Below, in pieces: positions 1 to 35,990 of a DNA stretch of 35,990 bases. The stretch is from assembly GCA_023131705.1 (NCBI GenBank), contig JAGLZG010000078.1:1-35990 (forward strand), given 5' to 3'. This DNA is from Nanobdellota archaeon (GTDB lineage Archaea > Nanobdellota > Nanobdellia > Woesearchaeales > B3-WOES). The position numbers and the translations under genes are program-made. Each line of letters begins with the position of its first letter. Position 1 is the stretch's first letter. Under the pieces are notes generated by a model, which was not told the DNA's origin, did not search any database, and worked only from the letters and a program-made list of their open reading frames with translations.

Positions 1-252
1 GGAAGTCCAAAGAGGATCAATGCAATCCTTGACAAGACAAAAAAGGAGCAGAAAAAAACAGGATGGGAATTCATTTCACTGCTGCAAGCTGGATTTGAAT
101 GTGGAGGGAAGGTCTCAGTCACAAGCAGAGAGATTCCCAACAGGACTGAATTCAAGATTGAATCAATCAGGCATACTGGAGATACAAATGGCATGTCATT
201 CAATACGATTCTGGAGACATCTGATCTGGCTGTCCCAACTGGAGCATCATAA
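1..252 (+). CDS. C-terminal part of a phage tail/baseplate protein (5' truncated by window edge)
   Basis: Frame 1 is open from base 1 (GSPKRINAILDKTKKEQKKTGWEFISLLQAGFECGGKVSVTSREIPNRTEFKIESIRHTGDTNGMSFNTILETSDLAVPTGAS*). It lies directly upstream of the baseplate genes. The ORF-track entry 20..262 is a different, spurious frame. Confidence 0.75.
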   Translation, partial: GSPKRINAILDKTKKEQKKTGWEFISLLQAGFECGGKVSVTSREIPNRTEFKIESIRHTGDTNGMSFNTILETSDLAVPTGAS

Positions 253-386
253 TGTCAAGTAAAATCAATTACGAATATCGTAATGGAAGGGAATCCGGAA
301 TCCGCCGGCCAGAAACTCAATTTGGCATTTTTGATATTAAAAACATCAATTATACCCTGTTGCGAAAAATGCAATGTTTTGCTTGA
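252..386 (+). CDS. Small 44-aa hypothetical protein
   Basis: ATG overlaps the upstream stop (TAATG). Encodes MSSKINYEYRNGRESGIRRPETQFGIFDIKNINYTLLRKMQCFA. CpG content differs from its surroundings. Confidence 0.5.
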   Translation: MSSKINYEYRNGRESGIRRPETQFGIFDIKNINYTLLRKMQCFA

Positions 387-414
387 ATATTTACAATTAA
401 GAAGATGAAAAATA

Positions 415-1167
415 ATGCCTAAATCATTGACAGAAGCAATTGAGAATGTTGTCTGGAATATACTTTCAGACCTTCACACTTGCATCCCTGCTGTTATTGA
501 GAAATATGATCACAAAACTCACAAAGCAGATGTCAAGCCAATGATTACAAAGACATATACAGATGGGACAGAGATGAAGCTTCCAGTCATTTCAAGTGTT
601 CCTGTTGTTTTTCCCAGAAGCAAGGAAGCAAGCTTCACATTCCCAATCAAAAAAGGAGATGGAGTGTTGCTTGTCTTCTCAGAGAGACCTCTGGACACAT
701 GGCTCTCAACAGGAAAAGAGAGTCCTCCCAATGATGGGAGAAAATTTGATTTGACAGATGCCATTGCAATTGTTGGGCTCTTCTCATTTGAAGAGCCAGC
801 TCTGGAGGATAACAATGAGGATGCATTGATCAAATATAAAGATTCTGAGATCAGGATCAAGAAGAGTGGAGACATCATCATCAATTGCAAGAAGGCAACT
901 GTCAATGCATCTGGTGATATAAAGCTGGGAGATGGGACAGTCAAGAAGCTGGTCAATGAGGAGTTTGTCAATCTCTACAACAACCATGTCCATAATTATA
1001 TTGACACAAATGCAGCAGCAGTGATCATTGGAAGCACATCAACTCCAGCCTCATTGACAGGATTGGGAGTTGTTCCTGTTGCAACACTTCCAGCTGTCCC
1101 TCCATCTGGGCTGCTGGGAGATTCAATTGGCAACAGCCATATGACTTCAAAGACAGAGGCTGAATGA
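415..1167 (+). CDS. Baseplate spike / Gp138 N-terminal-like (gpV-like) protein
   Basis: N-terminal OB-like pattern (IPAVIEKYDHKTHKADVKPMI... VPVVFPRS... FPIKKGDGVLLVFSERPLDTW) followed by a beta-rich region; position before the gp25-like and J-like genes. Confidence 0.75.
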   Translation: MPKSLTEAIENVVWNILSDLHTCIPAVIEKYDHKTHKADVKPMITKTYTDGTEMKLPVISSVPVVFPRSKEASFTFPIKKGDGVLLVFSERPLDTWLSTGKESPPNDGRKFDLTDAIAIVGLFSFEEPALEDNNEDALIKYKDSEIRIKKSGDIIINCKKATVNASGDIKLGDGTVKKLVNEEFVNLYNNHVHNYIDTNAAAVIIGSTSTPASLTGLGVVPVATLPAVPPSGLLGDSIGNSHMTSKTEAE

Positions 1168-1547
1168 TGAAGGATTTGAAATTGACAACAGTGAGCGATC
1201 CAACAACTCAGAATCCAGACCATGATCTGGCGATTGAGAATTATGATCTTGTGCTCATTGATGGGATTGAACAGGTTGCACAAAATTTGAGGATAAGATT
1301 ATGGTTTTTCTTTGGGGAGTGGTTTCTTGACACATCACAGGGAGTCAGATTCTTTGAGGATGTAAATGTGAAAGAGCCTAATTTTCCAAATATAGAATCA
1401 CTGCTCAAGGATATGATCCTGAGCACTCAAGATGTCCAGAGCCTTCTTGAATTTACAATGGAATATGACAGGACACAGAGAAAGTTGACAGTTGAATTCA
1501 CTGTCAATACAACCTTTGGACAGTTACCGATCACAGAGGAGCTTTAA
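1164..1547 (+). CDS. gp25/gpW-like baseplate wedge protein (DUF2634-like)
   Basis: VAQNLRIRLWFFFGEWFLDTSQGVRFFEDV pattern; between spike and J genes. Confidence 0.75.
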   Translation: MMKDLKLTTVSDPTTQNPDHDLAIENYDLVLIDGIEQVAQNLRIRLWFFFGEWFLDTSQGVRFFEDVNVKEPNFPNIESLLKDMILSTQDVQSLLEFTMEYDRTQRKLTVEFTVNTTFGQLPITEEL

Positions 1548-1549
1548 AA

Positions 1550-3271
1550 ATGAATTATGGAATCACATCAGATGGATTCTTGAAAAAGAGCCTTGTCATA
1601 TTGAAGGCTGAGAGAGAGGATGCTCTCAGGGCTGTCTTTGGGGAGATCAATGTTGATGCAGCTTCTGTCTTTGGACAAATGATTGGAGTGGAGACAAAGA
1701 CACAGGCTGATATATGGGAGCTGCTTGAGATCATATATCATTCCATGTCTCCATCCAGTGCTGAGGGAGTCCTGCTTGATAATGTCTGTCAATACACTGG
1801 AATCACAAGACTGGCAGCCTCAAAGACTGAAGTTGTTGGAGCTCTTATTGGAGATTCCCTGACATCAGTGCCAGCTGGGACTCTTGTGAGTGTTCAGGAG
1901 ACAAAGGAAATTTTTGAGACAACTGAGCTGAAAGTCATTGACAAAACAGATGTCCTGAAGACAACAATTGAGATTGATGATGTTGCAATTTTATATGCAT
2001 ATACAGTCACTATTGATGGGAGTCCATATGTCTATGTCTGCAATGTCCTGACTGTTGAGGATGTTGCTTCAAATCTGGTTGCTGTCATTGATGCAGGACA
2101 GGATGCTGTTGATGTTGTTGACAATTTGGATGGGACATTCACTCTGACTATTGCCGATAAAAGGACATCCTTCTCAGTTGACATCTCTCCTGCTCATATG
2201 TCATATGTTAATCTGGGGACTCCAGTGGATTTCATTGCTCAGAATACTGGATCAATCATCTGTCCAGCAAATACAATGACAGTGATTGAGACTCCAGTGG
2301 CTGGGCTCTCTTCTGTGGTCAATCTTCTTGATGGAGCAACAGGCAGAGATCAGGAGACTGATGTTGAGCTCAGGATCAGAAGGAAAGAGAGTCTCAAAGT
2401 TGTTGGGGCTGGAAGTGTTGAGGCTATTATGGCAAGGCTGTCTCAGGAAGTTGAGGGAGTCTCAACAGTCAGAGTCATTGAAAATTTTACTTTGATTGAC
2501 AGTCAGAGACTGATCTTTGATGCTGCCTTTGTGACAGGGAATGTGATCAATGGCAAGGTCAATGGAATAGCATGGATTCAAGTGCCATTCAATACAAATC
2601 ATGATCTGACAGCTGTTGATCTGGTTGCTGCAATTGATGCTCTCACAGATGTCTCATGCATCCTTGATCCAAATGATACAGACAACAGGACATTCATTAT
2701 TGACAAGGTTGTTGATGTCAATGTCACTGATGTTGCGGTCACTGGAGGAGCTTCACAGGCAGGGAGTTCTGTTGTGGATTCAACTCCTCCCAAATCATTT
2801 GAGGCTGTCCTTGTTGGAGGAGATGAGGCAGAAATTGCACAGAAGATATGGGAAGTCAAGCCAGCTGGGATTGAGACCTTTGGGACAACATCAGAGACAA
2901 TCACTGACTCACAAGGAATTGATCATGTGATCAAATTCTCCAGACCTGTATATCAATATGCTCATGTCAAGGTCTCTCTCACTCTGAACCCAGAGGAGCA
3001 ATTCCCTGATAATGGAGAGGCAGTGATCCAGCAGAATATCCTTGACATTGGCAATTTGAACAGCATTGGAGATGATATCATCTTGCAGAAATTTTATTCA
3101 GCAATTTTTGATGAGGAGACTGGAGTTGATGGGGTTGCATCAGCTGATATTGAGCTGGCAGTCACTGCAAATCCTCTTGACAGTCCAGCATATTTGACAT
3201 CAAATATACCGATTGCACCGACTGAGATTGCTGTCTTTGACTTAACAAGAATAATAATTCTTATTCTATAA
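1550..3271 (+). CDS. Baseplate J-like protein with inserted modules
   Basis: GATGRDQETDVELRIRRKESL, VEGVSTVRVIEN, KSFEAVLVGGDEAEIAQKIWEVKPAGIETFG are typical of Mu gp47/baseplate J. Two extra beta modules are inserted. Confidence 0.85.
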   Translation: MNYGITSDGFLKKSLVILKAEREDALRAVFGEINVDAASVFGQMIGVETKTQADIWELLEIIYHSMSPSSAEGVLLDNVCQYTGITRLAASKTEVVGALIGDSLTSVPAGTLVSVQETKEIFETTELKVIDKTDVLKTTIEIDDVAILYAYTVTIDGSPYVYVCNVLTVEDVASNLVAVIDAGQDAVDVVDNLDGTFTLTIADKRTSFSVDISPAHMSYVNLGTPVDFIAQNTGSIICPANTMTVIETPVAGLSSVVNLLDGATGRDQETDVELRIRRKESLKVVGAGSVEAIMARLSQEVEGVSTVRVIENFTLIDSQRLIFDAAFVTGNVINGKVNGIAWIQVPFNTNHDLTAVDLVAAIDALTDVSCILDPNDTDNRTFIIDKVVDVNVTDVAVTGGASQAGSSVVDSTPPKSFEAVLVGGDEAEIAQKIWEVKPAGIETFGTTSETITDSQGIDHVIKFSRPVYQYAHVKVSLTLNPEEQFPDNGEAVIQQNILDIGNLNSIGDDIILQKFYSAIFDEETGVDGVASADIELAVTANPLDSPAYLTSNIPIAPTEIAVFDLTRIIILIL

Positions 3272-3287
3272 ATTAAGGAGTTAAATC

Positions 3288-6200
3288 ATGGGTAAATTAG
3301 TTCAACCAGTTGGATTTGTTGGAGATTTCAAAGAGGATGGAGCAGTCCATTTCAAATGGTCAACAGCAGATCAGAATGGAGCTTCAATCACAAGGTCAAC
3401 TCAGGGGACAGTCAAAGTCTATAAGGATAACAATACAGCTCAGTCAAGCACTTCAGGAATCACCGACACAAAGGATTTCCATGCACTCACTGGAATCCAT
3501 GCTTGCACAATTGATCTCTCTTCAGATGCATTCTATGCTCATGGACATAATTATACTGTTATATGTCAAGATATGGTGGTTGATACAAAGGCAGTCTCAG
3601 ATGTGATTGGTCAATTTAGCATTGAAAACAGGGCAGCAGATATCAGAAAAATAAATGGAGGCAAGACAGATGGGAATAATGCAGTATTGAAATTGAAACA
3701 ATTACATATTATCAATGATGCAAATTCAGCCGCAATCCATTCTGAGGGAGCTGGAGGAGGAGCTGCAAGTCATGGCATCAAGGCAATTGGAGACACAGGA
3801 GCAAATGGAATTGATGCAGAGGGAGCTGTTGCTGGGATTAATGGAAGAGGAGGCTCTGGAGCTGGAGGTCAATTCACATCTGTCTCAGGGAAGGGAGTCT
3901 ATATTCAAGGAGCTTCTGGACAGATAGGACTCCATGTTGCAGGAATCAATCAAGCAGCTGTCAAGCTGGAAGGCTCAGGGACAGGCTCTCCATATGGTCT
4001 CTGGATTCTGTCAGCAGCGAATTCCCCAGCCTGTTATATGCAGGGATATGGAGATGGAGCTGGTCTCTATTGCAAAGGAGGAGTCACAGGAAAAGGAGTC
4101 CAGATTCTGGGAGGCAACACTTCTGGAAGTGGACTTGAGATCACAGCAGTTGATGGACATGGAATCCAGATTGTGGCTCAGGGCAACAAGCAGGGAGTCT
4201 GGATTGAAGGCTCTGGGACTGGCAATGGAATGTATATCAAAGGAGGAGCTTCTGGTGATGGAATTCACACTGAGGGAGGAGCAACCATTGGAGAGGGAAT
4301 CCATGCCAAATCAACAGGAGCAAATGGAATTCTTGCTCAGACAGTCCTTGCAGCTGGAAATGGTATCAAAGCTCAGGGAGGAGGCTCTGGAGCTGGACTG
4401 ATTGCTTCTGGAGGGACAGGAATCACAGGAGAGGGAGTGACTCATGGGATTGAAGCAATTGGGAATCAGGATGGAATCCATGCTGAGACAGTCTCTCCAT
4501 CATCAGGTCATGGGATCAGAGCAATAGGTCTTGGAGGTCATGGAATCTATGCAACTGGAGACACTGACTTTGATGGGATCAGGGCTGTTGGGACAGGGAC
4601 AGGATCAGGATTGAAGCTTGTCAAAGGTGCAACAGGGAAGGGAGTTGATGCTCAGGAGATCGGCTCTGTCTTCAATATTGATGGAGTCTCTGGAGCTGGC
4701 ATCCTTGACATATTGAAATTATTTGCAGACTCTGTTGGAGGAGGCAATTTTGACAAGACAACAGACAGCCTTGAGAAAATATCAGAAGGTCTTGGATCAG
4801 TCACTGGAGATGTCAATGTTGTTGCAATCTCAGGAGATGGAGGAGCTGCTGATGCTCTTGAGGCAATCCTTGACGGGACAGGAGCAAGGATTGACTTGAC
4901 AAAGCTGAAGATCAATGCAAGTGATGCAAATGGAGCTGTTGAGATTCTGAATGCTGCTGGCAAGGGAATCAATATTGTTGCAACAGGAGGAGAGGGAATC
5001 TATTGTCAAGGAACAACAGGAGTATATACCAAAGCATCCTCCAGCACTGGAAAAGGAATGATGATTGAGAGCGGGGCAAATGGAATTGCTCTGTATCTCA
5101 AGGGGACAAATGTTTCTGGATTAGAAATCTATGGAGGCGGATTTGGAGGAGCTGCTGTCCATATAAAGGCAAGGGGAGGCAGTAGAGGAGATGGAATCAG
5201 AGTTGATGGAGATGAACATGGAGTCTCATTCTATTCAGGAGGAGGCGGCACATATGAGAGACATGGATTTTATTGTGTCGGAAATGGGAAGGCAGGAAGC
5301 TCTGGAATAAAAGCAAATGGGACATCAAATGGATCAAGAGGAATGACACTTTTTGGAGCTGGATTTGGAGCATATGGACTGGTCATTCAGAATGGATCAT
5401 CAGCTGGAGTTGCAACATTAAAAATCAACAATACAGGTTCTGCTGCTGCTCCAGCGGTTCAGATCACAGGATATGGCTCTGGAGCTGGAGTGGAGATTGT
5501 TGGAGGCGACAATGGTCATGGCATTCACTCAAAGGGAGGATCATCAATTGGACATGGAATTCTGGCTGAGGGAGTTGCTGGAAATTATGATGGATTCAAG
5601 GCTCTGGGACATGGAGATGGAGCTGGGATCAGGGCTGAGGGAGGAGACAACAACAGCAATGGAATTGAAGCTGTTGGGATCGGCTCAGGTTCAGGACTAA
5701 AGGCTCTGGCTGGAGTGACAGGTCATGGCATCCTTGCTCTTGGAGGAGCAACATCTGGAGATGGGATCAAGACTCTTGGACAGACTTCTGGATCAGGGAT
5801 CAACTCAATTGGAGCTGGAGGACTGGCTGGAATGAAGATCAGTGCTGCTGGGACTGCTGTTGGACTTGACCTCTCTGGAGGAGGCACTCAGGGAGCTGGA
5901 ATCCATATTCAGGGAGGAGGAGGCAACAGTCAAGCAATGCTCATTGAGGGAGCTGGGAATGCTGCTGGAGTTGATATTCTTGGAGGAACAACAGGGATTG
6001 GAGTGAGCATTAAATCTCAGGGAGGAGCTGTTGGAATGTTGATTCAGGGACAGGGGACTGATGCTGTTGGAATCAGGACTCTTGGCAATGGAGCTGGAGC
6101 TGGATTCAAAGTTGAGGCTGGGACAGGGAAGGCAATTGACGCAGGAGAGATTGACACTATCCTCAGCAGAATTGGAGTGCCAGCAAATATTGACACAGGA

Positions 6201-6755
6201 GGAGCCTCTCTTGCAGATAACATCAAGAAGATGTGTGATGATTCAGCAGGGACTGTCTTTGATGCAACATCTGACAGCCTTGCAAAGCTGAGGCTTGCAA
6301 TTGATGCAGCTGGCATCACTCCTCAAGCTGTCAGGGATGCAATGAAGCTTGCTCCATCAGGAGGAGCTCCTGCTTCTGGATCAGTTGATGATCATCTGGA
6401 TGATATCCTTGAAGACACAGGGACAACCATTCCAGCAAGCCTCACTGATCTGAACAATGATCTTGCAGTGGTTGATGGAGTTGTTGATGATACAAATGAC
6501 AGAGTGAAGCTCATCGAGCCTCAATCTCAGGCAATATATGACAAGCTCCCAGCTGGAGACATTTCAGACTTTACAGAGGAGACATTGCTTGATGGAATAC
6601 AGACTGGAGTGATCCTTCAGCTTGTTCTTGCAATGGTTGATGGAAGGTTCAGAGTTGACTATCCATCAGCAGGGAAGTTGACATTTTTCAAGAGAGACAA
6701 TGTGACTGCTCTGACAGTGGTTGATGTGACAGCTGCTGGCAGGACAAGAGATTGA
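3288..6755 (+). CDS. Very large glycine-rich repeat protein, probable beta-solenoid tail fibre/spike
   Basis: 1155 aa; many GxGI-x-A-x-GG type repeats; SD AAGGAG upstream; located between J-like and DUF2612-like genes. Confidence 0.75.
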   Translation: MGKLVQPVGFVGDFKEDGAVHFKWSTADQNGASITRSTQGTVKVYKDNNTAQSSTSGITDTKDFHALTGIHACTIDLSSDAFYAHGHNYTVICQDMVVDTKAVSDVIGQFSIENRAADIRKINGGKTDGNNAVLKLKQLHIINDANSAAIHSEGAGGGAASHGIKAIGDTGANGIDAEGAVAGINGRGGSGAGGQFTSVSGKGVYIQGASGQIGLHVAGINQAAVKLEGSGTGSPYGLWILSAANSPACYMQGYGDGAGLYCKGGVTGKGVQILGGNTSGSGLEITAVDGHGIQIVAQGNKQGVWIEGSGTGNGMYIKGGASGDGIHTEGGATIGEGIHAKSTGANGILAQTVLAAGNGIKAQGGGSGAGLIASGGTGITGEGVTHGIEAIGNQDGIHAETVSPSSGHGIRAIGLGGHGIYATGDTDFDGIRAVGTGTGSGLKLVKGATGKGVDAQEIGSVFNIDGVSGAGILDILKLFADSVGGGNFDKTTDSLEKISEGLGSVTGDVNVVAISGDGGAADALEAILDGTGARIDLTKLKINASDANGAVEILNAAGKGINIVATGGEGIYCQGTTGVYTKASSSTGKGMMIESGANGIALYLKGTNVSGLEIYGGGFGGAAVHIKARGGSRGDGIRVDGDEHGVSFYSGGGGTYERHGFYCVGNGKAGSSGIKANGTSNGSRGMTLFGAGFGAYGLVIQNGSSAGVATLKINNTGSAAAPAVQITGYGSGAGVEIVGGDNGHGIHSKGGSSIGHGILAEGVAGNYDGFKALGHGDGAGIRAEGGDNNSNGIEAVGIGSGSGLKALAGVTGHGILALGGATSGDGIKTLGQTSGSGINSIGAGGLAGMKISAAGTAVGLDLSGGGTQGAGIHIQGGGGNSQAMLIEGAGNAAGVDILGGTTGIGVSIKSQGGAVGMLIQGQGTDAVGIRTLGNGAGAGFKVEAGTGKAIDAGEIDTILSRIGVPANIDTGGASLADNIKKMCDDSAGTVFDATSDSLAKLRLAIDAAGITPQAVRDAMKLAPSGGAPASGSVDDHLDDILEDTGTTIPASLTDLNNDLAVVDGVVDDTNDRVKLIEPQSQAIYDKLPAGDISDFTEETLLDGIQTGVILQLVLAMVDGRFRVDYPSAGKLTFFKRDNVTALTVVDVTAAGRTRD

Positions 6756-6777
6756 TCTTTTAACATAAGGGAATAGT

Positions 6778-7509
6778 ATGACAATTGAGATCGGTGATCC
6801 TTTTAATATCTCCAAATTTGGGATCAAGATTCCATTCAGGGCTGGACTGATCGCAACTTTTGGATATATAGATTGGGAGGCTGTTGATCCCATTTATATC
6901 CCTGATTATATGGACAGAGTGAGAGGTCTCCTGATTGAGCAGCTGGAGAAAAAGAAGAGAGTCAATGACTACCTCCAGACCAATATTGACATCTGGCAAG
7001 AGATCGAAAAGGTTGCTCATGATGTTTATATCCTGAGAGGAATTTCTAATGCTGGAGGATACACTCTTGACATCATTGGAGAGATTGTTGGACTGGAGAG
7101 GAAGGGGCTGGATGATGATGAATATAGAGCTGCAATATACTTCCAGATATTCATCAATCTCTCAAATGGAGAGCCAGAGACACTGATTGCAGCTCTCCAA
7201 TTCTCAACCAATGCAGAGCTCATCAGATATCTTGAGATATATCCAGCTGAGGTCTTCATTCATACAGATGGAGACATTATTCCAGTTGACACAGCAGCAT
7301 CCATGCAATTAATTGCTCCAGCAGCTGTCAAGGTTCATGTTGCATATACTGGAGACCATGAGGAGAGACCTTTTTGCACTGGAGATGATGATGGATTCCC
7401 TCATCCAGCTGAGGGTGGTCATTGGGAAGAGCTGGGATATTTTGGAGCTGATCCAGATTATAAAAAGGGACAGCTTGTTGAATTGATCACAAACAGATTG
7501 CCAGTATAA
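6778..7509 (+). CDS. Tail protein, DUF2612 / tail protein I-like
   Basis: GGYTLDIIGEIVGLERKGLDDDEYRAAIYFQIFINLSNGEPETLIAAL is typical of DUF2612-type baseplate proteins. Confidence 0.75.
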   Translation: MTIEIGDPFNISKFGIKIPFRAGLIATFGYIDWEAVDPIYIPDYMDRVRGLLIEQLEKKKRVNDYLQTNIDIWQEIEKVAHDVYILRGISNAGGYTLDIIGEIVGLERKGLDDDEYRAAIYFQIFINLSNGEPETLIAALQFSTNAELIRYLEIYPAEVFIHTDGDIIPVDTAASMQLIAPAAVKVHVAYTGDHEERPFCTGDDDGFPHPAEGGHWEELGYFGADPDYKKGQLVELITNRLPV

Positions 7510-7528
7510 AAATAAAGGAGATTTACAT

Positions 7529-8188
7529 ATGACAAAGCCAGCCGAATTTCCAGATTGGGCTCTGAATAATGTCACAAGTCCAGTGTCAGGACAGCCAAAT
7601 GTCTCAGAGCCTTCAACAGCTGCAAAGAATCTTGGATTTGATTTCAAGCAATTTCCTCCCAGACAGTGGATCAACTGGCTGTTCAGATATATTGGTCAAT
7701 GGATTCACTGGCTTGATGATAATTTTGAAGAATTAATCGAGGGCGATATTTTATGCACATATCATGATGATGATGATGGGTCTCCTTATAATCAACCAGA
7801 ATTTAATTGTCATTGGATAAAGGATGTTAAAAAGAATTTATTATTTTTTAGAATACAAGATCATACTGTAACAAAATTAATTACTACAACTACTACATTG
7901 CGTATACGACCAAAAACAGGTAATTTTCCAAGTGAAATTATCCCAACTGATACCAATCAATTTTATGTTCCAGTGTTATTTCATTATGTAAAATTCGGGG
8001 TTGCTGGAAATAAAACTGTCTCAGGTGCTCTCATGTTTGAAAATAATTTTGCAGTAACAGACCCAATATATGTTTGTACATGGGATAACCCCTTAGTCTT
8101 GGTAAATTTCCATCTTACACCTTTTGGTTTTGATACAAATGGGAATGTTATTTTTAGAAATCAACAACTAATGTGGAGTTTATTATAA
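7529..8188 (+). CDS. Tail fibre / receptor-binding protein
   Basis: Follows the tail-I-like gene; N-terminal FPPRQWINWLFRYIGQWIHWLDDNFEEL is tail-fibre-like; distinct, compositionally foreign C-terminal part. Confidence 0.55.
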   Translation: MTKPAEFPDWALNNVTSPVSGQPNVSEPSTAAKNLGFDFKQFPPRQWINWLFRYIGQWIHWLDDNFEELIEGDILCTYHDDDDGSPYNQPEFNCHWIKDVKKNLLFFRIQDHTVTKLITTTTTLRIRPKTGNFPSEIIPTDTNQFYVPVLFHYVKFGVAGNKTVSGALMFENNFAVTDPIYVCTWDNPLVLVNFHLTPFGFDTNGNVIFRNQQLMWSLL

Positions 8189-8245
8189 AAATACGAGATT
8201 AAAAATAGCTGTGTGATTATTTCTTATCTATGGATAGTATAAAAA

Positions 8246-8518
8246 ATGACAGATGATTTTGCAAAGAGAAAAGAATTGAATGGACTTGGAATGAGAGTCC
8301 ATGAGGTTGAGTTGACATCTGCAAGGCATGATGAGAGAATCAGCACATTGCAACTTAATACAGCAAAACATCAGAATGCTCTCTGGCAAGCAATAGATGC
8401 TCTCAAGGAATCCTCAACATCCATGATCATCAAGATATCAGTCATAATGGGAGGCATTGCAACAGCTGGATTTATTCTGACTCTCCTGATCCAGCTCTAT
8501 TTTGCATCAAAGGGATAG
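8246..8518 (+). CDS. XhlA-like holin/haemolysin-type small membrane protein
   Basis: Coiled-coil N-terminus and one C-terminal hydrophobic helix (MIIKISVIMGGIATAGFILTLLIQLYF), directly before the endolysin. Confidence 0.65.
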   Translation: MTDDFAKRKELNGLGMRVHEVELTSARHDERISTLQLNTAKHQNALWQAIDALKESSTSMIIKISVIMGGIATAGFILTLLIQLYFASKG

Positions 8519-8522
8519 TCAC

Positions 8523-8942
8523 ATGATCCTCAGATATATTCCAGTCTACTTCAGACCAGAGGAGCTTGTCCCAAAAGTTGTCTTTGAATTATTGGGAGCA
8601 GAGTCCCTCAATTTATTTGATCCAAGAATCCTGATCACTGCCGATCAGCTGAGATCACACTTTGGCAGATGCAACTGCAACACATGGCTTTGGGGAGGGA
8701 GATTCCATGAGAGAGGATTCAGACTGAGGCACTCTCAGACAGGAGCTCCTGAATCCATGCATAAGGATGCCAGAGGTCTTGATCTTGTCTTCATGGAGCT
8801 CACAGCAGCTGCTGTGAGGCAGGAGATCATGAGGAAGAGACACCTCTTTCCATTCATCACCAGAATGGAAAAGGGGAGGAGCTGGCTGCATTACGATAAC
8901 AAAGAGACAGGATCAAGCAAGATCATTTTATTCAAGCCTTAA
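8523..8942 (+). CDS. Endolysin, peptidase M15-like (D-Ala-D-Ala carboxypeptidase fold)
   Basis: SMHKDARGLDLVF (SxHxxxxAxD-like) and WLHYD motifs; follows the holin-like gene. ATG at 8523 is preferred to the track start at 8502. Confidence 0.7.
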   Translation: MILRYIPVYFRPEELVPKVVFELLGAESLNLFDPRILITADQLRSHFGRCNCNTWLWGGRFHERGFRLRHSQTGAPESMHKDARGLDLVFMELTAAAVRQEIMRKRHLFPFITRMEKGRSWLHYDNKETGSSKIILFKP

Positions 8943-8957
8943 TCACAGGAGGTACGC

Positions 8958-9869
8958 ATGAAGAGAGTCCTTGTTCTTGATGGAGGAGGAGCAAAGGGAG
9001 TGATCCAGTCTCAAGTCCTGAAGGATATTGAGAGGATCAAAGGCAGGAGGATCAGTGATATTTTTGATCTCATAGTTGGGACATCAGTTGGAGCTATTCT
9101 TGGAGGAATCTATGCATCAGGGAAGATGGATGCAAAATATATCCATGCTCTGCTGATGGACACTCTTCCAAAAGTGTTCAGGAAAAGACTGTTCAGGATT
9201 CCAAAATATAGCAGGAAGGCTCTTGACAATGTGTTGTCAAAGACAATTGGAAATGAATTCAGGATGAAGCAATGCAAGAGCAGATTCATTTGCACTGCTG
9301 TCAATATGGTTGATGGAAGGACTCACTATTTTAAAAGCTGGGAGGCTGTTGATGGAGAGCTCAGACTCAATGAGGCAATCACCAGATCATATGCAGCTCC
9401 TCTCTTCTTTGGATCAATAATTGACAACAAGAACAAAGCTGTCTGGCTTGATGGAGGGACAGGGAATGCCAATTGTCCTCTTCTGGAGGCTGTCATTGAG
9501 ACAGTCAGACAGAAGTGGCTGGGAGACAAGAATCAACATCAGAGTCCTGAGAAGGTTCATATCCTGAGCATTGGGACAGGTCACGTTGATTTCTCCATGT
9601 CATTCAAAAGAGCAAGGAGAGCAAGAACAATCAGGCAAGTCCTATTTTTCCTTGATCCGGCTGAGGGAGGACTGGCAAGGAACCAATCAACAGTGAGCAG
9701 AGTCCAGAAAATTAAGTCCCTCTCAACAATTATGAAAGAGCTCTCTTTCCAGAGATTGAATCCAGAAATCTCAAAAAGGCTGGACAGGATGGATGGAGTC
9801 CGATATCTTGAGACTTATCAAAATATAGGGGAATCCCTCTCAGACGGTATTGATCACTCCAAATTGTGA
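8958..9869 (+). CDS. Patatin-like phospholipase
   Basis: DGGGAKG oxyanion motif, GTSVG (GxSxG) nucleophile elbow and DGGTGNANCP (DGG) catalytic Asp motif. Confidence 0.9.
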   Translation: MKRVLVLDGGGAKGVIQSQVLKDIERIKGRRISDIFDLIVGTSVGAILGGIYASGKMDAKYIHALLMDTLPKVFRKRLFRIPKYSRKALDNVLSKTIGNEFRMKQCKSRFICTAVNMVDGRTHYFKSWEAVDGELRLNEAITRSYAAPLFFGSIIDNKNKAVWLDGGTGNANCPLLEAVIETVRQKWLGDKNQHQSPEKVHILSIGTGHVDFSMSFKRARRARTIRQVLFFLDPAEGGLARNQSTVSRVQKIKSLSTIMKELSFQRLNPEISKRLDRMDGVRYLETYQNIGESLSDGIDHSKL

Positions 9870-9910
9870 TGGTGATGGTGACAGCTGATTCCTGCTTGCA
9901 GGATGATGCA

Positions 9911-9961
9911 TCAGCCTGATGCTCATGCTCCCCTTGAGTGTCAGGCTGCCTTTATTTTTTT
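9911..9961 (+). terminator. Rho-independent terminator after the lysis/patatin genes
   Basis: AGCCTGA...TCAGGCT inverted repeat followed by gcctttatttttttttt. Confidence 0.8.
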
Positions 9962-10037
9962 TAAGAATTCCTCAAAAAAACCTCAGATTTTTCCCAGATT
10001 GAGCTGATAAAAATATTTTGCAATCTGTTGATTTATC

Positions 10038-10066
10038 TTGACTTGGCTCAAAATATCGGGTATACT
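10038..10066 (+). promoter_or_regulatory. Strong sigma70-like early promoter
   Basis: TTGACT (10038-10043), 17-bp spacer, TATACT (10061-10066), upstream of a long + strand gene array. Confidence 0.75.
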
Positions 10067-10173
10067 TAAAATAAAAACAAATATAACTATAAATATAATG
10101 TATATTAACTATTATAAAATAGTCATTCTCAATGAGGCAACCTCAATCATTCAACCTTAACAAAGGAGGAAGT

Positions 10174-10347
10174 GTGTCAGATGAAATCTCAAAAGCAAAG
10201 GTCAAGCTGTATAGTCTTTTGCTTCAGAAGGATGTTGATGATCTGACTCAGCCAGAGGTCTCTACAATGTATGATCTCGCAACTGATCCAGATATCCAAA
10301 AAGTGCTGGCTCATTCAATGAAGGAGAATGAAGATGCCAAAAATTAA
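10174..10347 (+). CDS. Small hypothetical protein (57 aa, GTG start)
   Basis: SD AAAGGAGG at 10162-10169 fits GTG at 10174 better than the track start ATG 10132. Confidence 0.6.
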   Translation: MSDEISKAKVKLYSLLLQKDVDDLTQPEVSTMYDLATDPDIQKVLAHSMKENEDAKN

Positions 10348-11209
10348 ATATGATATTTTCAACTTTACAAAGAAGACTCTGGCTGTCATTGGACAAGCAA
10401 ATGAGATCATTGTTGAATATCAAGCTCAGGGATTCAGCTTGACTCTCAGACAGATATATTATCAATTTGTATCCAGAGACCTGATTCCCAATAGGCAGAA
10501 TGAATATAATAAACTTGGGAATGTGCTTAACAATGGGAGACTTGCTGGCTTGATTGACTGGAATGCCATTGAGGACAGGACAAGATTTGTGAGGAGTTTG
10601 TCTCATTGGAATAATCCTTCACAGATCATTGATGCTTGTGCTGATCAATATAGAGTTGATAGATGGGAAGATCAAAAGTACAGGCTTGAGGTCTGGATTG
10701 AGAAGGATGCTCTCACAGGGATCATTGAGGGAATTTGTGAGGAGCATGATATCCCATATTTCTCATGCAGAGGATATGTTTCTCAATCTGAAGTCTGGAG
10801 AGCTGCAATAAGACTGAATGGATATTTTGGACAGGACACAAGAATCATCCATCTTGGAGATCATGATCCATCAGGAATTGACATGACAAGAGATATTCAA
10901 GATCGGCTCAGGCTCTTCAAATGTTCTGCTGATGTTGAGAGGATTGCTCTGAATATGGATCAGGTTGAACAGTATTCTCCTCCTCCAAATCCTGCAAAGC
11001 TCACTGATTCAAGATGTGAGGGATATATTGCAGAATATGGATCAGACAGTTGGGAGCTGGATGCTCTTGAGCCTTCTGTCATTGTTGATCTGATCAGAAG
11101 TAAAATTGAGGGATATAAAGATCAGGATAAATGGGAAGAGTCTGAGGACAGGGAAGAGGAAGGCAGGGAAAAGCTGGCTGAAGTCTCAAGAACTCTCAGG
11201 GAGGAATAA
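10328..11209 (+). CDS. Topo VIA/Spo11-like protein with Toprim domain
   Basis: TLRQIYYQFV resembles the 5Y-CAP catalytic-Tyr motif; VWIEKDALTGIIEGICEEHDIPYFSCRGYVSQSEVWRA and IIHLGDHDPSGIDM match Toprim E and DxDPxG motifs. Confidence 0.65.
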   Translation: MKMPKIKYDIFNFTKKTLAVIGQANEIIVEYQAQGFSLTLRQIYYQFVSRDLIPNRQNEYNKLGNVLNNGRLAGLIDWNAIEDRTRFVRSLSHWNNPSQIIDACADQYRVDRWEDQKYRLEVWIEKDALTGIIEGICEEHDIPYFSCRGYVSQSEVWRAAIRLNGYFGQDTRIIHLGDHDPSGIDMTRDIQDRLRLFKCSADVERIALNMDQVEQYSPPPNPAKLTDSRCEGYIAEYGSDSWELDALEPSVIVDLIRSKIEGYKDQDKWEESEDREEEGREKLAEVSRTLREE

Positions 11210-11427
11210 TGAAAAAGAAGATCAGAAAATGCAATAAATGCAGGACAGGAATGAACAATATTGCTCCCAACTCATTCAGTCCTGCTCATTACTATTGCAG
11301 CAAATGTCAATCTCATCATTATGATGGAAGATATTGGACTAAAAAACAATGGAATAAATATGTCAATGATCTTGAGAGGAAGGTTGTCAGAATGACAGAA
11401 TTTAGTTCCTTTAATCTTAACCAATAA
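11209..11427 (+). CDS. Small zinc-ribbon protein
   Basis: CNKCRTGM...YYCSKC CxxC pairs; ATG overlaps the upstream stop region. Confidence 0.65.
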   Translation: MKKKIRKCNKCRTGMNNIAPNSFSPAHYYCSKCQSHHYDGRYWTKKQWNKYVNDLERKVVRMTEFSSFNLNQ

Positions 11428-11448
11428 ACGTCAACAAAGGAGGAAAGA

Positions 11449-12054
11449 GTGGCAAGAGCAACATTTGTCAAGAGTGCCAGAAAAGACTATCCAGATCAGA
11501 AGATCAAGAAGGGAGAGTCATATTACTGGTGGAAATTTAGATTCGGGGGTAAGATCAGATCAAAAAAAGCTCCCAGACCTTCACAACTCACTCAGTCTGC
11601 ATTCAGGAGCACTCTCTGCTCTCTGGAAGAGCAGATTGAGGATGGACTGTTCAGGGTTGATAATACAGATGATCTCCAGAGCAATGTTGAAAGCTTTAAG
11701 GAGGAAATTCAGCAGCTTGCAGATGAGACTCAGGAGAGTCTTGACAATATGCCTGATCAACTGCAAGAGGGAGACACTGGACAGATGCTTCAGGAAAGGA
11801 TTGAAGGACTTGAGAGCTGGATCAGTGAGCTGGATGGAATTGATCTAAATGTTGATGAAGAGGAATTCAAAGAGGAGCTCATTGAAGAGCTCAGGGAAGA
11901 GCACAAGGATGAGAATGAGCTCACTGATGAAGAGGCTGAGAAATATGATCCTCCAGAGGATGATAAATTCAACGAAAAAATGACAGAGAAAGTCAGTGAG
12001 AAGATTGAAGAGATTGCAGATGAGCTGTCTGACACTTATCCAGATATAGAATAG
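11449..12054 (+). CDS. Hypothetical protein, basic N-terminus and highly acidic C-terminus
   Basis: GTG start after AAAGGAGG; 201 aa. Confidence 0.65.
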   Translation: MARATFVKSARKDYPDQKIKKGESYYWWKFRFGGKIRSKKAPRPSQLTQSAFRSTLCSLEEQIEDGLFRVDNTDDLQSNVESFKEEIQQLADETQESLDNMPDQLQEGDTGQMLQERIEGLESWISELDGIDLNVDEEEFKEELIEELREEHKDENELTDEEAEKYDPPEDDKFNEKMTEKVSEKIEEIADELSDTYPDIE

Positions 12055-12063
12055 GGGAAGCAT

Positions 12064-12411
12064 ATGCCAAATAACAAATTTAAAACAGGAGATATGGTCT
12101 TTGTCAAGGAGTACAAGCTTGATGGGAGTCCTCTTGAGATGGAATGGCATGGGAGGATTGTTGCTCAGATAAAAAAAGGAGACTATGCTGATGGAGAGAA
12201 TGTCTGTGTCAAGGATACAAACAGAATTGGCTCATATTTTGGAAGTACTTTTCCCAGACATACAGACAATCTCTCTCACATGGAATGCAGATTCTGTCAC
12301 TATGTTGACCATGACAGGAAGAGCAGCCTCTTTGCTTGTGGTGGTTGTATTATTGAAAAGGATGGGAAGAGAATCCCATCATTCAGGAAATTCAAAAAGC
12401 TGAAAAAATAA
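12064..12411 (+). CDS. Hypothetical protein with Cys-rich C-terminus
   Basis: ATG with upstream GGGGAAG; CRFCHYVDHDRKSSLFACGGC. Confidence 0.6.
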   Translation: MPNNKFKTGDMVFVKEYKLDGSPLEMEWHGRIVAQIKKGDYADGENVCVKDTNRIGSYFGSTFPRHTDNLSHMECRFCHYVDHDRKSSLFACGGCIIEKDGKRIPSFRKFKKLKK

Positions 12412-12476
12412 GAAGGTTATTTATGTTTCAATTTTTATTAATCATTTTACTTTCAATCTTAACAAAGGAGAGATAT

Positions 12477-13232
12477 ATGTCTCACAAATTCAGTGATCCA
12501 TACACAGATGTCACTGTTGAGCCAATGAAGGTTGGAGATCAGGAGGTTGCAAAGGTTGCTGTCATGGTCAAGGATGATGATGGAGAGAGAGTCATTGCAG
12601 CAGCACTGTCCAAAGATTACAACCTGATAAAGAATCAGATTGCAGCTGATGTCTCATGGGATATCATGTCCAGATCAGAATTCAAATGGAAGCAGCTCAA
12701 AATCTTTTTTGATGGGAAAAAATATGCTGCTTATTATATCACTGAAGATTCGATCATCAATATTGGGAATGGAGATGAGCATCCTCTCCATCTGGGATTC
12801 ATGACAAGGAATGCATATGATGGATCAGGAGCATTTGCTCTGGAGATGTTTGCTTGTAATATGAGTTGCACAAATCAATACATCTCAAGAAATAGATTTG
12901 GATTCTTCCAGATATATCACACTGACTCCCAGCAGTATCTGATTGATGATGCAGTCCAGAATGTGAGTGTTGGAGCAAATAAGCTGATGGAGATTGCTCC
13001 CATGATCAAGGCTCTCAGAAAAGAGCCATTGACAATTGAGCACATCACAGCTGCAAAAGACAAGACAGACATTCCTCATACAAAGTGGGGAGATGTCATT
13101 GACAGGCTGGCGGTCGAGAATGCAACTCTCTTTGGACTTTTTCAGGCTCTGACATATGTGACCTCTCACAAGATGTCTGGATTCAATTCCATATCAGTTG
13201 CAAATTCTGTGACAGATCACATCCTGCAATAA
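12477..13232 (+). CDS. DUF932-like phage/plasmid protein
   Basis: MSHKFSDPYTDVTVEPM... DVSWDIMSRSEF... LEMFACNMSCTNQYI... resembles DUF932. ATG 12477 follows AACAAAGGAG. Confidence 0.6.
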   Translation: MSHKFSDPYTDVTVEPMKVGDQEVAKVAVMVKDDDGERVIAAALSKDYNLIKNQIAADVSWDIMSRSEFKWKQLKIFFDGKKYAAYYITEDSIINIGNGDEHPLHLGFMTRNAYDGSGAFALEMFACNMSCTNQYISRNRFGFFQIYHTDSQQYLIDDAVQNVSVGANKLMEIAPMIKALRKEPLTIEHITAAKDKTDIPHTKWGDVIDRLAVENATLFGLFQALTYVTSHKMSGFNSISVANSVTDHILQ

Positions 13233-13256
13233 GAATCCAGCAAGCCCGATTGAGCC

Positions 13257-13292
13257 AGAGGCAGTCTTTTTTGAGGCTGCCTCTTTTTTTTC
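13257..13292 (+). terminator. Rho-independent terminator
   Basis: AGAGGCAG...CTGCCTCT stem followed by T tract. Confidence 0.85.
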
Positions 13293-13343
13293 TTGCATTC
13301 TCCTCAACCATCATTATATTAATAGTTATATTTATATTTATTA
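13293..13343 (+). promoter_or_regulatory. Promoter with overlapping hexamer array (site B)
   Basis: TTGCAT (13293-13298), 16 bp, TATATT (13315-13320); hexamers TTATAT TAATAG TTATAT TTATAT TTATTA at 13314-13343. Confidence 0.6.
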
Positions 13344-13368
13344 ATCTTATCAAAGGAGGTTGGCACAT

Positions 13369-13785
13369 ATGGAAGACAAGGAGATTCAAAGGAGGCTGGA
13401 CAATCTGTTGTCTGGGAGAAAACTTGGAAGTGCTGAGAAGGCTCTGAAGGACATGAGCCATGAGCAGCTGTATGAATTTTTATACAAAGACTTTCACACT
13501 GTCCAGCACACTCTTGCTTTTAGAATATTAATTGACAGGCTGGTTGAGTCAGAGAAAAAATTTCTCAGGATTGAGGATGCTCACAAATTTATCCAGTGCA
13601 TTAATGACTGTCAATTTTTATTCAATGGAATTGGAGTCCAGCAAATGGCAAGGAAGCTGATCTCTGATATCAAGGAGATTCTCAAGGGGAGATATATCTG
13701 TCCAGAGTGCTCTGCTGAATGGGATGTTGAGCACAACAGATGTTCTGCGAATTGCCAGACAGAGAAAACTGAAAATATTACGTAG
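13369..13785 (+). CDS. Hypothetical protein with C-terminal zinc-binding motif
   Basis: ATG 13369 after AAAGGAGG; CPECSAEWDVEHNRCSANC. Confidence 0.65.
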   Translation: MEDKEIQRRLDNLLSGRKLGSAEKALKDMSHEQLYEFLYKDFHTVQHTLAFRILIDRLVESEKKFLRIEDAHKFIQCINDCQFLFNGIGVQQMARKLISDIKEILKGRYICPECSAEWDVEHNRCSANCQTEKTENIT

Positions 13786-13907
13786 CGTTAATATTTTTGT
13801 AATAATCTGTATTTTTAATCATTCATAGAGACTATAATCAATAGGATCACACAGCTCAATCTGAGGAAGTGATCTGTCAACACTTAACCATTTACAAAGG
13901 AGATTGT

Positions 13908-14606
13908 ATGACAAAGACCATTGATATTGAGACAGCTCCAGATATGAAGATGGTCAAATGGCTTCCTGATCCTGATGTCAAATATGGCAACACAAAGGAT
14001 GAGGAAAAGAGGAAGGTCATGAGGGATGATGCAGTCATGAGGCAGATTCAAGGCATGGATCTCAGTCCATTATCAGGGACTGTTGTGTGTGCTGTCATTG
14101 TTCAGGATGGGACTGTGATCAGTGAGTGTCTTGTTGAGAAAAAGGGACTCACTGAATGGGAGCTCCTTGATCTGGTATTTGACAACATGAGACTCTCAGG
14201 CACTGCCAATCCAACTCTTTGCACATGGAATGGGACATCCTTTGATCTCCCCTTCCTGTATAAAAGAGCAATGATCCATGATAAGCTGTTGAACTCTCCA
14301 AAAAGCAAGAGGTTGCTGGTGAACATGCCTCCTCTCTCATATTGGAGCAAGAGATATCAGACAGTCCCTCATTGTGATCTCCCTCTGGTCTGGGGAGGCT
14401 GGGACAGTCAGGCAAAATACACATCATTGCAGAGTGTTGTCCTGCCCCTCCTCCAGAAGTCGAAAATTGAGATTGACTTTGACATGGAGGAACATCACAA
14501 GCTCCTGAAGAGTGATGCAGGAAGACAGAAAATTCTGAAGAGATGTGTTCAAGATACTCTCTTGACAGATGAAGTATATCATCTGGTCAAAGGTGTCTTG
14601 TTCTAA
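13908..14606 (+). CDS. 3'-5' exonuclease, PolB-exonuclease-like (DnaQ-like fold)
   Basis: TIDIETAPD (DxE, Exo I-like), CTWNGTSFDLPFL (Exo II-like, N..FD) and conserved C-terminal D. ATG 13908 after AAAGGAG. Confidence 0.7.
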   Translation: MTKTIDIETAPDMKMVKWLPDPDVKYGNTKDEEKRKVMRDDAVMRQIQGMDLSPLSGTVVCAVIVQDGTVISECLVEKKGLTEWELLDLVFDNMRLSGTANPTLCTWNGTSFDLPFLYKRAMIHDKLLNSPKSKRLLVNMPPLSYWSKRYQTVPHCDLPLVWGGWDSQAKYTSLQSVVLPLLQKSKIEIDFDMEEHHKLLKSDAGRQKILKRCVQDTLLTDEVYHLVKGVLF

Positions 14607-14616
14607 AGGAGGTTTT

Positions 14617-14778
14617 ATGTACGTATATAAAGAAACAGACAAAGGACTCTGGACTGTTGGATTCTATGATCCAGATGGAAAGTGGCATCCAGAGAGTGAC
14701 TTTGACAAGAGGGAAGAGGCGGCAGATAGAGTCTCCTTTCTCAATGGAGGGGGAAAGAGATTCGGGGGGAGTGACTGA
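14617..14778 (+). CDS. Small hypothetical protein
   Basis: ATG 14617 after AAAGGAGG; MYVYKETDKGLWTVGFYDPDGKWHPESDFDKREEAADRVSFLNGGGKRFGGSD. Confidence 0.6.
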   Translation: MYVYKETDKGLWTVGFYDPDGKWHPESDFDKREEAADRVSFLNGGGKRFGGSD

Positions 14779-15026
14779 TGAAAAGAGAGATATTGTGCTC
14801 AATCTGTGAAGCTGGCAGGAGGAAGAGATATCCCAATGGACTTCCATATGCTGGGGAGCATCTCAAGCTGGTCAATGGGAAAGCTCTCTGGGGTCTCATC
14901 TGTGATTATTGTGGCAAGATCATCCAGAAGGAAGAGGATTGTTGCGCATCCTCCATCTGGGCTGATAGCATGAAGCTGCAATATTATAAATGGGAACATG
15001 AATATTTGCAATTGCTTCCCAAATGA
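14778..15026 (+). CDS. Small Cys-containing hypothetical protein
   Basis: Start overlaps upstream stop (TGATGA); CSICEAG, CDYCGK motifs. Confidence 0.6.
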   Translation: MKREILCSICEAGRRKRYPNGLPYAGEHLKLVNGKALWGLICDYCGKIIQKEEDCCASSIWADSMKLQYYKWEHEYLQLLPK

Positions 15027-15050
15027 TTATATTTATATTTATAATTATTC
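15006..15050 (+). promoter_or_regulatory. Promoter with overlapping hexamer array (site C)
   Basis: TTGCAA (15006-15011), 16 bp, TATATT (15028-15033); TTATAT TTATAT TTATAA TTATTC at 15027-15050. Confidence 0.6.
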
Positions 15051-15075
15051 ACTTTAAAAAAAGGAGGTTGTATTT

Positions 15076-16125
15076 ATGGCAGAGGAGAAAAAGCAAGGAG
15101 ACTCAACTGAGATAGTGAAGCTCACAAAGAGAGACCTTGCAACTGTCAATCCTGAGAATGTTGTCAAGCAGATCATGGTCATTCAGAAGGTCATGAAGGA
15201 CAGCATGAAGGATGGAGTCCATTATGGAAAAATTGAGGGTTGTGGAGACAAGCCAACTCTCCTGCAAGCTGGAGCTCAGAAGCTCTCTTTTGTCTTCAGG
15301 CTTGCTCCATATTATGAACCAAAGAGATTTGAGCTGGAGGGAGGTCACAGGGAATATGAAGTGATCACAACTCTCAAGCACATCCAGACAGGAGAGGTCT
15401 GGGGACAGGGAGTTGGATCATGCTCTTCAATGGAGTCAAAGTATAGATTCAGGCAGGGACAGAGAGCCTGTCCTGATTGTGGAGTCATTGGAAGTGTGAT
15501 CAGAGGCAAGCCTGAATTCAACAATGGGATTCCCAACTGGCTCTGCTGGAAAAAGAAGGAAGGTTGTGGAGCTACATTTGAGATTGATGATAAAAGGATC
15601 ATTGATCAGGATGTTGAAAAGGTTGAGAATGAGAATCCTGCTGATCAATTCAACACTATCCTGAAAATGGCAAAGAAGAGATCATATGTTGACGCAACTA
15701 TCAATGCAACATCCTGCTCTGAGCTCTTCACTCAGGACTTGGAGGATGGAAATGTCAATGGAGGAGCTCCTGAGACTCCTGCTGGAATCAATACAAAGTC
15801 AAAGGTCAAAGTCAAAAAGGGAGAGACCTTTGATCCTGTCAAGGAAATTCAGGCTCTATTGAAAAAGGACAGGATTTCAGAGGCTGCATTCAAAGCATGG
15901 GTATTGAAAAGAGGATATAAGGAATCGAAATTTACAACAATGATTGCAGCTCACTTTGATGATATAGTCTCAGAGATCAAGCTCAATCCAGACAAGATCA
16001 GAGTATATGCCAGCATTGAAGATGCAGACTTCACAGATGCAAAGACAACACTTGATGATGATGAGGGACTTCCATTTGAGGCTGATGATGAAAATATGTC
16101 AGCCAGAGTCCCAGATCAGAGCTGA
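15076..16125 (+). CDS. Conserved phage protein, possible ssDNA-binding/recombination-type, with internal zinc ribbon
   Basis: MKDGVHYGKIEGCGDKPTLLQAGAQKLSFVFRLAPYYE is a motif I recall from many phage early regions; CPDC...C..KEGC zinc-ribbon insert. Function not certain. Confidence 0.55.
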   Translation: MAEEKKQGDSTEIVKLTKRDLATVNPENVVKQIMVIQKVMKDSMKDGVHYGKIEGCGDKPTLLQAGAQKLSFVFRLAPYYEPKRFELEGGHREYEVITTLKHIQTGEVWGQGVGSCSSMESKYRFRQGQRACPDCGVIGSVIRGKPEFNNGIPNWLCWKKKEGCGATFEIDDKRIIDQDVEKVENENPADQFNTILKMAKKRSYVDATINATSCSELFTQDLEDGNVNGGAPETPAGINTKSKVKVKKGETFDPVKEIQALLKKDRISEAAFKAWVLKRGYKESKFTTMIAAHFDDIVSEIKLNPDKIRVYASIEDADFTDAKTTLDDDEGLPFEADDENMSARVPDQS

Positions 16126-16323
16126 GAGACAGGAGGCAGGCTTCCAGTTGGAGCTGAGGCTGTTGATTATACAATCAATATTGATTTCTGGACTGACATA
16201 TCTCCAGAGGCTGCATATGATTACATTGTCAGGAAGGAACTCCCTGACAGGATTCCTCCTGACAAATGGAAGAGACTCTGTGACAAAGTTGGGATTTTAG
16301 AAGGTTCAGGAGGGAGGAGATAA
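16126..16323 (+). other. Open frame continuing in frame after a UGA stop, no canonical start codon
   Basis: ETGGRLPVGAEAVDYTINIDFWTDISPEAAYDYIVRKELPDRIPPDKWKRLCDKVGILEGSGGRR* ; ends in TAATG overlap with the next ATG; AGGAGG at 16131-16136. Confidence 0.5.
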
Positions 16324-16529
16324 TGGCATATAAAAAAGGAGACAAGAATTATATCATCTTTGATGCCAGATTCACAGTTGATCCAGAGAGGGCTGCTGTC
16401 TTGATGGTATGTGATGATCTGGAAGATGCAAAGGAATACAGAGCTGATGTTCTTGCTGCTGATAGTGTGATTGTTGAGAATGAATTTATTAATAGCAAGC
16501 AGTGTGAAGCAACTGGATTGACATGGTAA
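16323..16529 (+). CDS. Small hypothetical protein
   Basis: ATG after GGAGGGAGGAGATA; 68 aa. Confidence 0.6.
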   Translation: MAYKKGDKNYIIFDARFTVDPERAAVLMVCDDLEDAKEYRADVLAADSVIVENEFINSKQCEATGLTW

Positions 16530-16541
16530 AAAGGAGGCAAT

Positions 16542-16799
16542 ATGTCTGAGCTCACAACTTGCAACTTCTGCAATCTCAGAGGGATCAGGGCAAGATACAA
16601 AGGAACAGGGACAAGGCTGTATATGAGACCTTCAAATTTTATGGGAGGGACTGATATCTTTGCTGTCCCTGCTGGAGAGAAGCTCCCTCCCAGAGAGAAG
16701 ATGGTTTCTCCCTGTGATAAATATCCCAATGGGAATGAAGCATATGACAAATATCATATCTCATGGATGATGGAGATTCCTTCTCAGTGTGCGTGCTGA
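16542..16799 (+). CDS. Small Cys-containing hypothetical protein
   Basis: ATG after AAAAAGGAGG; 85 aa; CNFCNL. Confidence 0.65.
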   Translation: MSELTTCNFCNLRGIRARYKGTGTRLYMRPSNFMGGTDIFAVPAGEKLPPREKMVSPCDKYPNGNEAYDKYHISWMMEIPSQCAC

Positions 16800-16854
16800 G
16801 AAGGTTGTGAGGAAAATATGATGAGGAAAGGAGGTTGACAAAATAATATGACAG

Positions 16855-16888
16855 GAAGGGCTCTTCACCCCAGAGTCCTTCTTTTTTT
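16855..16888 (+). terminator. Rho-independent terminator
   Basis: GAAGGGCTCT-TCACCCC-AGAGTCCTTC then TTTTTTT. Confidence 0.8.
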
Positions 16889-16889
16889 C

Positions 16890-16934
16890 TTGACTGTTAT
16901 ATTTTTTAAATTATATTTGTAATTATAGTTATAA
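16890..16934 (+). promoter_or_regulatory. Promoter with overlapping hexamer array (site D)
   Basis: TTGACT (16890-16895), 16 bp, TATATT (16912-16917); TTATAT TTGTAA TTATAG TTATAA at 16911-16934. Confidence 0.6.
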
Positions 16935-16963
16935 TTTTCAACACTTAAAAAGGAGGTCAATTG

Positions 16964-17137
16964 ATGTCAAGTGTCAAGTCACTGAAAAAGAGGATTGACA
17001 AAGCTGGAAGGAAGGAAATTGCAAAGAGAACAGGCATTACATATCATGTCCTGTCTCACAAGTTGAATGGTTTTTCAGAATTCAAAGAGGAGGAAATTGC
17101 CAAAATAGAGAAGGCTCTCTCAAAGACTGGAGAATAG
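16964..17137 (+). CDS. Cro-like small helix-turn-helix protein (57 aa)
   Basis: AAAGGAGG then ATG; MSSVKSLKKRIDKAGRKEIAKRTGITYHVLSHKLNGFSEFKEEEIAKIEKALSKTGE. Below the ORF-track size limit. Confidence 0.65.
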   Translation: MSSVKSLKKRIDKAGRKEIAKRTGITYHVLSHKLNGFSEFKEEEIAKIEKALSKTGE

Positions 17138-17968
17138 ATGTATTGGTTCAAACATATTGCAAGATCAACATCCGATCCAGATATCCTTGAGTCAATTTTC
17201 ACATTTGGGAGCGATGGGTATTTTGTTTTTTTTAACACACTTGAAGTGCTCTCCAGAGAGAATTGTGTTGAAAAACCTTTGAGCATAAACTTCGATGCAT
17301 ATCATTCTTATTTTCCAAGAGTTACAAAGCGAAAGCTCAAGGAGATTCTTACCTTCTTTGAAGGCAAAAAAAGATTTTTTTTAAAAAAGAATTCAAAAAA
17401 AATTCCGTTTTTTGATAAAAGCTTTTCAATTTCTTGTAATAAACTATCAGCATTATCAGATACTTACACGAAAAATGTTAGAAGAAAGTTGTCACAGTCT
17501 GACAATAATGTTTCCAATAAGAAACAGAATAAGAAAAGAACTAAAAAAAACAAACAAAAAAAGATTGCTCCTGATAAAAAGGGAGAACAGAAAAAAGGGA
17601 AGTCTCCTCCTGAGATGATGCCATTTATGATCAATGGACAGGGAATTGAAAAGAGATTCCATCACAATCTAATCAAGGATCATGGGAATTGGAATGCTGA
17701 AAGATATTATTATAGAGCAAGGAATGCAAGAAATGTGAAGGCATATATCACAGGAGGTCTCAAGGATGATCCTGCTGGCAAGCTTGGATATATAAAGCAA
17801 GCCAAAGCTGAGGAGAGTGATCATCCTGAGAGAGTCCAGACATGGATCAAAGAGACTATTCATGGAATCAAGGTCATAAAATTGCCAGACGGAAAAGAAT
17901 CAGAGACAAGACCGATTCAATCAATTGGACAGATAATTGATGATCTGTCTGAAAACAAGCTCAACTAA
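17138..17968 (+). CDS. Replication initiation / replisome-organiser-like protein
   Basis: MYWFKHIARSTSDPDILESIFTFGSDGYFVFFNTLEVLSREN is typical of the Lin1244/Lin1753-like/DUF4373 initiator N-terminus; begins directly after the HTH gene stop (TAGATG). Confidence 0.6.
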   Translation: MYWFKHIARSTSDPDILESIFTFGSDGYFVFFNTLEVLSRENCVEKPLSINFDAYHSYFPRVTKRKLKEILTFFEGKKRFFLKKNSKKIPFFDKSFSISCNKLSALSDTYTKNVRRKLSQSDNNVSNKKQNKKRTKKNKQKKIAPDKKGEQKKGKSPPEMMPFMINGQGIEKRFHHNLIKDHGNWNAERYYYRARNARNVKAYITGGLKDDPAGKLGYIKQAKAEESDHPERVQTWIKETIHGIKVIKLPDGKESETRPIQSIGQIIDDLSENKLN

Positions 17969-17982
17969 TTAACCAGAATCAA

Positions 17983-18096
17983 ATGAGAGCTCACTGGAGA
18001 CATTCTGAGAGAGGATCATGGGATATCGTGATGGATACCAGCAGCGGATCAGCTCAAAGAGCTTCTGAGAGCCTCCAGATGATTCTGAGGAGATAA
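17983..18096 (+). CDS. Possible small 37-aa ORF
   Basis: MRAHWRHSERGSWDIVMDTSSGSAQRASESLQMILRR; fills the gap between neighbours but has no clear SD. Confidence 0.25.
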   Translation: MRAHWRHSERGSWDIVMDTSSGSAQRASESLQMILRR

Positions 18097-18098
18097 AA

Positions 18099-18350
18099 AT
18101 GGGTATTTATGAATATAGAGCAGCATTCAAATTGCAGAACAATCCATTCTATGCTCTGATTATGGCTGCAATGATGAAGGCTGATTCAAAAAACAGCCTC
18201 AAGCTCAGGACATTATTCCCTGAGATATGGGAAGAGCTCAAGAGGAGGAATCAAGCTCTTGGAGGAATGATTGGAGCCGAGGCAGCAGGAAGATTCAGAC
18301 AGGAGAGGGGAGGCTCATGCAGAATTTTGATAAATACACAGAAGAGATGA
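18099..18350 (+). CDS. Hypothetical protein
   Basis: ATG after GAGGAGATAAAA; 83 aa. Confidence 0.55.
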   Translation: MGIYEYRAAFKLQNNPFYALIMAAMMKADSKNSLKLRTLFPEIWEELKRRNQALGGMIGAEAAGRFRQERGGSCRILINTQKR

Positions 18351-18682
18351 GGCAATTTGAAAAGTCCAGTCTCTTCTCGAAACATTATACAAGACTGATC
18401 AAGGGAATTAAGACAAGGACTCAGGATGAGCCAGTGACATCCAGAGAGATTGAGAAGAGGCTCAATCTGAGTGGCTCACAGATCAGGAGATTGATCCAGC
18501 ATGGCAGGAGGAATGGAGTCCAGATTGCCAGCGGTGATCAAGGATATTATATTGCAGAGAATTATGAGCAGCTGCTGGGGACAATCCAGCACCTGAAAGA
18601 GAGGAGAAATTCCCTCCATTATACTATTGTCAAGATGAGAGAGGGAAGTGGTCAAATTAAACAAATGGAGATGTTTGTATGA
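18317..18682 (+). CDS. Winged-HTH-like hypothetical protein
   Basis: VTSREIEKRLNLSGSQIRRLIQHGRRNGVQIASGDQGYYIA; ATG 18317 after AGGAGAGGGGAGG. Confidence 0.65.
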   Translation: MQNFDKYTEEMRQFEKSSLFSKHYTRLIKGIKTRTQDEPVTSREIEKRLNLSGSQIRRLIQHGRRNGVQIASGDQGYYIAENYEQLLGTIQHLKERRNSLHYTIVKMREGSGQIKQMEMFV

Positions 18683-18996
18683 ATGGAAGTATTATTCAAC
18701 TGGACAAGGACACAGAGGAAAAGATCAAAAAATTCAAGAATGGAGAGATCAACATTCAGGAGCTGAAGGATTATTTTTTCAGCCAGATGCATGACTATTC
18801 TGAGAAGAGGCTGTCTGAAAAAATGGAATCTGTCTTCAGCATAGTTGTTGATGTCAGGAAAAGATATCCAGAGGAAAGCGACAAGCTTGTTAATGGATCA
18901 GGAAGTGCTGATCCTCATATTCCTGACAGCAAATTTGCAGCTGGAGTCAGATTTGGATGTGATCTGATCAATCAAGAGATCAGCGAGCTCAAATGA
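18679..18996 (+). CDS. Hypothetical protein
   Basis: 105 aa; ATGA overlap with preceding gene. Confidence 0.6.
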   Translation: MNGSIIQLDKDTEEKIKKFKNGEINIQELKDYFFSQMHDYSEKRLSEKMESVFSIVVDVRKRYPEESDKLVNGSGSADPHIPDSKFAAGVRFGCDLINQEISELK

Positions 18997-19112
18997 GATG
19001 GATCAATCCTGACTGGCTGGGAAGGCTGATTGTTGCAACTCTTTTTGCTGCAATGGTTGGATCATTGGTCTTCACTTTTATCTGTTTGATCAGGATGTGT
19101 CATATTTTATGA
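18993..19112 (+). CDS. Tiny single-TM membrane protein (39 aa)
   Basis: ATGA overlap; MRWINPDWLGRLIVATLFAAMVGSLVFTFICLIRMCHIL. Confidence 0.5.
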   Translation: MRWINPDWLGRLIVATLFAAMVGSLVFTFICLIRMCHIL

Positions 19113-19128
19113 TTGAGAATGATGCCAG

Positions 19129-19251
19129 ATGTCAACAATAATTTTTATTATTGCAGGATTTGCAATTCTTTTTTATATTGCTTATAGATTGACACAGGCA
19201 TGGAGAGTCCTGAAAAATATTTCATATATTTACAAAAAGGATCAGAATTGA
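19129..19251 (+). CDS. Tiny single-TM membrane protein (40 aa)
   Basis: MSTIIFIIAGFAILFYIAYRLTQAWRVLKNISYIYKKDQN. Confidence 0.5.
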   Translation: MSTIIFIIAGFAILFYIAYRLTQAWRVLKNISYIYKKDQN

Positions 19252-19436
19252 ACATCAAGGCAGAAAAGAAAAAAGACATTAAGCAGCAGCTGAGTGATGC
19301 TGCTCAATATATAGACAAGCTGGAGATCAAGGTCAAGCAGCAGGATCAACAACTCCTCCAAGACTATCTCCTGATTGTCCAGCTCACAAAGAAATATAAG
19401 GAGCTGAAAGCTATTAAGTGGCAATTTCACAATTGA
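19248..19436 (+). CDS. Small coiled-coil protein (TTG start)
   Basis: TTGA overlap with upstream stop, AAAAAGGA upstream; coiled-coil-like sequence DKLEIKVKQQDQQLLQDYLLIVQL. Confidence 0.45.
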   Translation: MNIKAEKKKDIKQQLSDAAQYIDKLEIKVKQQDQQLLQDYLLIVQLTKKYKELKAIKWQFHN

Positions 19437-19443
19437 GGATCAT

Positions 19444-19734
19444 TTGCCAACATCAACCGACTGCATAAATCAAAAAGACTGTAAAATTCTGGCTCATGAT
19501 GAGCTGGCTTGCAGCATCAATTGCACTCAATACACTTCAGAAGCATATTCTAAAATGGGAGACAATACTTTACAGGGGGAGATATTCATCAGCAAAAAAA
19601 TTGCAAGAGACATTCTTGGCATGGCTGAGGAGATTCAATCAAAGAGTATAATTTTTGAGAACAGATGGAGGCTGCTGGCTGATGCTTGCCTTCTTAAATA
19701 TCCAGAATTATCAAAGGACTTCACTATTCACTAA
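19444..19734 (+). CDS. Hypothetical protein (TTG start)
   Basis: GAGG upstream of TTG 19444; 96 aa. Confidence 0.5.
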   Translation: MPTSTDCINQKDCKILAHDELACSINCTQYTSEAYSKMGDNTLQGEIFISKKIARDILGMAEEIQSKSIIFENRWRLLADACLLKYPELSKDFTIH

Positions 19735-19761
19735 TTCTTACCTTCACAAAGGGGAGCTTTT

Positions 19762-20118
19762 ATGTTCATACAGATTTATATCAAGGATGAGCTTATCACC
19801 AGATATGGCTCAATATTTCTCCATAAACCAAATCCAGAGCTTGAAGGGACTCAGATGATTCTATCTGGATTTGAATACAAAGTTATTGAAGGAGAAAATA
19901 CTATTGAATTGAGGATTGCACATGATAAGGATGTTATTGGAGGGAAGAGTCCCATCCAAAAAGAACAGTCAGGAGATACACAAGAACAGGAAGACCAGAC
20001 AAAGGTGGATATCTCCCAGCAAGAGATTCCTCCAGTGGAGAGACCAGAGCATGATTCAACTGATGCAGCAGAGAATTCAGAGACAGTCACTCCAGAGAGT
20101 CCAGAAGATAAAGATTAA
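19762..20118 (+). CDS. Hypothetical protein; C-terminal half overlaps rusA in another frame
   Basis: ATG after AAAGGGGAG; C-terminus low complexity (QEQEDQTKVDISQQEIPPVERPEHDSTDAAENSETVTPESPEDKD). Confidence 0.6.
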   Translation: MFIQIYIKDELITRYGSIFLHKPNPELEGTQMILSGFEYKVIEGENTIELRIAHDKDVIGGKSPIQKEQSGDTQEQEDQTKVDISQQEIPPVERPEHDSTDAAENSETVTPESPEDKD

Positions 20119-20296
20119 CTTCTTTTTTCCTGATCTGAAAGTTGCCGATCTGACAAATAAAGCAGATTCTGTCATGGATTTGCTTGTTGACTTTGGGATC
20201 ATCAAAGATGATTCATGGCTGGTCTGTCCTGAGTTGCATCTGTCAGGAGAGTTGAAGAGAGGCTCTGCTGGTTGTGAAATATTTATCTTAACATAA
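19922..20296 (+). CDS. rusA: RusA-like Holliday junction resolvase
   Basis: LLEGRVPSKKNSQEIHKNRKTRQRWISPSKRFLQWRD and DLKVADLTNKADSVMDLLVDFGIIKDDSWLVCPELHLS match RusA motifs; GAGG at 19911-19914 before ATG 19922. Confidence 0.85.
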   Translation: MIRMLLEGRVPSKKNSQEIHKNRKTRQRWISPSKRFLQWRDQSMIQLMQQRIQRQSLQRVQKIKINFFFPDLKVADLTNKADSVMDLLVDFGIIKDDSWLVCPELHLSGELKRGSAGCEIFILT

Positions 20297-20307
20297 AAGG
20301 AGGAAGT

Positions 20308-20766
20308 GTGAGAATATCTAAAATCAAGAATCTCAAGAATTCCATTCTGATTGAATGGGAGACAAAGGAAAGCTCTGGGACTGTCAACTTTCATATGTTG
20401 GAATCAACAGAGAGAGCAAAGCCCACATTTTATCAGGCATTGCTGAAGCTCAGACCTTTTGTAATCCTAATGTGTGAGCTGGCTGATGGGTATGCTGAGA
20501 CAATGAGAGTCTCTGGAGTGTCACTCACAGAAGTTGGAGACTCCTGCTTGATGGGAGCAAAGATCACAGCAATTAAGAAATTGACAAAGAGTGATGATGT
20601 CATGAATGTGATCACTCCATTCAAATCTGCAAAGAATCCAGAGGACAAAAAACAGAATCCAAAAAAGATCATGCCTGAGAAGTGCCTCAAAGCAATCGGC
20701 AAGCTGATCTCTGAAGCTGAAGCATATATCAAGGGAGAGAGGGAGCAGACAAAGCTGGATATCTAA
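20308..20766 (+). CDS. Hypothetical phage protein (GTG start)
   Basis: AAAAGGAGG then GTG 20308; 152 aa. Confidence 0.65.
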   Translation: MRISKIKNLKNSILIEWETKESSGTVNFHMLESTERAKPTFYQALLKLRPFVILMCELADGYAETMRVSGVSLTEVGDSCLMGAKITAIKKLTKSDDVMNVITPFKSAKNPEDKKQNPKKIMPEKCLKAIGKLISEAEAYIKGEREQTKLDI

Positions 20767-20869
20767 TAACTTACAAAGGCAGCAATTGAAACAGCTGCCA
20801 TTTGTATTGTTGGAGGAAACTCCAAGATCAGAACAATTTTTATAGACGGCTAACCGATAAGGAGGTTTT

Positions 20870-21184
20870 ATGTTAATTAAAATGGATCCGTATGAAATAG
20901 TCAAAGTTTATGAATCAGCGAAAACTGTGCCTGAATTTACAAAAGTTCTTGTGGATAAGGGGGTGCATCCTGATATAGCGAATAAGTTGTGTCACGTTAT
21001 TGATGCCGCCGCTGATAAATGGGAAGTTGATCTTTCCGCATCCTCCAACAAATCAAGCCCAAAATATCCGAAGTTTAAAGATTTTTGGAAGTTGGTTCCG
21101 AATCGTGATAAAGCACTCGGTATAATGACTATGGATGAAATTAAACAATGGTCTGAAACGGTTTTTAGCGCAGCTCGATTATAG
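20870..21184 (+). CDS. Hypothetical protein in CpG-normal island
   Basis: AAGGAGGTTTTATG; codon usage unlike neighbours (CCG, GCG, CGT, GCC). Confidence 0.65.
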   Translation: MLIKMDPYEIVKVYESAKTVPEFTKVLVDKGVHPDIANKLCHVIDAAADKWEVDLSASSNKSSPKYPKFKDFWKLVPNRDKALGIMTMDEIKQWSETVFSAARL

Positions 21185-21255
21185 TCGGATACTTCGGGCG
21201 TTGATCGCCGTTGTCAATAATTCCAAGCTCATAACGAAAATTGAAAGGATGCCAA

Positions 21256-21576
21256 ATGTTACTTGGTGCTAAAATTTTAAACAAGGATGATGGTTGGTGG
21301 CTTGAGGTTAAATCACCACTCGGATTAAATGGTATGATTAACTTGTCTAATCTTAATGGTGATATAATTCAACAGGCTTTTTGTCAGTGGGCTAATGGAA
21401 ATTGGTCTCACGAAAAAGAGGAAGCTGAACTTTCCACATTTGATAACAACGAAAGGGATGTAATTTGCTCCGATGATCTTTGCGACTATTGTGCCAATAG
21501 ACCAAAGCTTTGTAATTTCTGTGAGACAGGAATCTTTAATAAGTTCAAAGGCAGCAAACTGACACCCATTTCGTAA
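21256..21576 (+). CDS. Hypothetical Cys-rich protein in CpG-normal island
   Basis: VICSDDLCDYCANRPKLCNFC; AAAGGA before ATG 21256. Confidence 0.65.
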   Translation: MLLGAKILNKDDGWWLEVKSPLGLNGMINLSNLNGDIIQQAFCQWANGNWSHEKEEAELSTFDNNERDVICSDDLCDYCANRPKLCNFCETGIFNKFKGSKLTPIS

Positions 21577-21607
21577 ACGTTGTTTTCAATAAAAAAGGAG
21601 GTTAATA

Positions 21608-21835
21608 ATGGCAGTCAAAGGATATGAGAAGGGATGCAGATTTGTCAAGGAGCATCCTGAGAATCCATGTTATTTGAGGGATGGAGATAGTGCTCTCATG
21701 AAGGTTGACAGGGGAGCTGTTGAAATATGCTCAACTTGCAGAAGGGAAAAGAGCAAGCTTGACAAGGCAATCACTGGAGAGCTCAAGGCAACTCTCCCAT
21801 CCACAACATTCAAAGACTCACTGAGGGAGGTCTGA
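21608..21835 (+). CDS. Small Cys-containing hypothetical protein
   Basis: AAAAAAGGAGG then ATG; 75 aa. Confidence 0.65.
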   Translation: MAVKGYEKGCRFVKEHPENPCYLRDGDSALMKVDRGAVEICSTCRREKSKLDKAITGELKATLPSTTFKDSLREV

Positions 21836-21839
21836 GCAT

Positions 21840-22187
21840 ATGGGACAGTGCATGAAGTGCGGAGCAGTGCTGGAAGGGACTGGGACAGTCTGTCCCAATG
21901 GTTGTCCTGAGCCTCAGCCAGCCTCAGACGATAGCAAGGATGCTGAGAGATATATGCTTGAATGTCCAGTTGTCACTGATGCCTGTCAGTGCCTGAAGTG
22001 CCCTCTCTTCACAAAGGAGGATTGTCCCAGAGTTGATCCAGCTCACAAGGTCATGTGTCTTCAATATGATCATGCTTATTATAATTTTTTGAAAGCAATG
22101 CAGGAATTCATTGACGAAAATGGATATATTAAAATAGGGAGGAATGATCTTGCAGCTGGAGCACCCAGGAGGATGCTGAATGTCTAA
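21840..22187 (+). CDS. Hypothetical zinc-finger-like protein
   Basis: CMKCGAVLEGTGTVCPNGC and CQCLKCPLFTKEDC motifs. Confidence 0.6.
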   Translation: MGQCMKCGAVLEGTGTVCPNGCPEPQPASDDSKDAERYMLECPVVTDACQCLKCPLFTKEDCPRVDPAHKVMCLQYDHAYYNFLKAMQEFIDENGYIKIGRNDLAAGAPRRMLNV

Positions 22188-22266
22188 AAAAAAGAAGGCT
22201 GTCAGGAAAAAGAAGCTCAGGAAGATGAAGAGCCTGAGCAGGAGAATCAACAGGAGGAAAAAATGA
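22180..22266 (+). CDS. Tiny highly basic peptide (28 aa)
   Basis: MSKKKKAVRKKKLRKMKSLSRRINRRKK; start overlaps upstream ORF, stop overlaps downstream ATG (ATGA). Confidence 0.5.
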   Translation: MSKKKKAVRKKKLRKMKSLSRRINRRKK

Positions 22267-22571
22267 GAGAGCTGAATATCAAGATAACTTGTGGAGACCA
22301 TGATCCTGAGAAGGTCAACTATGATCAGGCAGCGATCACAGGGAATGAGAGATTTTATCTCTATGAGATACCAATCATCTTGACCAGATTCCTCTGTTCC
22401 CTGCTCTTGGAGGCTGATGTGCATGGGATCAGGCATGATCAGCTGTTGAGGGATGTTGAAGAGATTCCTCATGATTGTGGCACTTGTGCTGCATCAGTTG
22501 AAGAGTGTCCTCACTCTGCTGATGGAGGAGTTGATGGTGGGACTGAATGCACTTCATGGAAACCAGCATGA
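22263..22571 (+). CDS. Hypothetical Cys-containing protein
   Basis: CGTCAASVEECPHSADGG; AGGAGGAAAAAATG upstream. Confidence 0.6.
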   Translation: MRELNIKITCGDHDPEKVNYDQAAITGNERFYLYEIPIILTRFLCSLLLEADVHGIRHDQLLRDVEEIPHDCGTCAASVEECPHSADGGVDGGTECTSWKPA

Positions 22572-22651
22572 TTGATCCAACATCATTCTGTTATGGATTG
22601 TATGTTGGGGTTGTCATAATGTTGTTTCTCTGGCTTGTTGTTAAATATTAA
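22568..22651 (+). CDS. Tiny membrane peptide (27 aa)
   Basis: ATGA overlap; MIDPTSFCYGLYVGVVIMLFLWLVVKY. Confidence 0.45.
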   Translation: MIDPTSFCYGLYVGVVIMLFLWLVVKY

Positions 22652-22670
22652 ACGTTAACAAAGGGGAGAG

Positions 22671-23213
22671 ATGAAACTGGCAGAATACAATAAAATCAAA
22701 AAGGATGTCATTGACAAGGGATATATCAAGGATATCCAGTGGGCTCAAAACATAAAGCCTCCAACTGCTGCTGCTGAATTCTGCATTGAATACATTCATG
22801 TTGTGATCAACAGTGGCATGAAAAATCAGATTGCAAATGAGATTTTCAAAAGAGTGATTCAGGCAATTCATCAGGGAGTTGACATTGCAAGAGTCTTCAA
22901 TCACACAGGGAAAGTCAATGCAATCAAATCTGTCTGGATAAAGAGACATAAAATCTGGGAGGAATATCAAAAGACAGACCTCAAATTGAGTTATCTTCAG
23001 ACTCTTCCATATATCGGCAACATAACCAAGTATCATCTGGCAAGGAATCTGGGGACTGATTGCTGCAAGCCAGACAGACATCTGATGAGGATTGCAGCAA
23101 AGTATCACTCAACTCCAGAAGAGCTTTGCGGCGAGTTGTCTGAAAAGTCAGGAGACAGGATTGGAGTTGTTGATGTTGTATTGTGGAGAGCTGGAAATCT
23201 GAAATTGATATAA
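22671..23213 (+). CDS. HhH-GPD / endonuclease III-like DNA glycosylase
   Basis: LQTLPYIGNITKYHLARNLGTDCCKPDRHLMRIA (HhH plus catalytic Asp) and VVDVVLWRAG. Confidence 0.7.
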   Translation: MKLAEYNKIKKDVIDKGYIKDIQWAQNIKPPTAAAEFCIEYIHVVINSGMKNQIANEIFKRVIQAIHQGVDIARVFNHTGKVNAIKSVWIKRHKIWEEYQKTDLKLSYLQTLPYIGNITKYHLARNLGTDCCKPDRHLMRIAAKYHSTPEELCGELSEKSGDRIGVVDVVLWRAGNLKLI

Positions 23214-23234
23214 TCTTAACAAAGGGGAGCAATT

Positions 23235-23813
23235 ATGAATCTAAAGGAAATTGTCCAGCAGTTGGAAGACTGTGAATTCACTTGTCAGGGAGGCAGCATC
23301 ACAGAGAATGCTGCCTTTGATGAATTGAAAAAAGCAGCTGAGACATCATGCCTGATTGATATCCAGTGGCTGGAGCACACAAAGGATGATGTCCTTGCAA
23401 GGATAGGGGTCAGGGATCAGGAGCGAGCTGCTGAGGATAAGATGTATAATACAGGAGCATATAATTTTTATTTCGAGCTTCTGAAGCTGGTCAGGAGGGA
23501 GATTGAGGGGAATCCTCATGATGAAGCTGTCTCCAGATCATTCAAGGCATCATCAGCCTTTGCAATCATCCAGAGTGCTCATGACAAGGCTCTGAAGAAT
23601 TTTCCTGAATTCCCAGCTGATCCTATTCATGCAGCATCCATTCTGGCTGAGGAAGCTGGAGAGGTCTGCAAGGCTGCAAATCAGATCACATATGAAGATG
23701 GACTATATACAGACCTCATGAAAGAGGCAGCTCACACTGGAGCAATGGCAGCCAGAATCCTGACTCACATTCTGGATATGCAGGAGAATCCCTCTTCCCA
23801 GCTGAGAGGATAA
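23235..23813 (+). CDS. MazG-like nucleotide pyrophosphohydrolase-domain protein
   Basis: DPIHAASILAEEAGEVCKAANQ...LMKEAAHTGAMAARIL resembles phage MazG-like proteins. Confidence 0.55.
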   Translation: MNLKEIVQQLEDCEFTCQGGSITENAAFDELKKAAETSCLIDIQWLEHTKDDVLARIGVRDQERAAEDKMYNTGAYNFYFELLKLVRREIEGNPHDEAVSRSFKASSAFAIIQSAHDKALKNFPEFPADPIHAASILAEEAGEVCKAANQITYEDGLYTDLMKEAAHTGAMAARILTHILDMQENPSSQLRG

Positions 23814-24059
23814 ATGAGAGAGCTGATCTTCAGAATCAGAGATGGATTCAGGAGTCTGATCCATCTCTATTTTTTGGGACAGGCTCAGAAGAGTCTGGAG
23901 ATCATGGATGGACATCTGGAATTCCAGTGTCAATATGGTCTGTATCCAAAGAATTCACTCATTGCAGCTCAACTGAATCTGCTGCTTGTATGGATTGACT
24001 TCATGATTCAGATTGCAACTGTATTCTACAACGTCAAGAACGTCAAGGAGGAGTCATGA
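23814..24059 (+). CDS. Hypothetical protein
   Basis: 81 aa, ATG directly following the previous stop. Confidence 0.55.
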   Translation: MRELIFRIRDGFRSLIHLYFLGQAQKSLEIMDGHLEFQCQYGLYPKNSLIAAQLNLLLVWIDFMIQIATVFYNVKNVKEES

Positions 24060-24286
24060 TGAAAAAAGGACAATCAACTGCATCTCTTGGAATGGTCAAT
24101 GATTTCACTGGTAAAGAGAGAGACTATGGATTGGCAACAGTGATTGACATTGAAGGAAAATATGTCAAAGTGAAAGCAGTGCCAAAATTAGGAAAAAAAT
24201 TCAAGACATTCTGGCTGATGATCACTCCAGAGATTGAGGAGAAATTTGAAGCAGGAGGAATTAATGTTGAGGGAGGAGGATGCTGA
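24056..24286 (+). CDS. Hypothetical protein
   Basis: Start overlaps upstream stop; AAGGAGG upstream; 76 aa. Confidence 0.6.
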   Translation: MMKKGQSTASLGMVNDFTGKERDYGLATVIDIEGKYVKVKAVPKLGKKFKTFWLMITPEIEEKFEAGGINVEGGGC

Positions 24287-24287
24287 T

Positions 24288-24539
24288 ATGGGAAGGATTG
24301 AAATCACAGGAAGACAGCTCCTTGAGCTCTGCATTCAGGGACTCAAGAATAGAAGAGTCAAGCAGACACTGGAGTTGATGAGGGATGCCTTGAAGCAAGC
24401 TGATGAAGACATGGAGATATTTATTGATAAAAGACAGAAGCTCTCAGGGAATGTCCTTGCATGGCTGGGAGTCAACAGAGACAAGCTGCCAGCTGAGGCA
24501 GTTGACAGACTGCAAAACATCTGCAATAAAGGAGATTGA
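24288..24539 (+). CDS. Hypothetical protein
   Basis: GGGAGGAGG before ATG 24288; MGRIEITGRQLLELCIQGLKNRRV. Confidence 0.6.
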   Translation: MGRIEITGRQLLELCIQGLKNRRVKQTLELMRDALKQADEDMEIFIDKRQKLSGNVLAWLGVNRDKLPAEAVDRLQNICNKGD

Positions 24540-24540
24540 T

Positions 24541-24777
24541 ATGCCAGATATAAAAGAGAATCTGAGGACAATGCTTATTGACAACATAACAAAGACTTTT
24601 AAAGACACTCATCTCAAAATAGAGGTCAAGGATGGATTCCTGACAATTGACATTGTTGATTCAGAAGATAAGGAGCTCTTCTTGATGGACAAGGCAAGGC
24701 TGCCTCATATCAGGAAAGCATTTCAATTCAGATATAAAAGTCCAATAGTCATGAATGTTGATATATCTACAAATTGA
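24541..24777 (+). CDS. Hypothetical protein
   Basis: AAAGGAG before ATG 24541; MPDIKENLRTMLIDNITKTFKDTHLKIEV. Confidence 0.6.
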   Translation: MPDIKENLRTMLIDNITKTFKDTHLKIEVKDGFLTIDIVDSEDKELFLMDKARLPHIRKAFQFRYKSPIVMNVDISTN

Positions 24778-24788
24778 GGAGATTGACA

Positions 24789-25004
24789 ATGGCAAATATT
24801 AAAACAACAGTGACATTCATATCCTTCCAGATTCAGGAGACTCAGACAATTGCAACTATTCAATATAAGATTGAGCCAGAGGAGGGGGCTGTCTGGGGAG
24901 GAGGGAAGAGAATGAAATCTTTTCCTCCTGAGAAGTCTGTTGTTGATATCATGCTGGAGGAGATTCCTTCTTATAACTTTATGCAATGGGAGAGGGCTGA
25001 ATGA
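24789..25004 (+). CDS. Hypothetical protein
   Basis: GAGGAG before ATG 24789; MANIKTTVTFISFQIQETQ. Confidence 0.6.
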   Translation: MANIKTTVTFISFQIQETQTIATIQYKIEPEEGAVWGGGKRMKSFPPEKSVVDIMLEEIPSYNFMQWERAE

Positions 25005-25474
25005 AGCATAGTGAATTGGTGCAAATTGCTGCAAAGTGGATGAGAGGAAAATATCTGATTGTGATCACTGAAATGGCAAGCGGAGCAGGAGAGGAAGCTG
25101 ATGTCATTGGATTCAATGGATATAACAGCACTCTCATTGAATGCAAAGCATCTATCATGGATTTTAATACTGACAAATACAAATCTTACAGAAGATATCC
25201 AGAGTCAGGCATGGGAAGTCAAAGATATTACTTTACAATTGGAAAGCTCTTGCATCCACAGAATCTCCCTGAAGGCTGGGGACTTCTTGAATTGCATGGG
25301 AAAAGAGTGTATAATATACGTAATTCTGTGAATTTTAAAAAAGATTACAGGAAAGAGTTGTCTCTGTTGACAAGCGCAATCAGAAGGATAGGAAAAACAG
25401 CTCCCAAAGGAATTAGTGTCAGATGTTATCCATACAAGACAAAGAACAGAGCATCTATACATATTGATATTTAA
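25001..25474 (+). CDS. PD-(D/E)XK-type nuclease (MmcB-like)
   Basis: EEADVIGFNGYNSTLIECKASIMDF gives D...ExK; KYKSYRRYP downstream. Confidence 0.65.
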   Translation: MKHSELVQIAAKWMRGKYLIVITEMASGAGEEADVIGFNGYNSTLIECKASIMDFNTDKYKSYRRYPESGMGSQRYYFTIGKLLHPQNLPEGWGLLELHGKRVYNIRNSVNFKKDYRKELSLLTSAIRRIGKTAPKGISVRCYPYKTKNRASIHIDI

Positions 25475-25516
25475 AGATACAACCTCACAGATACAACCTC
25501 AAGAAAACAACCTCAC
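25475..25516 (+). repeat. 3 x 14-bp tandem direct repeat upstream of terminase
   Basis: AGATACAACCTCAC / AGATACAACCTCAA / GAAAACAACCTCAC in exact register. Confidence 0.8.
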
Positions 25517-25571
25517 TTGACAGAGGCTCTGAAAAGAGCTTCATCCTCTCATATTATATCAGGACTCAAAA

Positions 25572-26093
25572 ATGGCTCTTGAAAAGAAGGTTATTGATGC
25601 AGACTTCCTCCTGCTGTTGGAGGACACTGTTGCTGCTGGAGCAGATTCAAATCATAAGATTGCAGAAGCTCTGGATTGGGCTGATTCAACATGGAAAAAT
25701 TATAGATATGGAAGAGGCAAAAAGAAACATTATGCCAAATTCAAGCAACCAATTGAAACTGCCATAAAAAAAGGAATTGCCAGACGCAAGGACACAATCC
25801 TCAGAATTGCTGAAGATGCAATAGTCAAGCAATTGCAAGGATGGGAATATGATGAGGTCACAACCACTGAAAAGAATATCCCTGTTGGAAGATTCAAGAA
25901 TGGGAAAATCATCTGGGGGACAGAGATATCAAGGAAGGTTGTCACAAAGAGAGTCCTCCCCAATGCCATGATCACTATTTTTTCAGCTGTGAATTGTGGA
26001 GATGGAAAGTGGATGAGCATCAACAATCCTCCAGCTGCTGGAGACAGTGACAGAGAAGGAATCCTCAAGAACATTGACAAGATGCTGGAATAA
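25572..26093 (+). CDS. Terminase small subunit-like
   Basis: HTH-like N-terminus (HKIAEALDWADSTWKNYRYGRG) and position directly before the large terminase. Confidence 0.65.
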   Translation: MALEKKVIDADFLLLLEDTVAAGADSNHKIAEALDWADSTWKNYRYGRGKKKHYAKFKQPIETAIKKGIARRKDTILRIAEDAIVKQLQGWEYDEVTTTEKNIPVGRFKNGKIIWGTEISRKVVTKRVLPNAMITIFSAVNCGDGKWMSINNPPAAGDSDREGILKNIDKMLE

Positions 26094-26099
26094 TGTCAA

Positions 26100-27317
26100 A
26101 TGAAGCTATTTAATAAACAAAAAGTAAGCATCCTCAAGTCCAACAAGAGGATCAACATCTGGGAGGGATCGGTCTCTTCAGGGAAGACCATTGCATCCAT
26201 AGTCAGATGGATTCAATATATTGGCAATGCTCCAACTGGCAATCTCATCATGACAGGCAAGACAGACAGGGCTCTCAGGAGGAATGTTATTGACATCATG
26301 CAGCTCCTGATTGGAAATGATATGCAATACTTCTCAGGGAAGGGAGAGATTGATCTCTGGGGCAGAAAAATATTCACCTATGGAGCAAATGATGAGAGAG
26401 CTGAAGGGAAGATCAGGGGACTGACAGCTGCTGGATCATACTGTGATGAGATCACGCTCTATCCTGAATCATTCTGGAAGATGCTCCTCTCAAGAAATAG
26501 AGTTGGAGGAGCAAAGATATTTGGCACAACCAACACTGACAATCCTCTTCACTGGCTCAAAGTTGACTTTCTTGACAGAATAAAAGAACTGAGTCTGGCA
26601 AGTTTTCACTTCGGTCTGGAAGACAACATCTTTCTTCCAGCAGATTACATTGAGAACATCAAAAAAGAATATACAGGTCTCTGGTTCATGAGATTTATTC
26701 TGGGACTCTGGGTTGCTGCTGAGGGAGCAATATATGATTTCTTTGATGAGGACATTCACACAATCAAGCAAGCTCCAGAGGCAGATTATTATGTTGTTGG
26801 AGTGGACTATGGAACACAGAATCCCTGTGTCTTCCTGCTCTTTGGAGTAAAGAACAGACCGACTCATGGACAGCCTAAAATCTGGTGTGAGAAAGAGTAT
26901 TATTATCATGGAAAGAAGGCTCAGAAGCAGAAAACAGATTCCCAATATGCAAGAGACTTCAAGAACTTTCTGGGAGATATTAAACCGAGAGCCATATACA
27001 TTGATCCCTCTGCAACTTCTTTTATTGCACAATTAAAATCAAAGAGTATATTTAATATTAAGACGGCAGATAATGATGTTGACAATGGGTTGAGACTTCA
27101 GGCAACAATGCTCCAGAAAAGATCATATAAAATATGCCAGTCCTGTCCCATGACAATCAAGGAGTATTATGGATACATCTGGGATCAGAAAGCCTCACTC
27201 AGAGGACTTGACAAGCCCAAAAAAGAGAATGATCACACAAAGGATGCTGAGAGATATGCTCTGTATACTAAATTTGGAGGGAAAGTTCTTGATTATACAA
27301 AACTATTAACTTTATAA
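26100..27317 (+). CDS. Terminase large subunit (PBSX-type)
   Basis: Walker A-like WEGSVSSGKT, GTTNTDNPLHWLKVDF, VVGVDYGTQNPC, KDAERYALY. Confidence 0.9.
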   Translation: MKLFNKQKVSILKSNKRINIWEGSVSSGKTIASIVRWIQYIGNAPTGNLIMTGKTDRALRRNVIDIMQLLIGNDMQYFSGKGEIDLWGRKIFTYGANDERAEGKIRGLTAAGSYCDEITLYPESFWKMLLSRNRVGGAKIFGTTNTDNPLHWLKVDFLDRIKELSLASFHFGLEDNIFLPADYIENIKKEYTGLWFMRFILGLWVAAEGAIYDFFDEDIHTIKQAPEADYYVVGVDYGTQNPCVFLLFGVKNRPTHGQPKIWCEKEYYYHGKKAQKQKTDSQYARDFKNFLGDIKPRAIYIDPSATSFIAQLKSKSIFNIKTADNDVDNGLRLQATMLQKRSYKICQSCPMTIKEYYGYIWDQKASLRGLDKPKKENDHTKDAERYALYTKFGGKVLDYTKLLTL

Positions 27318-27328
27318 AGGAGAATTGC

Positions 27329-28621
27329 ATGGCTGAAAAGAAGGGAATCAAAAAATTTGTTTCTGATGGATGGATCAATCTCCTCACTGGTCTTGGTATC
27401 ATGAACAAGGACAGCAGGGTATCAACAACCTTTGGAGCTGCCATGACCTTGACAGAGTCAATGCTCAATCAGATGTATAGAGGAGATGGATTTGCAAGGA
27501 GGGTTATTGATCTGGTTGCAAATGAAATGGTCAGGAAGTGGATCAAAATTGAGGGAGATGCTGAAGGAAGGCTCCTGAAAAAGCTCAAGGACTTGAAAGC
27601 AAAGAAGATGTTCAGGAAGGCTCTCAAATGGAATAGGCTGCATGGAGGAGCTCTGATTGTTATGGGAATTGATGATGGAAGACCTATGGAAGAGGAGCTC
27701 TATGAGGATGGAATCAGAGACATCCACTATCTGAAAGTATATGACAGATGGAGATGCAACATCATCAAGAGATACACTGATCCAGAAAAAAACAATTATA
27801 GAGAGCCAGAGCAATATATGATCAGCACTCACACTGGAGCAGCCTTCACAATCCATGAGAGCAGAGTGTTGAGATTTGATGGAGCTGAGACTCCAGACTT
27901 GATTCTTGCAAGGAATAACGGCTGGCATGATTCAGAGCTTCAAGCTCCATATTCAGCTCTGAGGTCTCTGGGAAATGTATATGGCAGTGCTGAATCAATC
28001 ATCAGCTTTTTTGAGACTGGCATCCTATCAATACAAGGACTCTCTGAGATGATTGCATCAGGAGAGGAAGAGCACATCAAGACAAGGCTGGAGCTGTTGA
28101 ACCTGTCCAAGAGTGTGATCAATACTATCCTCATTGACTCAGAGGAAAAATTTGAGAAAAAGTCTTCCTCTGTCAGAGGACTTCCTGATCTGATAAATAA
28201 ATTCACAGAGGCATTGAGTGCATCAACAGGACTCCCAATTTCCCTGCTGATGGGAAGAGCTCCAGCTGGACTGAATGCAACTGGAGAGGGAGACAAGATC
28301 AATTTTTATGATAACATTTCCTCTGAGCAGGAAGAGAAGATGTATGATCAGCTGATCAGGCTTTGTCAAATAATCATGATGGGATCACAGACTGACTTCA
28401 AGGGAAAAGAGCTTGAGGAATGGGATGTGATATTCAATCCTCTCTGGCAGCTCACAGAGAAGGAAGAGGCAGAGCTCAGGAAGATCATTGCTGAAAAGGA
28501 TGAGATTGAAATCAACTCCAATATTGTTGAGCCAGAGGAAGTCAGAGAGTCCAGATATGGAGGCAATAAATACAGCATTGAGACTGAGATCAAAGAGGAA
28601 GGCGAAAGAGAAGAGGACTGA
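27329..28621 (+). CDS. Portal protein (DUF1073-like)
   Basis: MYRGDGFARRVIDLVANEMVRKW, RLHGGALIVMGIDDG, GLPISLLMGRAPAGLNATGEGD. Confidence 0.85.
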   Translation: MAEKKGIKKFVSDGWINLLTGLGIMNKDSRVSTTFGAAMTLTESMLNQMYRGDGFARRVIDLVANEMVRKWIKIEGDAEGRLLKKLKDLKAKKMFRKALKWNRLHGGALIVMGIDDGRPMEEELYEDGIRDIHYLKVYDRWRCNIIKRYTDPEKNNYREPEQYMISTHTGAAFTIHESRVLRFDGAETPDLILARNNGWHDSELQAPYSALRSLGNVYGSAESIISFFETGILSIQGLSEMIASGEEEHIKTRLELLNLSKSVINTILIDSEEKFEKKSSSVRGLPDLINKFTEALSASTGLPISLLMGRAPAGLNATGEGDKINFYDNISSEQEEKMYDQLIRLCQIIMMGSQTDFKGKELEEWDVIFNPLWQLTEKEEAELRKIIAEKDEIEINSNIVEPEEVRESRYGGNKYSIETEIKEEGEREED

Positions 28622-28623
28622 TC

Positions 28624-29568
28624 ATGGCAAAAAGGATCATAGTCAATGAGGGTGTGAGGAATGCCATGAAGCAAGCAGGGAAGAGGAAGATTGGCAAGCC
28701 TCCAAAGATGCTCCATCCCAGCTCTATTGAGAGGACATACTTCAAATATCTGGCATCACTTGTCAGGGAATGGAGAGGATTGGCTGAGGAGATGATCTCC
28801 CCTCATCTGGAGTCATTGGTTGCTGAGGCTGATATGCTGAGAGGAGATCAGCTCAAGCTTGATGGATGGGGTGAGAATGCAACTCAGATAATCAATGATA
28901 TGCAAATCAAGGTCAATCAGACTCTCAAGGGATTCAGGGATGTTGCTGGAAATATTGGACAGAGGACAGCGAATTGGCATGACAAGGAATGGAGAAAGTT
29001 CCTAAAGTCAACTGTTGGAGTCCCTCTCCTGCCAAGAGAGTTTTGGCTGGGAGATATGGTCTCATCCTTCACAGAGCAGAATTCAGCCTTGATCAAGAAT
29101 GCAGCTCAGTCAGTCCATGATGATATTCAGGGAATTGTCCAGAGGGGAGTTGCCAGTGGAGCAAGGCATGAAAAGATCAGAGGTCAAATTTTCGGGACAA
29201 AGCTGAAAAGGGGAATCTTCAGGAAGCTGATCACCAGAGTCAAGCTTATTGCAAGGGATCAGGTCTCAAAGCTGAATGGAGACCTCAATCAGCAGAGACA
29301 GAATGATCTGGGAGTCAGGAGATACAGATGGAGGACATCCAGAGATGAGAGAGTCAGAGAGAATCATGTTGTCAAGGAAGGCAACATATACAGCTGGGAC
29401 AAGCCTCCTCCAGACACTGGACATCCTTCTGAAGACCCCCAATGCAGATGTTATGCTGAGGCAGTGATCTCTGATATTGTTGGAGAGGAATTTGCAGAGC
29501 CTAAAGAGCTTGAGAAGGGATGGAAAAAAAGAGCTCTGGCAGACATCAAAGCAAAGAGGAAAAAATGA
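28624..29568 (+). CDS. Head morphogenesis protein (SPP1 gp7 / Mu F-like)
   Basis: LIARDQVSKLNGDLNQQRQNDLGVRRYRWRTSRDERVRENHV...HPSEDPQCRCYAEAV. Confidence 0.85.
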   Translation: MAKRIIVNEGVRNAMKQAGKRKIGKPPKMLHPSSIERTYFKYLASLVREWRGLAEEMISPHLESLVAEADMLRGDQLKLDGWGENATQIINDMQIKVNQTLKGFRDVAGNIGQRTANWHDKEWRKFLKSTVGVPLLPREFWLGDMVSSFTEQNSALIKNAAQSVHDDIQGIVQRGVASGARHEKIRGQIFGTKLKRGIFRKLITRVKLIARDQVSKLNGDLNQQRQNDLGVRRYRWRTSRDERVRENHVVKEGNIYSWDKPPPDTGHPSEDPQCRCYAEAVISDIVGEEFAEPKELEKGWKKRALADIKAKRKK

Positions 29569-29648
29569 CAGGGATTCACAGGCATCAGACTCCATTTGCT
29601 GGAGATCATGGGATCAGATTTGAACAGAAGGAATTTGTCAGATCATGA
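29565..29648 (+). CDS. Tiny 27-aa peptide, coupled on both sides
   Basis: MTGIHRHQTPFAGDHGIRFEQKEFVRS; ATGA overlap at the start and overlap with ATG 29645 at the end. Confidence 0.4.
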   Translation: MTGIHRHQTPFAGDHGIRFEQKEFVRS

Positions 29649-29851
29649 TGAATCAAAAGACTCAGACATCAATCACTGAATTGATCAAGTCTCTGACTCA
29701 ATATCTTGCTGATTATTTATCCAGAAAATTTACAGGGAATATTGTGGTCACTATAAACTGTAAGGATGGAGGAATTGCAAGCACTTCAGTCAATATCAAT
29801 CATGATTTGCCCATCATAAAAAACGAGAATAAGGCAAGCCCCAAAACTTGA
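29645..29851 (+). CDS. Hypothetical protein
   Basis: 68 aa, start within upstream stop overlap. Confidence 0.5.
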   Translation: MMNQKTQTSITELIKSLTQYLADYLSRKFTGNIVVTINCKDGGIASTSVNINHDLPIIKNENKASPKT

Positions 29852-29879
29852 GCTCCTGTCAACTGCCTAAAAAAAGTTG

Positions 29880-29908
29880 TTGCAATTTCCTGATTTTTTA
29901 ACTATTAT
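29880..29908 (+). promoter_or_regulatory. Putative sigma70-like promoter
   Basis: TTGCAA (29880-29885), 17-bp spacer, TATTAT (29903-29908). Confidence 0.5.
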
Positions 29909-29914
29909 TAAGAT

Positions 29915-30010
29915 TGAGGTTGTGTTCTTTTCTGTTGCTGCAATATTTTCTCTTTGTTCAATGGTTGAAAGAGCATCCTGATTGTGAAGTGTCAGGATGC
30001 TCTTTTTTTT
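29915..30010 (+). ncRNA. Candidate small RNA or leader between promoter and terminator
   Basis: About 95 nt between a -10-like TATTAT and a perfect hairpin terminator, in a 187-bp noncoding gap. Confidence 0.35.
29970..30010 (+). terminator. Rho-independent terminator with perfect 12-bp stem
   Basis: AGAGCATCCTGA ... TCAGGATGCTCT followed by TTTTTTTT. Confidence 0.9.
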
Positions 30011-30038
30011 TATATAAATTTTCAGGAGATTCTCACAT

Positions 30039-31469
30039 ATGCCATTCCCCAATTTTCATGCTGCCAGAGTCAAGAGTCCAGATGCATTCCAGAATATTGT
30101 TGTCCTCAAGACTCTCCCAGATGGAGTCATGATCTATGGAGGGAAATTGAAGGGAGAAACCTCCTCAACTGCTCAGGCATACAGATTCCCAAAGTCCAAA
30201 TTCTCAGCAGAGCAAGCCAAATCATGGCTGAAGAGTCATGATATCAAAGTCACTCTCTTTGAGAAGGCAGAGAAGTCAGATCAGGATGATCTCCTCAGAT
30301 TTGACAGAGCTGTTCTCAGAGGCAAGGCTGAAGACACTCCAGAGGGATATGTCAGAGCTGATGCTGTTGTCACAAGGACTGGAGTATTGCTGTATCGAAA
30401 TAATGATGGATCAATCAGGAGAGAGCTGAGGCATCCAGATCATGTCTTTGAGGCTGCCTCCCTTGATTCCATGAAGATGATTCCAATCACCAATGGACAT
30501 CCAGCAACAAAGATTGTGAATGCAGACACTGCAAAGGAGCTCCAGATCGGCAACACTGGAGAGAACATCAGACCTGATGGAAAATTTGTCATGGCATCTC
30601 TTGTGATTACAGATGGACAGAGTGTTGATGATGTCAAGAAGGGAAAGAGTGAGCTCTCTCTGGGATATTATTCTGATCTGGTCAAGGAAGATGGAATCTA
30701 TGGAGGACAAAAATATGATCATGTCCAGACCAATATCAGATATAATCATCTGGCAATAGTTGACAGAGCAAGAGCTGGAGCAATGGCAGCTCTCAATCTT
30801 GATGAGAATGAATTTTTTGAGATAGAGAATGATGAGAATGATTTGTCAATAAATGATCCCAACCACAATCCAAAAGGAGGCAATATGCCTAAAATCAATA
30901 TTGATGGAATTGAATATGACTGTCCTCAAGAGGTCATAAATTCACATGGCAAGCAAGCTGCAAAGATTGTTGAGCTGGATGCTGCTGCTGTGACACAAAA
31001 GACAGAGCTTGACACTCTGCAGGCAAAGAATGATGAGCAGACAACCAAGATCACAGAGCTGGAAAAAGCAACAGCTGATGAGGCAATTCAGAAGGCTGTC
31101 AAGGCAAGAGTTGCTCTCATTGATGGTGCAAAGAAGGTGATCATAGATGAAGAGGAAGTCAAGAAGTTTGATTCCTTGACAAATGCTGATATTAAAAAGG
31201 CAGTGATCATCAAAAAGCACACTGACAAAGAAGGCAAGGTCAACATTGACCTTGAGGGAAAGTCTGATGATTATATCAATGCCAGATTTGATGCAATTGT
31301 TGAGGCTGCTCCTGTGAATGACAGTTCTGCTCATGCAGACAATACAAGAAAGATTCATGATGATAATGCAGATCATCAGGATGAAGCTGCCGATCAGGAA
31401 AAGTCTCAGAAAAAAATGGTAACTGATATGCAGGATGCATGGAAGGACAAGAAGGAAGAGAAAAAGTAA
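30039..31469 (+). CDS. DUF2213 prohead protease, possibly fused to scaffold
   Basis: VVTRTGVLLYRN..., PITNGHP, KGKSELSLGYYSDL, YNHLAIVDRARAG; C-terminal coiled-coil region. Confidence 0.8.
   Translation: MPFPNFHAARVKSPDAFQNIVVLKTLPDGVMIYGGKLKGETSSTAQAYRFPKSKFSAEQAKSWLKSHDIKVTLFEKAEKSDQDDLLRFDRAVLRGKAEDTPEGYVRADAVVTRTGVLLYRNNDGSIRRELRHPDHVFEAASLDSMKMIPITNGHPATKIVNADTAKELQIGNTGENIRPDGKFVMASLVITDGQSVDDVKKGKSELSLGYYSDLVKEDGIYGGQKYDHVQTNIRYNHLAIVDRARAGAMAALNLDENEFFEIENDENDLSINDPNHNPKGGNMPKINIDGIEYDCPQEVINSHGKQAAKIVELDAAAVTQKTELDTLQAKNDEQTTKITELEKATADEAIQKAVKARVALIDGAKKVIIDEEEVKKFDSLTNADIKKAVIIKKHTDKEGKVNIDLEGKSDDYINARFDAIVEAAPVNDSSAHADNTRKIHDDNADHQDEAADQEKSQKKMVTDMQDAWKDKKEEKK
30885..31469 (+). 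CDS. Putative nested in-frame scaffold protein
   Basis: Internal AAAAGGAGG (30872-30880) then CAAT then ATG 30885, in frame with the protease ORF; coiled-coil, charged product. Confidence 0.6.
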   Translation: MPKINIDGIEYDCPQEVINSHGKQAAKIVELDAAAVTQKTELDTLQAKNDEQTTKITELEKATADEAIQKAVKARVALIDGAKKVIIDEEEVKKFDSLTNADIKKAVIIKKHTDKEGKVNIDLEGKSDDYINARFDAIVEAAPVNDSSAHADNTRKIHDDNADHQDEAADQEKSQKKMVTDMQDAWKDKKEEKK

Positions 31470-31543
31470 TTTACAAATAACAACAGGCAAAAACTAAGGA
31501 ATATATCATTTAATTTTTTTAACCTCAATTATTGGAGGAAAAT

Positions 31544-32287
31544 ATGAGTCAAACAGCTTACAACAGGAATCTCAATCCATCTTTTGCAGGGATGAAGGCT
31601 GATTCCAGATTTGACACTGTTGAGAGCTTCATTGCTGGTGTAGCAATTGCATTTGGGCTGGGAGTGTCTGGTGAAAAAGGAGAGACAAGGCTGGTTGTCA
31701 TTCCAAAAAATGATAATGCAAAGCTGGTCTTTGATGCAGACTTTGTGGATGGCAATGCAATCAATGGCAAGGTCAATGGAGTTGACTGGATAGAGGTTGA
31801 TTGGGACACTGACCATGACACAACTGCTGCTGCTCTGGCAGCTGAGATCAACAGCATGGCTGGAGTCACTTGCATCCTTGATCCATTGGATGCATCAAAT
31901 AAAACATATCTCATTGAGACTGTTGGACAGGATGCATCTGTCACAGACGTTGCTGTCACAGGAGGAATCTCTCAGGCTGGGAGCACTGTGACATATTCAG
32001 CAGATGATGAGTTCAGAGGAATTGCTATAACAACAGGAGCAAAGGAGCAAATCCTCTTGACAGGAGTGACAGAGTACAAAGCGAATGAAGCTGTCTCAGT
32101 GCTCAGGAGAGGGATGGCATGGGCAGAAACATCAAAGGCTGTCACAGCTGATGATGATGCATATGTTGACATGGATCAGAATGGAAAATTCACAAATGTC
32201 TCAACTGATAACATGACAACAGGAGGAAAATTCAGATCAAGTGTTGCAGCTGCTGGACTTGCATTGCTTGAGCTCAATATCCCTTAA
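31544..32287 (+). CDS. Capsid cement/decoration protein (DUF2190-like) with inserted module
   Basis: RGIAITTGAKEQ...YKANEAVSVLRRGMAW...GKFT...AAAGLALLELN resembles DUF2190 proteins; ATG 31544 after TTGGAGG. Confidence 0.65.
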   Translation: MSQTAYNRNLNPSFAGMKADSRFDTVESFIAGVAIAFGLGVSGEKGETRLVVIPKNDNAKLVFDADFVDGNAINGKVNGVDWIEVDWDTDHDTTAAALAAEINSMAGVTCILDPLDASNKTYLIETVGQDASVTDVAVTGGISQAGSTVTYSADDEFRGIAITTGAKEQILLTGVTEYKANEAVSVLRRGMAWAETSKAVTADDDAYVDMDQNGKFTNVSTDNMTTGGKFRSSVAAAGLALLELNIP

Positions 32288-32363
32288 TCAATGGCAATTA
32301 ATCAGGTTATAATAATTGACAAAGAAAAATAATAAAATTTTAACTTAAAAAATGGGAGACATT

Positions 32364-33323
32364 ATGAAAGAAATTGTCAAAGCATTGAATCTGGATGCCA
32401 ATGAGTCCATCTTTTTTGCAAGAGAGCTTGAGCATATCAAAGCGACTGCATATGACATCCGTTATCCTCAATTCAAAGCAACAGTTCTGATTCCTGTGTC
32501 TGGTGAAGCTGGCTCAGGAGCAAATTCCATCACATATGAGCAATATGATATGGTTGGAATGGCAAAAATCATTGCTGATTATGCTGATGATCTGCCAAGA
32601 GCAGATGTCAAGGGAAAGGAATTCACAACTCCAGTGAGAGGGATTGGGAATTCTTTTGGATATAGCCTTCAGGATGTGAGAGCATCTGCAAAGGCTGGCA
32701 AGAATCTCCCCAACAGGAAAGCTCTTGCTGCAAGGAAAGCAAATGATCAGGAAGTCAATGACATTGCATGGTATGGCAATCCTGCTCTTCCAAAATATGC
32801 TGGCTTGACTGGCATGATCTACAATCCAAATATCACAGTGAGCACTGTCCCGACCAGATCGGGCAGGACAAGCTGGATCACTGACGCAAAGACTCCAGAT
32901 GAGATTCTTGCTGATCTCAATGAGATTGTTGGAGACATTGTTGACTTGACAAAGGGAGTGGAAGAGCCAAATACCGTCCTGCTTCCTTATCTGGAATATA
33001 CACATATTGCAAGCACTCCAAGAAGTGCAAACAGTGACACAACTATTCTGAAATATTTTCTGGAAAACAATCCTTACATTGACAGAGTTGAGCCTCTCAA
33101 TGAGCTGAAGGCTGTTGATCCAAAGCCTTCTGGCTCAGGAGCTGCCAATCTGCTTATATGTTACAGACGTGATCCAATGAATCTCACTCTTGAGATTCCT
33201 CAGCCATATGAGCAGCTCCCTGTCCAAGAGAGAGGTCTGGAATATGTTGTTCCATGTCACAGCAGATGTGGAGGAGTTATCATATACTATCCTCTGTCAG
33301 TTGCGATATATGAAGGAATTTAA
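32364..33323 (+). CDS. Major capsid protein (DUF2184-like)
   Basis: FFARELEHIKATAYDIRYPQFKATVLIPV... PTRSGRTSW... LPYLEYTHIASTPR...; GGGAG before ATG 32364. Confidence 0.8.
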   Translation: MKEIVKALNLDANESIFFARELEHIKATAYDIRYPQFKATVLIPVSGEAGSGANSITYEQYDMVGMAKIIADYADDLPRADVKGKEFTTPVRGIGNSFGYSLQDVRASAKAGKNLPNRKALAARKANDQEVNDIAWYGNPALPKYAGLTGMIYNPNITVSTVPTRSGRTSWITDAKTPDEILADLNEIVGDIVDLTKGVEEPNTVLLPYLEYTHIASTPRSANSDTTILKYFLENNPYIDRVEPLNELKAVDPKPSGSGAANLLICYRRDPMNLTLEIPQPYEQLPVQERGLEYVVPCHSRCGGVIIYYPLSVAIYEGI

Positions 33324-33369
33324 AAGCGGATAGAATACAACCTCACAACCTTCTTTTTTATAATAAATG

Positions 33370-33407
33370 AGGCAGGGCAGTCTGTTCTGTCCTGCCTTGA
33401 TTTTTTC
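33370..33407 (+). terminator. Rho-independent terminator after major capsid gene
   Basis: AGGCAGGGCAG-TCTGTT-CTGTCCTGCCT then gaTTTTTT. Confidence 0.85.
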
Positions 33408-33431
33408 ATATCTTAATTAAAGGGGAGTTTT

Positions 33432-33806
33432 ATGATTACTATTTACAGCAAGAGAACAAATGTCAGGAAGATTGCTGGCATTTTTATTATGCCAGCTGCC
33501 AATATATTGACTGAGGAAAACGCAAAGAAGATCATGGCATCTCCAGACTTCAAAGAGGACAAGCTGATCAATGTCCTGACAGCAGGGAATAAGGGAAGCA
33601 AGCCAGTCTCTGATGTTGATGATATTGATGGAGCTTCCATGACTGCAAAAGAATTGATCAAAGCACTCAAGGGAGTGTTCAGTGTCAAGAAGCTCAATGA
33701 GCTGAGAGAGGAAGAGGAGAGAGTCAGTGTCCTCAATGCAATTGACAAAAGGATTGCAGAGATTGAAGAGGACAGAGAAAACAGAGACTCAGAAGATTCA
33801 GACTAA
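33432..33806 (+). CDS. Hypothetical head-region protein
   Basis: AAAGGGGAGTTTTATG; 124 aa. Confidence 0.6.
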   Translation: MITIYSKRTNVRKIAGIFIMPAANILTEENAKKIMASPDFKEDKLINVLTAGNKGSKPVSDVDDIDGASMTAKELIKALKGVFSVKKLNELREEEERVSVLNAIDKRIAEIEEDRENRDSEDSD

Positions 33807-33821
33807 AATCAAAGGCATATA

Positions 33822-34184
33822 ATGCCAATTAATACAGCAAAAAATATCATAATACTTAGAGCTCCAGCATATGCATCAGAGCCGAGACTTGATGATCTCA
33901 TTGCTCTGGCAGAGCTGGAGCTCAGTCAACCTGTATTTGGAGACAAATACAACACAGCTGTTGCACTTAAAGTCCTGCATATGCTTACAAAAGAGAATAC
34001 TGGAGGAGCTGCTGGAGCAATTGCTTCTGAAAAAGAGGGAGACCTTGCCAGATCGTATCACAAGTCTGGAGATGAGACTGATCTGGGATCAACAGGATAT
34101 GGACAGGAGCTCAAGAAGCTGATCAATAATTGTGTATTTGCTCCAAGAACAAACAGGATGGGAAGCAGTGATCAGTTATCATGA
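33822..34184 (+). CDS. Head-tail adaptor-like protein (DUF4054-like)
   Basis: Size, position and pattern (DDLIALAELELSQPVFGDKYNTAVALKVLHML). Confidence 0.55.
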   Translation: MPINTAKNIIILRAPAYASEPRLDDLIALAELELSQPVFGDKYNTAVALKVLHMLTKENTGGAAGAIASEKEGDLARSYHKSGDETDLGSTGYGQELKKLINNCVFAPRTNRMGSSDQLS

Positions 34185-34666
34185 CAGTCAGGGACATTGA
34201 CAGAGGCTGGGACAGGATCAAGAGGGAAGTCAAAAAGCTGGATGGAGCATATACAAAGATAGGACTTCCTGAGAATGCACAAGTTGGACAGCCTCAGAGC
34301 ATTGGATCAGGACATCCTCCAGCAGACCAGATGAGTGATTTGGTTGTGATTGGAGCTGTCCATGAATACGGTTCAAAGATAGTCCCTGAGAGATCATTTC
34401 TCAGATCGACAACTGATGAGCAGAGAGTGAAAATTGCCAGATTGCAGGACAAAGCACTTGACAAGATGTATCTGGGAGAGATTAATGCAAAAACAGCAAT
34501 TGGATTGTTGGGAGAATTCATGACAACAAAAGTCAAGCAGAAGATTGTTGCTCTCAAATTCCCTCCTCTGGCTGCAATTACAAAGAAGAGGAAGGGGAGC
34601 ACTAATCCTCTGATTGACACAGGACAGATGCTCCAGTCAATTCAGCATATTGAGGTCATGAAATAA
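34181..34666 (+). CDS. Neck / virion morphogenesis-like protein
   Basis: VVIGAVHEYGSKIVPERSFLRSTTDEQ... PLIDTGQMLQSI typical of gpG/HK97 gp10-like neck proteins. Confidence 0.7.
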   Translation: MTVRDIDRGWDRIKREVKKLDGAYTKIGLPENAQVGQPQSIGSGHPPADQMSDLVVIGAVHEYGSKIVPERSFLRSTTDEQRVKIARLQDKALDKMYLGEINAKTAIGLLGEFMTTKVKQKIVALKFPPLAAITKKRKGSTNPLIDTGQMLQSIQHIEVMK

Positions 34667-35010
34667 TGATCCCAAGACAGACATTGACAGTCAAGAGAGT
34701 CGCAGCTGGCTCATATGTGCTGGGAATATATCAGGAGGGAGCAGAGAGTGAATTCACAATCAGGGCAAGTGTTCAGCCATTAAAAGCAAATGAGATGGAG
34801 TTGCTGCCTGATGAGAGGAGACAGTCTGAAGCTTACCGACTTTATACAGACACTCCTCTCCAGACAGCAAAGGAAGGGAAGAAAGGCTCTCCAGAGACAG
34901 TGAATGCAGACAAGGTGATCATATATGGAGATACATTTGAAGTCTATTCAGTTGGGACATGGCAGAATCAGATAATAAATCACTACAAAATCATAGTTTT
35001 TAAAATTTAA
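34666..35010 (+). CDS. Head-tail joining / tail completion-like protein
   Basis: Position and FTIRASVQPLKANEMELLPDERRQSEAYRLYTDTPL. Confidence 0.6.
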   Translation: MIPRQTLTVKRVAAGSYVLGIYQEGAESEFTIRASVQPLKANEMELLPDERRQSEAYRLYTDTPLQTAKEGKKGSPETVNADKVIIYGDTFEVYSVGTWQNQIINHYKIIVFKI

Positions 35011-35025
35011 CAGAAGGAGAATATC

Positions 35026-35418
35026 ATGGTATTAGAAACCGATCCCAGAAATGATATGCTTGATGGTCTGGTTGATAATGTTGACGAAGGATCAGGGACT
35101 ACTGAGGGAGTCCTTGTCATTGGGACAACAGGCATGGCAACAACTCTGGTCACTATTCCATTAAATAATCCAGCATTTGATGCTGCTGCTGCTGGATCAG
35201 TTGCAATGGATGTCACTCCAGAGCCTGAAGAGGATGCGGTGGCAACAGGAGTTGCAGCTGCCTTTGAGATTCAGGACAGGGATGCAACAAAGATCATGAG
35301 TGGATCAGTTGGGACAACTGGCAAGGACTTGAATCTGAATTCAGTCAACATTGAAACTGGAGTCCCTGTGAAGATCACAGCAGCAACAATCACACAACCA
35401 GCTGGGAGTCCTGCATAA
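35026..35418 (+). CDS. Hypothetical virion-region protein
   Basis: 130 aa, AGAAGGAG before ATG. Confidence 0.55.
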   Translation: MVLETDPRNDMLDGLVDNVDEGSGTTEGVLVIGTTGMATTLVTIPLNNPAFDAAAAGSVAMDVTPEPEEDAVATGVAAAFEIQDRDATKIMSGSVGTTGKDLNLNSVNIETGVPVKITAATITQPAGSPA

Positions 35419-35436
35419 TAAATCATTGTAAGTGAA

Positions 35437-35475
35437 ACAGGGAGCAGGATGTCTCAGGATGTCAATGCTCCCTGT
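35437..35475 (+). terminator. Hairpin, possible weak terminator
   Basis: ACAGGGAGCA ... TGCTCCCTGT perfect 10-bp stem but no strong T tract. Confidence 0.4.
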
Positions 35476-35486
35476 ATTGACTAATT

Positions 35487-35990
35487 ATGAAAATTATTTA
35501 CCCAGAATTTGAGAAAAAAAAAGAGATCGACATTGAGGAGATCAATGACTCCTCTTTCAAGGCATCATTCAACTCAATCAGTGAGGTTGAGATAGGTGAT
35601 CCTGACTCTCCTGATTTCATTCCTGAGATTAAGGTCAAGAAATGGAATGATACATTCCTCAAGATAAAATTCCCCTCCAGCAAGAAGCTCAATCCTGTGA
35701 AGGTCAAAAAGGAGGGCAAGCTCAAAAAAGTATACTGGAGAGATGAGATTGATGAGATTGATCTTGCCTTTTATCCAAAGAGTCCCTCAAAGCAATTTGA
35801 ATTTGGCTCATTGGAATTTGAGTTGATATATGGAAAAAAACCAGATTCCAATGTGATCATCCTGCCAATAGAGTCCAAAGGGCTCAGATATATCAAGCAG
35901 ATTCCTTTTGATCAGCAGAGCCTGTCCCCAGAGGATCAGGGAAGAATTGTGACCAGAGATGAGCTCAAGGGATATGATGCTGCTGGGAAA
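35487..35990 (+). CDS. Hypothetical phage protein, 3' end truncated by window
   Basis: ATG 35487; open to the window edge (MKIIYPEFEKKKEIDIEEINDSSFKASFNSISEVEIGDPDSPDFIPEIKVKKWNDTFLKIKF...). Missing from the ORF track because no stop is present. Confidence 0.7.
   Translation, partial: MKIIYPEFEKKKEIDIEEINDSSFKASFNSISEVEIGDPDSPDFIPEIKVKKWNDTFLKIKFPSSKKLNPVKVKKEGKLKKVYWRDEIDEIDLAFYPKSPSKQFEFGSLEFELIYGKKPDSNVIILPIESKGLRYIKQIPFDQQSLSPEDQGRIVTRDELKGYDAAGK

Follow-up and report, generated by a model that had tools for sequence, protein, structure and literature searches.

The baseplate J-like protein and the capsid cement protein encoded in the window (the whole stretch of DNA that was analysed, 35,990 nucleotides) share a module of about 90 residues which is an insert in both, and which belongs to a family of more than 100 modules found in at least six classes of virion protein of related uncultured phages. 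This is quite probably a family of mobile, displayed domains, which fold independently and have spread between virion proteins; that estimate covers the domain and its movement, not its function. In the mechanism proposed, uncatalogued domains of about 90 residues would insert into permissive loops of tailed-phage virion proteins. These loops would lie on the exterior of the particle, where the module would be displayed in many copies while the core of the carrier protein would assemble as usual.

The carrier of the first copy is a baseplate wedge J-like protein of 573 amino acids (1550..3271, forward strand), which matches the J families PF04865 (E=4.8e-13) and phrog_6 (E=1.3e-54) as well as PDB chain 9ndy_H (E=3.5e-39). 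The module occupies residues 317-408 (2498..2773, forward strand), within the VIEN...PPKSFEAV loop. The second copy occupies residues 57-149 (31712..31990, forward strand; identified by BLASTP and by profile matches) of a capsid cement protein of 247 amino acids (31544..32287, forward strand). The two copies, both in open frames, are identical at 54 of 93 residues (58%) with one gap (BLASTP, E=9e-32); their alignment score is 280, compared with a maximum of 27 among 500 shuffles. At the DNA level they are 65.6% identical and are recovered as a pair (family D2) by a repeat search independent of BLASTP. The 21-nucleotide stretch ATCAATGGCAAGGTCAATGGA occurs exactly at 2546..2566 and at 31760..31780 (both on the forward strand), so the shared DNA reported in the initial annotation is real. 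That annotation was also right that one module is present in both proteins; its limits (2509-2790 and 31720-32000) have been redrawn at about 2498-2773 and 31712-31990, and the identity, given as about half, is raised to 58%. Where the two copies have identical residues, the codon is also shared in 35 of 53 cases, compared with 24 expected from the codon usage of the window; thus, the synonymous sites are unsaturated. A search of the assembly of 1.31 Mb for a third copy gave none.

In J, the module stands between VRVIEN and PPKSFEAV, a junction that the initial annotation had described as interrupted; the J proteins of three related contigs (L015, L017 and L018) run through this point with a short loop only, and in an alignment of 56 rows most J proteins are without a module there. 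The PDB relatives of the window's J are wedge proteins of 489 and 487 amino acids. J matches occur in 1088 records of isolated phages; the best of those listed cover no more than about 83% of the window's J, in two pieces, which is about what would be expected for this protein less its module. In the cement protein, cutting out the module turns a broken match to PF22758 (Phage_cement, E217 gp24/Pam3 gp6; E=2.9e-21) into one continuous match over positions 2-146 of 146 (E=1.8e-24), and in two relatives (L149 and L150) the module is at another loop with the loop used in the window empty. The label DUF2190, previously given to this protein, has to be replaced by PF22758: PF09956 (Phage_cement_2), which we take to be the DUF2190 family, gave E=1.5 and 9.7 bits against a cut-off of 24. 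The possibility that the segment is ancestral in all J and all cement proteins, which would have refuted the initial annotation, was tested and proved false.

The AlphaFold2 model of the J copy (96 sequences) has a mean pLDDT of 96.3, and its predicted order is strand, strand, helix and four strands, with a helix of 13 residues between strands 2 and 3. In the model of the whole J protein (pLDDT 93.4, pTM 0.56) a like order is seen in the module and in a resident domain (residues 137-233; 1958..2248, forward strand). By hhalign, the module and this resident domain match with 85.5% probability (E=5.7e-6, 59 columns), and by profile comparison the resident domain is a distant relative of the module. 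It differs from the module in being undetected by the module HMM and in being present in module-free J proteins; in other J proteins (L069 and others) a second module is nested within it. DUF3383 tail sheaths have a resident domain of the same kind of strand-helix order, whose hhalign match to the module is non-significant.

When the module was compared with the PDB by Foldseek, the sheath of cyanophage A-1(L) came first (TMq 0.64, E=4.2e-3), followed by outer domains of flagellin and FliD and by chains of the PhiTE and Bxb1 virion maps. No match reached E<=0.001, and these matches therefore indicate likeness of fold rather than membership. The best match in BFVD is a viral protein of 773 amino acids (TMq 0.87, 33% identity), the same length as the tail sheath of Rhizobium phage RHph_N46, and it may be a sheath of that type.

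The family was assembled from scans of viral contigs, using the two window copies, then wider alignments and then an HMM, and the carrier proteins were classed by Pfam, by PHROG and by clustering with the module masked. The classes are cement (PF22758); a second decoration-like protein without a family (L009, L049, L067); tail sheath (DUF3383/phrog_205) and a sheath of another kind (phrog_23; L046); a head completion or neck protein (phrog_939, with a PF05521 match below the cut-off); tail terminator (PF23961/phrog_7975); and baseplate J. Within a class the insertion point varies: there are about six in one sheath alignment, two in cement and two in J, namely the site seen in the window and the site nested inside the resident domain. 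In three sheaths of 730-745 amino acids (L059:13632-15827, L087:2735-4963 and L094:2200-4416) a pair of modules accompanies copies of the strand-helix resident domain, so that a single sheath has grown by both tandem and nested addition of domains.

The number of copies per genome varies as well. Four genomes of 38-44 kb (G069-G072) have six or seven module matches each (one match in G070 being a fragment), distributed as one in cement, one in the head completion protein, two in the sheath and two in J. G061 has three copies (cement, sheath and J) and G062 has one, with a cement protein 63% identical to that of the window. Plasmid 1 of Criblamydia sequanensis has four (one in cement, one in the sheath and two in J). 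In Rhizobium phage RHph_N46 the module matches the annotated tail sheath twice, once strongly and once more weakly. A first genome scan for the module, a search of 60 related genomes, a search of isolated phages with the cement module, the whole cement protein and the consensus, and a search of plasmids with the J copy gave no match. The two window copies matched no Pfam or PHROG family above the cut-off, so membership of a known family is ruled out; among PDB profiles the single match, a weak one, was 9zdk gp76 (E=0.00019), and a literature search for accessory domains gave nothing.

The Criblamydia plasmid (NZ_LK031773.1; L154, L155), which is typed as non-mobilizable, encodes a contractile-tailed virion set (terminase, portal, MuF, DUF2213 protein, cement, capsid, DUF3383 sheath, spike and J) with a capsid protein 53% identical to that of the window. 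Metal-efflux genes, arsenic genes and a gene annotated as encoding an aminoglycoside phosphotransferase family protein are present as well, and the element looks like a phage-plasmid.

The history of the modules does not follow that of their carriers. In a tree of 104 modules (97 columns, quick searches, many forks open, with sampling seeded by the module) the carrier label changes 24 times, where the minimum possible is 7. AU tests reject monophyly of the cement modules (p=0.0015), of the sheath modules (p=0.005) and of the modules at the second J site (p=0.025). They also reject a single clade for the J backbones that carry an insert (p=0.002), as drawn from a scan that ranked its matches by a query containing the module. 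Four changes are needed on the J backbones at the site used in the window; thus, this loop probably received modules more than once. The idea that an accessory module is swapped between head and baseplate, put forward in the initial annotation, is borne out by these tests, by the number of carrier classes and by the several sites per protein.

Movement within the genome, suggested at the same time, is not borne out in the sense of a recent move: the J copy is 57% identical to the window's cement copy and 58-60% identical to the cement copies of three other phages, so it parted before those cement proteins diverged. Thus, a recent copying of the window's own cement module into J is unsupported by identity, despite the excess of shared codons; the comparison points to two copies of one source lineage rather than a recent local copy. 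Across the family, pairs of modules in different proteins on the same contig are 32.9% alike, compared with 30.1 +- 0.7 after permutation (2/2000), an excess led by L003, L078, the window, L008, L057, L036 and L061. The best partner of a module is on the same contig in L003, L008, L036, L061 and L078, and beyond the best few, modules that share a contig are mostly no more alike than modules from different contigs. In L078 the copy in the terminator is sister to the copy in J (SH-aLRT 97), and the nearest J relative, L114, is without an insert.

Three other accounts of this distribution can be weighed together. Convergence on a common structural fold that recurs without descent from one domain would draw on the resident domains of like strand-helix order that J and the sheath possess; we give it next to no credence, since it has to accommodate an identity of 58% at E=9e-32, 21 nucleotides in common, the excess of identical codons and a resident J domain that scores below significance with the module HMM. 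For the two window copies, chance and convergence are ruled out by the E-value and by the score of 280 against a shuffled maximum of 27. It is very improbable that the module is an ancient resident domain, present in the ancestors of J and of cement and lost many times without ever moving. The insertion site is constant inside a close clade of cement proteins and the J carriers that have both sites fall together in a single clade, as that account would have it, but insertion sites differ within one protein family, module trees depart from those of the carrier proteins, the J carriers as a whole are not one clade, and the J proteins of isolated phages stop at about 83% coverage among the matches listed. 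The differing sheath sites, the continuous cement match once the module is removed and the AU tests together rule out an ancestral domain.

Rather unlikely, though well ahead of those two, is the account in which each copy was acquired from another phage by recombination between genomes and copying between genes of one genome was rare. Such acquisition fits two findings: in most cases two modules on one contig are no more alike than two from separate contigs, and the cement copies of other phages are as near to the window's J copy as is the cement copy of the window itself. Set against it are the greater likeness of same-contig cross-protein pairs than of permuted ones, the five contigs in which the best partner is local, the sister copies of L078 and the codons shared by the window copies at 35 of 53 identical residues. 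Movement of one displayed domain between virion proteins is the reading that we prefer.

Accessory domains of this behaviour have a known precedent. Ig-like domains are described as accessories of virion proteins that pass horizontally from phage to phage and are proposed to attach weakly to carbohydrates of the cell surface (Fraser et al. 2006, as cited in PMC9230969). Like them, the module occurs in several classes of virion protein (at least six); unlike them, it has a predicted strand-strand-helix-strands order rather than an Ig sandwich, and one sequence family occurs in cement, neck, sheath and baseplate of one genome. The model, with its helix, is not an all-beta sandwich; no Ig family is among the Pfam matches of the two window copies, and among the 25 families shown for 96 modules an Ig family appears with no more than a single weak match. 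A review of tail sheaths describes added domains that sit on the conserved core, away from the tube, and suggests adhesion or stability for them (PMC9230969). The module is likewise inserted into a conserved core and would lie away from the tube; it differs in occurring also in cement, terminator, head completion protein and J, and at about six positions in the sheath. With the outer domains of flagellin and FliD it shares a similar fold (Foldseek TMq about 0.4-0.6), but the window copies are not members by sequence: Flagellin_IN (PF07196) matches the cement copy with 14.6 bits against a cut-off of 22.7 (E=0.038) and has no match to the J copy, and among 96 modules five have weak matches (E<=0.1), the best at E=0.00024. 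Thus, the Ig-like domains are a precedent and the module is a second, non-Ig promiscuous family.

Its presence in baseplate, cement, sheath and neck, as many as six or seven times in one genome, gives the module the look of a mobile outer fitting for the entire virus particle. By their family assignments the carriers are exterior proteins, with repeated insertion in their loops. The module would be at the surface on the strength of its insertion in loops and of its fold analogues, facing outwards as added sheath domains do (PMC9230969). Adhesion or stabilisation, the role suggested in the initial annotation, would probably apply to it. Weak multivalent attachment to the host surface has roughly an even chance of being its function; cladding, by contacts between neighbouring modules, is a lesser prospect, and another role, such as masking, a smaller one still. 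Somewhat short of an even chance, and held tentatively, is a virion-wide coat: in one phage lineage the main exterior proteins (cement, neck, sheath and baseplate) would all have acquired the same mobile domain, so that a single binding or protective chemistry extends over the entire particle and can be renewed by copying from gene to gene. If instead modules on cement, sheath and baseplate touched each other or the next subunit, they might strengthen the particle with no part in host attachment. Most copies being in the cement and sheath classes and stabilisation being one possible role of added sheath domains (PMC9230969) would suit such cladding; the few copies per particle of the J, terminator and head completion carriers would not, nor would the variation of site and number among relatives (one copy in G062, three in G061), and on balance we doubt it.

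Promiscuous accessory domains of phages have been known mainly as Ig-like domains, and the present family does likewise across head, neck, sheath and baseplate, with some loops struck more than once. Its profile allows unannotated virion inserts to be named, loops able to accommodate a 90-residue domain are now marked in cement, sheath and J, and coverage of a whole particle with one binding chemistry becomes testable. The module also ties together a viral contig from a bin that is putatively archaeal, a phage-plasmid of Criblamydia, a Rhizobium phage and many uncultured phages.

The bin is the assembly of 1.31 Mb and has an archaeal 16S rRNA (RF01959, 762 bits); from its genome size and this 16S its group would be DPANN, and the window may be a tailed virus of such a small-genome (DPANN-like) archaeon (loci: window 1-35990; L152 1498-2414; L151, or G000:C164). 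CpG depletion is extreme in the window and in contig C164 and is shared by the bin: the observed/expected ratio of CpG is 0.11 in the window, 0.06 in contig C164 and 0.19 in sampled bin contigs, compared with 0.97 in L003 and 1.38 in L004. The tetranucleotide distance of the window from the pooled bin contigs is 0.450, and the link to the host is therefore suggestive. No literature on tailed viruses of DPANN archaea was found.

C164 (L151) encodes a sheath, without a module, and further tail genes downstream. Its tetranucleotide distance from the window is 0.131 (0.50-0.67 for relatives), and its 8,435 bases with the 35,990 of the window approximate the size of G061; thus, C164 is probably the rest of the window's virus, holding the missing tail genes. 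The contig ends have no exact overlap. Ahead of its sheath, C164 encodes a protein (L151 1-2727) with many GSITVTLEETTMAAAGG-type repeats, then a C-terminal part that by eye resembles the tail terminators of L048 and L055; the repeats would be an accessory insert of another kind, in a protein class where other genomes have the module. Both in GC (0.418) and in tetranucleotides (0.293), another bin contig, L158 (G000:C20, 10.3 kb), resembles the window more closely than it does the pooled bin contigs; there may thus be more sequence of viral or mobile origin in the bin. Within the window, J is followed by a protein of 1155 amino acids (3288-6755) with many short glycine-rich repeats at the DNA level and no Pfam match, which is probably a tail fibre. 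Adjoining the tail genes is a patatin-like phospholipase (8958-9869; PF01734, E=2.6e-17), perhaps a lipid-active enzyme of lysis or entry.
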